A stretch of 64,000 nt of DNA from Sulfurisphaera javensis (GTDB lineage: Archaea; Thermoproteota; Thermoprotei_A; Sulfolobales; Sulfolobaceae). Positions 1-64,000 of the stretch are shown here, in pieces. The stretch is taken from assembly GCF_041154675.1 (NCBI RefSeq), contig NZ_AP031322.1:868001-932000 (forward strand), given 5' to 3'. A model generated the notes under the pieces. It made no database searches. It was not told the DNA's origin and worked only from the letters and a program-made list of their open reading frames with translations. Each line of letters opens with the position of its first letter. Position 1 is the stretch's first letter. The position numbers were made by a program, and so were the translations under genes.

Positions 1-2592
1 CATGTCTGGCATGTTCTTCCAAGAGTCTATAGCATTCAAAAGATCTTTCCCATAAGGTTCATTCAATGTTAGAGTTTTGTCTTTCTTTTCATCACTTATT
101 ATAATTATTCCAGAGTTTTTGAGTTCATTTTCATTTATGTCACCGGTAACATTTAGCATCGTCAATGTAGTGGTGTCTAGTTTTCTTTGTGAGTTTTTCA
201 CTGGTGGTAATAGGACTTTCAGAAGTACGTATAGTGAGGAGATTTTTGTTAATGCTTTTGTTGTTGTTATTTCTCCTAATGTTTTGACTATTGCTTCTGA
301 TGTTGTTGGGAATATGTATTTTTCTACTAGTTCTTTTACTCCCTCATAACCTTCTCTTATTCCTATCAATTTCTCATACGACGTGAATTTCTCAAGTACT
401 TTTCCAAGGCTTGCAAAATATGTGTCTAAGTCAAGTAGTGGTTTCTTGTTAGCCCCTTTCATTCTAGTCGTTAGGTAGTTCTTTAACCAACTTACAGCAT
501 GGTTTAATGCTTCATTTTTAACTTCATTAACTGGTTTTTGTCCTTTAGCCTCTTTCCTCCATACAATAACCATAGATTTATCTAATGATCTAACTGTATT
601 TCTAGCAGTTAATCTTGTTTCATCTTCGGTGGTCACGGTGTGTACTACTGATATTCTCAGTTTTGCTTTTTTCCAACCGGCATAAAGTAGTGCTATCCAT
701 GCTTCTGGTGAAGTATGATTGTAAAAGGTGACTATTACACCATCGTCCTTGACAAGATCCTTCATTTTAATGAATGCTTCACCAAGCCTTTCTCTAAAAT
801 ACTCTATTGTACCTATTCCGTTTCCGAATTCTTTTTTTCTACCTCTATCTACTCCTAAATCCTTATCAGCTAATGATTCAAATTGAGTTATTCTAGATAG
901 GTCAAATACTCTGGTGTACCAAATATAGTAATAATCACTTACCTCAGGGTAAGGAACGTCGTTGAAATATGGAGGATCTGTTATAATAGCATCAACTTTT
1001 TCTGTTAAAGAAAGTTTTGTAACATCAGATGTAATTATTTCTATTTTGCTATTCGTGTTACCTAATGCATTTATAAGATACTCTAAACCATCATAAACAT
1101 GCTCTAAGCTCCTCCTTAAACTACCAATAATATCTGCTAAGGGTGATATTTCAGCCCAATTCCATGTTACTCCAAATCGTGTAAATGCACTTGTTTCTCT
1201 TATAAACTTTTCTGTGGAATCTATTGAAGTAAAATAAGAATTATATCTTGTATAATTTAGAAACGCAATAACTAAATAAGTTATTATTGTCTCTGCGTAC
1301 TCTCTATCAGGAATACTATTTTCTATTTCTTTAATTATTTCTATAATTTTTTCATAAATGAGAAGTTGTCTAGGATTGTAAATTTTGAACCATTTAGTAA
1401 AGCCAGATCCAAATATTCCTAAACCAGGTGAGATTTTTTCAGTTGGTAAATCGTTTAATTTTTTCATTTCCTCGAATAATTTCCAAAATCTTTCTTCATC
1501 GTCTTCGGTTATTTCGAAGAAGTCTAAATTCTTTCCTTGGCCTTTAAACTTTACTAGTAAGCTTGGTCTTGCTGGTGAGTTTTTCAACTCTTCAAGGCTT
1601 ATCTCACCGTTCAAAAATCTTTCAAGGTTTTTATTCCATTCTTTTAATGCTTTTTTAACATACCATTCTTCTCCTTTTCCTTTGGGTATTGTGTTTCCAC
1701 TTTGTAAGCAGCGAGCATAATTGCTTTGAGCTTTAATATTCCGTTCTGGTACTTCATATGTTTTTCCTTCAACGATTATTTTATTTCCCTTGACCGTTGC
1801 TTTTATTGAGTTTTTACCTAACTCCTTGTTTAAGTCTCTTGGTATGATTTTTACTTTATTTCCTTCAACCTTATAATCCATGTAAACAAGTCTTTTGAAA
1901 GTGCCGGAAGTTGTTTTTTCTTTTCTCTCCTCTTCATCACTCTTTCCTTCTTCTTTATCATCTGATGAGTTTCCTTTCATTTTCATGAGCCAGAACTGGC
2001 TTAGCATTGGTGAATAGTAGTTTGTTCCAGGGCATTTGATCTCCCAAGTTCCTATGAACCCGTCATAATCATTGTAAAGTTCTTTTACGTAAGGTTCTAT
2101 TCTTTTTAGTAACTCGTCACCATACTTTTTAACATCGTTTAGTAATTTGCTTCCGTATTTTTTAGGGTATTCAAGTACCGCTTTTTCGAAGAACGTTGCT
2201 ATCGGTAACAAATCAGACGAGATTACTTTTCCAACTCCTAATCTTAATGCTTCAAGTGGTATTGAACCAAAACCAGCAAATGGGTCTAGGACTGTCTTTT
2301 CTTTGAATTCGTCAAACGGTGTAGGATTTATACTATGGGGTGATTTTACATTATCTAGTAATTTTATCTTTTGTCTAAATTTATTTATATTATAATTTTC
2401 TGGTAGTAGTGATGCTGCCACAAATGCTCTTGATGCTATTAATGGTTTTCTTGTTTTCCAATAAATTATCTCCCAATATTTTGGTCGTTTTCTATAACCT
2501 TTTTCCTCTTTAGCTCTTTTATCAATTTCTGGGACAATTTCAATAAATTCATCACTTTCAATAAGTCTCCTGCTAGAGGAAAGGTCTGGCAC
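1..2592 (-). CDS. DUF1156-type adenine-specific DNA methylase, partial (3' end outside window)
   Basis: The minus frame is open from position 2592 to the window edge (at least 864 codons) with no stop, so the C-terminus is missing. I see a SAM-binding DPFAGFGS motif at about residue 103 and a catalytic DPPY at about residue 539 (near 967-978). An N-terminal segment reads RKPLIASRAF, matching the ARRPLAASRA-like signature of DUF1156 methylases. The start is taken as GTG at 2592; another in-frame GTG lies six codons upstream. These proteins are large amino-methyltransferases (N6-adenine or N4-cytosine) often found in phage-defence loci. It lies upstream of an EVE-like gene and a helicase/DUF1998 cluster, so it may supply self-marking methylation for that system (inference). 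Confidence 0.8.
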   Translation of the reverse strand, partial: MPDLSSSRRLIESDEFIEIVPEIDKRAKEEKGYRKRPKYWEIIYWKTRKPLIASRAFVAASLLPENYNINKFRQKIKLLDNVKSPHSINPTPFDEFKEKTVLDPFAGFGSIPLEALRLGVGKVISSDLLPIATFFEKAVLEYPKKYGSKLLNDVKKYGDELLKRIEPYVKELYNDYDGFIGTWEIKCPGTNYYSPMLSQFWLMKMKGNSSDDKEEGKSDEEERKEKTTSGTFKRLVYMDYKVEGNKVKIIPRDLNKELGKNSIKATVKGNKIIVEGKTYEVPERNIKAQSNYARCLQSGNTIPKGKGEEWYVKKALKEWNKNLERFLNGEISLEELKNSPARPSLLVKFKGQGKNLDFFEITEDDEERFWKLFEEMKKLNDLPTEKISPGLGIFGSGFTKWFKIYNPRQLLIYEKIIEIIKEIENSIPDREYAETIITYLVIAFLNYTRYNSYFTSIDSTEKFIRETSAFTRFGVTWNWAEISPLADIIGSLRRSLEHVYDGLEYLINALGNTNSKIEIITSDVTKLSLTEKVDAIITDPPYFNDVPYPEVSDYYYIWYTRVFDLSRITQFESLADKDLGVDRGRKKEFGNGIGTIEYFRERLGEAFIKMKDLVKDDGVIVTFYNHTSPEAWIALLYAGWKKAKLRISVVHTVTTEDETRLTARNTVRSLDKSMVIVWRKEAKGQKPVNEVKNEALNHAVSWLKNYLTTRMKGANKKPLLDLDTYFASLGKVLEKFTSYEKLIGIREGYEGVKELVEKYIFPTTSEAIVKTLGEITTTKALTKISSLYVLLKVLLPPVKNSQRKLDTTTLTMLNVTGDINENELKNSGIIIISDEKKDKTLTLNEPYGKDLLNAIDSWKNMPDM

Positions 2593-3460
2593 AGTACATT
2601 TATTGAACACTAATATAAAAATTTTATAACGAACAAATCAATCTTACAGAGTGATAAAGTTAGGGATATTCAAGTTTAATACATATTCATAGAGTCATTA
2701 ACCATGTGTAATTATATTTCTTTAACTTAGCCGAAATTTTAATTTTCGTCATGATTTATTTTATTTTTATTAACCTCTGTATGAAGATCTTGTGTCACAA
2801 ATATTACATTAATGTAATCTATTAATGCATATGTTTAACAATTTCTTTATTATAAAGTATATGGATATATGATAAGGAGAGTGCATTGAACCATTACATT
2901 AATCTTTGTTTTAATTTTACGAAGGGTAGAAAACTAATAATTAAAAAGAAATTATCAATATTTTATTTTTGCTCCTCAATACTTATTTCTCGATATCTAA
3001 AAAATTACTTGATTATAATAATTTTTCTTGAAATCGGATAAAGAAACTACATGAACAACCATGTTTAAGCCATTATTTTTTCTGGCCTTGTAATACTTAG
3101 AATTTAGACTTCATTTCTAAATTGCCTCTAACCTAACTTAATTTATAAAAAATTTTAGCATCTCTAGTTCTTCTTTTGATGTTAAGTAGTATAATCTTAT
3201 TGATAACGTAAGAACTAAGAAAACTTGATAAAAAATTGAAAAGGTTAATTACTGAGGAGTTCTCTCTTACTAAATGTTTACGGAGTAAATTCCTCTAAAA
3301 GAGCAGGAATTTTTAGTTTTATACCTAATTTTCTTCTATGTCCCTATTCTCTTTCTAAGAAATTTTCACGGGCGGTAATAACTTAACTAGATTTTCAAAT
3401 AATAACTGATTTTTAATAATTACTGTTCTTCTTTTGCATTTGACGTTTCTACATTCTCGG
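2593..3460. other. Long AT-rich intergenic region, no gene seen
   Basis: About 870 bases between the divergent DUF1156 methylase and the EVE-like gene. No convincing reading frame, tRNA or repeat array was recognised. The promoters of both flanking genes must lie at its ends. The length is unusual for a compact archaeal genome and may reflect a lost gene, but nothing recognisable remains. Confidence 0.5.
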
Positions 3461-3470
3461 AAAATATAAT
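3461..3470 (+). promoter_or_regulatory. TATA box of the EVE-like gene
   Basis: The run AAAATATAAT is centred about 29 bases upstream of the ATG at 3495. This is the spacing expected for a leaderless Sulfolobales transcript, and it supports that ATG as the start. Confidence 0.5.
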
Positions 3471-3494
3471 TATCCCTTTTCATAAACTATTAAT

Positions 3495-3941
3495 ATGTAT
3501 ATTGTATTAAAAGGGAAGCTTGGAAATTTCCTTTATTCCCTGAAAGATATGAAGAAGAGGGAAACTCAGTTAATTAAAAAATTCCCCGAGGGAACATTTA
3601 TTTGGGGTACTAACAGACGGATCTCTTCTTTGGAAAAGGGAGTAAAAGTATTATTTTATCTTACTGGCGAGGGTATTGAAAGTGGTATTGTGTTCTATGG
3701 CGAGATATTAAGTGTGGGCGAACTTAAGGAGAAGTACTGGCCAGAAGGTGAATGGAAATATTGGATTGCTATTAAGGTAGAAAAGATGCCTAAGTCAATA
3801 ATAGAATATGATGATCCTTCAAAGTGGCATTACGTAACTTATGAGGAGTTAAAAAGTTTAGGTTTTAGGCCATTGCCTTGGCCTCAAAAGATTGAAGATG
3901 AGTTAGCAAAAAAGATAATCTCGATGCTAGAAAAGAAGTAA
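3495..3941 (+). CDS. EVE-like (PUA-fold) domain protein
   Basis: 148 residues. The order of features suits the EVE/PUA fold: an early Trp-Gly strand (FIWGTNRRISSL, about residues 36-47), a KGVKVLFYLTGEG-type strand, a FYGEILSVGEL strand and a WKYWIAIKVEKM strand, then a helical tail. EVE-family proteins read modified bases in DNA or RNA, and several guard restriction systems. It sits between a DNA methylase and a probable DISARM-like cluster, so a role in sensing modified DNA is a reasonable inference. The start is supported by a TATA box 29 bases upstream. Domain assignment rests on pattern only; other PUA-like or ASCH proteins look similar. Confidence 0.55.
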   Translation: MYIVLKGKLGNFLYSLKDMKKRETQLIKKFPEGTFIWGTNRRISSLEKGVKVLFYLTGEGIESGIVFYGEILSVGELKEKYWPEGEWKYWIAIKVEKMPKSIIEYDDPSKWHYVTYEELKSLGFRPLPWPQKIEDELAKKIISMLEKK

Positions 3942-4375
3942 AAGATGAAATTCGTGTAAGACCTCTTTGTACTAACAAAGAAATAACCCCGAACTTATGC
4001 ATTCCTAAATAATTTAGGCATTGAGCCCAATAACTCATATCTAGATTAAATATGTGCTTTAAGGAGAATGCTAAGAAAAATTTTAAGATTTCTTAAACTA
4101 GTTGTTCTTAGCATTAAAATTTCTTTCTAGCTAAGATAAATAATCTACTTAAATGGATTTCTTCTAAAAATAGAATATAGACATGCTGTTATATTTATAC
4201 TCTTTTTCCAGTACTCCTTTACTTCTTCTTGTTATAATTCTATGTGAGTAAAATTTTCTATGCATGTAAACTATGGCTAAGTGGTAATTAAATCTAGTTC
4301 AAATAAAAATAATAAAAAGTGAAATATTACTTAGCGAAAAACAAATTACTCCTTTTTACTATAATACATTTAAGA
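3942..4375. other. Intergenic region with an 11-bp inverted repeat
   Basis: No gene is visible between the EVE-like gene and the TPR gene. The notable element is an inverted repeat, AATGCTAAGAA at 4067-4077 and its complement at 4105-4115. It could be a structured RNA end, a terminator-like hairpin or an operator. Confidence 0.4.
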
Positions 4376-5773
4376 ATGAGTGATGAAGTAAGTTTTCATA
4401 AGAATGTTATATCCAGTTATAGAGCAGTGTTAAGTCGCCTTGGCATGGATGTAGATATAAAAAAATTTCTTTATAATCTTAGAGGTAGGGGATACGATTC
4501 TAAAATATTGTGTAATTTGAAAAGCTTCTCAGAATACCTTGATAAGCTTGATTCTTCAATAATTGACCATGTTAAACATATACTTACTGGAGTTAAAATT
4601 ACTGATGTAGATGATATTAACTATGTTCAAAATTTTATTAACAATATTTTTCGCTATAAGGAATTGATATCTAAATCAGAAATAATGGAAATATTAGCAG
4701 CAGAGTTAAATTACTCGAACATAAGTGTATTTCGTCGTGTAGCACACAATTTAGATGGTTTCATCAGAGAAAATGTATATATTAGCAAGTATATTAAGTC
4801 TATTAATCAAAAACTTAAACTAAAGGGAAAAGCCGAAATTAGTTTAAGATGTTTGCAGATAAAGAATATTGATGAAAATAGAAACATAGAAAATTTTTTA
4901 GCTGAACGGAAACGTGCGCTAGCTCGGCTTGATGAGCTTACTACTTTATATCTAATGTTAGCTTCTGATTATTATCCTTTAAAAGATGTATTTATGAAAA
5001 TTGATAAGATTTTAAATTCGATAAAAGAATGTGATTATGAATTATTTAATATAGGTAAATTAGATAATATTTACGATGAAGCAAAAGATAAAATGAGGGA
5101 AAGATTCGAAAACATAATAAGGAACCTCAAGCAGTTAAAGGAAAGCTATTGTGAATTAAGTAATAAATTTGATTTAAAAGTAAATTGTAATTTTATTGAA
5201 AATAACATTAATGAAATATATAATTTACAAAATGCTTATTCACAGATGAGAAAAAGCCTAGATGAACTATATATATATCTCCTTAAAGTTGAAAAAATAA
5301 AATGCCAAATTATTGAATATATAATTAACAACTTTTCTATTAAAAGTATTTCAATTTCAAGTGATGGTAAGAAAAAAGGTTCAGAATTAATCAAATATAT
5401 CGATATGTTTGGAAAGTTTATAGATAGTTTAATTTATTTGGCAAATAGTGAGATAGTTCTATCCATAAGATCTTTGCAGATAACTACTGCTGATGTATTT
5501 TATCATGCCATGAGACAAAAAAGTGAGAAAATTAAAGAAGTAGAGAGGAAATTGAATGAGAATAAGCCAGATGAGGCTATAGCTGTTCTTAACGAAATAA
5601 TGAAGGAAAGTCCTAATGATGCTTACTACTACTATTATGCTAAAGCATATATTCAAAAAGGAATGTATGAAGAGGCACTTAAAATGTGCGAAAAAGCGTC
5701 ATCAGCAATCCCTAGATATGAATATTATGAATGCTGGGCCGAAATTGTGAAAAAACAGAATACTAATGGTTAG
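4376..5773 (+). CDS. Coiled-coil protein with C-terminal TPR repeats, defence-island component of unknown function
   Basis: I do not recognise a family for the full length. From the ATG at 4376 it has about 465 residues; a GTG at 4319 would add 19. The middle is rich in Lys, Glu, Ile and Asn, with long predicted helices and coiled coil. The last 70 residues hold two TPR-like units (KPDEAIAVLNEIMKESPND and the MYEEALKMCEKA segment). No catalytic motif was seen. It is 47 bases upstream of the Cas4-like nuclease on the same strand and converges on the DUF1998-helicase genes. It may be a scaffold or sensor for the nuclease (inference from position only). Confidence 0.75.
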   Translation: MSDEVSFHKNVISSYRAVLSRLGMDVDIKKFLYNLRGRGYDSKILCNLKSFSEYLDKLDSSIIDHVKHILTGVKITDVDDINYVQNFINNIFRYKELISKSEIMEILAAELNYSNISVFRRVAHNLDGFIRENVYISKYIKSINQKLKLKGKAEISLRCLQIKNIDENRNIENFLAERKRALARLDELTTLYLMLASDYYPLKDVFMKIDKILNSIKECDYELFNIGKLDNIYDEAKDKMRERFENIIRNLKQLKESYCELSNKFDLKVNCNFIENNINEIYNLQNAYSQMRKSLDELYIYLLKVEKIKCQIIEYIINNFSIKSISISSDGKKKGSELIKYIDMFGKFIDSLIYLANSEIVLSIRSLQITTADVFYHAMRQKSEKIKEVERKLNENKPDEAIAVLNEIMKESPNDAYYYYYAKAYIQKGMYEEALKMCEKASSAIPRYEYYECWAEIVKKQNTNG

Positions 5774-5784
5774 ACTCGCGGAAT

Positions 5785-5797
5785 AATATATATAATA
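5785..5797 (+). promoter_or_regulatory. TATA box of the Cas4-like gene
   Basis: An AATATATATAAT-type run lies in the 47-base gap after the TPR gene, about 28 bases before the ATG at 5821. The nuclease gene can therefore be transcribed as its own leaderless message as well as by read-through. Confidence 0.45.
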
Positions 5798-5820
5798 TCA
5801 GTTGCTTAATAATACTTGTA

Positions 5821-6441
5821 ATGCTTAAAAAGAATAGGATAAGTGTAAAGCAATTAGCTAGTGTAAATTTAGGTTCTTGTACTCATTTTATTGGAGATGA
5901 GGACTTGTTAAATAGTTTCAAAGAAAAGCATGATAGAATTGTTCAAGATATAGAAATAGCTATGAAAAACATAGGTTTCAATTGTAACAAAGAAAAAGTC
6001 GTAGGAAGTAAATTAGATGACGGAATATTAGTAAGTGGAAGAATAGATCTATATTGTGAGAAAAATAACGATGTAATTATCTTCGAAATGAAATCATCAT
6101 TTATTGGCAACGCAAAACCAAATGATAAATTGCAATTAGGTATTTACTACGTTCTTTTATCAAAAATTGGAAAAAATGTTGTTGGAGCAATTTTAGTTTA
6201 CAATAAGGATAATAATGAGCTAGGATATGAATCGTTTAATGTGGGAAAATATAAACTAAGTCTGCCTAAAAAGTACTTTTATTATATTGTAGATCTAAAA
6301 GAGGCCAAAATAACGGCTGAAATATCAAATATTGTAAGAGCATTTAAGAATTATAGTAACATTGACTCGTATATTATTGGAAAACATTGTGACTTTTGTA
6401 AAAATTTAAACTGTCCTTTTAATTCAAAACTTTCCGCATAA
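5821..6441 (+). CDS. Stand-alone Cas4/RecB-like nuclease with probable Fe-S cluster
   Basis: 206 residues, the usual length of Cas4. The PD-(D/E)XK nuclease motifs are in order: His37 (motif I), GRID with Asp76, E-x-K at Glu89/Lys91, and Q-x3-Y at Gln105/Tyr109. Four cysteines frame the core: Cys20 near the N-terminus and Cys190, Cys193 and Cys198 at the C-terminus. This is the arrangement that binds the [4Fe-4S] cluster in Cas4 and AddB-type nucleases. Members resect or cut DNA ends. There is no CRISPR array or other cas gene in the window. It lies downstream of the TPR gene and converges on the DUF1998 gene, so it may be the effector of this locus in place of the PLD nuclease DrmC (inference). 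Confidence 0.8.
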   Translation: MLKKNRISVKQLASVNLGSCTHFIGDEDLLNSFKEKHDRIVQDIEIAMKNIGFNCNKEKVVGSKLDDGILVSGRIDLYCEKNNDVIIFEMKSSFIGNAKPNDKLQLGIYYVLLSKIGKNVVGAILVYNKDNNELGYESFNVGKYKLSLPKKYFYYIVDLKEAKITAEISNIVRAFKNYSNIDSYIIGKHCDFCKNLNCPFNSKLSA

Positions 6442-6476
6442 ACGGTTCATTTAAATATTCCAATGTTAAGTTGCAT

Positions 6477-8552
6477 TTAGTCATTACTTATATTATCTAT
6501 ATCAACGTTAATTAAGCCCAGATCTTTTAGTATATAAACCGCAGACCATTTACTAGTTTTTAGTTCTTGTGAAAGTGGATTCATATCACAATAGTTATTA
6601 CCTAATTCTCCTTCAATATAAACGCAATTATAACATCCATCAACACACTGATCTAAGTAATAGGGCCAAATATATTGTGAATAAGTGTAAAGGTCGTTCT
6701 TTCCTATGTTTAATTTCTTAGATATATCATAAACAAGTTTATTAGCATATATAAATCTAAATATTGTCCTAGAAGGTTTATAGTGAGTATTAATGTAATT
6801 TTTAACTTCATTATCAGCCTGGTTAAGAGCATTATTTCTTTGTATAAATTTTTGTCTGGCATATTCTAGCCTTTGCTTTTCAAGAGTCCAATTATAATTA
6901 CATCTGTCTAACACAGTATTTGTCTGCTTAAATAAGATATCGTTTATACTCTTTTTAAGTTCATCAATAAAATTAGTGTTATTATATATATTATTTAATA
7001 AATTATATGAGTACTTTTCCTTAGAAAATACATTTATCTCCAAATTAAAATTTTCTCCGGAGTCCTCACTTTCGATTTGAAAAGTATTTTCATAGAATAT
7101 TTTTTTCTTTTGTAATGTAACATCATTCGAAAATTCTACTACTGTAAGATAATTTAGCAGTGAAGGATTTTGTTGATCAGCTGATACTCTAATATTTATA
7201 AGTTCTCCGAAATGCTTAATGCCAGTAATTTTAGTAAGTGCTTTCATTAACAAATGGGATATTCCATGTAATCCATACATCAATGCGTAAAAGCCAATAA
7301 TTTTCTTCAAAGTTAAAACTTGATCATAATTTAAACTAAGTGATTTCGATTCATCGAATACATCAAGTATTAGATCTTCCAATTTGCTATGAGACTTGTT
7401 GAATTTGTTATACAAATTTAATGCTTGAGTAAGAGTTAGAGAGTAATATATGAGATAGTAATTGTAAAATTCAAGTGTACTCCTAAATTCAATATTACTG
7501 AAAGTGCCATAAGCACTATTTGAGTTTTTAAGAGCACTTAGATATTTATAGATACTATCATTTATGTCTTTACTAAGAAATAGCTTGAATATTGAAGCCC
7601 TATGATGATTCCATAGCCAATCTACTAACTCAACTACTTTATTCCAATTGTAATTATTTATAGTCATTTTTAATTTTCCACTTTCAAACACATAGTCCTT
7701 TGGCAGTCCAATATTAGCTGAATTGTTGCTAGATGAAACTTGAGGAAATTTAACGGAGTAAGCAACTATAAGAGGTAGCATAAAATATATGTATTTCTCT
7801 TTTTCCTTTCTACCATTCTGTATACGATAACCTTGTCCCTTTATTGATATTTGAGCGCCAAGATAATAGATTTGTAAATTTGTGTCATTTAATGAAAAAA
7901 TTTGTGTTTGAGAACTCGAATTCGCTTCCTTATCTATAATAAATGACCTTAAATGCACTTTTGCATCTCTATATTTGGTAGCGAAAATTCTTATATCTTC
8001 AGCTTCTAAGATAAACTGTCCTTTTTTATTTTTTTCATATTTTTCAATTCTTATATTTATTTTATGTTCTTTAGGCAAACTGTCTAAAATATCCTTGCTC
8101 AGAACTAAAACGAAATATAACTTGCAATTACCAGTATTAGAACACTTAGTGGCTTTATTCCCATTATTGCCTCTCCACCTACTATAACCTAAAACATAAT
8201 ATATTTTATCCTTGTCATTTAGATCGTTTTCTTTCAATGAAATTCCAGCTAAAAAGAATATTTTAATGCTATTTGACTTAGGTTTCTCTCTTCCATAATC
8301 ACTATTGTATACAAGTAAAATGGGATATTTATCGTTGTCAGTTATCAATTTTTTAAAAATCTTAATGATATTATCTAAATTTATTTTAGTCGCATATAAA
8401 CCATTTGGATCAATAGGTAATAATTTATTTATAATTATTTCTTTTATAATTTTTATCACTAATGTAGAAACTTTTTTTGAGTTGTCATTTTTAATACTCA
8501 GGGTTCCAAGGTAAGCCATATTGTACTGGTAAAATGGAAAAGAGATATCCAT
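6477..8552 (-). CDS. DUF1998-domain protein, DrmB-like
   Basis: About 691 residues from the ATG at 8552; a GTG at 8561 would overlap the helicase stop (GTGA). A GAGGAG Shine-Dalgarno-like run eight bases before the ATG favours 8552. The C-terminal region carries the DUF1998 hallmarks: an LHGISH His motif and a Cys cluster CVDGCYNC followed by another Cys (C639, C643, C646 and C658 in 694-residue numbering). This is a likely zinc site. In DISARM, DrmB is a DUF1998 protein paired with the helicase DrmA. In Druantia, DUF1998 is fused to the helicase DruE. Here the two are separate, overlapping genes, so the DrmAB reading fits better. Confidence 0.75.
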   Translation of the reverse strand: MDISFPFYQYNMAYLGTLSIKNDNSKKVSTLVIKIIKEIIINKLLPIDPNGLYATKINLDNIIKIFKKLITDNDKYPILLVYNSDYGREKPKSNSIKIFFLAGISLKENDLNDKDKIYYVLGYSRWRGNNGNKATKCSNTGNCKLYFVLVLSKDILDSLPKEHKINIRIEKYEKNKKGQFILEAEDIRIFATKYRDAKVHLRSFIIDKEANSSSQTQIFSLNDTNLQIYYLGAQISIKGQGYRIQNGRKEKEKYIYFMLPLIVAYSVKFPQVSSSNNSANIGLPKDYVFESGKLKMTINNYNWNKVVELVDWLWNHHRASIFKLFLSKDINDSIYKYLSALKNSNSAYGTFSNIEFRSTLEFYNYYLIYYSLTLTQALNLYNKFNKSHSKLEDLILDVFDESKSLSLNYDQVLTLKKIIGFYALMYGLHGISHLLMKALTKITGIKHFGELINIRVSADQQNPSLLNYLTVVEFSNDVTLQKKKIFYENTFQIESEDSGENFNLEINVFSKEKYSYNLLNNIYNNTNFIDELKKSINDILFKQTNTVLDRCNYNWTLEKQRLEYARQKFIQRNNALNQADNEVKNYINTHYKPSRTIFRFIYANKLVYDISKKLNIGKNDLYTYSQYIWPYYLDQCVDGCYNCVYIEGELGNNYCDMNPLSQELKTSKWSAVYILKDLGLINVDIDNISND

Positions 8553-8557
8553 TTCTC

Positions 8558-11500
8558 TCACTCCTCATGTCTAAATGGTATGTATTTGATCACATCATCT
8601 CTTGACTTACGATTTATGTTCCCGCACTTAAGTTTAATTATATTTGACTGTTTTTTTCTACTAGATTTCTTGACACTATTAATATCGTCACATACATATT
8701 CTATTGCTTGTATCTCTGCTAATGTAGGATTAGGTATAACGTTTCCAGTAACTAAATCTATTGCTGATGATAGAAGTATTCTATATACTTTCGAACTTTG
8801 TTTTAGTTTAGGTAGACGAATGGCATACAATCTCATTAGCTGACTAATAATATCGCTAATATAGTTATCAATATATATAACTGAAGTTGGTGAATTATTC
8901 TTTATAATATTCTTCAGATGTATATAAAGTGAGGTCTGATTGTTTCCTGCTACATTTCTTACACATTTTATTACATTATTAATATCAAATCTGATTTTTT
9001 CTAAATCAATAATATAAGAAGGAATTTTTGCGCTCAGAAGAATAGAAAGCGAAATTGAACCTGAGCGTGTAGGATAGTTTGTAATTGAATCGATATCGAA
9101 AATAAAACTGTTAATAATTTGAGGTGCATTTACTAAATTATTTATATTAATGGAAGAACAAGAAGAATTTGATTGATTTCCATTTAAGAGTAGCTTCAGA
9201 TAATTTACATTCATGTTTTTTAAAATATTTTCCACATAAAATAACATTGGTTCCACATTATAAATTACGTCATAAACCTCTTGTATACCATTGTAAGTAT
9301 TAGTATATTTCTGAATAATTTGTTCTATGTGATCTCTAGCTTTTACGAGATTTATGACTTCATCTATTATATTTCTTGATGGATTAGGGGTCTTCTCTGA
9401 TGTATATAATAAAATAACGTTTGAAAGGAAGTTTTTAATTGCTTGTTGATTTATCTTACGATTGTTAAAATCGATGTATATCAATGCGCAGTATCTTTTA
9501 ATTGTATTTTCGTCTATATCCTTAGGAATACGTTGCTGATACACGTTAAATAAGTATCTGAAAGCAAATTCTTCATCTATAAAGGAAATATCTATACCAA
9601 CATTTCTCATAAATAGACTTCCAAAAGCTATTCTCAATGTGCTATTAGTTCTTCCGGCTCTGCCTATTCTCTGTATATAACTTTCGCTTGATGTAGGAGC
9701 TCCATACTGATAAACTAACGAAACGCCAGGAATATTAAGTCCTAATTCAAGAGTAGAGGTTGAAAGAATTAATCTCCATTTATCACTATTATTTCTTATT
9801 ATGTTTTCTATTTTATTCCTTGTTTGAGGATCTAATTTTGCATTATGAAGCAATACGTAATATATGCTATTTGAATTTATAACATTGTTTGCAAATACTA
9901 ACACATCTTTAACAATGTTTAACGCATTAGAACTATTATTGTTAAAAGCTATAATATATTTGTTTATTTCTGATAAGGGATAAAATAACTGTATATGAGA
10001 ATACTGAGCGAGATACGTATCTTGAAGTAGAGAATAACCGTTCGGTATTTGATTTAATAGATCTTTAATTATTTCAGAACCAATTCTTTTTTGCCATGAA
10101 GTTATTAGTGGACTTACAAGCAATTTATCTGCATGAAAATGTTCCTTACGAATACCATTTTCTACGAATCTTCTAAAGATTTCTCCTTGAGTCGGAATAT
10201 TATCTATAAACGTAATATTGTGAAGGTAAAAGTTATTTAGATTGTATGCATTTTTGACTCCTAAGCTAAGTCCCTCAATCCATATAAGCGTAGTAGCCAA
10301 AGCCTCTATTAATGGAGTTTGTGAGCCCCCTCCTGGAGCTGGGAAATTTACTGTTGTTATTATAAGTCTTTTCTTTGAATTCTTGTCTACAAAATTGTAG
10401 TAATCTTCATATATAACACCAATATTTGCAATAGTATAGTATAGATCTTGAATCCATCTAAGCAACGGAGTTAGATCAGGTTGTGCTCGTTTGGATAAAC
10501 CCGAAACGTTTATTCCACCTACGTATGATAAAGAAACGTTATTAGGAACTAAAACTCTATCACCTATTGTTGCACTAGACAAAATTATATCAATTTTCCT
10601 ATAGTTAATAAATTTCTTTAAATCTTCATATAGGTTCTGGTAATTGTTCCCGTATTTATTCCAAAATGATAATAATAACAACCTAGCCAAAAGGAAATGT
10701 AAATTGTTTATTTTCGAAATATCAGTAAGAAATACATGTGCTTCATCAATAACAATTAGTTTAAGATTATCTAGTAAAGTGTTAATCCAATTTGGATTTT
10801 TGCTTAAATGATAAGAAAGCATTGAATGGTTTGTTATAATGATACATGGAGTGTTAATGGGATCGGAGCGAATTTCACTAACCCAATCTAAAATTTCGAG
10901 CCTATTCTTAGAAATTAATTCTACATCTTTATTTTGTGTATATCGTAATTCTCCTCCATTTATTTTTATACCACCTCGAAAAGGGCTATCCCCATTTACT
11001 TCATTTTTACTAAGAGGACTATCCCCATCCATTATCTTTACGCAAATTTTCTTTCCGCTAGATAACTGTGAATTTACCCAGTATATCAAGTTTAACATAT
11101 CCTCTAATTGTTGTCTAGCTAGCGCCTTAGTTGGATAAATTATAACTCCAACTCCTCCTTCTTTAAGTAACTTCAATATAATATAGCTCATGAAAATCAA
11201 GGTTTTACCAGCACCCGTAGGAGCTGAAATTAAGGCAATCTTTGGTTTATCAATATTTTGTAAGAGATCCATTATCATTTTTTCTTGGTAAGGATTAAGT
11301 GCTGTTATCTGGTTCTTACGAAGAGATTCACAAAATATCTCCTTAAGGTCACTAAACTTCTGTTCTAAATGCTTGCATAACTCCTCCATGTATTTCATAT
11401 CTCTGTCCAAGAAGTAGTCTTCAATGAAAGGCAAAATATAGGATTCTAAAACTTTATATGGCATTTCTTGTGTCATTGTCTTTTTAGAGTAAGGTAAGGA

Positions 11501-12064
11501 TGTTTCATAACGTGTAAGTCTAATCAATTCACCAAAGGCAGATTTATAGCATAAGCTGTTATTGTTTTTAATTTCTTCTTCAAGAAATTTTCGAATTTCA
11601 TTATAGTCATCTCTTCCTTTTAATTCATTCATATAGGTATAGAGATATGCACGTAGGTCTCCTTCTTTCTCTTCATTATGAACGGAACTATTATTAATTG
11701 CTTTCTTAACACTGTTCATATCCGTAGGATCGCATGGAAGATCAATCAAAAGTCTGCTTCTAATTAACTTGTTAAAGAATGATCTAAAATCGTTAGATGT
11801 AAAACGATAATTGATATTCATTCTCTTAAGGGTGCTTAATACTAAATATAAGATGTCAATAATCGTAAGTTTTCTATCCACATTATAATTAACACTAGAC
11901 TTGGAAGCTGAAACATAAAATCCTTTATTATATACACAAGGTGTACCTAATCTCATTAAACAAATTTCGTGCTTCAAAATTTCATGATAAATTTCAATAA
12001 AGGTATCAATGTTACTACTTTTAGGATCAGGACTCAAAGAATCAAGCGTAAAATTCTGACTCAT
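8558..12064 (-). CDS. Large DEAD/DEAH-box helicase, DrmA-like
   Basis: 1168 residues. Superfamily 2 helicase motifs are clear: a Q-motif-like LNPYQ, Walker A APTGAGKT (281-288), DEAH at 440-443, a motif III-like SSAT, and motif VI QRIGRAGR beginning at about residue 798. The N-terminal 250 and C-terminal 350 residues have no motif I recognise. The size, the domain order and the overlapping downstream DUF1998 gene match the DISARM DrmA-DrmB doublet. The 75-base gap from the upstream methylase holds a TATA-like ATTTAAAT, so it probably has its own promoter. DrmA acts in recognising and loading on foreign DNA. Confidence 0.85.
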   Translation of the reverse strand: MSQNFTLDSLSPDPKSSNIDTFIEIYHEILKHEICLMRLGTPCVYNKGFYVSASKSSVNYNVDRKLTIIDILYLVLSTLKRMNINYRFTSNDFRSFFNKLIRSRLLIDLPCDPTDMNSVKKAINNSSVHNEEKEGDLRAYLYTYMNELKGRDDYNEIRKFLEEEIKNNNSLCYKSAFGELIRLTRYETSLPYSKKTMTQEMPYKVLESYILPFIEDYFLDRDMKYMEELCKHLEQKFSDLKEIFCESLRKNQITALNPYQEKMIMDLLQNIDKPKIALISAPTGAGKTLIFMSYIILKLLKEGGVGVIIYPTKALARQQLEDMLNLIYWVNSQLSSGKKICVKIMDGDSPLSKNEVNGDSPFRGGIKINGGELRYTQNKDVELISKNRLEILDWVSEIRSDPINTPCIIITNHSMLSYHLSKNPNWINTLLDNLKLIVIDEAHVFLTDISKINNLHFLLARLLLLSFWNKYGNNYQNLYEDLKKFINYRKIDIILSSATIGDRVLVPNNVSLSYVGGINVSGLSKRAQPDLTPLLRWIQDLYYTIANIGVIYEDYYNFVDKNSKKRLIITTVNFPAPGGGSQTPLIEALATTLIWIEGLSLGVKNAYNLNNFYLHNITFIDNIPTQGEIFRRFVENGIRKEHFHADKLLVSPLITSWQKRIGSEIIKDLLNQIPNGYSLLQDTYLAQYSHIQLFYPLSEINKYIIAFNNNSSNALNIVKDVLVFANNVINSNSIYYVLLHNAKLDPQTRNKIENIIRNNSDKWRLILSTSTLELGLNIPGVSLVYQYGAPTSSESYIQRIGRAGRTNSTLRIAFGSLFMRNVGIDISFIDEEFAFRYLFNVYQQRIPKDIDENTIKRYCALIYIDFNNRKINQQAIKNFLSNVILLYTSEKTPNPSRNIIDEVINLVKARDHIEQIIQKYTNTYNGIQEVYDVIYNVEPMLFYVENILKNMNVNYLKLLLNGNQSNSSCSSININNLVNAPQIINSFIFDIDSITNYPTRSGSISLSILLSAKIPSYIIDLEKIRFDINNVIKCVRNVAGNNQTSLYIHLKNIIKNNSPTSVIYIDNYISDIISQLMRLYAIRLPKLKQSSKVYRILLSSAIDLVTGNVIPNPTLAEIQAIEYVCDDINSVKKSSRKKQSNIIKLKCGNINRKSRDDVIKYIPFRHEE

Positions 12065-12139
12065 ATTATTTTTACTTTCGGATATGTGTATTATATTTTT
12101 TTCTCTATGTAATTTAAATAGTATTTTTCAGATCAAAGG

Positions 12140-13225
12140 TTAAGAGGATATAACAATAATGTACTCATTTCCGCCTCTTTTTCCTATTTTTCTATGATTA
12201 TGCACTACTTCAGTTTCGATTTCAATTCTTCCCCATATGTTATTAATCTTTTCTATAATTCTATTTCTAACCTTTTCATTCTCTTCGTGAAAAATTAATA
12301 TTTTCTCTTTCATCTTTTTTGTTTTCTTTAGAAATAACTCAAGTTTTTGCTCATACGAAATCTTATCATTCCTTACTGGATTGTATACTATTTCTTCTGA
12401 GAAACTAAAGGTTACTCTTTTTCCTATGTATTTTTTTAGAAGCAGTGGGAATTTGCTTTCTTTTAGCCAAGCCCAGTAAAAGAATGATAATTCCATGTAT
12501 TGTATTTCGTCAAAGAATGGTGGGTCTGTGAAAAGTGTTGCTGATCTGTATTTACCATATTTGAAGGTTAATGCATTGCCAAGGAATAGTTTTACATTAA
12601 GTTGCTTTGTTATGAATTTCCTAGAGAAGTTTTCTATTTGTCTTTCAAAAACTTGGTAAGGGTCTTGTTCTTCATGCTTTTCTGGTACCCAGTATGATGG
12701 GACTCCCCAGCTTCCAGCATTTTTTCTTTTCATCTTTGAAGAGGGGAATAATGTCGCACAAAAAGCTCCGTACAGTGCTATTGCTGTTGGGAATTGTATT
12801 CCACTATCAACTACTTTATCTATTGCCTTCAGTATTGTGTAAAGTTTTCTAAAACTATCTAAGGTGAATAGTTCACTTACCCTCTCTACTTTTTCTTTCT
12901 TTAAGAATGATTTTCCATCCTTGTAATAAAGGTAGTCATTTGATAAGACCCTCTTTCTAGTCCTCATTTTTCTTGCTATTTCTAAAACCTCATAGGCTTT
13001 CTCTTTGAATTCTGATTTATCAATAGGTTGAGTATTTACAAATGCTACAAGGTACGCATAAGGATTAATGTCTACATAAATGCCTTCTTTTCCTCTTTCT
13101 GCCACATAACGAACTATTAAGCCAGAACCACCAAAGGGATCAAGAACGACGTCAGAAGTATAATCAATGTATTTTTCAATTAATGATTCGGGTTTTCTTT
13201 CCCAATAACGTAAAAGCATAAACAT
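12140..13225 (-). CDS. Amino-DNA methyltransferase with DPPF catalytic motif
   Basis: 361 residues. SAM-binding motif DPFGGSG is at residues 29-35 and the catalytic motif at 234-237 reads DPPF, followed by FDEIQYMEL. The layout (motif I first, catalytic motif later) and the YWERKP start resemble DUF1156-like and N4/N6 amino-methylases, but it is much shorter than the 864-plus-residue methylase at the left edge. DPPF in place of DPPY occurs in some active enzymes. A TATA-like TATTTAA lies about 25 bases upstream, indicating a leaderless start at 13225 or the ATG two codons on. It precedes the helicase gene on the same strand and is a candidate for the modification arm of the system. Confidence 0.75.
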   Translation of the reverse strand: MFMLLRYWERKPESLIEKYIDYTSDVVLDPFGGSGLIVRYVAERGKEGIYVDINPYAYLVAFVNTQPIDKSEFKEKAYEVLEIARKMRTRKRVLSNDYLYYKDGKSFLKKEKVERVSELFTLDSFRKLYTILKAIDKVVDSGIQFPTAIALYGAFCATLFPSSKMKRKNAGSWGVPSYWVPEKHEEQDPYQVFERQIENFSRKFITKQLNVKLFLGNALTFKYGKYRSATLFTDPPFFDEIQYMELSFFYWAWLKESKFPLLLKKYIGKRVTFSFSEEIVYNPVRNDKISYEQKLELFLKKTKKMKEKILIFHEENEKVRNRIIEKINNIWGRIEIETEVVHNHRKIGKRGGNEYIIVISS

Positions 13226-13545
13226 ATTTATCTTTAAATAAAAGAATTAAATACTATTTCTCTATACAAATCCGGTATTACCATTATGAGAGGAGTTATT
13301 AGTTATTTTTTAATAGCATGGTTAAAAGAATAATTATGGTTATTTCTCAATTTGTATCTTACCTACTTTTCATTTTGGTCATTATTCTACCTCTCTTTAA
13401 CTACATAAAACAAGGATTAGCTCTTACTGCCTGCTTAGTTATTTTTTCGCTATAAATGCACTTTTCCTTATCTTAGCACAACACTCCATCTCCTTTGAGT
13501 CACATAACATGATCCGGACATCTTTACACGTAATATATTGTTCAC
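13226..13545. other. Intergenic region, no gene seen
   Basis: About 320 bases between the methylase and the broken ATPase gene. No reading frame or repeat was recognised. Confidence 0.4.
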
Positions 13546-15007
13546 TCACGGTAGTTTTAACTCCCATTCTAATATTTTGTTCATAACTTCCTCAGTTATT
13601 CCGGGTATAGCCCTATACATTTCATTAACATCTGCTTCGTTTACACTTCCATCTTTAACATAGTATACCTTTACTTTAGCATTTTTAATAACTTCTTCAA
13701 CTTTCTCAATTACATCAGCTGGTAAACTCACTCCCACAGAGCTTAGCAGTTCTTCTATTTGTTCTTTACTCGGTTTAGCCCTTATTACTTCACCTATTAT
13801 TAAAGGTATTATGTCAGAATGTGTGGTTATTACAAACTTATACTCATCTGTTAGACTAAGGAGAACTAGTGCAAGTGCTACCTGATATGCGGGATGTAAT
13901 TGAGATTCTGGCTCTTCCACTAAAACTAATGCTGGTTTGCTTAGGGTTTGAAGTGGCATGAGTAAGCTTGATATTTCAGAAACTATTGCTGAAACTTGAG
14001 CAACATTTAGTACTTCTCCATCAAGTCTGAAATAGACTTCTTTCTCGTTTAAACCTACGTCGAGTTCCGTTAATGATCTGACTATGCTAGTCACGTATTT
14101 ATCTGAGGCATTTCTAACTCCCTCGTAATAGTATTCCTTAAACGCTTTGTAAAGGAAATAGTTAGGTTCTGATTGCAGAACTTGTCTTCCATAAGGGACA
14201 AAAAGAACCGATGCTATCTCGCTTTGCGTTGAAAAAACTAGGTAAACGTCACTGAGTACTTTATTCACGTCAATGAAATTAGCTAAAGCCGGTTTAACCT
14301 CTATTCTATTTAAGATTGACATTAGTAATTTCTCGTCTTTGGCTACTAAGTTTAAAAGTTCTTTATTTAAGACGTCTTCAATCGTTTCTATTTTTCTTAT
14401 CTTAATCATGAAGTATGAATATAATTTATTTTCTTTGAGTTTAGCAACTATTTTAACGTTTTGTGAAGAATAAATTTCAACCTCTTTTTCAGTCAATTCA
14501 ACATTAATTTTTATCAGTGATGAAATTGGATTGCCATTTAATTCAACTTTGTAATTGTCATCTATGTATGCTAATTTACGTAGCTCCTCAGTTATCGAAT
14601 CCATAATGGCTTTTTTGATTTTCTCGGTGATATTTTGTATGTCTACATATTGACTATAAACATAAGTAATTGATTCGTTGCTTTTTTTCGACATTCTCGA
14701 GCTTAAGGTTTGGTAAAGCTTTAGAAATAGTTTGTTGTCATGTTTCTGGTAAATATAAAACATTAGGGGCTAAGATTTCCATTGTTTTTATTGCAATTAT
14801 TAGATTATCTATGTCAGTTTGTAATGATGAAGTAATTTTCTCTTTAACTATTTCTTGGAATTTGTTGTCTAAAAGAAGAAGAGAGTGATAGATTGCTTTT
14901 AAAATGTAAGATTTTCCAGTTGACGGGTAACCTAAGATAAAGGTTAAGTCGCCTAATTCAATATCAGCATTCTTTATGGGTCCTAAGTATTCAAAATGGA
15001 ATTTCAT
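13546..15007 (-). pseudogene. AAA-family ATPase split by a frameshift
   Basis: Two overlapping minus-strand frames form one AAA ATPase. The 5' piece (14738-15007) has an ABC/SMC-like start and Walker A GYPSTGKS. The 3' piece (13546-14763) has the Walker B-like region LVEEPESQLHP and a downstream TTHSD motif, typical of AAA_15/AAA_21 and OLD-like ATPases. The pieces overlap by 26 bases and lie in different frames. Removing one base in the overlap, for example from the CCCC or TTTT run on the coding strand, would join them into a protein of about 490 residues. Such ATPases often belong to defence or toxin modules, which fits the neighbourhood. It may be a true pseudogene, a sequencing error or a recoded gene. 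Confidence 0.7.
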
Positions 15008-15269
15008 GATTATTATTACTCCGGTAAGAATAAATTTTTAATATTAGGGAGATGGTTGAAAGAAGTCGTCAATCTTTTTCTATTCGTAAACTTACAAAGC
15101 CTAAGAAATTGTATAGAAAGTTAGCAAAGTTTTGAAGCTATTTAGGTTAGGAAGTGAATAGATCAAGTTTATATTAAAACGACACTTTGTTAATTAAATA
15201 CTAGTTGTGTGTTAAAATTTTCTTAGCAACAAGAAGTTTTGACAAGTTTTATTTTACACTTTAAATTGT

Positions 15270-15800
15270 TTATTTGCTTAGATCTTCAAACTTCTTTAGC
15301 TCACTTTTTACCTTTTCTTCTAAAGCTATTATCATACTATCTTTTATTTCGAAATACTTATTTATTAATTCTGGGATTTCAGAAATAACCTCAATCATGT
15401 CATTCTTTACTTCTTCTATTGTCCTATATCTGGAGAAATCGCAGTCAAAGCCATTAAGCTGATATCCACGTAAATCTAATGCTAACTCTACGATTAAGTC
15501 TACAGTAATTACGACTTTTTCAAAGTACATCTCCAGAGTCTTCATTGAGCGTGTAGGTACTGTGTGTGCTCTTTTCTTTACCCATTCTTTCTCTTTCTCA
15601 TCCTTAGCTAATTGGACTAGCTTATCACCGTACTTTACTACTAATGCTGAAAGTAAAGCTTTAACAGCAGTAAATACTTTTCTAGTTGAGTTTCTTGTAA
15701 AACCTCTTTCAAAGAGCTCAATAGCTAATAATGAATCATCTAATGCCTCAACTAACCTGGCATAAATGTAACTATCATCTAGATTTCTTTCCACAGCCAT
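15270..15800 (-). CDS. PaREP1-family-like helical protein
   Basis: 176 residues, almost entirely helical and rich in Glu, Leu and Lys. The segment IELFERGFTRNSTRKVFTAV followed by KALLSALVVKYGD resembles the core of PaREP1/PaREP8 proteins, which expanded in Sulfolobales and Thermoproteales and are thought to be HEPN-like. No RxxxxH nuclease motif was seen, so activity is unclear. It stands alone between the broken ATPase and the broken exporter gene. Start ATG at 15800 is followed by a charged, plausible N-terminus. Confidence 0.5.
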   Translation of the reverse strand: MAVERNLDDSYIYARLVEALDDSLLAIELFERGFTRNSTRKVFTAVKALLSALVVKYGDKLVQLAKDEKEKEWVKKRAHTVPTRSMKTLEMYFEKVVITVDLIVELALDLRGYQLNGFDCDFSRYRTIEEVKNDMIEVISEIPELINKYFEIKDSMIIALEEKVKSELKKFEDLSK

Positions 15801-15978
15801 AGTTTAACTTCAAGAGTATTAAGTTTTGTGATTTCAAGCTCTAGCTCAACAATGAGTCGTGAAACGTACTAAAGTTCCTTGCAACGAATCAGATCATGAA
15901 GAACTGAAACTTAAGATTTAAACTTTAGGAGAGTAATTCATACCCTTAGTTTGCTGAAACTCATTATAAGGCTAGAAA

Positions 15979-17307
15979 TCATGTAGATCGTAATATCTCT
16001 TCAAAAGCTTTCTTCCAGTAGTTCTCTGAATATAGAAAGTACACACTTGTTAAGACTATTCCTAAAAGGGTATAAAGTGGATAAAAATAAGCTAAGAAGC
16101 TGGTTAATATCCCTACCCCTATGATGGCATAAGAATATGCTAACCTTGTCAATGTTAGTCTCTCTTGTTGCATATATTGTTGAGGAACTGGATAAAATCT
16201 AGCTAAAAGAGAAGTCATTATCACAAAACTCGGAGGAATTTCTAAGAATGCAAATGCTTCATTATAATGCCTTGCAATTAAGGCTACTATTGGTAAAGGT
16301 AAAAAGGCTAAATAAAGGGAGAAAATTTTACTTGCAAAGTACCTCCTTACAAATTCTAAAGGACTCATTATAGAGAGATTAATCCAGAGTGGTTCATTTA
16401 TAAATGATGCTTGAGCTATTGAAAACACTAAGAAAAATTCGGTAAGAATGAAAATTAAGGAAAAGATTGAGGTGAAAAGAAGAAGGTAATATAATACTGA
16501 CATGGCTAGCATTCCTAAAGTTACATAATATACTTTAACCCTAGCTACCATATATTGCCCACCCATAAATGTACTAGCTCTTCCACCTAACTCTATAAGG
16601 TTGATGTTTTTCTTTAACATTGCAATAAAAGGAGAGGGAGACGAGAAGTCTATTACTTTCTGTACTCTCCCTCCCTTTATGACGCTCTGTTCTAATGTTT
16701 TTTCAACTACCGACGTTAAGGAAAAGGACTTGTACGAGAAGATTCCTAAAAATATTGTAAAGATAAAGTAAAAGCAAATACCGTGAGAGAGCGGTGAGTA
16801 TGGGAAATTGAAATAAGCTGAGAAAAACCACAACACTAACGCCGTGGAAATCACTAGTCTTTTCCAAAAAGTCATTAAATAAAACAAATTTCTTAAAAAT
16901 GTTAAATTAAGAACAAAAAGGAATACAAGTATTAATCCAGCAATATGAAGGAATATGGAAACAAATACTAGTAAGGATAGCAAATAAAAGTAGATGATAA
17001 TAGACTCAGAAGTTGCAATTGCAATAAAGAATTCCTTATCATCGAGAGGAACTTGAAAAAGGAAGTCTAAATCTGATTTTGTTATTAATGCACTTCGAGA
17101 GAATAATGTGAATCATATCATAATGGAAGAGAATACAGAGGCTAAAAACAATATAGCAGATCTAGGGGGTTTATAATATGGTGGCATTATAGTTGAAGTA
17201 AAAATTCCAGCAAGGGTAGAAATTATTGCAAAAAAGATTAAAAGAATAAGAAGTGGGAGAGAGAAAGTTGATTTGAGCTCTAATTTAATAATTTTCTCTA
17301 TCATCAC
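15979..17307 (-). pseudogene. ABC-2-type exporter membrane subunit interrupted by an in-frame TGA
   Basis: The frames 17113-17307 and 15979-16983 are the same reading frame, separated by one TGA at 17113-17115. Translation through it gives about 442 residues with roughly ten membrane segments. The cytoplasmic stretch just after the stop contains KSDLDFLFQVPLDD, which resembles archaeal ABC-2 export permeases. No intact partner ATPase gene lies next to it. A Sulfolobales selenocysteine or pyrrolysine reading is not expected, so a nonsense mutation (from CGA or TGG) is the simple view. An internal restart giving the 334-residue C-terminal piece is possible. Confidence 0.65.
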
Positions 17308-17993
17308 TTCACCTTTCGTAACTATCTCACGTTAATTTCTATATACTTTCTCTCTGTCTAACTAATCAGTTAAATAATATAACTTTTTTCGTATGTTGTT
17401 GAGTTTATGTCATGATGTAAAATTTGCTCGTGATAGTACACTCTCTTATTATTCCAAGAATTTTTGAGCTATTGACAATGTATGAATAGAGAAATGTCGC
17501 TTGGGAACATAAATGATTAGTGTTCTCCCAAGTAAGTTTTTCTCCTAAGTTTTGGGATATTGTTAAGGCTTTGGCTACATACTATTATTAAGAGTACTCT
17601 GCCAGAGAAAGTTGGCAACTTGCTCTCGTTTTTTATGAGACTAAAACGTATTGTTTGTAGTCTGTTAAGAACGTTCAGACTGGGTTATGTGATGCTCATA
17701 TCAAATGGCGTTAAAAATGTTGAAATCAAGGCGTTACTTAAAGATTACACGATGGCATATCAAGACTATGTGCAAGACAAGATCATGCCACATTTGGGTT
17801 AAGGAATGTGATAGAACAAGTGCTTAGGAGAGCTAAACATAAACTTTCTCACAGTAAGCAAAGTATAGTGTCTTGTTTAACACGTTCTTACGTTTTGAGA
17901 GAAATTGTTGTACACGCTTAAGTTAAACTAGTTGTTTACCTTGTCTATTTATATATGTGAATCTTATATATGTGGGTAAGCAGATGGGTATAT
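17308..17993. other. Intergenic region with a possible decayed mobile-element frame
   Basis: On the plus strand, about 17560-17925 keeps protein-like stretches in two frames (VKNVEIKALLKDYTMAYQDY, then RNVIEQVLRRAKHKL). These loosely resemble the N-terminal part of TnpB-type proteins. Stops and at least one frame change break it. No end sequences were identified, so the assignment is weak. Confidence 0.25.
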
Positions 17994-18239
17994 ATGAATG
18001 AGAAAATCGTTACATTAGATGAGAGGGGAAGGATTATTTTGCCGAAAGAGATTAGGGAAAAGGTTAATGCAAGAAAGCTTAAGGTTAAGCTTGTCAAAGA
18101 AAGTATTTTACTTCAACCAGTTGATGATGCTGTAGACAGGTTCTACGGTATATTTAAGGGGAAAGTTGAGAAAGATGTGGATGAAATATTCAATGAAGCT
18201 GTGGAAGAGCGTATAAATGAAAAGGTACTTCGACGTTAA
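17994..18239 (+). CDS. vapB: AbrB/MazE-like antitoxin (VapB type)
   Basis: 81 residues from the ATG at 17994; a start at 17970 would add eight. The N-terminus is the swapped-hairpin AbrB DNA-binding fold: VTLDERGRIILPKEIRE, then a second strand region. The C-terminal half (KDVDEIFNEAVEER) is the toxin-binding helix. VapB antitoxins repress their own operon and neutralise a PIN-domain VapC. Its 3' end overlaps the start of a VapC-like frame that stops after 14 codons, so this antitoxin now appears to have no toxin. Confidence 0.75.
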   Translation: MNEKIVTLDERGRIILPKEIREKVNARKLKVKLVKESILLQPVDDAVDRFYGIFKGKVEKDVDEIFNEAVEERINEKVLRR

Positions 18240-18261
18240 TGTTTTGTCTATTATTTCTTAG
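18217..18261 (+). pseudogene. VapC toxin stub (5' end only)
   Basis: An ATG at 18217 overlaps the end of vapB in the usual VapBC manner and encodes MKRYFDVNVLSIIS before a TAG at 18259-18261. The FDVNVL segment is the first PIN-domain strand with its first catalytic Asp. Nothing PIN-like was seen downstream, where a HepT remnant lies on the other strand. The rest of vapC has been deleted or replaced. Confidence 0.6.
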
Positions 18262-18405
18262 AATTTGAGCGTGACTAACAGTTTTGTTTTTACAAGTGTG
18301 CAATTATTTCTTAATTTTTCCTTTTTAAACATTCCTTTCTCCATGTGTTTTATGAAGAGAATTCGTTTTTCAACTCTTTGTCACGTGCACTTCCCCTTAG
18401 TTTCT

Positions 18406-18773
18406 TTATGGATCCCAATACTCTTTGGCTTTTTCTCTAAGTTTTTCAGCTATTTCTAATATTTTTCTATAACTTCTTTCTTTCATTATTTTTTCTATTA
18501 CTCGTCTTTCTACTACAGCATAAGCATGGACTACAATATTTCTGAAAGAGATCACTGAATTCAGAAACTTATACTCCTCCTCATTAATTAAACCAAGTTC
18601 AAATAATTTTCTTACACTCTCCTTATAACTATCAGTAGTTATACCCATATTGGAAAGAAGTCTTCTTGACAGATCAATGAAAGCTTGTGCTTGTATTTGA
18701 AGTAAATGAAGTGTAGCGTAATAAGTTATCCATTCATCAAGATTTTGAATTTCATCAAGTAATCTTTTATCAT
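18406..18773 (-). pseudogene. HepT-like HEPN ribonuclease with a frameshift in an A-run
   Basis: The C-terminal 80 codons carry the HepT active-site motif RNIVVHAY (Rx4HxY). Upstream in the same frame lie LDEWITYYATLHLLQIQAQA and the following helix, typical of HepT, but this frame has no start codon and begins after a TGA. An ATG at 18773, ten bases after the MNT gene, opens the other frame. One extra A in the run at 18765-18768 would join them as MIKRLLDEIQNL. HepT is the toxin of MntA-HepT systems, and the Tyr of this motif is the site of AMPylation by MntA. It may be inactive, mis-sequenced or phase-variable. Confidence 0.7.
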
Positions 18774-18783
18774 CTCAAGAAGC

Positions 18784-19206
18784 TTATCTAATACTGTCAA
18801 TCTCTTTCCACCTTTTCATTACCGCCTTAACAGCGTTTTCAATCTCATTTAATTTTTTGGCGTCAATTAGAAAATCCTCACACTCATTTATCCTATTATT
18901 CATTTTAAACCATGCTTTGTCATCACGTAAATAAATTAGCCTTGTATTATTGAATATCTCATGAATTAAATAACAGCTTGTTTCGTCAGTTATTATTACT
19001 AAATCTACAAGCTCTGTGTTAAGAAAGTCTTGTAAATCAGCAAGTAATTTTAAGTGAGTATCAACATCATATTCTTCAAGTTCAACAGCAATATCTACAT
19101 CTCTTCCTTTACTTTTTTTTGCAATTGATCCAAACAGTACAGCGTAAAGTACATTGTAATTACTCCAAGGGAATTGTTTAAGTTTATCAAGGACTGTTAT
19201 ATCCAC
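18784..19206 (-). CDS. MntA-like minimal nucleotidyltransferase
   Basis: 140 residues. The nucleotidyltransferase motif is intact: Gly26-Ser27 followed by Asp36-Val-Asp38 (GSIAKKSKGRDVD), with a later hydrophobic strand that would hold a third acidic residue. It precedes a HepT-like gene by ten bases, the standard MntA-HepT order. MntA AMPylates HepT and so acts as its antitoxin. With HepT frameshifted, the pair may no longer work. ATG at 19206 is the only good start. Confidence 0.75.
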   Translation of the reverse strand: MDITVLDKLKQFPWSNYNVLYAVLFGSIAKKSKGRDVDIAVELEEYDVDTHLKLLADLQDFLNTELVDLVIITDETSCYLIHEIFNNTRLIYLRDDKAWFKMNNRINECEDFLIDAKKLNEIENAVKAVMKRWKEIDSIR

Positions 19207-19870
19207 AGTCTATAATAACACTAGCAATAAATAATCCTTTTCTCAGCATATTGAGCGTGTCCATTGTGTACATAGATATGACGATCTCTATATGAAGACT
19301 GAATAAAAATGATTAATGCACTAGACATAGAAGTAAACAAACAGTTATAGAAATAACTTAAGTGACATTGGAACATTCTCTTAAACTTGCATTTCATAAA
19401 TATTTTACTAAATCTTCGATGTTAAAGATACAAGACTGGACTATAAGAAGAATATACCTTGAGTTAAAAATAATAGTGTTAGATTGAGGAGTTGGAGAGG
19501 AAATAAACATGAAAAGAGAAAGCTATGCAAGTTTAGAATTGTTTCTTGGATGCTAGTTTTCTCGTAAAAGTTAAGAGACTCTGTATGCTCTTTCAGTTAA
19601 AGATTATCTACAACAAACCCTCTTATCTCGACTAAATAGTGAAAGATAGGAGGACAGTGTAAAATTTAGAAGATATTATAATATGTTATTATCTTCCCTT
19701 AATGAAAAAGAACTTCTGATTAAAAAGAATTAAGATACTCACTAAAACCATTTGATATTCTCCGTGTTGCAGTTATGTTTTAAAGAATTCGATAAGGTTG
19801 CTGAAAAAGAATATGGCTTTAGTTTTAATAAGCTGTGCAAATGAAGATCACTTTAACAGAACAAAAAGAA
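19207..19870. other. Intergenic region, no gene seen
   Basis: About 660 bases. I looked on both strands for toxin-antitoxin, transposase and PaREP1 remnants and found only short, broken frames. It lies inside the stretch where most genes are decayed, so it may be old debris. Confidence 0.35.
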
Positions 19871-21183
19871 TCATTTACTTTCTAATTCCTCTCCTAATCT
19901 TTCAAACTCAGTTAAACTCCTTTGTTTTGGCTCTGGCAAAAACATAGTAGTTATTGCTCCTAAGAAAGATACTATAGCTAATATAACCATTGTTGGTACT
20001 ATACCATAGGCGTTTAGTATAATAGGGAAAAGAAAAGTAGTTGTTAAAACTCCCATTCTGCCTCCTAATACTGTTATGCCTTGAGTTAATCCCCTTACAG
20101 TTGCAGGAAATAGTTCTACTCCCCAAAATCCTACAATTGTACCCGGACCTATTTGACTGAAAACTGTACTAAAGCCGTAAAGTGAAAGAGTTACGATAGG
20201 ACTTATTTTACCTATAAGGAAGGCGAAGATTAGTGTAAATAATCCCATGCCAGTGAAACCAATTGCTTGTAATGCTTTTCTACCTAATTTATCAGCTAAC
20301 ATAGCACTTGTAAAGTTCCATGGTAAGGCAAATATAGTCAAGATGATGAGTTCAAATATTACTCCGTTAATACCTAATTTCTCAGCTATTACGTTTGGGC
20401 CGAAAAATAAGCGGAAATATCGAAGAAATACCACGTAAGTGCAGCTAATAAAAGTGTTGGTAAGATTACATTCCACATGACTTTTCCTACACTTACTTTG
20501 TTCACGTTAAGTCCATACTTTTTCTTTAACTCTTCAACATCCCCTTTTACAAAAAGAAGGTAATGAGGTGTTTCCGGATATTTTCTTCTGAAATACACTA
20601 CCAGTAGTGCTGGAACGCTCCCTAAGGCAAGTACGACTCTCCATAGTATGTCTGTTGGTAAGATTGAAGATAAGGATAAAGTTGCTATAACCGAGAGTAA
20701 TGCCCCTAAATTCCACATAAAACCGCCAGAAATAGCCATTAACTTACCTCTATCCTTTCTATTAGCATACTCAGCATTTATAAGTGGGGATAGAACGTAA
20801 TCAGCCCCTATTCCTAAACCTAAAAGGAATCTCAGAATTACAAGCTGATATGGAGAAGTTATAAATGCTTGAAATAATGCTCCAAAAACCATTAACATAG
20901 CATCAATTCCGTAAAACCTCTTTCTTCCGTGCTTAGCTAAATAACCAAAAATTAATGCTCCTAAAATGTTTCCAGCAATTATTGAGGCAAAAAGCATTGT
21001 AGATAATTGAAGAAGAGAGGAACCAAAGTATGATTCTAGAGCTGGTAATATCAAGGCTGCTACTGTTAAATCGTAACCATCTACTATTTGTCCGGCACCA
21101 GCTATTAAAGTTGTCTTAATGTGAAAAAGGCTTAATTTCTTCTCTTCATAATCTTTCAACGGATTGTGAAAGGGCTCTTGCAT
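19871..21183 (-). pseudogene. MFS transporter frameshifted in a T-run
   Basis: The 5' frame (20389-21183) covers the first half of an MFS carrier, including GYLAKHGRKRF and FLLGLGIGADYVLSPLI. The 3' frame (19871-20476) covers the second half with MLADKLGRKALQAIGFTGMG. They join if one T is added to the T5 run (plus-strand A-run 20403-20407), giving SAYFFGPNVIAEK and a protein of about 437 residues. It is a paralog of the intact carrier at 22311-23750; both resemble metabolite:H+ or sugar-porter MFS proteins. The two flank the phosphodiesterase gene. Mutation, sequence error or recoding are all possible. Confidence 0.75.
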
Positions 21184-21319
21184 GAGATTACTAAGATTGA
21201 TAATTTATAAACTTACTCAATATACTTTATTTATATTTATATAAAAGAAAATAAACTATTTAGTTATATGTAGTTATTGCTAATTCATTCTTTTAATTGG
21301 GCTAGAGAGAAGTATCATA

Positions 21320-22282
21320 ATGAGCTTAGAAAACAGTATTTATTCCTTGTCAGTTGAAGTTAAAAACGCAATTGAAGGAAAAGGCTCACGCGAGTTAAAG
21401 AGGGACAAAGTACTTTTTATCTTAGTAGATGGCTTAGGTTATAACGTAATAGGGAGATTGGGATTAAAAGAAGTTAGAAAAATTAATTCAGTCTTTCCTA
21501 CAATCACTGTTACAGTGCTAACTACAATTTTAACAGCTACTCCACCCGGTGTTCACGGAATTTTAGGTTGGAGAGTTTTAGATAAAGAGAATGGAAGAAT
21601 TGTTAATCTCTTAGAAGAAAACGCAAATGTAGGTTTTGCAAAACCGTTTCTCACTGAGGAAGATGTAATATTAGCACCAGCATTAAGACCCTCTATGAGA
21701 CTTTTCAAAAGTATAACGAAAAACGTTATTCCTTATTTCTCTCCATGGGATGCGATAACACAAACTAATGATATAATTAAAAACAAAAGACCTAGGTTTG
21801 TCTTTCTATATCTTCCTTTTGTTGATGCTGTTAGTCATTATTTTGGTCCTTACTCATCCCACACACTATATACTGCACAACAAATTCTTGAACTAACAAG
21901 AACGCTTGCTGAAAAGCTGAGTGGAGAATATTCTGTAATAATTACTTCAGATCACGGTCATATTCCAGTTGAAGGAGTTGTAAGAATAGACAAGGAGATT
22001 CTACATTACGTTGACTTACCACCTTACGGCGATCATAGGAACTTAATGCTACTTAGCAAGAAAGACCCATCAGAATATTTGACTAAGAAGTATAATTTGA
22101 CTGTTCTTAACAAGGAGAAGGCGAGAGAAATTATGGGGGGAGACAATATTCCAGATTACGTTGCAATTCCAAATGATAACAAACTTTACATGTATTGGAA
22201 TGATGAAGAAGAGGCAAAGCATTTAGGTTCTCATGGTGGATTAAGTAAAGAGGAGATGGAAATTCCATTGTTTATATACTGA
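21320..22282 (+). CDS. Type I phosphodiesterase / nucleotide pyrophosphatase family protein
   Basis: 320 residues of the alkaline-phosphatase superfamily. I see the first metal Asp in LFILVDGLGYN, a Thr nucleophile region PTITVTVLTTILTATPPGVHG, the second metal site FVDAVSHYFGP, and SDHGH followed later by a final His-Gly (GSHGGLS). These enzymes cleave phosphodiester or pyrophosphate bonds, often in nucleotides, but the substrate cannot be read from sequence. No signal peptide was seen, so it is cytoplasmic. It lies between two related MFS carriers, one of them broken. Confidence 0.8.
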   Translation: MSLENSIYSLSVEVKNAIEGKGSRELKRDKVLFILVDGLGYNVIGRLGLKEVRKINSVFPTITVTVLTTILTATPPGVHGILGWRVLDKENGRIVNLLEENANVGFAKPFLTEEDVILAPALRPSMRLFKSITKNVIPYFSPWDAITQTNDIIKNKRPRFVFLYLPFVDAVSHYFGPYSSHTLYTAQQILELTRTLAEKLSGEYSVIITSDHGHIPVEGVVRIDKEILHYVDLPPYGDHRNLMLLSKKDPSEYLTKKYNLTVLNKEKAREIMGGDNIPDYVAIPNDNKLYMYWNDEEEAKHLGSHGGLSKEEMEIPLFIY

Positions 22283-22310
22283 GAAAAAGAAGTAAGGAAA
22301 AAATCAGTTT

Positions 22311-23750
22311 TTATTCATTTATTTCATCTGATGAACCTTTTTGATTAGATGATTGGCTACTTAAGCTTTCAGCTAGTTTAGCCACTTCTTCTTCTTTACT
22401 TGCTTCTTCTAAGGATTTTCCTTTAGTTTCTGGCACTATGAATAACGTTATAATAGCAGCTAAAACTCCTAAGAAACCTCCAATACCTACAGCTAAACCT
22501 AAACCAAAATTACTTACTAAGAATGGAAATATTGCTGAGTTTGCTAAAGCTCCAGTTCTATCAATTGCCACAACTATTCCAGATGCAATTCCTCTTATTT
22601 TAGTTGGTACTAATTCAACATTAAATATTCCAGCCGCACTTACATTTGCTGGTCCAACATTGTGGAAGAAGTGATAGCCAGCCAAGATTAAAGCAGCGAT
22701 TAAAGGAACTAAGCCAACTGGTGATTTTAATACTGTTATTTTTAGTACGAAGAATAAGATTAAAGCAGCTCCCATTCCTATAAAGCCTATAGCCTCTAAT
22801 GGTTTTCTTCCCCATCTATCAATTAGCAGTAAGTTTACAATTCCACCTGGAATTGATGCTAAAAGTGTTATTAATAAGCTAAATAATGCTAAATTCTTAA
22901 TTCCAAGAGGATAAGCTACTAATGCTAACTCGAAAACCCCTCCCGGATTAACCATGTGATCTAAGAACCATAAGAAGCCAGCAATAAAAATTGCCCAAGC
23001 ATATTTTATCATGTAAAATAGTACTGGAGTTTTGTCCATTAAGTTAGCATTTATAGTCACGTCTTTTTTAGTCACAGTCTTAATAACGTTTTCAAGTCCC
23101 TTTACATCACCCTTTATTCTTGCTAGATATCTAGGAGATTCTGGGACTTTTCTCCTTAGATAAACTACTGATCCCGGAATTATTGCTCCTAAGGCTAAGA
23201 CTATTCTCCAGCTAATATTTGAAGGTACGTTTAATGCATTTAATAATAAAATTGTCCCAGCACTAGCAATACTTCCTAAAGGACCAGTTACACCAACGGA
23301 AAAAGCTAGCAACTTTCCTCTATCTCTAACCTCAGAAAATTCTCCTAATACTATTGGAGAGAGTACGAAATCTCCACCAATTCCTATTCCGAATATCATT
23401 TGGGTTATTATTAATTCAATAGCATTTGTTGTAAAAGCACCTAAGAGAGAACCTATTGCTAGAAATAAGCATTCAAAACCATAAACTGCTCTTCTACCTT
23501 TAAAGTTTGATATAAAGCCGAAGAGTAATGCTCCAGCTATTGCAGTCCAAAAGGATGCTGTTCCTAATAATATAAATAGAATTCCAGTTGCGTGAAAAAT
23601 ATGTGATAGTTGCTTTAATTCTATGGAAACAAATGTAGTGTTGTAGCTTATTGTGAACATTCCTAGTGTTGTTATTAACAAACTTCTGAAATGGTATATA
23701 TTGAAGTTTGCTTCATCTAGGGGTTTGAAAACGTCTTTTAGGTTCATCAA
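22311..23750 (-). CDS. MFS transporter, metabolite:H+ symporter-like
   Basis: 479 residues with 12 predicted membrane segments. The signature after TM2 (FGFISNFKGRRAVYG), the loop QMIFGIGIGGDFVLSPIVLG, the VPESPRYLA segment after TM6, and WGRKPLEAIGF in the second half fit the sugar-porter/metabolite symporter branch. The C-terminus ends VPETKGKSLEE and a charged tail, as in sugar porters. The substrate is unknown. It is convergent with the phosphodiesterase gene and related to the frameshifted carrier upstream. Start may be either of two adjacent Met codons. Confidence 0.8.
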   Translation of the reverse strand: MMNLKDVFKPLDEANFNIYHFRSLLITTLGMFTISYNTTFVSIELKQLSHIFHATGILFILLGTASFWTAIAGALLFGFISNFKGRRAVYGFECLFLAIGSLLGAFTTNAIELIITQMIFGIGIGGDFVLSPIVLGEFSEVRDRGKLLAFSVGVTGPLGSIASAGTILLLNALNVPSNISWRIVLALGAIIPGSVVYLRRKVPESPRYLARIKGDVKGLENVIKTVTKKDVTINANLMDKTPVLFYMIKYAWAIFIAGFLWFLDHMVNPGGVFELALVAYPLGIKNLALFSLLITLLASIPGGIVNLLLIDRWGRKPLEAIGFIGMGAALILFFVLKITVLKSPVGLVPLIAALILAGYHFFHNVGPANVSAAGIFNVELVPTKIRGIASGIVVAIDRTGALANSAIFPFLVSNFGLGLAVGIGGFLGVLAAIITLFIVPETKGKSLEEASKEEEVAKLAESLSSQSSNQKGSSDEINE

Positions 23751-23954
23751 CTTTCTCTAAAAATTTTCGTATTTAAGAATTATCGACATAAAATTAATAG
23801 AACTATATATGCATACAGAATATATATTCCAATATAAAAACTATGAAGATGAAAAACTATAAGGACAACGTGATTAACTAGCTTTATTCTTCTAGTTTTT
23901 AACGTTAAGAGATTTTTAATAAAATTTCTTATACAACCTTGTCAATCTTGAATT

Positions 23955-24509
<555 letters not shown>

Positions 24510-24569
24510 ATAAGAGTTAATGGCATAACTTCTAGGGAGTTTTTTACAAAACAACTATAGTTCCAAACA

Positions 24570-26123
24570 TTATTTGTATGTAGTCCTAGCTTGTTCCCTC
24601 ATAAATGATAATAAGTAATATGGTCCACCAGCATTTTTACCAGTCCAACCAGAATCTTTCCATCCTCCGAATGGTTGTACTCCGGGCATACCACCAGTAG
24701 TAGATCCAGAGATTCTATTAGCATAAACAACTCCAGCTTCAATATTGTTGAAGAAGTATTCTATTTCCTTCTCGTCTTCGGAAAATATTCCAGCTGTTAA
24801 ACCGTAATCTACATCATTAGCTAATTTAATAGCTTCTTGAAGGTTTTCTACTTCTTTTGCTAAAAGAATTGGCACAAATAACTCAGTTTTCCATAAACTA
24901 CTAGAATATGGTAAATCAACAATAACTGTAGGCTGAACTAAGTAAGTCTTTTCCTCTTCAATTACATTTCCACCAACTAATATTTTTCCTCCTTCATCTA
25001 TTGCTTGCTTGATATATTTTTTATATTTCTCAACAGCATTCTTATTGATTAAAGGTCCTAGGAAAGTTTCTCTCTTTCTAGGGTCTCCTATAACAGTCTT
25101 TTCTATCTTGTCTTTAAGTTTAGCAAGGAATTCATTATAAACAGCTTTCTCAATGAAAACCCTTGAAGTGGCACTGCATTTTTGTCCTCCAAATCCAAAA
25201 GCTCCTCTAAATGTTCCTTCTACAGCCTTGTTTAAGTCAGCCTTAGCAGTTATAATAGTTGCGTTTTTCCCTCCAAGTTCTAATACAGCTGGTCTAGGCT
25301 TTTTATTTATGAAACTCTTTAAAAGTTTATGACCTACCTCTCTTGACCCAGTAAAAGCGAAACCATCTACATAATCCAAGTATTTATCTACCAATTCTCC
25401 CGGAATTGTTACGTAATTTACTACCTCTTTCGGAAAACCAACCTTCCTCAAAATTGATACTAACATAAATGCTGAGAGTGGAGTATCAGATGAAGGTTTT
25501 ACAACTACTGTGTTACCAGTTAATAAAGCACCTAAAGTCATTGTTGTAGTAATTGCTAAAGGGAAATTAAAGGGGGATATTATTAACCAAGTTCCGTAAG
25601 GTCTCATAACGGAATAAGCTTTTTCTCCTTTAACTATTCTACTTTCCATTTCTCTTATAAATCCTCGATTATCTTCAAGGAGTTTAGCGTAATAATTAAA
25701 ATAGTCAATAGCTTCATCAACCTCTGCCATAGCTTCATAACGATTCTTTCCATTTTCATATGTTATTATTACAGCTAACTCAAATTTCATTCTTCTCATT
25801 TCTTTAACAGCTTTATAAGCTAGTTCAACCCTATCTCTCCAATCACTATCTTTCCAATATTTGAATCCTTCTTTTGCTACATTTATTGCATTAAGTAAGT
25901 TACTTCCATCATCTCTCTGAAATATTCCTAAAACTTTGCTAGTATCTATTGGTGTTTTAACAATTAATTTATCAGAAAGTTTAACCTCATCTTTTCCTAC
26001 AAGGATTGGATATTCATTCCCTAAATTTACTTTTTCTAAAGCTTTTTCATACTCCTTGTGAAATTCCTCTTCTCTACCTTCTTCTAAGTAGGTCTGATAA
26101 GTTTTCTCGTTAACAAATACCAT
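24570..26123 (-). CDS. Aldehyde dehydrogenase, 1-pyrroline-5-carboxylate dehydrogenase-like
   Basis: 517 residues from the ATG at 26123; the frame runs open to 26174, but a TATA-like TTTATAC about 25 bases upstream supports a leaderless start at 26123. ALDH residues are present: SPFNFPLA, the Glu of LELGGKN (about residue 282) and the catalytic Cys of GGQKCSATSR (about residue 316). The N-terminal FVNEKTYQTYLEEG and YPILVGKDEV stretches resemble P5C dehydrogenases of proline degradation. Other semialdehydes are possible. No proline dehydrogenase gene lies in the window. Confidence 0.8.
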   Translation of the reverse strand: MVFVNEKTYQTYLEEGREEEFHKEYEKALEKVNLGNEYPILVGKDEVKLSDKLIVKTPIDTSKVLGIFQRDDGSNLLNAINVAKEGFKYWKDSDWRDRVELAYKAVKEMRRMKFELAVIITYENGKNRYEAMAEVDEAIDYFNYYAKLLEDNRGFIREMESRIVKGEKAYSVMRPYGTWLIISPFNFPLAITTTMTLGALLTGNTVVVKPSSDTPLSAFMLVSILRKVGFPKEVVNYVTIPGELVDKYLDYVDGFAFTGSREVGHKLLKSFINKKPRPAVLELGGKNATIITAKADLNKAVEGTFRGAFGFGGQKCSATSRVFIEKAVYNEFLAKLKDKIEKTVIGDPRKRETFLGPLINKNAVEKYKKYIKQAIDEGGKILVGGNVIEEEKTYLVQPTVIVDLPYSSSLWKTELFVPILLAKEVENLQEAIKLANDVDYGLTAGIFSEDEKEIEYFFNNIEAGVVYANRISGSTTGGMPGVQPFGGWKDSGWTGKNAGGPYYLLSFMREQARTTYK

Positions 26124-26258
26124 GAAATTATATAGTATTCGAAGTATAAATATTTTCATGTATACATATATCAAACTTTACATAATATATAGTTCTTATA
26201 AAGACTAGATAGAAAAGGAGGGAAGGAGATTTTCTAGTAAAGATGAGACAATGTAATC

Positions 26259-26600
26259 TTATGCCTCAATTTCAATTAACTTTTTTGCATGTTTAAAATA
26301 TTCTTTAGCCCTTTCTTCATCAACAACGTGAAGCTCAACTGGTGCACCAAAAGGTAAGCCATATTTGTCTTCAGCTAAAATCAAAATTTTCTTTTTTAAT
26401 TCCCTTCTATCTTTATCACTTAAGGGAAAAGGGAAAATAATCAGTATATCTATGTCGCTAAGCACTGTTACTCTATCTTCAGCAACTCCGCCAAATACAT
26501 AAACCTTTGCTTCCTTGTTAATTTCTTTTGTAGCTTTAGCTACAGTCTCTGCATATTCTCTCCATCTCCTTAAGTGTTCAAATTTGTATTTAACCCAGCT
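26259..26600 (-). pseudogene. MNT nucleotidyltransferase lacking a start, degenerate active site
   Basis: The minus frame from about 26600 reads KYKFEHLRRWREYAETVA and then VYVFGGVAEDRVTVLSDIDI, typical of the MNT partner of HEPN proteins. The only in-frame start before the core is GTG inside the motif at 26465, and a TAA lies just upstream. The catalytic Gly-Ser is replaced by Gly-Gly. It follows the HEPN pseudogene on the same strand with overlapping ends. Both point to an inactive remnant. Confidence 0.6.
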
Positions 26601-27007
26601 TTACACGTTTACTTATCTCCTCTAATTTATTTATAATTTTTTCAGCAATTGAAATAGCATTTTCCGCTTGAGATTCATCATATTCCATTTCTCCGTATCT
26701 GCTTTCAATATAAGCATCTTCTAAATCTGAAAGTTCGCTTCTGTATTCTCTAGCTAGTTCTTGTACTTCATCTGCTAAGTCAGAATAACCATTCTCTTTC
26801 AGCTAAATATGATAGAAGTGTTTTCACCTCTGAGTTTTTAAATACGCTAGCAAATAGTTCGAAAAGTACTGCTTTTAGATAAAGCTATATTGCTTCTTCA
26901 ACGTGAAACATTGCTAAATCGAAAGATCCATCATTCAAGTCTTTCTTTGCGTCACTGAGAAATTGTAAAGCTCTTCTTTTCAGCCTTTGTACTTTTAATC
27001 CACTCAC
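26590..27007 (-). pseudogene. HEPN-domain protein with in-frame stop and frameshift
   Basis: From a GTG at 27007 the frame gives a good HEPN start (ALQFLSDAKKDLND, FDLAMFHVEEAI), then a TAG where Gln is usual, then LYLKAVLFELF. After LSYLAERE the frame changes and continues as SDLADEVQELAREYRSELSD to a TAA at 26590-26592. HEPN proteins pair with MNT nucleotidyltransferases, and the decayed MNT follows directly. The pair is dead by at least three lesions. Confidence 0.6.
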
Positions 27008-27097
27008 ATGTCTATTTAAACAAAGTTAATATAAAATTACAAGCTTCTCCAAGAAACAGTAGATAGGGTTAAAGTTTGCAGAGATACTAAGTTATAG

Positions 27098-27328
27098 CTA
27101 ATCTTGTTCTTTGCCATATATTATCTTATCAATATCTTCTGGCTTAATATTACCCATGTCAGTTATTAGATGAGATAAAGATCCACCTAACCTATGAAAA
27201 GAGATAGAATTATTTAAGCTGGTTCTATTACTTTTTTCAGTTTGTAATTTCTTATCTATTGATTCCTCTTTTGTATTATCTTCAAGCATAAGTATACTTA
27301 CTATTAGGAGTATAAAAGTTTCTTCCAC
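27098..27328 (-). CDS. Small hypothetical protein
   Basis: 76 residues, or 63 from an internal Met (start 27289). The first 13 residues are hydrophobic and may be non-coding. The rest is charged (KEESIDKKLQTEKSNRTS) with a C-terminal PEDIDKIIYGKEQD. I recognise no family. It sits upstream of the decayed HEPN-MNT pair and may be an antitoxin-size protein or a chance frame. Confidence 0.3.
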   Translation of the reverse strand: MEETFILLIVSILMLEDNTKEESIDKKLQTEKSNRTSLNNSISFHRLGGSLSHLITDMGNIKPEDIDKIIYGKEQD

Positions 27329-27454
27329 AGATATAACCTAATCATGTTAGAAGAGATTAATTTAAGTGAGTACTATAAGAGCTTTTAAGTGACAAAACGA
27401 TGTTCTTGCTTTTACTCACTAATTCTTTTATTTTTGATTACTAAAATATAAGCA

Positions 27455-28090
27455 ATGACAATAACAGAATTATTATGGTCATTTTCAGATTACATAGATA
27501 GGAAAAAAGAGAAAGCTTACTATGATTTTCAAATCGAGGTGTATGCTGAAGATATCGTTGAAATAGGGTACTTTTTACTCACAGCTTTAACTAATCCCTC
27601 TAATGAGAGTGTGGTAAACATCATTTATAAGAAAATAGAGGAAGAGATTGAGCTTTACAATTCTATTGTGAAACAAAACACCGACATTGAAGAATACGAG
27701 GAAATTATAGAAAACAAACTGAGAAAGTTGATAGATGCATTAAGGAAAAACCAAGAGGAGTTTGAGAGAGAAGCATTTAAGGATTATTCTGGCATATTTA
27801 TAATTTCATATTACACGATTTATCTTGACTTTGTAACTAAATTATATTCAATGCTGGCATACTTAAAGCTAGCTAGAACCATGGATCCTTTTCATGAAAA
27901 GAAAATTATTAACTTGATAAATACTACAGTGTTTGTCTTTGCAATACCCATTATCGTGTACCTAAAGAAAGGTAGAATTATGGGAGAAATTACGTTCCTT
28001 CAAGGATACATGTTATATTTCATAAATAGAGACAAGACGGTTGTGGATCCGAATTCTCTGGGTTATAAGTTATTTCGGGCTATTTTTTAA
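27455..28090 (+). CDS. Hypothetical protein, mostly helical
   Basis: 211 residues, no family recognised. The N-terminal half is acidic and helical, with a likely coiled coil (about residues 60-115). The second half has two hydrophobic stretches (FIISYYTIYLDFVTKLYSML and TTVFVFAIPIIVYL) that could be membrane-associated. Codon use and length support a real gene. A TATA-like ATTACTAAAATATA lies about 20 bases upstream. It is alone, between debris and small membrane genes. Confidence 0.6.
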   Translation: MTITELLWSFSDYIDRKKEKAYYDFQIEVYAEDIVEIGYFLLTALTNPSNESVVNIIYKKIEEEIELYNSIVKQNTDIEEYEEIIENKLRKLIDALRKNQEEFEREAFKDYSGIFIISYYTIYLDFVTKLYSMLAYLKLARTMDPFHEKKIINLINTTVFVFAIPIIVYLKKGRIMGEITFLQGYMLYFINRDKTVVDPNSLGYKLFRAIF

Positions 28091-28295
28091 GACTTTTTAC
28101 ATGCATAAACACTTATTGAACTTGATAGTATGAGTTATAAACCTAAAAAGGGGTAATGTCTTATAATCCTTTTTGTATGTTTTTATCTTGCATAAAAATT
28201 TTATTTTACGCCATTTTAGGTTTAGCTATGATTAATAGAAGAGGCATAATTATAATGACTGTATTTTCAATTTTTATGCCATTCTTGAATTAGGA

Positions 28296-28634
28296 ATGGT
28301 TTGGGACCCTTCTCAAACTCCTAATTCACCAGTATGGATGAAAGAAATTTTTACTCCAGAAGTTTCTCTTTATTTTTACCGCATTCTTTACGTTTTACTT
28401 TTCGGATTTCCTTCATATTTAGCTTCGGGTAAGTTATTATCTCTAGATACTATATGGTATCTTATATATGGTTCTACGATGGAGGATATTGTTTATTGGA
28501 TTCTCGATCTTCATATTCCTTATTCATGGGCTTGGTTTTATCCAGTATACTTTGTTATTCCAGTAGATGATGTAATAGGTATGATTCTTCTTATAATATT
28601 AGGTAAAAAAGTGAAAGTAAAATTGAAAAGATAA
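28296..28634 (+). CDS. Small membrane protein of unknown function
   Basis: 112 residues with three probable membrane segments and a basic C-terminal tail (GKKVKVKLKR). It is rich in Trp and Tyr (SWAWFYPVYF). In the upstream 40 bases another frame carries a hydrophobic stretch (FSIFMPFLN), so an N-terminal membrane segment may have been lost to a frameshift. No family recognised. Confidence 0.5.
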   Translation: MVWDPSQTPNSPVWMKEIFTPEVSLYFYRILYVLLFGFPSYLASGKLLSLDTIWYLIYGSTMEDIVYWILDLHIPYSWAWFYPVYFVIPVDDVIGMILLIILGKKVKVKLKR

Positions 28635-28723
28635 TCTTGTTAAGGTGACTCTTGATTGAAATTCAAAACACTTGTTTTCAACATATGAAAAGGCTTAAAT
28701 ATTTGGCTCTCGAAGCGTAACAT

Positions 28724-29347
28724 ATGAGTTACAATCCACCGCCACCTAATCCTCCACCATCTAAGCATAGAAAATGGCTTCCAATAATTATAGGTATAGT
28801 AATAGCTGTTGCTATTATAGCTTCAGTCCCAGTAATTTTAGCATTAATCAATCCTTCTCCAGTAGTGGTTTCAGCTTCAACAGCTCAGTCAGTCTTCGGC
28901 GGTTCATGGACAGTAGTCACAAATGAAACTTATTTTGCTAAATACCCAATAAATTACGTGACAATAGAATATGCTAACGGAACTAATGTGACTATTCCTT
29001 ATCCTCATCAAGTTAAGTCTATAGATCATGAAGTATTAATAGGAAAAGTCAACAACACAAGCGTTACAATGATAATTCAAGTTATTACTTATACCTCAAA
29101 TGTAACGCTATTTCATCATGATTTTGGTTTCTTCGGTGGCATTCAATGGGGCAATAACGGTTTTTCATTTAATGTGACAAGTTATAACGGTTATACGTTA
29201 ATATATTACGCCTCATCATTTCCACATCCACACACTTCAGTTACGGCAATTAAAGGAAATGAGGTTGTTCAAATAAGAATAATAGGCACCTCTGCATCGT
29301 TACAACAAGTAGAAGAGATTATTTCAAATTTATATTTTTTTGACTAA
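28724..29347 (+). CDS. Membrane-anchored extracytoplasmic protein with proline-rich N-terminus
   Basis: 207 residues. A short proline-rich cytoplasmic start (YNPPPPNPPPSKHRK) is followed by one membrane helix (about residues 18-42) and an outside domain rich in Thr, Asn and Val with several N-glycosylation sequons (NET, NGT, NNT). This is the look of Sulfolobales surface proteins. The function is unknown. A TATA-like TTAAATATT about 25 bases before the ATG suggests a leaderless transcript. Confidence 0.65.
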   Translation: MSYNPPPPNPPPSKHRKWLPIIIGIVIAVAIIASVPVILALINPSPVVVSASTAQSVFGGSWTVVTNETYFAKYPINYVTIEYANGTNVTIPYPHQVKSIDHEVLIGKVNNTSVTMIIQVITYTSNVTLFHHDFGFFGGIQWGNNGFSFNVTSYNGYTLIYYASSFPHPHTSVTAIKGNEVVQIRIIGTSASLQQVEEIISNLYFFD

Positions 29348-29581
29348 AGCTCTATTTGATATCTTGGTTGTAGTAATGTATAAAAAATTAAAACCTATTA
29401 CCTTTATTTTATATAATATCTTATTAGAAAGTGCAAATTAGACACTTACAATGGTTAATGCTCTAGAAAAAAATTATATTAATACAGTTTTTTATTTATA
29501 TTTCATATAAAATAGCTTATCAATAGGAAAATTGATAACATAAGCATATATGCAAGTAATCTAAGAGTAGACATGAGAATC

Positions 29582-29854
29582 ATGGCTTTCACTATAACTG
29601 ATACAGCTATATTAGTAGTAGTTATTCTTATATTATTTTTCGGAGCCTCTAAGTTGCCTGAGATATTTAGATCTTTAGGCAGAGCTACTGGTGAATTTAA
29701 GAAAGGACAGTTGGAGGCTGAAATGGAACTCATGCAAATGCAACAGCAATTAAATCAGCAATCTAACAAGGAAGTTGAATTGATAAAAAAGATAGAAGAG
29801 CTTCAAAAACAAATAGATGAACTAAAGAAACAAACTCAACAACAAAAACAATAA
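29582..29854 (+). CDS. tatA: Sec-independent translocase subunit TatA
   Basis: 90 residues from the ATG at 29582. One N-terminal membrane helix, then the amphipathic helix FGASKLPEIFRSLGRATGEF, the TatA/E signature, and a Gln/Lys-rich coiled tail. TatA forms the pore of the twin-arginine pathway for folded proteins. No tatC is next to it. A start three codons upstream (29573) is possible but adds only MRI. Confidence 0.85.
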   Translation: MAFTITDTAILVVVILILFFGASKLPEIFRSLGRATGEFKKGQLEAEMELMQMQQQLNQQSNKEVELIKKIEELQKQIDELKKQTQQQKQ

Positions 29855-30283
29855 TTTTTTGCACTTTAAAAAACTTTTTTACGATCTTATAAGTATAGCT
29901 AGCTAATTAAAAGACTTTCCCTGCAATTTTCATCATATAATATCATTCTTGGCTTTAAAGTTCAATTGTCTGTATCGAATATTATATATTAAACATCTGC
30001 CACTGAATTTATATTAAGAAAATATGGTATAGTAACCTTTTATATCGATTCCTTTGAAGTTCTTCTTAGATTTATTTTCTAGTTTCCATTGGCCTCATTA
30101 TCTCTTGCATTTAAAAACATAAATAGATTTGATGTAATTTCCGTTAGATTCTAACTAAGATCTAAGCACTAACGAAATAAATTTCCCTTTATAAACCTTC
30201 TGAAAACGTAAATCAAAAATTATGATACTCGTTTCGTTTTCTTCTTTGCTTAAACTTATTAATTAGTTTTCTAACTAACTTTT
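29855..30283. other. Intergenic region, no gene seen
   Basis: About 430 bases of AT-rich sequence between tatA and the molybdenum hydroxylase gene. Only a TATA-like ACTTATTAATTA about 30 bases before the ATG at 30284 is worth noting. Confidence 0.4.
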
Positions 30284-32341
30284 ATGATCGAAGAGCATTT
30301 ACCTATAATACTTGGTAAATCCACTTATATAGATGATATTACTCCTAAGAATGTAGTATACTTACATGTAGTAAGATCAACCATAGCTAGAGGAAGAATA
30401 AAAAGTGTGTCAAAGCCGGAACACTCTTTACTTTCATTAAGTTGGGAAGATGTGAAACACTACGTTCCAGTGCAAATTTTTGGTGAGTTAGCAAAAAACG
30501 CACAGGTCGCAAGAATGCCAATCCTTTCTGATGGTAAAGTTAACTTTGTAGGACAACCAATATTAGCTTTTGTAGTTGAAGATAGGTACAAAACAGAAGA
30601 TGTAGCTGAAGAAGTAAACATAGAGTATGAGGAGTTGGATCCAGTTGTTGATCCAGAAGAAGCTTTAAACTCTCCTCCGATACATGATGGATTAAAAAGC
30701 AATATTGCCGTGGAGCAAACGTTAGAAGGAGGAAATCTTTCTTTGAAGGACAAAGCAGATGTAATCGTTTCAAGGAAGATTAAACAAGCCAGAATAGTTT
30801 CAAATCCTTTAGAATCAAAAGGTTTCTTATGTTGGTGGGAGGGAGATACGTTAAATGTTTACGTATCTACTCAATCAGCTTTTGGTGTTAGAAATGGTTT
30901 AAGAGAAATGTTAGGAATTCCTCCCGAAAAAATTATAGTTAAAGCACCTCCAAATGTTGGAGGAGGATTCGGAAATAAATCGGGAGCTTACCCCGAATAT
31001 GCATTAGCTGCTATTGCTTCATTAAAATTAGGAAGACCAGTAAAATGGATAGAGACTAGAAGTGAAATGTTAGTTAATGCCCAATCTTTAGGAAGAGGAG
31101 AAGTTTCTGACATGAAGCTTTATGCCACAAAAGAAGGAGAAATTCTAGGAATCGAAGGAACTATAATATCTAACATGGGTGCTTATATGTATGGTATAAA
31201 CTACTTTACACCGTTCTTCGTGGCTAGATTAACTAATGGCCCCTATAAAATGAAATTTGTCTCAATAAGAGCAATATCAGTTTACACGAATACTCCGCCA
31301 ATGGGATTCTATAGGGGAGCAGGAAGACCCGAGGCTGCGTTAATTCATGAAACTCTAATCGAAGACTTAGCAGATGAGTTAGGAATGGACCCAGTTGAAA
31401 TAAGGAAGAAGAATTTAGTAGACGATTCCGGTTATGTTACTCCTTTAGGTTTAAAATATGACCCTGCTGGTTATCATGAGGTTCTAGATATAGCTGAAAA
31501 ATATTATAGAAAAACAAAAGAAACTTATAAGGATAAGGGAGTCTCAATAGTTACATTTACTGAATTAGTAAGAACTTCACCTGGTGAAGGGGCCAGAGTA
31601 GTAATAAAAGATGGTAAAATATACTTCTATCTAGGATTAGGAGCACATGGACAAGCTTATGGTTCATCTTTTAAGTGGATAGCAGCAGACATTCTAGGAG
31701 TAAGTGAAGACAAAATAGAAATAATAACTGGTACTACTGATTTAAAGGAAGGAGTGGGTAGTTTTGGTTCAAGAGGAGGTACAGTAGGTAGTTCTGCCTT
31801 AATTGCTGCAGCACAAGAGCTACTCAAAAAACTTGGAAAAGATAAATTAAATGATGAAGACTTAAAGAAGTATGAAGGAGCTGAAGCTGAAGTCTTCTAT
31901 ACTACAGATGATATCTTTGCTCCTGGTGCACATGTAGCTGTAGTTGATGTAGATAAAGAAACAGGGCAAATTAGAGTGATTGATTACTATGCTATAGATG
32001 ATGTAGGAAAAGTTTTAAGTAGAGAAGAAATTGAAGGGCAAATAGTTGGAGGAGTTCTACAAGGTGCCTCACAAGTCATGATGGAATCTATGCAATATGA
32101 TGAAAGGGGAAATCCTTTATGTTCCTCTATAGCTGATTGTGGTTTGCTCACAGCTATAGAAGCACCAAGGAGAGTAAACACTGAATACGTAGAATTTCGA
32201 TCTAAACTTCTCTCTGGAAGTAGAGGAGTTGGAGAAGCTGGTACTACTGGTGCCTTACCAGCCGTATTTATTGCAGTTGAAAAAGCAGTAAAAAAGAAGT
32301 TTAACATTACTCCGGTAAATCCTTCGCTTATAGTTCCTTAA
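30284..32341 (+). CDS. Xanthine-oxidase-family aldehyde/CO dehydrogenase, molybdenum-binding large subunit
   Basis: 685 residues. It has the usual order: the GKSTYIDDI start of the aldehyde oxidase a/b hammerhead domain, PNVGGGFGNKSG of the first Mo-cofactor domain, GFYRGAGRPEAA, GSFGSRGGTVGSS and the C-terminal GVGEAGTTGALP with the catalytic Glu651. Such subunits work with a FAD subunit and a [2Fe-2S] subunit; neither is adjacent here, so partners must be elsewhere. In Sulfolobales the best known member is glyceraldehyde oxidoreductase. The substrate cannot be decided from sequence. Confidence 0.85.
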   Translation: MIEEHLPIILGKSTYIDDITPKNVVYLHVVRSTIARGRIKSVSKPEHSLLSLSWEDVKHYVPVQIFGELAKNAQVARMPILSDGKVNFVGQPILAFVVEDRYKTEDVAEEVNIEYEELDPVVDPEEALNSPPIHDGLKSNIAVEQTLEGGNLSLKDKADVIVSRKIKQARIVSNPLESKGFLCWWEGDTLNVYVSTQSAFGVRNGLREMLGIPPEKIIVKAPPNVGGGFGNKSGAYPEYALAAIASLKLGRPVKWIETRSEMLVNAQSLGRGEVSDMKLYATKEGEILGIEGTIISNMGAYMYGINYFTPFFVARLTNGPYKMKFVSIRAISVYTNTPPMGFYRGAGRPEAALIHETLIEDLADELGMDPVEIRKKNLVDDSGYVTPLGLKYDPAGYHEVLDIAEKYYRKTKETYKDKGVSIVTFTELVRTSPGEGARVVIKDGKIYFYLGLGAHGQAYGSSFKWIAADILGVSEDKIEIITGTTDLKEGVGSFGSRGGTVGSSALIAAAQELLKKLGKDKLNDEDLKKYEGAEAEVFYTTDDIFAPGAHVAVVDVDKETGQIRVIDYYAIDDVGKVLSREEIEGQIVGGVLQGASQVMMESMQYDERGNPLCSSIADCGLLTAIEAPRRVNTEYVEFRSKLLSGSRGVGEAGTTGALPAVFIAVEKAVKKKFNITPVNPSLIVP

Positions 32342-32645
32342 AAGTACCTATTTCTCCTTCTTCGTTAAATTTGACGTAAAATTTATATTCTTTTTCATTA
32401 TGTTTGGCAATACAAGTTCTTCCAGTGTAATAATTTCCGTTAATTGTAAGTTCATCAATTCTTTCCCAACATGTTCTTTTCTTTACTTCATTTATCATAT
32501 TTTTGAATTCTAAAGCACAAAAATCACAGCAGAAAAAGAGCCTTTGCCCTTCTATTTCTTCATAATACTCGCCCCATGTAGCTCCACATAAAGCACAACC
32601 TGTCTCTTTACTTCCAGCTTCTTTCCCATTTACGATTATCTTCAT
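32328..32645 (-). CDS. Ta0938-like zinc-binding protein
   Basis: 105 residues. Two cysteine groups, CALC near residue 18 and CCDFC near residue 40, with another Cys in GRTC, suit a treble-clef-like zinc site as in the Ta0938 family (PF11494). Its ATG overlaps the stop of the upstream gene by four bases (ATGA), so they form an operon. The 3' end overlaps that of the molybdenum hydroxylase gene on the other strand. The function is unknown. Confidence 0.65.
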
Positions 32646-33547
32646 TTCATCACCACCTTAATTAATTCTGGTTCTATTTCCATTCCTCTTTCTAGCCTAG
32701 CAAATAAATAATTAGAAAAAGCATCAAATGATTTTAATACTGTAACTTGTATCTCTTCCTCCATTCCTCTTCCATATTTTTCTACTAAATTTAATGCTTC
32801 ACCCGCATGAGAGATATCAGCTTCATACCCTTCCCTTAAGAAGTCCTTAACTTCTTTAGGATATTCTGAAGAGGAAAGTATTTCTGGATTAAAATAAGGT
32901 AATTTTGCTCCATAGTTTTTCAAGCTACGATCAGCTACTAATTCTAAACTATGCATTGAAGCCATTGTAATTATCCAATGTTTTGTTTCAGCAACTTTTC
33001 TCCAAAATCTAATTGAAGATTGAGTAGCTGGTAATGGTGAGGTAGAAAGTATTTTTTCTCTACTCATACCTAGGGCCTCACCCATGCGTAATAAAAGTTC
33101 ATAATGGGATGGCCTACCTTGATATCCGATAAATTCTACTGCTATGTTCTCTAATTCAAATCTCATAACATCATCTTTGTCTGTTTTAAATATAATAGAT
33201 GAGAGAACCTTAACCCAGTTCTTTAAGAAGTGTTGATGTTCAATAACATAACCTAAAAGAACACCTCTAGTAGGTTTTTGCATCGCTATAATAAATGGAT
33301 GTGGATTTTCTCCGTAAAATTTCTCAATGAATTTCTTCCTTATCCACATTCTTAATCCTTCTGGCATTGAAAAATATTCTTCTAACTTCTTTGATAATTC
33401 ATCAATCTCAAGCCTACTCGTAGTTAAGTTTCTATTTAACCACATAACATGAGATTTGTCACTCTTTTTATTTGCCATTTCATCTATATGTTCAGCTAGT
33501 GAATACCAAGAATCAAATTTAATTTCACATGATGGGCATATTGGCAT
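32642..33547 (-). CDS. C2H2-zinc-finger plus haem-oxygenase-like (PqqC/TenA fold) protein
   Basis: 301 residues. The N-terminus has a C2H2-like finger (CPSC then HIDEM and a later His). From about residue 80 the helical domain carries [25 protein letters not shown] and a late [14 protein letters not shown]. This pattern of spaced Glu and His suits the iron-dependent haem-oxygenase-like oxidase fold (PqqC/TenA, HDO). The zinc-finger fusion is uncommon. It is translationally coupled to the Ta0938-like gene. The chemistry is not predictable from sequence. Confidence 0.6.
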
Positions 33548-33662
33548 AATGTTAATTTCTCATCTTTAGCTAATAAACATAGTTTCAAAAAATTCTTTTA
33601 TCTATATTCTCTGTTATCTCTCTAAATGTAGTAAGATTTATGTAAATAATTAATTATGTTTT

Positions 33663-34130
33663 TTACATCTTTAATTCAGATAAGAGTTCATTGACAAGTT
33701 CCTTATATTCATCAATTTGAAGAAGTTCAATTAAATATTTCTTTTCTTTCTTTATATCCTCTTCATTTACGATGCCTAGGACAAGAATCTGTTTCAAGGT
33801 AACATACCATGATAAGAATCTTACGGTTAAGTTTGAATCTCTTAACATTTCTATAAAATACTCTTTATAAGACTTAGTCTCTTCAACTGAAATAAGTCCT
33901 TCGGAAATGAAACTTGGCAATGAATTCCACGCTCTATATCTAGTACCAGTATCTGGAAATTTTAACAGAGATACTAGGAAAGAATGAGGAAGGTATTTTG
34001 CTTTTTTAAGAACGTAATTCCAAGCTTCATGCTTTATATCTTTATCATTACTTGACAAGTATTTTTCAATTTCATCTAAAGACAATTGATCTGCTGATTG
34101 AAGTAAACTTAAAACTTTTTCCTTTTCCAT
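33663..34130 (-). CDS. Helical repeat (HEAT-like) protein
   Basis: 155 residues. Three to four repeats of about 35-40 residues can be seen, each with a helix pair and a WNYVLKKAKYLP / WNSLPSFISEGLIS-type turn. This suggests a small HEAT-like solenoid for protein binding. No catalytic motif. It is 31 bases downstream of a small winged-helix gene on the same strand, so they may share a transcript. Confidence 0.55.
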   Translation of the reverse strand: MEKEKVLSLLQSADQLSLDEIEKYLSSNDKDIKHEAWNYVLKKAKYLPHSFLVSLLKFPDTGTRYRAWNSLPSFISEGLISVEETKSYKEYFIEMLRDSNLTVRFLSWYVTLKQILVLGIVNEEDIKKEKKYLIELLQIDEYKELVNELLSELKM

Positions 34131-34161
34131 GAGTTAATAAAGTAAAAAAGAGACAAAAAAC

Positions 34162-34425
34162 TTACCACCATCTTCTTCTTCTATATAGTCCTATATACAT
34201 AGGACCATAAACTGCTAAGTTTTTCCCTATATCTGTAAGTTCCAAGTATTCCTCTCCATCCTTATAATATCTTCTAACTAAACCATAAAGCATAAGATAA
34301 CTTAATACAAAATCAAAAGCCGAACCATAAAGTGGTACAGAGCTTTTTAACTCTGATATCTTCTTTGCTCCAGTTTTTAATTCATCTATTATTCTTGCTC
34401 CTCCTAACCTTATTAAACCCATCAT
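34162..34425 (-). CDS. Small winged-helix-like protein
   Basis: 87 residues. A helix-turn-helix pattern (ARIIDELKTGAKKISELKSS, then a recognition-like helix) is followed by a wing-like YKDGEEYLELTDIGKNL, which is common in archaeal winged-helix regulators. The C-terminus is very basic and aromatic (YRRRRWW). It could be a DNA-binding regulator of itself and the downstream HEAT-like gene. Start is the first of two Met codons. Confidence 0.5.
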   Translation of the reverse strand: MMGLIRLGGARIIDELKTGAKKISELKSSVPLYGSAFDFVLSYLMLYGLVRRYYKDGEEYLELTDIGKNLAVYGPMYIGLYRRRRWW

Positions 34426-34577
34426 TATTATCTTTTTCGATATCGAAACTAATAAGTCTTATCTTACGAAATATGTGAAAAATAAGTTTTAAACTAAGTA
34501 AGTTAAAAATTCTCAGTAAGACACATATAGGTTAGATCTGAGAGAAAAATAAAAAGAGGTTAATTATATTATAAATA

Positions 34578-35005
34578 AAGAAGGAATTAGCGGTAGTCTT
34601 AGAAAGAGAAGCCAGAAAAAGAGGTACAGATCCTCTCCTTTTACTTTATGACAAGTTACTAAAAGATTTAGATCCCTCTCAGAGAGTATCACTTTATATT
34701 TCAGCGTCTGAAAAATTTTTGAATGAGGCCCATGAATATAAAGATGATCTCGTTCAAGCTTCTGAAAAGCCTAGAGCGCTTGTGCGTTTATTGTTAAAGC
34801 TTATTGAGAAAAGCATGAGTTAGAACATTATAGGCATAGAGACCTTGAAGAGATTATGAGCAAATTAATTTCTAAAACCGGAAAAGAACTTGGTTTATTA
34901 TAAGAAGTGTGTCTTAAGTTGCATTCTAATTTCTACGAGAATTTTATGGTTAAGGATGACGTTAAGATGATGATAGAAGCAGAAAAGAGTTTGGAGGAAA
35001 AATGA
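34578..35005 (+). pseudogene. PaREP1-family pseudogene
   Basis: Plus-strand frames keep the PaREP1 pattern: KELAVVLEREARKRGTDPLL, then DPSQRVSLYISASEKFLNEA, DDLVQASEKP, RHRDLEEIMSKLISKTGKEL and LHSNFYENFM, ending at a TGA at 35003-35005. A TAG after EKSMS, a further stop before the LHSNFYENF segment and frame changes break it. There is no usable start. Another PaREP1-like gene lies at 15270-15800. Confidence 0.6.
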
Positions 35006-35029
35006 AAATAATATTAGAAAAAGATTGAA

Positions 35030-36937
35030 CTAAAATAGAAAACTCCATATTGCTGGACTACCTATGTAGTGGTCAAGAAAATCTACAAATGGATCGGGTT
35101 TACCGTTTATTGAAGATATTCTTGAAGGCTGATTCCAGACAAGTCCTTGTTTAACTAAATTATTCCACTCTTTTTCACATAAAGAAAGGGAGTCCTTAAT
35201 TCCATACTTATATGCTAACCAACAAATAGCAAATGTCATTCTAGGCCATGAAGAGTATGTTTGAGGAGATAAAGGAATAACTTTTCCATTTTCGGTAACA
35301 AGGTTAGGTACACAATAGGGAGAAGTATTGCCATTTACCTTAACTATATAACTTAACGCCGATACAATTTTCTCCTTATCAACTATGGGTTCTAGATCAA
35401 GCATTCTAGCCCACCACTCACCAAAAATTTGTGCTGTAAATATGGCATTCATTCCTTCCCAAGCTATGAAATATTTTCCATTAAACATTTTCTCAAACTT
35501 CTCTCTTCCTTCTTTAAGCTTTTCCTCTACCTCCTTTAACGTTTCGTTATCGTTCATGAGTCTTGCAATCTCTCTCATAGCTAGCAAAGAGGCTATATAA
35601 ACTGAGGAAACATAACTGTCATGCCCTTTAATAGGTGTAGCATCAAATGCACTATCAAATTTCCCTTCTAAATATGGCAAACCGTTTTTAAGCGTGGTAA
35701 ATTCCCACTTCAATGCCTTTATTAGTGCGGGGTAAACTTGTTTTAATGTTTCTATATCCTTTGTGAACTTATAATATCTGTAAACTAAAAGGATAAAAGT
35801 TGGGTTTATGTCTTTCCATTTCGGTGGAGAAGATGTGCCATCATTTGGAGCATCAAGAGAAAATAAGCCTAAATCATGAGGAATATAGCCATCATCTCTT
35901 TGACTTTTGGCAAAAAGTAAAATTGTTTGTTTTTCCAAACACGGGAATAACAGAAGAATTGGTAAAGAGCCAAATTCGTAACAAGTACCCAGTGTACTGA
36001 CGCAAGGACAAGTTACTGATTCGAGGATTCCAAATCTCCCTCTTTCATCTAGCCAAGTTGTTGAAGATAAAATATAGGCAGAGTTTATAATGGCGTCAGA
36101 GAACTGATGAGATAAAATTGAATCTTGCCACTTTTTTGTCTCTCTTTCAAGATAATCAAAGTTGTCAAGAAAGTATTTCGCAACGTCATATGAATCTTTA
36201 AAGAAATTCTCATAATAATGCCCATAAGGATAATAAACGCTTTTACCAGTAAAATACCAGGCTATTACGAAACGTGATTCTCCTCTTGAAAATATTATAC
36301 TCGCTGGTGAGTCAGCCATTCCAGTAACCTCATGTGGATAATCTAATTTCTCTTTCCATCCCCTAATCTCTTCTCCTAAAGAAAATTGAGTAACAACACT
36401 CTCTATGTTATCGGAAATAATTGTTACGTTTCCTTTTCTAGGATCGTAATCAGTTGCCTTTAAGTTTGTGTGAAATACCCCTTCTTTTACTCTCTTATTT
36501 ATTCTTCCAATATTAAAGGTCCCAGTTATGTTAGGGAACGAGAGTCCTATTAAACTCTCCTTGTTTACCTTAATTTTTAGACCTACTGCTGGCAAAGCAG
36601 AGTCTTTTAGATTGTTAGGAATGATTGAAGAGAAAGCGATAATTCTTACTTCTACGTCTTTCCTTTTTACTGTTATGTATACAAAAGGATATTTTCCCTC
36701 ATAGATAACTTCATCTGCAGAAGGATAAAAGGAAACGATTTTTTGTGCAAAAAACTCCTCATCATTAGTATTTATGTAAATATGAAAACCTTGAAGTTCT
36801 TTTATAGGGTTATTCCAATTATTTGCTATTGTGACGTTTACTACTCTGACTTTATTATCAATCTCAATTTTTCCAGTTCCAATTCCTCCTAGTGGAACTC
36901 CTGCAACTATATTGTCTTTGTGAGTATAAGTAACCAT
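35030..36937 (-). CDS. GH116 beta-glucosidase/beta-xylosidase family (SSO1353/GBA2-like)
   Basis: 635 residues. The N-terminal beta domain begins GVPLGGIGTGKIEI, the family's GGxGxG-like start. Aligned by eye with human GBA2 and Sulfolobus SSO1353, the nucleophile Glu falls at E306 (GRFGILES) and the acid/base Asp at D432 (FDATPIKG). Their spacing of 126 agrees with the 127 between the reported SSO1353 residues E335 and D462. These enzymes cleave beta-glucosides and beta-xylosides of hydrophobic or small aglycones. No signal peptide is visible. An oligosaccharide-type ABC importer and a gluconolactonase lie downstream in the window. Confidence 0.85.
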   Translation of the reverse strand: MVTYTHKDNIVAGVPLGGIGTGKIEIDNKVRVVNVTIANNWNNPIKELQGFHIYINTNDEEFFAQKIVSFYPSADEVIYEGKYPFVYITVKRKDVEVRIIAFSSIIPNNLKDSALPAVGLKIKVNKESLIGLSFPNITGTFNIGRINKRVKEGVFHTNLKATDYDPRKGNVTIISDNIESVVTQFSLGEEIRGWKEKLDYPHEVTGMADSPASIIFSRGESRFVIAWYFTGKSVYYPYGHYYENFFKDSYDVAKYFLDNFDYLERETKKWQDSILSHQFSDAIINSAYILSSTTWLDERGRFGILESVTCPCVSTLGTCYEFGSLPILLLFPCLEKQTILLFAKSQRDDGYIPHDLGLFSLDAPNDGTSSPPKWKDINPTFILLVYRYYKFTKDIETLKQVYPALIKALKWEFTTLKNGLPYLEGKFDSAFDATPIKGHDSYVSSVYIASLLAMREIARLMNDNETLKEVEEKLKEGREKFEKMFNGKYFIAWEGMNAIFTAQIFGEWWARMLDLEPIVDKEKIVSALSYIVKVNGNTSPYCVPNLVTENGKVIPLSPQTYSSWPRMTFAICWLAYKYGIKDSLSLCEKEWNNLVKQGLVWNQPSRISSINGKPDPFVDFLDHYIGSPAIWSFLF

Positions 36938-36981
36938 AATTAGTTAGATGAACAAAAACAAAAAGATGTTTCTATCAAGAG

Positions 36982-37280
36982 TTAAAATTCTTCATAAACA
37001 TCAATAAACCTCTTATAACAGCTCTCATACTCTTTTTTACTAACTACGTGAATTTCGAAAGACGCATAAAAACCCTAAAGCATCATATAAAATTGATGAA
37101 ACTTTTGCCTTTCCCACTCGTTATTAAATTTTGTAATTACTAAAACATCAACATCACTATCTATTCTGAAATTCCCTCTCACTACTGAACCAAAAAGAAT
37201 AACCTTACATTGCAGATCTACTTTCTTTACACACGCTTCTTTTATAACTTTCACATAATCTCTAACGTGAAAGAGTCTTT
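36982..37280 (-). pseudogene. MNT nucleotidyltransferase remnant
   Basis: The minus frame reads KVILFGSVVRGNFRIDSDVD, a complete Gly-Ser/Asp-x-Asp motif, and later FEIHVVSKKEYESCYKRF, the usual tail of this family. A TAG between them and a local shift (LYDALGF in another frame) interrupt it. No HEPN partner is visible. It is the third MNT-type gene in the window showing damage to itself or its partner. Confidence 0.55.
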
Positions 37281-37285
37281 ATTAT

Positions 37286-37517
37286 GCCAAGAATGACTTT
37301 GAGGTCGATTTTTATGACGAGAAAAATTCAAGGCTTATACAAGTAACATACGCATCAGACAAAATTAAAAATAGGAAAAATTAAAGGTCTAATTAAGGGG
37401 AAAGAGGTTACTAGGGCTTAAGGATTTAATCATAATGAGCTGGACTTAGAAGAAGAAATAGAAGTAAAAGGGGATAAAACAAAGATAATTCCTCTTTATA
37501 AGTTCTTATTAAGTTAA
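37286..37517 (+). pseudogene. C-terminal remnant of an archaeal AAA ATPase (DUF4143-like tail)
   Basis: The plus strand reads AKNDFEVDFYDEKNSRLIQV and TYASDKIKN, then shifts frame through IKGKEVTRA, LIIMSW, EEEIEVKGDKTKIIPLYKFL to a TAA at 37515-37517. This is the PD-(D/E)XK-like tail found in archaeal AAA_14-type ATPases. The ATPase core is absent. Its end overlaps the convergent MFS gene. Confidence 0.5.
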
Positions 37518-38590
37518 AGTATAAGAATCATGGCTACTAATTGAAATAAACCTATTATAAATAAAGTGTAATTGAAACCCACTATTGAATAGATTAATGG
37601 TAATATTAATCCAGCTACCCCATATCCACTATCTCTATATAGTCTGTAATACCCTAATGCCTTTCCCCTTACACTTTCATCAACTCTATCATTAACAGCA
37701 GCTATTAAGTTTGGGTAAATCATTCCCATTCCTAATCCTTCTATAATTGAAAATTCAAGTGGTAATGCTGAATATTTCATAAACCCTAAAAACATAAGAA
37801 CAAACCCTAAGGCTAAAATTAATCTTCTCTTATTATACGCATCTGCTATATAACCAAATAAGGGCTGAGAAAGAGACCATGAAAATGCATAAGAAGACAC
37901 AGTTAAACCTACTAAATATAAACTATAGTGTTGAAGAAGTAAGTAAGAAGGTATTAATATGAAAAAGGCTGAATCAACAAATTTCTCCAGTAATCCAGCA
38001 ATACTAATTTTCGTTATAGGATAATATCTAAGCTTTGGATCAGTGTTTGAGTTAACTAGTTTTTTAGTTTCCATTGCAATCATTGAGCCTAGTAATGCTA
38101 TTACTGAAACTGAAAGTATAAATATGTAATTTAAATTGAACATAATACTGGCTAAAAAACTACCGAATGATACTCCTAAATAACCAGACATTTCATTAAT
38201 TCCAGTAGCAAAACCAGCTCTTCTTTTGCCACTAATATCTATTTGTGATGTAACTGTAGTAGTCCAAGTTAATGCTTGATTTATGCCAAGTAAAATAGAA
38301 ACTACTATGATTGCAAAAACATTAAGATAAAAAACTAGAAAAGAAGACAATAAAGCTATAATCCATCCAATTAAGAGTACTTTCTTTCTCCCTAAATCAT
38401 CTGAAAGTTTACCAGCAAGAAAATTAAAAGTACCCTTAACGAAACCAAAGGCAACTAGTGGTAAAAGTAAAGCTAAGCTTAAACCCAAGTTCAACTCTTT
38501 CTCATACTCTGGTATTGTAATCCTCAATATTCCTAAATAAAATCCAGTAAAAAACACTAAGATTGTAAATAAGATAAATTGTCTGTTCAC
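37514..38590 (-). CDS. MFS transporter
   Basis: 358 residues and about 11 membrane segments, slightly short for the superfamily. The loop-2 motif GKLSDDLGRKKVLLIG and the second-half FGYIADAYNKRRLI are clear. It resembles drug or sugar exporters of the MFS, but the substrate is unknown. It is divergent from a TrmB-family regulator with only 41 bases between the starts, so that regulator probably controls it. Confidence 0.8.
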   Translation of the reverse strand: MNRQFILFTILVFFTGFYLGILRITIPEYEKELNLGLSLALLLPLVAFGFVKGTFNFLAGKLSDDLGRKKVLLIGWIIALLSSFLVFYLNVFAIIVVSILLGINQALTWTTTVTSQIDISGKRRAGFATGINEMSGYLGVSFGSFLASIMFNLNYIFILSVSVIALLGSMIAMETKKLVNSNTDPKLRYYPITKISIAGLLEKFVDSAFFILIPSYLLLQHYSLYLVGLTVSSYAFSWSLSQPLFGYIADAYNKRRLILALGFVLMFLGFMKYSALPLEFSIIEGLGMGMIYPNLIAAVNDRVDESVRGKALGYYRLYRDSGYGVAGLILPLIYSIVGFNYTLFIIGLFQLVAMILIL

Positions 38591-38631
38591 ATTAAGTAAA
38601 ATTTAAAACATATAAAAATCATTTATTCACT
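38591..38631. promoter_or_regulatory. Shared divergent promoter region of MFS and TrmB genes
   Basis: Forty-one bases separate the two start codons and contain overlapping A/T-rich TATA candidates (AAAATTTAAAACATATAAAA). Any operator for the TrmB-like protein is likely to lie here, so the pair may be co-regulated. Confidence 0.4.
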
Positions 38632-39294
38632 ATGGAAAGTGAATTAGAAGGAAAATTAAGAAGACTAGGTTTCTCTTTTTATGAAGCAAAAGCTTACTCA
38701 TCATTGCTCGTCCTTTGCAGTGCAACTATGAAAGAGATTTCAGAAAAGTCTGGAATACCATATCAGAAGGTTTATGAGATAATAACTTCATTAGAGGCTA
38801 AAGGATTAGTAAGAGTAATTGAAGGTAAACCAAAAAGAGTAAAATTAATTGATCCATCAATCTCTTTAAAAGTTTACAGAGATAAAATAGTAAATGAATT
38901 AGATGAGATTATAAACTATGTGATATCCTTACATGAAAAAAGTAAAATTAGTGAAGTCGACCGTAGTATACATGTTAAGGGAAGAAGAACAGTAATAAAA
39001 TTAGTGAAGCAATTTGCTGAGAGAAGTAAAAAGATGAAAGTTGTCTATGATAAGATACCAGAATGGTTAATGAAAATACTTAAACAATATAATGGGGATT
39101 TATTTGTAATAACTTCAAAAAACATAGATTTACCAGGCAAAAAGGTTGATAACATTACCTCAAGGTTTATTATATTTGATGATTCCTTATTAGTTACTTT
39201 CAATGGTGATGATGAAATAGTTATTGACTCTTGTAAAGGATGTGTCATTCAAGCTAAAGAGCATTTTGATTTATTAACTTCTAAGAGTGAATAA
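38632..39294 (+). CDS. TrmB-family transcriptional regulator
   Basis: 220 residues. The N-terminal winged helix reads LGFSFYEAKAYSSLLVL, SGIPYQKVYEIITSLEAKGL, as in TrmB proteins, followed by a dimerisation helix and a C-terminal ligand-binding-like half that ends with three Cys/Asp-rich residues (DSCKGC). TrmB regulators respond to sugars in archaea. It is divergent from the MFS gene and 31 bases upstream of the MBL hydrolase. The CKGC pair could be redox- or sulfur-sensing (inference). Confidence 0.75.
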   Translation: MESELEGKLRRLGFSFYEAKAYSSLLVLCSATMKEISEKSGIPYQKVYEIITSLEAKGLVRVIEGKPKRVKLIDPSISLKVYRDKIVNELDEIINYVISLHEKSKISEVDRSIHVKGRRTVIKLVKQFAERSKKMKVVYDKIPEWLMKILKQYNGDLFVITSKNIDLPGKKVDNITSRFIIFDDSLLVTFNGDDEIVIDSCKGCVIQAKEHFDLLTSKSE

Positions 39295-39325
39295 GTAATT
39301 TATATTTTCACTCAAACTGTAAATT

Positions 39326-40066
39326 ATGATATTTAGACAACTAATAAGCAAAAAAGGTGGCTGTATAACTTACGTTTTTGGTTGTACACAAGCTGGAGAG
39401 CTTTTTGTTATTGATCCAAAGTACGAATTAGTTAATGAGATAGTTAAGCTCGCAGAAGATTTAGGAGATATGAAGATATCTTATATAATTGATACTCATA
39501 CTCATGCTGATCACATTTCTGGGGCTAGAAAATTACAAGAGATAACAAATGGAAATGTTTACTACCATGAGGAATCTAAAGTTAAATTTAAAATTGAAAG
39601 ACTTAAGGATGGAGAAGAAATAAAAGCTGGAAACGTTAAAGTGAAAGTTATTTATACACCAGGTCACACGCCAGACAGTATTTCAATTTTAATCTACGAT
39701 AAGAGAAGGGATGAAAGTTGGAGCGAACCATGGGCTGTACTTACTGGTGATACTTTATTTGTTGGAAGTGTAGGAAGAATTGATATAGCTGGAGGAAACT
39801 CTGAAGAAAATATGTATAACAGCTTAATGAAACTGAAAAACTTACCAGATTATGTTGAAATTTATCCAGCTCATACTTCTGGTTCAATATGCGGATTTGC
39901 AATTAGTGGCAAACCGAGTTCAACTATAGGATTTGAGAAGAAATTTAATCCCTTATTTAGAATTAATAATAAAGACGAATTTATAAACAAAATTAAAAGT
40001 ATCAATATGCCTAAACCAAAAGAATTTGATGAAATTATAAAAAGAAACCTTGAAGGAGTAACTTAA
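39326..40066 (+). CDS. Metallo-beta-lactamase-fold hydrolase, persulfide-dioxygenase-like (ETHE1/Blh type)
   Basis: 246 residues. The metal motif THTHADH (His58, His60, Asp62, His63) is followed by TPGHTPDS and TGDTLFVGSVGRID. The latter, together with YPAHTSGSICG, is typical of ETHE1-like persulfide dioxygenases rather than glyoxalase II. These oxidise persulfides with Fe(II) and fit a sulfur-metabolising archaeon. The gene follows the TrmB-like regulator and may share its transcript. A glyoxalase-type hydrolase remains possible. Confidence 0.7.
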   Translation: MIFRQLISKKGGCITYVFGCTQAGELFVIDPKYELVNEIVKLAEDLGDMKISYIIDTHTHADHISGARKLQEITNGNVYYHEESKVKFKIERLKDGEEIKAGNVKVKVIYTPGHTPDSISILIYDKRRDESWSEPWAVLTGDTLFVGSVGRIDIAGGNSEENMYNSLMKLKNLPDYVEIYPAHTSGSICGFAISGKPSSTIGFEKKFNPLFRINNKDEFINKIKSINMPKPKEFDEIIKRNLEGVT

Positions 40067-40078
40067 ACTAGATAGTCA

Positions 40079-40402
40079 TTACTTGCTAGCTACTTTTTGT
40101 CTATTTATTTCTATAACACCACCTATAATACTTAATATTGAAAATACGCATGGTGCAAATAATCCAGCAATTCCTCCTCCTATCATTACTCTCCAATCAT
40201 TTTTATAGACTCCATAAAAAGTTACTAAAGCTCCTATTAATCCTATAATACCTAAAGCAATTACTGAATTACCATAGATTGCAATAATCTTAATAAAATG
40301 ATCAATTAATGGTTCTTTAGTTGCTATACTAGTTATGCTTGCTATCAGTGTTATTAATCCTCCTATTGAACTTATTATTCTTCCTATCATTTTTATCACC
40401 AA
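40079..40402 (-). CDS. Small membrane protein of unknown function
   Basis: 107 residues with three or four membrane helices, rich in Gly and Ile (GGLITLIASI, GIIGLIGALVTFYGVY). Small cytoplasmic ends are basic. It resembles small DUF-type archaeal integral membrane proteins, but I recognise no family. It is convergent with the MBL hydrolase. Confidence 0.55.
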   Translation of the reverse strand: MVIKMIGRIISSIGGLITLIASITSIATKEPLIDHFIKIIAIYGNSVIALGIIGLIGALVTFYGVYKNDWRVMIGGGIAGLFAPCVFSILSIIGGVIEINRQKVASK

Positions 40403-40605
40403 CGAGTGGCTCTTCTTATATCCTTTTAAATTTTACTCTAATGAAGTAAATTATTACCTATAATTAATTTGAAAAGAAAAAAATACATATATATTACTCT
40501 CATTTCATAAAAATAAGTTTAACTCCGAAAAAGAAAGCATAAACTCAATTCTCTTTATCAAGACAATAATATAGAATTGTAAAAATTAGAAATAAAAAAT
40601 AAATG

Positions 40606-41562
40606 TCATATTATTTCTATGTCTTTTTCAAATATATCTTTCGGTAAGTAAGCTGTAACTATCCAGTTAGGCACATCTACAACTTGGCTAACTCTCAAAT
40701 TTACAGCAACGCTAGCTAACATATAAGCTTCTACTGGAGTCATGTACTTAGCTAATAATGATATTATTCCTTTTATTGCCTTTTTTGATGCAACCCATAA
40801 GTTTGGATCTATTCCAGGGTAAGAGATATACTCATTAAATTCCATCTCCTTTACCTTTTTAGTTATGAAAACTGGTTGTGTTAGACCTACGTTTTTAATT
40901 AACCTTATTTTCATTGTAACCTCCATTGGGGCTTCTATTGCTGTCCCACAAACCTCACCATCACCCTGGGCTAAGTGAGTATCACCAATTGAGAGTAAAC
41001 CACCTTTAACAAATACTGGTAAGTATAATTTTGTCCCAACTGTTAAATGCTTAATATCCATATTACCACCATTTTCTCTAGGAGGAATAGTGCTGAACTT
41101 ACCTCTGTATGGTAATGCTGTACCAATAACACCAGGGAATGGATAAATTGGAATTTTAACTTTCAATTCACCAAAAGTTGCATAAGCGTACTTCTCATCA
41201 ACTTTCCAAATCTTTAATGCTGGACCTTGTAAGTCAATTGGTGCAGTATATTGCTCATCAGCTAAGAAACCAAAGCCCGGAATTACCCCAGTCCAACCCC
41301 ATCCCTTATGCTTAAACTCTAAAAACTCAATCTCTATTGCATCACCTGGTTCAGCTTCTTTTATTTCTATAGGTCCAGTTAATGGATGAATTCTAGAGAA
41401 ATCTAACTTCGATAAATCTTTTTCAGTTGATGTCTCAGTTATTTGACCATCAGAGGCTTCTTTAGTTTCTACTGTTATTATATCCCCATCACTTATACTC
41501 ATTATAGGAGGTAATGAATTATCCCATTTGTTGTGTGTAATTGCATGAATAGTATATTGCAT
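40606..41562 (-). CDS. Acetamidase/formamidase family protein
   Basis: 318 residues, usual length of the short FmdA/AmdA forms. Marks are HPLTGPIEIKEAEPGD, the region IPPRENGGNMDIKHLTVGT, LSIGDTHLAQGDGEVCGTAI and AYMLASVAVNLRVSQVVD. Members hydrolyse formamide or acetamide to ammonia and the acid. No amide transporter is adjacent. Its 5' side holds 390 bases without a recognised gene. Confidence 0.9.
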   Translation of the reverse strand: MQYTIHAITHNKWDNSLPPIMSISDGDIITVETKEASDGQITETSTEKDLSKLDFSRIHPLTGPIEIKEAEPGDAIEIEFLEFKHKGWGWTGVIPGFGFLADEQYTAPIDLQGPALKIWKVDEKYAYATFGELKVKIPIYPFPGVIGTALPYRGKFSTIPPRENGGNMDIKHLTVGTKLYLPVFVKGGLLSIGDTHLAQGDGEVCGTAIEAPMEVTMKIRLIKNVGLTQPVFITKKVKEMEFNEYISYPGIDPNLWVASKKAIKGIISLLAKYMTPVEAYMLASVAVNLRVSQVVDVPNWIVTAYLPKDIFEKDIEII

Positions 41563-41952
41563 AAAATAATTTTGATTACTGATTTAAGAATTTACTTCAG
41601 CTTAACTAATACACTTGCATTTTACTTTTATATCTAGTTTAACTACAAAATGAAATGTTAATAAGGATAAATTATACGACTTATTATAATATTATACCTA
41701 TAAGATGATTCTCGTATAGTAAAGTTAACAATTCTGTTTTAAGGCCTTTATGTAGACCTAAGGATAACTCAACAGTCTGAATATTTTTCAGAATTACTAG
41801 AGATATATCGAACTTTACAATTTGAACATAGAAGAACTTAAAGATTTTGCCTATTCAAAAGTTTATATAGATCATACCTTAAATAATAATTTATTACCTT
41901 CGTCATGAGGAAATAGACTTTAAAATATATTTAACGCAATATTATCTTTATT
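41563..41952. other. Intergenic region, no gene seen
   Basis: About 390 AT-rich bases between the acetamidase start and a small plus-strand gene. Short frames only; a TATA-like AAATATATTTAA lies shortly before the ATG at 41953. Confidence 0.4.
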
Positions 41953-42189
41953 ATGAGATATCACAATTTTTGGATTAAATTTAAGGAGTATGCAGTTCAA
42001 AATGAAGATGCTTTTAGCTCATCATATCTACTAAAAAGTGTTATTCATTTAATTAAGGAGAATCCTAATATCACGTTAATAGGACTAGCTGGTATTTTAG
42101 ATACGGACGCAGTGTATCTAGCTAAATATTTAAAATACATCTATAAGAGCGTTATAGAGAAGGAAAGGAACTCAAGACTGTTACCTTAA
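41953..42189 (+). CDS. Small hypothetical protein, possibly helix-turn-helix
   Basis: 78 residues, helical and mixed in charge. The middle (NPNITLIGLAGILDTDAVYL, then AKYLKYIYKSVI) has the spacing of a small helix-turn-helix, but this is weak. The frame is preceded by a TATA-like box (AAATATATTTAA). No family recognised. Confidence 0.4.
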   Translation: MRYHNFWIKFKEYAVQNEDAFSSSYLLKSVIHLIKENPNITLIGLAGILDTDAVYLAKYLKYIYKSVIEKERNSRLLP

Positions 42190-42774
42190 CGTTTAAAGAG
42201 CTATCCTAGTTGTAAATAACAAATTTTAAGGAAATACATTAGCTAGCATAGAAATTTAAGATTATTATTTTTTATACGAAAGTAAAATGAGTGCAATATT
42301 GAGAGAATTAGAAGATTATAATAACATGCACCGAAGAACGGTAAAGATCTCATATTCGTTGTCATAAATTACCAAACAAAACACAAAAAGTTTCATAAAG
42401 ATGCAACTCCCAGTCTCATAAAAAGATCTTCTGGAATAGAATTTAATAACCGCTAGATATGGGGAAAATATTTATATGTTAAGGGAAGAAGTGCTTAACT
42501 GCGTCACAAAGATATTACATAATATCGCTCCCAGCAATTAAATTACGTCTTTAAAAATAATAAAATATATCTACTATTTTACGTAAATGGAAAGATAAGA
42601 CCTATGTAAGTTAAAAATAAATATATAAATAATCTATGCATTTATATTACTAAGAAAGAAATTAATGGTTTTTAGATCTAAAGTAATTCTAACAATTATA
42701 TTAGAATATATATTAAGTAAACACTATGTAGTATTGGATTAAAAAAGAATAAATTATGGATTAAATAATAATTT
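42190..42774. other. Intergenic region with short decayed frames
   Basis: About 585 bases. The plus strand near 42285-42420 has broken coding-like stretches (MSAILRELEDYNN, then HKDATPSLIKRSSGIEFNN in another frame). I cannot assign them. The remainder is very AT-rich and holds no recognised gene. Confidence 0.3.
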
Positions 42775-43488
42775 TTATATAGATTTCAAAACTCTACTGT
42801 TAATAATCATTAAAACTATACCATATACTATTACCCCTAAACTCCATAAGAGAGAAAAACTGCTACCTATAAATGCATTATAAATTGCTTGCGACATATA
42901 TGTTGTAGGTTCTAGTAAAGTAAGATACCTAAAGGGTATAGGTATGTAAGTTATTGGATAATAAACAGGGGCGAAGAAAGTTAAAACGAAACCTATTATT
43001 TGAGAATATTGATTAACAGCATAAAAGTTCTTGATACCTAATCCAACAGTTATTCCTAGCATAGAGGAAGTAAATATTGAAGTTATTATAGATATTAAAA
43101 GAAATAAAATAGACTTAACTATTACATGAAGCAGAAAGTAACCAATTATAATAACTATTGGTATCATAATTAATGTTGAAATTCCATTGCCTAATGCTAT
43201 GCTTAGTGCGTAAAGCTCTTTAGGGATACCAGCGGAAACCATTAAGGAAAATCTACCTGATCTTCTCTCATAACCTAAAGATTGAGATACAGTAACGAAA
43301 ATCCCTATAGACATGTAGAAAGTAATAGTGCCAGAAAGAATGTATGGATAATAGGAACGCATTGAAATAAATCCAAAAGCTAACATAAAGGCTAGAGGGA
43401 AGAATATAGCGTAAAATATCATAAGGGGTAAATATGCTTTTATTACCTTAAATTGCATTATTATTAGATCAAGAAATTCTCTCAACAT
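42775..43488 (-). CDS. ABC-2-type transporter permease
   Basis: 237 residues with six membrane helices, the usual size for ABC-2 permeases. The EPTTYMSQAIYNAF and YERRSGRFSLMVSAG segments are typical. It overlaps the end of the ATPase gene by 20 bases if it starts at 43488; an internal ATG at 43458 is also possible. Together they form a two-gene exporter of drug, lipid or polysaccharide type. The substrate is unknown. Confidence 0.8.
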   Translation of the reverse strand: MLREFLDLIIMQFKVIKAYLPLMIFYAIFFPLAFMLAFGFISMRSYYPYILSGTITFYMSIGIFVTVSQSLGYERRSGRFSLMVSAGIPKELYALSIALGNGISTLIMIPIVIIIGYFLLHVIVKSILFLLISIITSIFTSSMLGITVGLGIKNFYAVNQYSQIIGFVLTFFAPVYYPITYIPIPFRYLTLLEPTTYMSQAIYNAFIGSSFSLLWSLGVIVYGIVLMIINSRVLKSI

Positions 43489-44302
43489 CTTTCATTACCT
43501 CTAAGTATATTTCCTCCAGAGTTGGTAGCCTTACTTCGAATTTACCCTTAAGAGTCATAATTAATTTCTTTAATTCTTCTTCGCCTTTTACTTTTAATAC
43601 TTTACCAGTTGTATAGTCTATAATTTCATACCAATCTGAAAATTTTTCTTTTATCTGCGAAGTTGTTCCTTCTAGGATTACTTTTCTATTTATGAGGTAT
43701 ATTCTGTCTGCGAGTCTTTCTGCTTCATCTAAGTAATGAGTAGTTAGTAACATACTTTTTCCCTCCTTTTTTAGGGAAAGCAATATATTCCAAACTTCTC
43801 TTCTAGCCTCTGGGTCTAGACCAGTTGTTGGTTCATCAAGGACGATTAATTTAGGCTTATTGACTAAAGCCATAGCAATCAATGTTCTTCTCTTCAGACC
43901 GCCAGATAGATCCCTAACTAAAGTATTTCTCTTACTACTTAGATCTAATTTTTGAATTAGTTCTTCAACATTTTCCTTTAAGATTTTTTTATCAACTCCT
44001 TTCAACCTGCCAAAATAATATATATTATCCCAAACTGTTAGGTCTTCAAATGGTTCTGTCTCTTGAGGTATTACACCCATTAATCTTTTCACACTTCTAT
44101 CTGTCGGTTTCTTTCCAAATACTCTTATTTCTCCCTTATCTGGTATTAACTCTCCATAAATTTGTTTTACTAGTGTTGTCTTTCCAGCACCATTAGGTCC
44201 TAATAATGCTATAATTTCACCTTCGTTAACAAAGAGTGAGATATTCTCGTTTGCAATAATTTTACCATAAGACTTCCAAATATTCCTAACATCAATAATC
44301 AT
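43469..44302 (-). CDS. ABC transporter ATP-binding protein (ABC-2 exporter)
   Basis: 277 residues from the ATG at 44302; the frame extends 17 codons further, but homologous proteins start at MIIDVRNIWKSYG. Walker A is GPNGAGKT, the signature LSGGLKRRT, Walker B LIVLDEPTTGLDP, and the switch His is in TTHYLDEAE. The C-terminal 60 residues match the DrrA-type extension. It pairs with the downstream permease. A C-rich (plus-strand) palindrome lies about 75-135 bases upstream and may regulate it. Confidence 0.9.
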   Translation of the reverse strand: MIIDVRNIWKSYGKIIANENISLFVNEGEIIALLGPNGAGKTTLVKQIYGELIPDKGEIRVFGKKPTDRSVKRLMGVIPQETEPFEDLTVWDNIYYFGRLKGVDKKILKENVEELIQKLDLSSKRNTLVRDLSGGLKRRTLIAMALVNKPKLIVLDEPTTGLDPEARREVWNILLSLKKEGKSMLLTTHYLDEAERLADRIYLINRKVILEGTTSQIKEKFSDWYEIIDYTTGKVLKVKGEEELKKLIMTLKGKFEVRLPTLEEIYLEVMKDVERIS

Positions 44303-44375
44303 ATAGTAATTTAAACGAATGAAGTTAAAAAAATAAACCTTGTAAATTAACATAAACAGATCTTACTATAGCATA

Positions 44376-44436
44376 GGGGCTAGAATCCCCAAAACCCCTT
44401 TATTTCTCCCCTATTCTAATTCCCCCATCTAGCCCC
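44376..44436 (-). promoter_or_regulatory. G-rich inverted repeat upstream of the ABC exporter
   Basis: GGGGCTAGA at 44376-44384 and its exact complement at 44428-44436 form a 9-bp inverted repeat. The 43-base spacer holds four separate C-runs of four or five on the plus strand, i.e. G-runs on the coding strand of the exporter. In an AT-rich genome this is striking. It could be an operator, a structured leader or a G-quadruplex/i-motif element. No function is known. Confidence 0.5.
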
Positions 44437-44624
44437 CTATATATAATAATTTAAGTAAACTAGTTTAAAAAATTATCGTGTTTGATTTTAATATAAATGA
44501 AAAATTCAATCCTTAATAAGTTATAATATCACACTATTAGGTTAATGAGTGTGCATATAGTGTCGTCATTAAGGTATAAATATTTGTATAAAACGAGTAT
44601 TATGTATGGGTAAAGAGGGAAAGA

Positions 44625-45240
44625 GAGGAAGCCGGTTATAGGGATATTTCTTGTCCTAATTGTAGTAATCATGTTAACAAGGTCGGGAAGGCTATAGGGA
44701 GGTAACTTTATATGTGCAAGGACCGTAGGAGGAGGGGGCTAAGCATCATTATCCAAAGGGTTTAAGAGAGGAGACTTTAAAGATGTATGCTAATAGTATG
44801 AGGGCATTTTCTAGTGTTCTTCAAGTTCCTTTAGGAATGGTATTTACATGGATTAAGAAGTATGGTAGTAAGAAGTATAATAAGTTTGGGAGGAGAGCTA
44901 GGAATAGATTAGATGAGAGTGGCTTATGAGGTGTGGACATTTTTCAATAGAAGTGTGAAGGCTTTTAATACGCGGGTTTTTGTCTTCTCCATTATGTTAC
45001 ATTTTCTAAGAGCATTTGTATTTCCAGAAAGTTTTGAATTGTCTTAGTTTTGAAAATGAAGAGAATTGGATAAAAACTTATGGGACTTAGTAACGTTTAG
45101 GAGTTTTTAACAATGTATACCAGAGAAGGGTGTCTGGGTTACGTATGTTTTATTTCCTTCTCCTAGAACATAGGGTAGTATCACTAGTTAATCCAAACGA
45201 ATTCTTCCACTCATACTTTGGAGATAGTCTGTTAAGAGGA
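44625..45240 (+). mobile_element. Decayed IS1-family-like transposase
   Basis: Plus-strand frames retain SCPNCSNHVNKVGKAIGR, then YMCKDRRRRG, HHYPKGLREETLKMYANSMR, AFSSVLQVPLGMVFTWIKKY and NRLDESG. This is the zinc-finger and helix-turn-helix half of IS1-type transposases (an expected CxxC is mutated to CKDR). The catalytic half survives only as scattered pieces such as VNPNEFFHSYFGD. Several stops and shifts make it inactive. Ends were not identified. Confidence 0.5.
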
Positions 45241-45300
45241 CTCTGACTTCCTCCCCGCCCTGAAGGTTTTCTACCCACACTTATTGTAAGTCTTGTGTTA
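45241..45300. mobile_element. IS200/605-type end-like sequence (TnpB element remnant)
   Basis: The 15 bases at 45241-45255 (CTCTGACTTCCTCCC) are identical to 55207-55221. They are followed by CCCGCCCT and CTACCCACA, which resemble the right ends of Sulfolobales TnpB-type elements. The 45241 copy is next to the IS1-like remnant and has no tnpB of its own. Confidence 0.4.
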
Positions 45301-45657
45301 TGGGAGAGATAGAACTTATGCCAAAATGACTACAGTATGAGTGTGTTTAACAATATTGTTTTTATAAATTTATTAAATAAACATTTACGTAGCAATCTTG
45401 TATCTCTCTATTTTTCTATTCAATATTTGGTTCTTTTGTACTTCGATGGTTATAGAGAGAATTAAGTTTTCCAAATTTTTATTATAAAATTTTTAGCCAC
45501 ATTAAAGTTAATGACAAAACCTTAATTTTGAACAGCATTTGGCTTGATTAAAAACCTGATTCTAAAGAATATTAGCAATGAAAATTCTAGTGAGAGATAA
45601 CTAGAAAATACTAAAAACGTTAAAGATAGAAATAAAAGTAAGGACAATTTAGGCTAA
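45301..45657. other. Intergenic region, no gene seen
   Basis: AT-rich sequence between the element remnants and the gluconolactonase stop codon. No gene or repeat recognised. Confidence 0.35.
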
Positions 45658-46500
45658 TTATTTTGTATATAGAAAGGAAAATCTATAACTCTTCGTTCCC
45701 TTAGTATTAACCTTATGATAAAATAATTTTCCACTTAATGGTTCATCTTCTTTATTAGCAGTAGTTATGAATAAAGTATCTAAGTCTTCCTCACCAAATG
45801 TTACTGAAGTAACGTAAGTTACTGGAAGTTTAAGTTCAGATACCTTCTTACCATTGGGTGACCATCTACTCACTTTACCTCCACCCCAATGGGCTATCCA
45901 TAAATAACCTTCTTCGTCAATTGTCATACCATCTGGATTACCTTTTTCAGTAGAAAAATCGATGAAAACTTCTTTGTTATAAATATCTCCAGTATTTACA
46001 TCATAGTCGAATGAATAAACTTTTCTTATTGGACTATCGATCAAATACATTTTACCCCTATCTAAATCCCACGCTAAACCATTTGATACAGTAAGATTAG
46101 ATAACATTTTCTTTAATTCTTTGTCAAATCTGTAAAGGTTTCCGCTAGGAGAATCTTTTGAAGTATTCATAGTACCAGCCCAAAATCTTCCCTTAGGATC
46201 ACACTTCCCGTCATTAAACGTATTCTTTGAAATATTTACTTCAACAGATACTATTTCCTTAATTTCTTTAGTCTGAATATTAACTAGAGAGATAGTATGC
46301 CTTATTGTAGCTAAAACTCTATTCTCGTCTATTACACATAATGAAGAAACCATATCTGGAACTTCTATGATCTTTTCGTTTTTGTCATCTAAGTTTTTTA
46401 TAATAATCTTTTTACCCTCTATGTCAACCCAATAAATACTATTAAAATCATATACTGGACCTTCACCTAACTTAGCTTTATAATTACTAAATACATCCAT
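45658..46500 (-). CDS. SMP-30/gluconolactonase family protein
   Basis: 280 residues of the six-bladed SMP-30 propeller. Marks are LGEGPVYD with the metal Glu, [16 protein letters not shown] with the metal Asn and Asp, SNGLAWDLD and [18 protein letters not shown]. These are the calcium/zinc ligands of gluconolactonases. The enzyme would open sugar lactones, for instance in a non-phosphorylated sugar oxidation route used by Sulfolobales. It lies downstream of the ABC importer operon on the same strand. Confidence 0.85.
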
Positions 46501-46596
46501 AATTTCTTATATTAATTCAGTATATTTTAACTTTAAAAGTGGAAAGAAAGTCTCAGAACGAGAGAAAGATAGTGGGAAGGAAAAGTCATGCGATCA

Positions 46597-46986
46597 TCAT
46601 ACGATTTTCTTTTTTAATAACTCGAAAATTTCATCTGGATTTGGAATATCTCTAATAATTTCAACTTTTTTCGTTTTTAAAATTAAATAAACAGATCCAC
46701 AATGAAATCTTTTTGCAAGAAAACCTACTGAAATAAAAGCATCATCAATTATAGAATAACTAATGAATTTCCTTGAAAAGGGTGTTTGTATTATTATCCC
46801 ATTCTCATCAAAAATATAAGTGTGAATTCTTTTCCAAAAAGCGTACAAAAAGAGGGTTGTAAATACTATCCCCAAAAAGATTAGAAAACTAATAAGTCTA
46901 GAAATATCTAGAAAGAGAGAGAAAATAAAGATGATTATTGTCCCTTTAACTATTGTTTTTGAGATGACTGGTTTAGTAGCCAACAT
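46597..46986 (-). CDS. Small membrane protein with PH-like (bPH2) tail
   Basis: 129 residues: two membrane helices, then a short soluble part (YIFDENGIIIQTPFSRKFIS, LILKTKKVEIIRDIPNPDEI) that looks like a bacterial PH-like domain. Its start overlaps the end of the dppF-like gene by 37 bases, so it is probably the last gene of the importer operon. Role unknown. Confidence 0.6.
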   Translation of the reverse strand: MLATKPVISKTIVKGTIIIFIFSLFLDISRLISFLIFLGIVFTTLFLYAFWKRIHTYIFDENGIIIQTPFSRKFISYSIIDDAFISVGFLAKRFHCGSVYLILKTKKVEIIRDIPNPDEIFELLKKKIV

Positions 46987-47921
46987 GCTACTTTTCTCCC
47001 GTTATATTCAAAAAGTGGTGGTTCCTGTTTTTTACATATTTCCGTGACGAACGGACATCTAGGATTAAATCTGCATCCATTAGGAGGATTAATAAGTGAT
47101 GGTACTTCTCCCGTTGGTGGCTGTAAATCTTTCCTCTTTAAAGATGGTACGGAAGCAATCAGACTTTGAGTGTAAGGATGCTTTGGCGATGATATAATTC
47201 CTTCTGCATCTCCAATCTCCATTAATTTACCAGCATATAGTACAGCTATCCTATCTGATATATATTTTGCAACATGAATATTATGTGTAATGAACATATA
47301 AGTTATTCCTTTTTCTCTCTGAATTTTTACTAATAGGTTTAAAATCTGTGACTGGACTGAGGCATCTAAAGCTGAAGTTGGTTCATCAAGTACAATAAAC
47401 TCCGGTTCCGTGATTAATGCCCTAGCTATAGCAACTCTCTGAAGCTGTCCTCCAGAAAGCTCTCTTGGGTATTTAGTAGAAACATACTCAAAATCTAAAC
47501 CAACACTTTCTAATACTTGTTTGACAAGTTTTCTCTTAGTTTCAGAATTAACTTTTCTTAAAGGCTCAGCAACAACATCAAATATTTTCATTTTAGGATC
47601 AATGCTTGTTGCTGGATTTTGGAACACCATTTGTATTTTCTTTCTAATTTCCTTTACGTTTTTATCAGTTATCTTTTCTCCTCTATAATAAATTTCTCCT
47701 TTAGTAGGTTTATCTAAAGTTACTAATATCCTTCCTAATGTTGTCTTACCCGACCCAGATTCACCAACAACTCCTAGAACTTCTTTCTCATAAATTTCTA
47801 AATCTATATTATCTAAAGCTTTAACTATAATTGGCTTTTTTCTAAATAGTTTATCTAAAATACCATAGCTACCTACTATAAAGTACTTTTTCAATCCAAC
47901 AACTCTAATCAACTCATTCAT
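46950..47921 (-). CDS. Oligopeptide/oligosaccharide ABC transporter ATP-binding protein (DppF-like)
   Basis: 323 residues. Walker A is GESGSGKTT, signature LSGGQLQRVAIARAL, Walker B FIVLDEPTSALD, and the family tail CRFNPRCPFVTEICKK. It overlaps the DppD-like gene by eight bases. It is the second ATPase of a five-part importer encoded at 46950-53133. In Sulfolobales, members of this family carry peptides or sugars such as cellobiose. Confidence 0.9.
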   Translation of the reverse strand: MNELIRVVGLKKYFIVGSYGILDKLFRKKPIIVKALDNIDLEIYEKEVLGVVGESGSGKTTLGRILVTLDKPTKGEIYYRGEKITDKNVKEIRKKIQMVFQNPATSIDPKMKIFDVVAEPLRKVNSETKRKLVKQVLESVGLDFEYVSTKYPRELSGGQLQRVAIARALITEPEFIVLDEPTSALDASVQSQILNLLVKIQREKGITYMFITHNIHVAKYISDRIAVLYAGKLMEIGDAEGIISSPKHPYTQSLIASVPSLKRKDLQPPTGEVPSLINPPNGCRFNPRCPFVTEICKKQEPPLFEYNGRKVACWLLNQSSQKQ

Positions 47922-48885
47922 ATAACCAACACCTAACTCTTCTATTGTTTATTGTTTTAAGTTCTGGTTCTTTATTCCTACAAATATCAATTACTTTATT
48001 ACATCTAGGATGAAACTTACAACCTGTGGGTAAAACTAAGAATGAAGGAGGGCTTCCTTCGATGACCTTTAACTCTCCTTCCTTTTTAGATATTGTAGGA
48101 ATACTTCCTATCAAACCTTGTGTATAAGGATGCATAGGTTTATTTATAACTTCATCTATATTTCCATCCTCCATTATTCTTCCAGCATACATTACAATTA
48201 ACCTATCAGCAATGGCGTAAACTAATGAAATATCATGAGAGATAAAAAGAATTGCAATCTTCTCTTCTTCCCTTAACTGTTTAAATAATTTAACTATTTG
48301 AGCTTGAATAGTTACGTCAAGAGCTGAAGTCGGTTCATCAGCAATTAGTATTTTAGGCCTTAAAATTAAGGCCATTGCAATTACAACTCTTTGGACTTGT
48401 CCTCCAGATAGTTGATGAGGATATTTCTTTATAATTTCTTCGGGATCAGGTAATCTTACATCTTTAACTGAATTTAAGATAATTTCTTTAGCTTCTTTCT
48501 CATCAAACCTCTTCCCATCTCTACTCATTTTTACTTTGACAGCTTCCATTAGCTGATATTCAACTGTTTTCACTGGATTTAGACTGTTTAGAGGATTTTG
48601 GAATATCATGAAAATACCAGTTCCTCTTACATTTTCAATTTCTTTTTCAGTTAATTTAACAATATCTTTTCCATCAAAGAGTATTTCACCTCTTTCATAG
48701 AAAGCATTAGGTGGAAGTAATTTAATTATAGAATGTCCTAAAGTTGATTTGCCAGAGCCAGATTCACCTACAATACCTATTATTTCACCTTCTTCAACGT
48801 CAAACGTCACGTTATCTAAAACCCTAAATTTTCCTATTAATGCCTTGTATCCTACTGAAAGGTTCTTAACTTCTAAAACTTTCAA
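47914..48885 (-). CDS. Oligopeptide/oligosaccharide ABC transporter ATP-binding protein (DppD-like)
   Basis: 323 residues. Walker A is GESGSGKST, signature LSGGQVQRVVIAMAL, Walker B ILIADEPTSALD and the tail CKFHPRCNKVIDICR of the oligopeptide-type ATPases. It overlaps the upstream permease by four bases. DppD and DppF work as a heterodimer, and the linked permeases complete the complex. Confidence 0.9.
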   Translation of the reverse strand: MKVLEVKNLSVGYKALIGKFRVLDNVTFDVEEGEIIGIVGESGSGKSTLGHSIIKLLPPNAFYERGEILFDGKDIVKLTEKEIENVRGTGIFMIFQNPLNSLNPVKTVEYQLMEAVKVKMSRDGKRFDEKEAKEIILNSVKDVRLPDPEEIIKKYPHQLSGGQVQRVVIAMALILRPKILIADEPTSALDVTIQAQIVKLFKQLREEEKIAILFISHDISLVYAIADRLIVMYAGRIMEDGNIDEVINKPMHPYTQGLIGSIPTISKKEGELKVIEGSPPSFLVLPTGCKFHPRCNKVIDICRNKEPELKTINNRRVRCWLYE

Positions 48886-49958
48886 TAAACCACCCTCCCT
48901 GCAATTACGTCTTGTAATCTGTCACCTAGAATGACGAAAGAAGCTACAATAACTAAAATTACTATTGATGGAAATAATGGCCACCACCAAACATGAGGTA
49001 AATATTGTAAGCCATTAGATACCATTGCACCCCATTCTGGTTGATTTAATCCTTGAAGACCTATTCCTAAAAACGTTAAGCTTGAATAAGTCAATATTAC
49101 ATTTCCAAAATCAAGTGCAGCATATGAGAGAACTGGGTCAATAACATTGTGAAATACATGCTTAAACACAATTTTGAAACTATTAAATCCCATTAACTTA
49201 GCCATATCTATATACCCCATGTTTTTGACTACAAGAGTTTGACTCCTAAATAATCTTGCATATGTAGCCCACCACGGAATCATTAATCCAATCATAGCAC
49301 TTGTAAAACTTGATCCTAAAAGAACTGCAACGGCAATTACTAGAATTAATCCAGGTATAGCTAGGAAGACATCAGTAATTCTCATTAATATTTCATCAAT
49401 CCAACCACCAAAGTAGCCGGCAAACATTCCTACTAAACCACCAATTACTATTGCAAATATTACAACTACAGTAGAAATTTCAGCATCGGATGGTGCAGCA
49501 TATAATATTCTACTTAGTATATCTTCTCCATTATAGTTAGTACCGAAGGGATGATGAATTGAAGGAGGTAATAGCGAGGCTGTAAGATTGAATTGAAAAG
49601 GATTGTAAGGCAAGAACTTGTATGATAGAGGAATATATAGTATTTGATGTGAAGCATATTGCAAAAGACCTTCAAATATTGACCAGGTATAATAAGCAAA
49701 AACTATTATTAAAGCAACAAGAGCAACTTTACTACGTAAAGCGTTTCTCATTAAACTACTCTTATAAATATAATAAGCACCTAGCACTACAGCAGATATT
49801 GTTATGCTGAAAGTCGAAAAGAGCACATAAGGTAATAACAAGGTGTTATGGAAATGATATGCTCTTAACGTTGATTTATTAGCAAAATATGCATATATTC
49901 CTAAATTAATAATTAAATATATAATAAGAGCAAAAACAAAGATTTTACTAATCTTCAT
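48882..49958 (-). CDS. ABC transporter permease (DppC-like)
   Basis: 358 residues. The long N-terminal extension with two or more membrane helices precedes the classical DppC core: HPFGTNYNGEDILSRILY, GGWIDEILMRITDVFLAIPG (with the EAA-like coupling loop later) and LGIGLQGLNQPEWGAMVSNG. It overlaps the DppB-like gene by four bases, consistent with one operon. Confidence 0.9.
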   Translation of the reverse strand: MKISKIFVFALIIYLIINLGIYAYFANKSTLRAYHFHNTLLLPYVLFSTFSITISAVVLGAYYIYKSSLMRNALRSKVALVALIIVFAYYTWSIFEGLLQYASHQILYIPLSYKFLPYNPFQFNLTASLLPPSIHHPFGTNYNGEDILSRILYAAPSDAEISTVVVIFAIVIGGLVGMFAGYFGGWIDEILMRITDVFLAIPGLILVIAVAVLLGSSFTSAMIGLMIPWWATYARLFRSQTLVVKNMGYIDMAKLMGFNSFKIVFKHVFHNVIDPVLSYAALDFGNVILTYSSLTFLGIGLQGLNQPEWGAMVSNGLQYLPHVWWWPLFPSIVILVIVASFVILGDRLQDVIAGRVVY

Positions 49959-51004
49959 TCAAGCTTCACCCTAGGATCTAATATCCCGTAAAGTACATCA
50001 GCTATAAAGTTGGCTACTATAACAGCTATTCCAATTATTATAGTAAAGTCTAATACAGCTACATAGTCTAGGCTTTCTATTGCTTGAGTTATAAAGTATC
50101 CTATGCCTAAATAGTGATATATATCTTCAACCAAAACAGCACCAGCAACTGAATAACCAAAGAATAAAGCAACTAAAGTAATTACGGGAATTAAACTATT
50201 TCTTAAAGCAACCCTATATACAACATAATTTCTTTTCAGCCCTTTTGCAAAGGATAGTTTTGTATAATCAGACTCCATTGCATCAAGCATTGATGATCTT
50301 GTTATTCTTGTAAATAATCCAAAGGTAATTATAGCAATTGATAGGGTAGGTAAAACAGCATGTCTAACTGCTGAAAGAAAGTAAGGCCAATCACCGGATA
50401 TTAGACTATTTAATATAGGAAAAGGAGTGTATGAAGGTGGAGCTTTTAATAAAGGATTTACCGTACCATTAGGTGGTAATAGACCTAAATAATAAGCTAT
50501 AACTAATTGAAAAATCAGAGCTACAAGAAATGGTGGTGAAGCCCAGGTAATTAAGTAAACTCCTTTTATCGTATTATCCTTTAAAGTCCCTCTATTAGCG
50601 GCAGCTATTGCACCACTTAATATTCCTATCACCGCTGCTAAAATATCGCCGGGAATTACAATTTGCAAACTTATAGGTAAATAGTGAAACAAAAGAGTCG
50701 ATTCTTGGACTTTATATATGGGATCAATGCCCCAATTTCCAGTAAATATATCTTTGAGGTAATCAAATAATTGAATATAAAGAGGAGCATTCAAATTATA
50801 TTCTTTAATTATTTGATTAATCTCGGTAGGAGGTGCATGAGGATTACCGGCGTAAATTCTTGCTAAAGCTGCTGGATTAGGGGCTGCCGTATGAATTAAT
50901 ATAAACACAAATAGTATAAGAAGTAAGAGTGTCACAATTCCGTTTATAGCTCTTTTAACGGCAAATTTCAAAAATGAGCTTTGCATAATTAAACTACCAT
51001 CCAT
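49955..51004 (-). CDS. ABC transporter permease (DppB-like)
   Basis: 349 residues with six membrane helices. It has the DppB start (RAINGIVTLLLLILFVFIL), the region LPISLQIVIPGDILAAVIGI, and the conserved RHAVLPTLSIAIITFGLFTR and the RSSMLDAMESDY coupling loop. It is first in the operon and divergent from the binding protein gene, with a 95-base shared upstream region. An internal Met six codons downstream is a possible alternative start. Confidence 0.9.
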   Translation of the reverse strand: MDGSLIMQSSFLKFAVKRAINGIVTLLLLILFVFILIHTAAPNPAALARIYAGNPHAPPTEINQIIKEYNLNAPLYIQLFDYLKDIFTGNWGIDPIYKVQESTLLFHYLPISLQIVIPGDILAAVIGILSGAIAAANRGTLKDNTIKGVYLITWASPPFLVALIFQLVIAYYLGLLPPNGTVNPLLKAPPSYTPFPILNSLISGDWPYFLSAVRHAVLPTLSIAIITFGLFTRITRSSMLDAMESDYTKLSFAKGLKRNYVVYRVALRNSLIPVITLVALFFGYSVAGAVLVEDIYHYLGIGYFITQAIESLDYVAVLDFTIIIGIAVIVANFIADVLYGILDPRVKLE

Positions 51005-51060
51005 TATTATTTAAAAATTTTCTGTCATACATCATTAGAATCCTAGTTTTGTTTGATAAA

Positions 51061-51070
51061 GTTTAAATAA
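51061..51070 (+). promoter_or_regulatory. TATA box of the binding protein gene
   Basis: GTTTAAATAA is followed 29 bases later by the ATG at 51100, giving a nearly leaderless message. The opposite-strand promoter for the permease operon must share this 95-base gap. Confidence 0.5.
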
Positions 51071-51099
51071 GAGTATTAGAAACTTTTTATCGACCAATA

Positions 51100-53133
<2,034 letters not shown>

Positions 53134-53307
53134 ATAAGTTTAAACTAATAATATTTTTTTACTAATATTTAAACGGTATTGTCTAATCATATTATATTTA
53201 AACACCATTTTAAATTCTTTAACTGATTTAGGAAAATAATAAATGAAATTACCTTATTTGTAGTTTAGCAAAGCAAATGTTATTTACTGTTTGTCAAAAA
53301 AACTCAT

Positions 53308-53619
53308 ATGTTAACTTTAGTTGAAATAAAAGGATATCCAATAATGATATATGAAAAAGACGGAAAGAAATACATGTATTTAGCCGGTTGCCCACATAAA
53401 CAAAGACCTATTACTACAGAAGGTTATAAAATTGAAGAGGACACAATAGTTTGTCCTTTCCATAAAGCTAAATTCAGTCTGATAACTGGAGAATTAATAA
53501 AACCACCGGAGTCAAAGACTTCTTGTCCTCCTGATTGTAAGTTAATAAGAGTAGATATTATAGGAAATGAAATTAAATTTGAAAAAGAACCATTTCATCC
53601 ATCACTTCCTAAAAAGTAA
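53308..53619 (+). CDS. Rieske [2Fe-2S] ferredoxin-like protein
   Basis: 103 residues. The two ligand pairs are GCPH (Cys28, His30) and CPFH (Cys49, His52), with the KAKFSLITGE loop after. There is no membrane anchor, so it is a soluble Rieske-type electron carrier, like those serving oxygenases. An extra Cys pair (SCPPDC) lies near residue 72. No oxygenase is adjacent. A short T/A-rich promoter precedes it. Confidence 0.85.
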   Translation: MLTLVEIKGYPIMIYEKDGKKYMYLAGCPHKQRPITTEGYKIEEDTIVCPFHKAKFSLITGELIKPPESKTSCPPDCKLIRVDIIGNEIKFEKEPFHPSLPKK

Positions 53620-53831
53620 TTTTATAAAGAGGCATAAAACCAATTAGAGCTAAAGGTTTCCATGGAGTTAGATTTTGCGAAATTGATAGTTTTATTTTAT
53701 AACTTTCAAGTATCCTAACAACCCACTTTCCTTTAACTGAATTATAAATTCTAAGGTAAGGAAAAGTTAAATAAAGTTCATAAGTGTAAGAAACTGACTA
53801 GAAAAGTGTTGTAAATAATTCCTACTTAGTT

Positions 53832-54086
53832 CTATATGAGAATCAATGAATCCAGAATCATAAATTCTAACATGAATTTCCCATTATTAATAGAGAGTGC
53901 ATACTTCTTTCCTTTTCTTAGCTCTAAAAACACTTCATGGAAACCATCTTTTTTAAATCTTTGATAAATTTCTCTGTATATAATCTTAGGTTTCCCTTCT
54001 TTCCTAGAAAAGTCTTCTGGAAGTACTTTAACATTTTGATCTTCATAAAGAATCTTCTTTGGTACCTTAACTGTTATCTCATTCAC
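53832..54086 (-). CDS. Small hypothetical protein
   Basis: 84 residues, beta-strand-like with charged turns (KVPKKILYEDQNVKVLPEDF). No family recognised. The start has a TATA-like stretch upstream (TTAAAAACTC region). It is divergent from a small membrane-anchored protein. Confidence 0.45.
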   Translation of the reverse strand: MNEITVKVPKKILYEDQNVKVLPEDFSRKEGKPKIIYREIYQRFKKDGFHEVFLELRKGKKYALSINNGKFMLEFMILDSLILI

Positions 54087-54208
54087 AAAGATACTTAACT
54101 TAAAAACTCTTTAATAGACAAAAAAAGCTGAACATTTTCAAACTTTATGTATTGTATATACATCTCTCCTTAGATAATTTTATTTATTACGTATCTTAAA
54201 GCTATGTA

Positions 54209-54574
54209 ATGATTAGAATTATCATGGTTATTGTTGCCCTCCTTTTAATTTTCTCTGGCGTTTATATGATTGTTCATGATGCCACTTCACACTACACAAG
54301 TAAAATATATCTTTACAACGGAACAATTTATATATTATATCATAAACCGATCTTTAAAATAGGAATTTTAAATTATACTTTTGAGTTAGAGATAGTTAGT
54401 TCTCATTTTAATGGTATTATAAAGATCGCAAATAAAAGTTTATATAATGAACTTAAAAATATGATTTTTGTAAAAATTAACGTTTATAGTGGAACTGAAT
54501 CGAAAGCTATAATTGCTAAAGTCGAAATAATAAATCATCCTCTAAACCCAAGTGAGGTTGCTAAATATACTTAA
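54209..54574 (+). CDS. Small membrane-anchored protein
   Basis: 121 residues: one N-terminal membrane helix (IRIIMVIVALLLIFSGVYMI) and an outside domain rich in Ile, Lys and Tyr with an N-glycosylation sequon (NGT). No family recognised. A TATA-like TTTTATTTATTACG precedes the ATG by about 30 bases. Confidence 0.5.
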   Translation: MIRIIMVIVALLLIFSGVYMIVHDATSHYTSKIYLYNGTIYILYHKPIFKIGILNYTFELEIVSSHFNGIIKIANKSLYNELKNMIFVKINVYSGTESKAIIAKVEIINHPLNPSEVAKYT

Positions 54575-55540
<966 letters not shown>

Positions 55541-56263
55541 CTACCTAAGTCTGTTTATTATCCAATTCTGAACCTTTAAGAAACTTTTAGTATATAATAT
55601 CTTTCTAAATGGAGAGTAAAAAAATCTAAGTTTTACTAGAGATAGAAACATAAAGATAATTATTTTTATTAATTTCTTGCTTATTTTGCTATCTTCTTCT
55701 TTATGATAATATTTTACCGGTATTTCCACAACTTTATACCCTCTTTTTACAAAGGAATAAACTAAGTTTACATCAAACACATAATCATTCATCACAAGTT
55801 CATGTAATATCTCTTTCAATTTATTTAATTTTACAACTTTCACACCGGCTTGAAAATCATGAAATCTATAGAGGGAAGGAAAAAATAACTTTGTTAGAAA
55901 AACGAAAGCATGATGAAGAAATCTTCTTATTGGAGGCATAGTAGAAACATCCCTATGTGCTATAACTAAATCAGCATCAACATTTACTAATTTCTCGACG
56001 TCAAGCGTCGGTAGGTCAGCATCAATTATTAGAACTTTATCCCCTAAAGCTTTTTGAACGCCGATTTTTATTGAACCACCTTTTCCTATCCGTGTTTTGT
56101 TGATTATAACTGTTCCACCGTATTGCTTTACTACTTCTGGAGTATTATCGTCCCCTTCAAAGACAACGATAATATAAGCAGAAGGAAACTTTTTACGTAA
56201 AAGTGAAAGCGTTGAGGCAATTCGTTTTTCTTCATTATACGCTGGAATAACAATTGAAAGCAT
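55541..56263 (-). CDS. Family 2 glycosyltransferase (dolichol-phosphate-mannose-synthase-like)
   Basis: 240 residues. The N-terminus LSIVIPAYNEEKRIASTL is the GT-A nucleotide-binding start, and DADLPTLDVEKL carries the acidic metal site. RFHDFQAGVKVVKL and YVFDVNLVYSFVKRGYKVVE follow as in dolichol-phosphate sugar transferases. It has no C-terminal membrane helices. It probably transfers a sugar to a lipid carrier for glycan assembly. Confidence 0.85.
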   Translation of the reverse strand: MLSIVIPAYNEEKRIASTLSLLRKKFPSAYIIVVFEGDDNTPEVVKQYGGTVIINKTRIGKGGSIKIGVQKALGDKVLIIDADLPTLDVEKLVNVDADLVIAHRDVSTMPPIRRFLHHAFVFLTKLFFPSLYRFHDFQAGVKVVKLNKLKEILHELVMNDYVFDVNLVYSFVKRGYKVVEIPVKYYHKEEDSKISKKLIKIIIFMFLSLVKLRFFYSPFRKILYTKSFLKVQNWIINRLR

Positions 56264-56373
56264 ATAGTAAGATCGAAATTCTATTTATAAGTTTTACTCT
56301 TCATTTTTCCACACGTAAATAATAAAAACTGTTAATGGTATAAAAAACTGTTATTAAAAAATTTTCTTACTAT

Positions 56374-56907
56374 TTAAACAAGAATAAGATATAGTATAAT
56401 GCACAAATAAAATAGACTACCCATAATGAACCATAATTTAGCATTATCAATTTGTTTAATCTTTCTCCTTATTAATGCATCTAATCCAAAATCTTGTGAT
56501 CCTTTATAAATTAGATAAAGTTCAATGATCATCATAAGTAAATTTATTCCGTATTCCTCAGTATCTACCCAAAAAGCGGATAAAAAGTAAATTAGGTTTG
56601 TATAAAATGCTATAGTATTTGTTAATCTTGTCATTAAACCAAGGAGGTTAAATATCCCAAAAGTTATTTCGCCTATCATTACTAATTCTCCGACAAGCAA
56701 AACATGAGGCAAAACAACTATCTGTAAAAATTCTCTCATTATAGGACCTTGCATTAATACTTGAATAGTTATACCAACATAACTTGTAGAAGAAGGATTA
56801 AGATATCCTGAGTTCAATAATTTTTCAAATACTCCAGCATAGATCCAAATAGTAGCTAAAGCAAGTCTCATGAAATTGGGCCAAAACTCAATTTTCAATT
56901 GACTCAT
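56374..56907 (-). CDS. DoxD-like membrane protein (thiosulfate:quinone oxidoreductase subunit family)
   Basis: 177 residues, four to five membrane helices, the right length for DoxD (about 20 kDa). ALATIWIYAGVFEKLLNSGY and VGELVMIGEITFGIFNLLG match the DoxX/DoxD fold. In Acidianus ambivalens, DoxD with DoxA oxidises thiosulfate to tetrathionate and reduces quinone. No DoxA was recognised beside it. Its ATG overlaps the upstream gene by four bases. A general DoxX protein is the alternative. Confidence 0.6.
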   Translation of the reverse strand: MSQLKIEFWPNFMRLALATIWIYAGVFEKLLNSGYLNPSSTSYVGITIQVLMQGPIMREFLQIVVLPHVLLVGELVMIGEITFGIFNLLGLMTRLTNTIAFYTNLIYFLSAFWVDTEEYGINLLMMIIELYLIYKGSQDFGLDALIRRKIKQIDNAKLWFIMGSLFYLCIILYLILV

Positions 56908-57803
56908 AATCTCACTCTCCTTGCTAATTCATTTGAAATTTTATAGATCTCATAAACTCCTATACCAATTAATACAAAACCTAAAAGAGTAGGTGAAGAA
57001 AGAAAGAGAGCTTGAAGAATTCCTCCAGTCCAAGTACCAGCTAAGAAAGTTCCATATTTCCACATAATTCCCTTGGTTAATGGTACATTTGACAATAGGA
57101 AAAGAAGAGAATTCATAGCAGTTGGAGTTAAACAACATATTCCAGCAATCGTCCCTATTGAAGGAACTGAAGCACTAAGAAAGCCAGCTAAAGAATTAAA
57201 TGAAGTTATTCTGAAAGAACTGGGAATTTTCCATTCATAAGCGTTTAATGAAACATAGATTAATGACATTATGTAATAACCTAAGATTAAGGCTATTGAA
57301 AGAACTATGTCATTAATAACTCCTAAAAGAATTAACCAAGGGTTTAAAACAAATGGTCCTACTATATTTAGGCCAAAACCCTGATAAGATATTTCTGTTA
57401 ATGGTACAAAGTAAGGACTTACATTTATGTTCGGTACAAGTAAAATTCCAGAGACAATCATAAAAGAAATAAAATAGGCTAAAGAATAAATAATGACCAT
57501 CCATTTACCAAAACTATCCTTTAAAGTTGCTTTTATTACGTTCCTTAATCGCATAGGACCAGAGACTAAAATAAATCTCCCTCTTCTCATTCTATAAATA
57601 AAATATCCAATAGTAGAAGAGACAACTATATATATTATACAAATAAGTAAAAAGTAGTTTAAAAATGATACTTGACCAGATGTAGTAAGCGGATAATACC
57701 AGAGCATTTGCACTCTTAAACCAGTAATTATTATAGGCAAGAAAACTGTAGCGTTATAAAAAACGAATACATAGAAAAAAGGATTTATTTTCAATTTTAA
57801 CAC
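56904..57803 (-). CDS. Integral membrane protein of unknown function in a DoxD operon
   Basis: 299 residues with six or seven membrane helices. A notable Cys pair sits in the segment GTIAGICCLTPTAMNSLLFL. No family recognised. It overlaps the DoxD-like gene and abuts the beta-propeller gene (start 57803, propeller stop 57805), so the three form one operon, probably a membrane redox or export complex. Confidence 0.6.
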   Translation of the reverse strand: MLKLKINPFFYVFVFYNATVFLPIIITGLRVQMLWYYPLTTSGQVSFLNYFLLICIIYIVVSSTIGYFIYRMRRGRFILVSGPMRLRNVIKATLKDSFGKWMVIIYSLAYFISFMIVSGILLVPNINVSPYFVPLTEISYQGFGLNIVGPFVLNPWLILLGVINDIVLSIALILGYYIMSLIYVSLNAYEWKIPSSFRITSFNSLAGFLSASVPSIGTIAGICCLTPTAMNSLLFLLSNVPLTKGIMWKYGTFLAGTWTGGILQALFLSSPTLLGFVLIGIGVYEIYKISNELARRVRL

Positions 57804-57804
57804 C

Positions 57805-59031
57805 TCAGCAATGTAATCCAGTTATCGGTGGTAATAACACGTTATCTACTAAGTAAGTTGCGGTTGAAACACTTACTGGTAACACAAAGGCTGGAGCAGT
57901 AGTTAAAGGTACTTCATATGCTATGCTTAAAGTCTGCAAATTAATTAGTACAATCATACCTCCACTTGATACTGAACCATGGATAATAACATAAGCATAA
58001 CTCCCACCAGGAGTAATTCCTATACTAGCTAAACCAGCTGGATTTATACTTGGTAATGAAATAGTGTTGACTATTTGAAAGTTAGAGGTGGATATAACAA
58101 CTATCTCATCTTTATTTGAAGGAGCTTCTAAATAATATTGGCCATTAGGTGTAAAAGCACCTCTCTGAGGAACAACACCAGATGGCATTTGAACCATTCC
58201 TAGATACTGTAAGCTTGGAAGTGAGTAAAATCCAACAGAGTTATTTCCAGCATATTCTACAGCCACCATTGTTCCTTGCTCATTTGGCGAAACCATATAA
58301 GGCTGAGAACCTAATGATGTAACTAAAACTTTTGCGACACTTCCATTTGAGGCATATATTAAGTCAACTGAATCATTGAATCTTAATGGAACTATTAAAT
58401 AATCACCATTTGGAGTCCATCTGACATCACATGGATAATAGGTCTTTCCAGTCGGAGAAACAAAAGTATCCTTCCAAATAACTTGCAAATTCTGTAAATT
58501 AATGACTTCAACTGCACCGGATGGTCCATCAGCGATAGCAACGTATTCTTCATTTGGCGAATATGCAACACCTATAAATCCTATGCTTTTACCAACACTT
58601 AAATTTCCAACAACTTTCATTGTTGTAGGGTTTACAATATAGACTGTACCGTTATTAACTGGAATAACGATATAAGAAGCATTAAACATTCTACCGTTTA
58701 GAAGCTCATCCCAATAATAGATTTGTTGAGGTACATTAACTGAGATGTTGACAACATGCTGAAAACCTAGGAAACTTGAGGTTTGAGAGAATGGATTTAT
58801 TGCTTGAACAATTCCCTTCTGAGTAAATACAAGCAAGTAGAAATTATTATTAACTGAAGTTGACGTAGAAGAGAATGAAGTTGTTGGTGTAATAGAAGTC
58901 GTAGTAGAAGTACTAGAGCTTTTCATCATTATATAAGCTGCACCTATTCCTATTAGTAAAATTATAACAAATCCTACTAAAAGTAATATTTTGTATGTCA
59001 TTCCCCTTTCAAGTTTACTAATCTTCTTCAT
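57805..59031 (-). CDS. Membrane-anchored beta-propeller (YVTN-like) protein
   Basis: 408 residues. A basic start and one membrane helix (about 12-34), a Ser/Thr-rich linker, then seven-bladed YVTN-like repeats: [29 protein letters not shown] and [15 protein letters not shown] mark separate blades. The C-terminus ends with a Cys (ITGLHC). The domain is outside the cell. Such propellers bind proteins, metals or quinone-type ligands. It heads the operon with the membrane protein and DoxD-like genes, so it may be their external partner. Confidence 0.65.
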
Positions 59032-59108
59032 ATGATTTTTTATGTGATAAATAGGTATAAAAAAATACTTGTTTTTTAAACCCTTTATTCAGAATTATCA
59101 CAACTAAG

Positions 59109-59441
59109 TTAAATTGTAATTATTAAATCTACTTTATCAATTACAGCCCTATAAAAGTCTGGGAAACAGCCAACTTTAGCAGAATCAATAAGTTTGTCAG
59201 CGACATCTCGCATATAAGCACACTGATCACAAGCTTGTAAATAGATCCCTTTTTCTTTTGCCAGCTTATCTAGTCTTTCAGCTATTGGATTCCCCTTTAA
59301 GAGTAAATAAACGTTATCATGAATAAAGAACATTCCAACAACCTCAACATAATGTCTATTTTCCTCTAACTGAGGTACTATCATATTTCCTAATATGTAG
59401 TTTCCAAGATTTGATTCAACTATATAAGCTACTTTTTTCAT
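59109..59441 (-). CDS. DsrE-like (SaoD-type) protein
   Basis: 110 residues from the ATG at 59441. The fold is DsrE-like: KKVAYIVESNLGNYILGNMI, VEVVGMFFIHDNVYLL, and a CDQCAYMRDVAD Cys pair followed by KVGCFPDFY. The paired Cys are typical of sulfur-relay DsrE/SaoD-type proteins. It overlaps the preceding gene by 26 bases. It is part of the sulfur-transfer set at this end of the window. Confidence 0.65.
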   Translation of the reverse strand: MKKVAYIVESNLGNYILGNMIVPQLEENRHYVEVVGMFFIHDNVYLLLKGNPIAERLDKLAKEKGIYLQACDQCAYMRDVADKLIDSAKVGCFPDFYRAVIDKVDLIITI

Positions 59442-59757
59442 ATACAATCTCCCTAAACTCTTTTATAGTTTTACTTACTATATCATTAATTGTAAGTCCT
59501 TTTATTGATCTAATAAATTCCTCAAGATTTTTCTTTTCCTCAAACGCTTCGCATAACGCTTCTAATGTTATTATAACTATTGGACATTCTGAAGATCTAT
59601 ATGTTATTTTCTCTCCATCAAAATACAATTTAAACCATCTTGACTCATCAATTTTTACATCACCTATTTCTTTTCCTTTCGGTCTATTATACATTCTTTT
59701 CATTAGAAATTCAGATGCATATTTTCTTGTTATTGCACAACCACATTCATCTTTCAT
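59416..59757 (-). CDS. Hypothetical protein next to sulfur-transfer genes
   Basis: 113 residues, start ATG at 59757. The N-terminus has CGCAITRKYASEFLMKRMY, then a beta-rich stretch (WFKLYFDGEKITYRSSECPI) and a helical tail. The two early Cys and a third at about residue 58 suggest a metal site or sulfur handling. No family recognised. It sits between the DsrE-like gene and the TusA-fusion gene on one strand. Confidence 0.5.
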   Translation of the reverse strand: MKDECGCAITRKYASEFLMKRMYNRPKGKEIGDVKIDESRWFKLYFDGEKITYRSSECPIVIITLEALCEAFEEKKNLEEFIRSIKGLTINDIVSKTIKEFREIVYEKSSLYS

Positions 59758-59791
59758 TTTTGGGTCACCCTAAATTATATAAACTGAATAT

Positions 59792-60742
59792 TTAAACTTT
59801 ATGTTTGAGATAAAATACATTACTTTCACCCTCAATAGGAAGATACTTTAAAGCATCTTCGTCATAAAGAGTTTTATCTTCAATGTCTAATCTAACAGCA
59901 AATATCTTCTCTCCATTAACTAACGCTGTAAGTAACCAACCTCTGCCTATAGGCGCTGAAGAAACTAACGTAAGTCCTTCATATTTTAAATCTTCCTTCT
60001 TAATTGCATTAACTGCTTTTTGACTTACTATTTGATCGAAATAAGAATATAGAAACGCCCTAAATTCTCCCTCTTTTATTAGTTGCTTGATTTCATTTTC
60101 TTTCTCTTCTTCTATGGCTTCAACAAATTGAGAGCAGGTCTTTGTGTTTCCAAGCTTAACAAAAATAAAAGAAGCATAATCACCCATGTTATATATCTCA
60201 TATCTACAGTTGAAGAGCCTTGCTACTTCTGGGAGTGTATACTCAATTGCAGCAGGATTATCAACTAAAACCTCTAGTACTTTTCCTTTTTCCATACTAT
60301 ACAATTTTTGTTTTGTTTTTATTTCTGGTACCGGACATGAGTAACCTCTCAGATCAAGCACTTCGTCCGGATTAGTTTTAAATAGAGCTACTTTTTCCGT
60401 ATTATTTTTATGTTCTAATTTAGTAATTATTTTTCCATATTCTTCTATGTTCTTTTTGATTCTATTCAAAAGACTGTTTAAGATTATCGATTCACCCTCC
60501 CCTTTTATTTCTATCATATTACCATGGATTTCTATTGAAATTTTGAATTTTCCATTTTTATCAAAAATCTCTAAAGAACTTGTCCTTTTAACTATAAAAC
60601 AATTAAATTTTATAAACCTCATTAATTCAATGTAGCCTTCGTAACCCCAATCTAGTTTTTTAATATTTTTAAGACAATATAATTTATAAAATCTTTCTAT
60701 ATCTAGTATCATATCTGGGTTAGATAACTTTAATTCCATCAT
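59792..60742 (-). CDS. Three-domain protein with central TusA domain
   Basis: 316 residues. Residues 1-110 form a helical and beta domain I do not recognise. Residues 125-197 are a TusA domain with the persulfide-carrying Cys136 (LRGYSCPVPE) and VDNPAAIEYTLPEVARLF. Residues 205-316 form a C-terminal domain (KAVNAIKKEDLKYEGLTLVS, then a strand with RGWLLTALVN). TusA proteins pass sulfane sulfur from thiosulfate or polysulfide to partners. The fusion may join sulfur transfer to an unknown acceptor. The neighbours are DsrE-like and TusA genes. Confidence 0.75.
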   Translation of the reverse strand: MMELKLSNPDMILDIERFYKLYCLKNIKKLDWGYEGYIELMRFIKFNCFIVKRTSSLEIFDKNGKFKISIEIHGNMIEIKGEGESIILNSLLNRIKKNIEEYGKIITKLEHKNNTEKVALFKTNPDEVLDLRGYSCPVPEIKTKQKLYSMEKGKVLEVLVDNPAAIEYTLPEVARLFNCRYEIYNMGDYASFIFVKLGNTKTCSQFVEAIEEEKENEIKQLIKEGEFRAFLYSYFDQIVSQKAVNAIKKEDLKYEGLTLVSSAPIGRGWLLTALVNGEKIFAVRLDIEDKTLYDEDALKYLPIEGESNVFYLKHKV

Positions 60743-60844
60743 GATAAAAAGCCTATAAAGTACTATTTAAATTTTTTCTCATTTTACTTATTTTTAGAAA
60801 TAATTGAATAATATTTATATTACAGGAGTTTGATAAGATAAAAC

Positions 60845-61060
60845 ATGGAACTAAATCTCATAGGCTTATGTTGCTCACAGCCTCATTTGTTAGTTTATTC
60901 AAAACTGAGAAAAATGAAAGAAGAAGAAAAACTTAGAATTATAACTGATGATGTTACTGTTATAGAAAGAGATATAATACCCTTAGCGAGAACATTCAAT
61001 TGCAAATATTTAGTAAAGAAAGAAAATGATAAATATATAATATATTTAGAAAAAATTTGA
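60845..61060 (+). CDS. Short, degenerate TusA-like protein
   Basis: 71 residues, close to TusA length. ELNLIGLCCSQPHLLVYSKL keeps the Cys-x-x-Pro spacing (Cys10 and Pro13), but the first Pro of CPxP is Ser and a second Cys precedes it. The rest (LRIITDDVTVIERDIIPLAR, TFNCKYLVKKENDKYII) follows the TusA fold. It is divergent from the TusA-fusion gene. The altered motif may change its sulfur chemistry. Confidence 0.6.
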   Translation: MELNLIGLCCSQPHLLVYSKLRKMKEEEKLRIITDDVTVIERDIIPLARTFNCKYLVKKENDKYIIYLEKI

Positions 61061-61132
61061 ATTAAAATTTTTAATAAAAAATTAACAATTTCTAATAAAA
61101 TTTATATAGACACAAAAACATACTTAAGTTTG

Positions 61133-61495
61133 ATGAACTTAGAAGAGAAATTGGAAAATGGAAACCTAATGAAATTTTAGATGTTAGAGGAGAAGAATGT
61201 CCTATTCCAGAAACTCTTGCAGCTAAGAAATTAAATAATATGGGAAATTTTAGAGGTTTTGACTGATCATCAACCAGCAGTATATGTAACATTACCTTAT
61301 CTCGCGAAAAGATTTAGTTACCCTTATCTAGTTATACGAAAGGAGGACTACTACATAGTTAGAATAATTAAAGTTTCAAATGAAGAAAAGGGAACTATAG
61401 AGCTAAATAACGAGATTCAAGTGAATTTGTCATTTAAAAAGTTGTTGAAGCTTTTTAGATTCATCTATCTTAATGAGTTTTGTTCCACAAGTTAA
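61133..61495 (+). pseudogene. Frameshifted tusA copy
   Basis: An ATG at 61133 begins MNLEEKLENGN, then the frame changes to NEILDVRGEECPIPETLAAK. After NNMG it changes again to [20 protein letters not shown], and runs on to a TAA with a tail not found in TusA. The DNA around 61250-61290 is nearly identical to the intact tusA at 62014-62055, so it is a recent copy or was converted. The active-site Cys is present but the two shifts disable it. Confidence 0.65.
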
Positions 61496-61895
61496 AAGAG
61501 TTAAGAAGATCAATTATTCTGCTTATTCATTATCAATGAAGTATATTATTCCTTTTGAGCTCCCTTTATTTGTAAAACGTGAAGAATATCCTAATACGTC
61601 TATAATAAAATCGAAAGCTCAAGTAAAATAGCTTTTTTGAAAGCTACACTTGGATTTGACTTCTTTATTTATGCTCATAGGGGATACACAGGAATAAGAG
61701 TTAGAGAATGGTATGAGGGACCATTAAAGTTTATGTGGAAAAAAGAAATCAACAACCACATTAGATTGGCTAGAGAAAAACTTCCCTCTTATTTAGTTAA
61801 ATTAATATAATTAATTTCAAATCAATTTATATAAAGGTTTAAAAAGAGGTATTTTTTAAAAACATGCTTTTCTTAATTATTATTAGGGGGTTAAA
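61496..61895 (+). other. Debris between tusA copies
   Basis: Broken plus-strand frames read INYSAYSLSMKYIIPFELPL and, after a shift, FLKATLGFDFFIYAHRGYTG and WYEGPLKFMWKK, ending near 61810. They look like one decayed gene of unknown family. The last 85 bases carry the promoter and leader of the intact tusA. Confidence 0.4.
61886..61891 (+). promoter_or_regulatory. Shine-Dalgarno-like site of tusA
   Basis: GGGGGT lies five bases before the ATG at 61896. Most genes in this window look leaderless, so a strong G-rich site points to a message with a leader. An upstream T/A-rich box lies near 61838-61848. Confidence 0.5.
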
Positions 61896-62147
61896 ATGAG
61901 TGAAGATCTTAAATTTAAAAATCCGGACCAAGTGTTAGACGTTAGAGGAGAATCATGCCCAGTACCAGAAATGGAAGCAAGCAAAAAATTGAGAAAGATG
62001 AAGGTAGGAGAGCTTTTAGAGGTTTTGACTGATCATCAACCAGCAGTAGATGTAACATTACCTTCATTAGCTAAAAATCTAGGATATCCTTACTTAGTAA
62101 TTAAGGATGGGGAAATTTACCGTGTAAGGATATTAAAGGTGAAATAA
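61896..62147 (+). CDS. tusA: TusA sulfur carrier protein
   Basis: 83 residues, full length. [19 protein letters not shown] holds the sulfane-sulfur carrier Cys21 in the CPxP motif. The protein ends in a beta strand ([11 protein letters not shown]). TusA shuttles thiosulfonate or persulfide in dissimilatory sulfur oxidation by Sulfolobales. The stop is three bases from the YeeE-type transporter start, so they are co-transcribed; import of thiosulfate followed by transfer to TusA is a plausible pairing. Confidence 0.9.
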
Positions 62148-62150
62148 CTT

Positions 62151-63380
62151 ATGCCACCCAGTATGGTATTGCAGCCATTTTATAACGAAAGTTGGGCCCT
62201 TATATATGGACTATTTGGTTTAAGCGGGTTTATTTTAGGTTGGGTGGCTCAAAGGGGTAATTATTGTTTTGTAAATGCAATGACTTCTATTTTTACAACA
62301 AAAAGTTATGAGAGATTTGGAGCACTTTTAATCTTATTTGGTCTTTCCGCTTTAGGTTGTGGTCTTTTAGTAGCATTTGGAGTAATTCCAGCAGTTGATC
62401 AATACTTTTTTAATTATTTTGCTGGTTGGTATATATTAGTAGGTTCCTTTATTTTCGGATTTGGTGCTGCCTTGGCTGGTGGATGTAATTTATCAATGTT
62501 ATATAGGGCTTCAAGTGGTTATGTTCAGAATTGGATTGAATTATTTGGAATGATGATAGGTACTTATATATTTGCAATAGGCATTTGGCCATTCCAACAA
62601 TATACAATGGAAAAAGGAATTTTTTCAACAACAATGGGAGGATATGTCGAGTATTTACCTTATGTAATATTTCATTCAGTTTCTCCGATGGCTGTTTATA
62701 TTACTACACTTTTGCTCTCTTTACCTTTAATCATACTAGGAATATACCTACAACAATATACGAAGAAAAAATGGGGAATGAATTTTAGAGTGAATTTACC
62801 AGGAACTATGGCATATAGACCACCAGGAAGCGTTGCCCTAGGAAAAGAAGAAGAGAAAAAGAATTGGAAAAAAGAAGCATTAGATATGTTATTATTAAAG
62901 AAGCCTTATGGAACAAACTTGTCTACAGTAATTTTAGCGTTAGATATGATCTTTGTGTTTATTGTAGGAGCCGGTTATACATTCAATTATTTGGTAATTA
63001 CTTCCTCTGATGGAGGGAGATTCTTTGAATACCTTCTGATGTTACCTGGAGTAAACTTATTCTTAACTACTCCATGGTTTAACGATGCATTGCCAATAGT
63101 TGATCCTAGTACTCTAATGGTAGTTATGCTTTGTGTTGGAGCTTTTGCCGCATCTTTTTTAAGTGGTGATTTTAAAATAAGAATTCCAAAAGAGAAAAAG
63201 AGACTTTTAATAGGTTTTGTTGGTGGTATCTTAGTAGGAATTGGTGTTAGAATGGCATTAGGTTGTAATGTTGGATTAATGTGGACCAATTTTGCTCAAT
63301 TAGGATATGATGGTATAATATTTCTATTTGGAATGTTAGGAGGCGTATGGTTAGCTGTAAAGATTCAAGAGAGGTTATGA
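62151..63380 (+). CDS. YeeE/YedE-family thiosulfate/sulfur transporter (TsuA-like)
   Basis: 409 residues with about nine to ten membrane helices and two repeated halves. The family Cys motifs are present: AQRGNYCFVNA, AGGCNLSMLYRA and ALGCNVGLMWTN. In TsuA, such Cys residues line the path and pass thiosulfate by transient bonds. It sits directly after tusA and before a small membrane protein and a DsrE-family gene, giving a sulfur-uptake operon. Confidence 0.85.
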   Translation: MPPSMVLQPFYNESWALIYGLFGLSGFILGWVAQRGNYCFVNAMTSIFTTKSYERFGALLILFGLSALGCGLLVAFGVIPAVDQYFFNYFAGWYILVGSFIFGFGAALAGGCNLSMLYRASSGYVQNWIELFGMMIGTYIFAIGIWPFQQYTMEKGIFSTTMGGYVEYLPYVIFHSVSPMAVYITTLLLSLPLIILGIYLQQYTKKKWGMNFRVNLPGTMAYRPPGSVALGKEEEKKNWKKEALDMLLLKKPYGTNLSTVILALDMIFVFIVGAGYTFNYLVITSSDGGRFFEYLLMLPGVNLFLTTPWFNDALPIVDPSTLMVVMLCVGAFAASFLSGDFKIRIPKEKKRLLIGFVGGILVGIGVRMALGCNVGLMWTNFAQLGYDGIIFLFGMLGGVWLAVKIQERL

Positions 63381-63383
63381 AAA

Positions 63384-63656
63384 ATGGTGGAGACCAAGTA
63401 TATTAGAAAATTACTAGCCCCACTAGTCCTATCCCTATTTGCGATTGGATGGTATCAATTTAGTAAAATATATTTGACTCATGCTGATAGCTTAGCGTTA
63501 AGCAATGCTAACTTTGCAGTTTACGTTCAATCTCAGGAGTTCAATGGTTACCTTACAGCTACGAAGTATATCTGTTACGCAATAGTTTACGTTGGACTTC
63601 TACTCTTTTGGTATAACTTGGTGAAATTCGTGGAGGTGAAAGAGAACCATGGTTGA
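63384..63656 (+). CDS. Small two-helix membrane protein in the sulfur operon
   Basis: 90 residues with two membrane helices (KLLAPLVLSLFAIGWYQF and ICYAIVYVGLLLFWYNLV) and an outside loop. No family recognised. It begins four bases after the transporter stop and overlaps the next gene (ATG at 63649) by eight bases, so it is part of the same operon, perhaps as a transporter partner. Confidence 0.65.
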   Translation: MVETKYIRKLLAPLVLSLFAIGWYQFSKIYLTHADSLALSNANFAVYVQSQEFNGYLTATKYICYAIVYVGLLLFWYNLVKFVEVKENHG

Positions 63657-64000
63657 TTATGCCATAATGATGGTTTCTGGAGATAATGAGAAAATATATA
63701 TGGGTATTATAACTGCAATTGGTTTGGTCTCTGGAGGAAATAAAGTTTACATGTTCTTTACGATGGATGCATTAAAGGCTTTGACTCCTGAGAGTGAAAA
63801 AATAATATTAACCAACGCTAAACCATTAAAGTATTACATTGATAACCTTTTAGAATTAGGTGGCGAAGATGTAAAGATTGTTGCATGTGAATTTGGTATG
63901 AAAGTAAAGGGAATAAAAGAGGAGCAATTTATTTATCCAGTTAAGCCTAGTGGAGTATCTGAATTTGCTCTGAAAGCTAATGAAGCAAAAGGAGTTCTAA
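63649..64000 (+). CDS. DsrE-family protein, partial (3' end outside window)
   Basis: 117 codons are visible. DYAIMMVSGDNEKIYMGIIT, LVSGGNKVYMFFTMDALKAL and the later GGEDVKIVACEFGMKVKGIK match DsrE2-like proteins, with a Cys at the usual carrier position. In Sulfolobales such proteins work with TusA in sulfur transfer. The gene overlaps the preceding small membrane protein. The end is cut by the window edge. Confidence 0.7.
   Translation, partial: MVDYAIMMVSGDNEKIYMGIITAIGLVSGGNKVYMFFTMDALKALTPESEKIILTNAKPLKYYIDNLLELGGEDVKIVACEFGMKVKGIKEEQFIYPVKPSGVSEFALKANEAKGVL

Follow-up and report, generated by a model that had tools for sequence, protein, structure and literature searches.

The window (the whole 64,000-nucleotide stretch analysed here) carries on its minus strand an open reading frame with an ATG start that spans exactly positions 59792 to 60742 and encodes a 316-aa product, to which we assign three domains on the basis of the ORF, Pfam and a structural model. 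The middle part, aa 127-198 (60149..60364, minus strand), is a TusA domain by Pfam, predicted fold and alignment. PF01206 (TusA) matched aa 128-189 with an E value of 7e-16 (58.2 bits against a Pfam cut-off of 28.6), and no Pfam family matched the flanks above cut-off. A reading of the sequence without database searches (the sequence-only reading) had placed a TusA domain in the middle of this protein, with Cys136 in a CPVP motif, and both points were borne out. The Cys136 codon lies at 60335-60337. In an alignment of 22 full-length proteins (that of the window and 21 orthologs; the broken copy of genome G022 was left out), C136, P137 and P139 were present in all 22 and C179 in 21. PF01206 was likewise matched by each of the 22 proteins at E values up to 0.1. 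The domain is an ordinary member of its family, and its putative function would be sulfur transfer via Cys136. In a TusA-domain tree, which has few columns, the TusA parts of all 22 proteins group together, with one very long unrelated row among them. The genome of the window, a single contig of 2.57 Mb, yielded nine TusA matches, seven of them above cut-off.

TusA had also been described as normally a free carrier. This is mostly so, yet fusions are known, among them YedF (TIGR03527), which we take to consist of TusA plus DsrE, and a YeeE-YeeD protein. The latter occurs naturally as a single chain, according to the accessible part of PMC11073785. The three-domain protein gave no match to the YeeD/TsuB model NF041048 up to an E value of 0.1, and its match to the YedF model reached 27 bits against a cut-off of 110, restricted to aa 129-204.

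The flanking parts were studied with an AlphaFold2 model of the full protein (mean pLDDT 83.1; pTM 0.58, so that the mutual arrangement of the domains is not fixed). The only stretch with a pLDDT under 50, aa 109-122, lies between the N-terminal domain and TusA, within a linker of aa 109-126 (60365..60418, minus strand). The TusA part of the predicted model aligned with TusA and YeeD structures at Z scores of 12.0-14.3; for 3lvj the Z score was 13.1, at 1.7 A over 76 residues. For the N-terminal domain, aa 1-108 (60419..60742, minus strand), the predicted structure alone indicates a START/Bet v 1-like helix-grip fold, with the topology strand, two helices, six strands and a long helix. The solved structure that it matches best, 2ejx (Z score of 10.6 at 3.4 A over 113 residues), is that of STK_08120 from Sulfolobus tokodaii, a protein also solved with myristate (3w9k), and CoxG (8uds) is found among the matches with a Z score of 7.9. 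DUF3211, the family of STK_08120, has reportedly been published as a family of fatty-acid carriers, in a study that presumably concerns this protein. Of the 50 structure matches listed for the full model, seven cover TusA; the other 43 cover roughly residues 1-112, and we take these to be START/Bet v 1-type proteins.

With Foldseek alone, the best START-type match of the full model had an E value of 5e-3, and each of the five matches under 1e-3 was to TusA or YeeE-YeeD. No START-type Pfam family was found in the N-terminal domain of any of the 22 proteins at E values up to 0.1, a comparison of this domain with PDB sequences gave no START match up to an E value of 10, and profile comparison with a START-like set returned a probability of 0.6. 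Members of the START/Bet v 1/SRPBCC superfamily often diverge past sequence detection. The model suggests a START/Bet v 1 topology for the N-terminal domain, to which sequence methods are blind.

The C-terminal domain, aa 199-316 (59795..60148, minus strand), is common to START-like two-domain proteins of other Sulfolobales, as indicated by profile search and model. Modelled alone, it reached a pLDDT of 92.3. No solved fold was matched by this model (best Foldseek E value 0.033; best VIA-align Z score 4.4 among 998 chains), which does not make the fold new. Its profile weakly matches further proteins in the order, and nine such places were fetched; a place in G013 was left out, as were the counterparts that L113 and L114 have within their genus. 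At six of these (L106, L108, L109, L110, L111 and L112), reading of the sequences showed proteins of 260-378 aa with a START-like N-terminal part and the same C-terminal part, but without TusA, and L107 has the same C-terminal part in a shorter frame. L113 and L114, the latter of which came from the N-domain search, were rejected as apparent chance matches. When the class was searched with the L111 protein, 31 of 229 genomes gave matches, some of them covering only its Pro/Ala-rich linker; from 30 loci of this type 19 proteins were aligned, and 11 were left out because the frame was cut or the match weak. Within the 19 two-domain relatives, Polyketide_cyc2, a START-type family, was found in nine at E values up to 0.1 (best 7e-5; for L112 the bit score lay under the cut-off) and DUF2226 (PF09987) in two (best 7e-4), the latter in none of the 22 three-domain proteins. 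Comparison of the C-domain profile with the START-like two-domain set gave a probability of 90.6 over 56 columns, and with a second protein pair 82.1 over 45 columns.

Because the C-terminal domain recurs in START-like two-domain proteins that lack TusA, the simplest reading is that such a protein received TusA in its linker, where the N-terminal domain would be linked to these relatives by predicted fold and architecture and not by sequence. The three-domain make-up proposed from the sequence is supported by the predicted folds, which show three folded domains with a truly built-in TusA; both flanks, which might have turned out to have no fold, are confidently predicted.

Beyond its TusA part, the gene was found in 23 of the 60 genomes searched, including that of the window, and was missing from 37, one of which (G019) retains a relic of about 35 codons. 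The spread of the architecture in Sulfolobales had been suggested as a check, and when 197 genomes sampled across the order were searched by profile, 23 were positive, all within the 31 sampled genomes of Sulfolobaceae, the window's family of thermoacidophilic, sulfur-oxidising archaea; none of the other 166 sampled genomes has a three-domain gene at an E value of 1e-25. A contig scan identified four loci, in Metallosphaera yellowstonensis, M. javensis, Candidatus Aramenus sulfurataquae and Sulfolobus sp. UBA167, whose genera (Metallosphaera, Aramenus and Sulfolobus) we take to belong to Sulfolobaceae. Averaged over the 21 orthologs, the N-terminal domain is 34% identical to that of the window protein, TusA 63% and the C-terminal domain 43%. 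In seven chosen pairs, dN/dS was at most 0.184 in 20 of the 21 domain comparisons, the remaining one being saturated. All three parts are under purifying selection.

That a sequence error joined neighbouring genes, or that the flanks are without a fold, has next to no chance of being right: the gene of G022 is interrupted in the N-domain, between N-domain and TusA, and the final residues of the L049 copy are out of the common frame, but 21 full-length orthologs besides the window's are single ORFs in genomes of other species, which led us to reject fusion by error, and confident predicted folds and purifying selection speak against it as well. Separate genes in orthologs, which the sequence-only reading had named as a possible refutation, were thus not found, with G022 as the sole exception. 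At that locus (L031, about 4510-5340) the N-domain is broken, and TusA and the C-domain still form an open frame of 210 aa.

On the minus strand, the three-domain gene is followed in order by genes for a 113-aa protein, a SaoD-like DsrE protein, a probable beta-propeller protein, a 299-aa protein and DoxD. The 113-aa protein (59416..59757) has near-invariant C5, C7 and C58 and was found in 21 of 23 stretches; profiles revealed no family. Near-invariant CGC and CP motifs were also seen in it. The DsrE-family protein (59109..59447) has near-invariant C73, C76 and C94 and is SaoD-like with 137 bits, below the NCBIfam cut-off of 169. The beta-propeller assignment (57805..59031) comes from sub-cut-off profile matches alone; this protein has a near-invariant C201, a likewise near-invariant C-terminal His-Cys and, by reading, an N-terminal hydrophobic segment. 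The 299-aa protein (56904..57803) is hydrophobic, by reading probably a membrane protein, with a CC motif (C223, C224) in the alignment. The DoxD homologue (56374..56907), identified by profile and genome search, has no DoxA neighbour. DoxD occurs at three places in this genome, with DoxA beside the other two only. The genes at 56374-59031 (minus strand), encoding DoxD without DoxA, the CC-motif protein and the beta-propeller protein, are possibly a different quinone-linked sulfur oxidase module.

The plus strand carries, in order, a CCS-type TusA, a broken gene, a free TusA, YeeE, a small hydrophobic protein and a DsrE protein. The first (60845..61060; ORF, Pfam) is a TusA paralog with CCS in place of CP. 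This CCS-type paralog (CCSxP for CPxP) was seen at 12 of the 23 loci at 50 bits or more. The free TusA (61896..62147; ORF, Pfam) has CPVP and ends 3 bases before yeeE. YeeE (62151..63380) is by profile a YeeE/YedE-type sulfur-compound transporter, with near-invariant C39, C112, C328 and C372. It is followed by the small hydrophobic, by reading probably membrane protein (63384..63656; ORF, alignment), with near-invariant C64, and by the DsrE-family protein (63649..63999), with near-invariant C80, which extends past the end of the window. The broken gene at 61130-61880 is what is left, split across frames, of a gene for TusA plus a START-looking part. An intact version of 232-247 aa is present in three genomes of the same genus, and six Metallosphaera genomes have a related protein of 213-227 aa at another site. 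The START label of these 213-247 aa TusA proteins is given by pattern; their C-terminal half found no START support in Pfam, in PDB sequences or by profile comparison.

As judged by tblastn, DoxD, the 299-aa protein and the beta-propeller protein are present at all 23 loci of the three-domain gene. The SaoD-like DsrE and the 113-aa protein are found at 21 and are absent from stretches L050 and L052. YeeE, the free TusA, the small hydrophobic protein and the following DsrE protein are also found at 21; at L044 and L030 the stretch or contig ends before these four, and yeeE was located elsewhere in both genomes. Near-invariant cysteines are present in seven of the eight non-TusA neighbour products, DoxD being the exception. 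Gene order and the orientation of the three-domain gene to the module vary among loci, which indicates that the linkage is more than one frozen operon.

Within the family, 23 of 31 genomes have the three-domain gene, and these same genomes all have a cluster-type YeeE (at 166 bits or above) as well as the 299-aa protein; the other eight have none of the three. Random placement would give this co-occurrence with a probability of 1.3e-7, a figure that ignores shared ancestry. Three genera (g5, g7 and g9) contain both states, and the three genes agree each time. In G019, the three-domain gene breaks off after some 35 codons and is succeeded by the final 25 codons of yeeE; the genes for the small hydrophobic protein, the DsrE protein and the CCS-type TusA are kept. 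Compared with the gene order in the sister genome G011 (L038), a single deletion of about 6 kb would have taken the three-domain gene, yeeE and everything between them. The deletion scar lies at L034 6001-6185.

A second, distant YeeE-type gene is present in the genome of the window (G000:C1:335055-336116, 64.7 bits) and has its own family distribution. G001, which we take to be S. tokodaii, carries a cluster-type yeeE. In the accessible part of PMC11323534, a sulfur-induced yeeE is said to be absent in S. tokodaii; the induced gene is therefore probably the second, weaker YeeE and not the cluster-type one. We set this sulfur induction aside as evidence on the cluster yeeE, since it probably concerns the other gene.

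The sequence-only reading had further suggested channelled transfer of sulfur to a specific acceptor. The neighbourhood hints at partners, but an acceptor inside the fusion found no support: at no position is a flank cysteine common to all 22 proteins. The commonest ones, both in the N-terminal part, are at position 107 (10 of 22) and position 48 (8 of 22), and in 12 of the 22 proteins the C-terminal part has no cysteine at all. This makes an internal cysteine acceptor shared by the whole family unlikely. One flank resembles a domain for docking or for binding a ligand and the other is uncharacterised, so that the carrier is better described as 'localised' than as 'internally channelled'.

We tentatively propose, at somewhat less than even chances, that the protein is a membrane-docked TusA carrier whose START-like and C-terminal scaffold holds it close to YeeE and to the DoxD module, and which takes over sulfur at the site of uptake. 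Through the scaffold, TusA would stay on the cytoplasmic side of the membrane, beside YeeE and the DoxD, 299-aa and beta-propeller products. YeeE would bring in thiosulfonate or sulfane sulfur, which may then be loaded onto Cys136, either directly or through the free TusA and DsrE proteins, and Cys136 could pass it to a soluble acceptor (other TusA/DsrE proteins and finally an Hdr-like complex) or to the DoxD module. Fold (predicted), distribution and linkage were computed; docking, cargo and direction of transfer we infer by combining the domain anatomy with three published observations, each cited here from the accessible part of the source. YeeD, a TusA-type protein, binds YeeE, and its conserved cysteine matters for binding and carries thiosulfate-derived groups (PMC11073785); in M. 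cuprina, thiosulfonate is handed from DsrE3A to TusA (PMC4175335); and CoxG-like proteins of S. acidocaldarius hold a soluble glycerol-3-phosphate dehydrogenase at the membrane (PMC11962113). Several points count against docking. With its gene ending 3 bases before yeeE, the free TusA is a more obvious partner of YeeE, the three-domain gene is not always oriented in the same way relative to the module, and the N-terminal domain combines weak Foldseek matches with the lack of a START match in sequence. Moreover, START-like domains are better known as ligand binders than as anchors.

The START-like domain might bind a hydrophobic partner, such as caldariellaquinone, a long polysulfane or S8, and the protein would be a two-site enzyme or a shuttle with sulfur on Cys136. 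We regard this as possible but doubtful. The fold matches to the myristate-solved protein and to sterol and hormone binders are in line with a ligand, as is DoxD, of the thiosulfate:quinone oxidoreductase subunit family, in 23 of 23 neighbourhoods, in the window without DoxA beside it. On the other hand, the domain is short, at about 108 aa, and the CoxG-like protein of S. acidocaldarius is an anchor that is dispensable for quinone reduction, as stated in the accessible part of PMC11962113.

The strict co-occurrence with YeeE would also suit a sensor of sulfane sulfur, in which loading of Cys136 alters partner binding by the flanks and controls uptake, for instance by gating YeeE. Thiosulfate weakens YeeD-YeeE binding, possibly via loading of YeeD (PMC11073785, accessible part), but in profile searches the three-domain protein matched neither a DNA-binding domain nor a known signalling domain above cut-off, and we consider a sensor unlikely. 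No more probable is that the flanks merely stabilise TusA or position it for DsrE proteins, as parts of a relay complex in the cytosol that has no role at the membrane. The SaoD-like DsrE gene lies in the same stretch at 21 of 23 loci, and DsrE3A-TusA pairs are known relays in M. cuprina (accessible text of PMC4175335); the stretches L050 and L052, however, lack the SaoD-like DsrE and 113-aa genes and yet have the three-domain, DoxD, 299-aa and YeeE genes. An even longer shot is a combined function, in which TusA was inserted in an old archaeal START-like two-domain protein and sulfur held on the cysteine, together with a quinone or hydrophobic sulfur in the START cavity, would couple thiosulfate uptake to membrane electron transfer via the orphan DoxD/beta-propeller complex.

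Whichever role applies, the three-domain gene flags a conserved, co-inherited set of genes for a transporter, carriers, DsrE proteins, DoxD and membrane-type proteins, and its product offers one handle on where sulfur is handed over. In the accessible parts of the respective papers, the route by which sulfur reaches the cytoplasm in Sulfolobales is named as a gap (PMC8551704), and the thiosulfate and tetrathionate uptake systems of M. cuprina are given as unidentified in a figure legend (PMC4175335). The three-domain architecture, the START-like link and the co-occurrence were not found in the literature, surveyed mostly short of full text, and a search on some M. sedula locus tags returned nothing on the three-domain gene. 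The joining of a sulfur carrier to a START-like scaffold (predicted fold) is likewise a combination that did not turn up in the literature searched.

When compared with known systems, the set resembles by description the 'sulfur island' of M. cuprina (Mcup_1706 to Mcup_1724), which holds DsrE, TQO genes, a sulfate-transporter-domain gene and TusA; the accessible part of PMC4175335 is silent on a TusA protein of three domains and on the co-occurrence. YeeD/TsuB is likewise a TusA-type carrier that accompanies a YeeE gene, and YeeD binds YeeE (PMC11073785, in its accessible part), whereas here the YeeD model is unmatched and the module has an extra free TusA directly before yeeE. TusA is also fused in YedF, but in the three-domain protein it stands in the middle. 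Members of the TusA/SirA family (PF01206) share the domain, the CPxP cysteine and the predicted fold; these are mostly free proteins of about 80 aa, whereas here two flanking domains are added in one chain of 316 aa. Finally, the CoxG-like START proteins of Sulfolobales and DUF3211 (STK_08120) have the helix-grip fold in common with the modelled N-terminal domain, without detectable sequence similarity, and differ from the protein described here in that the latter unites this fold in one chain with a sulfur carrier.
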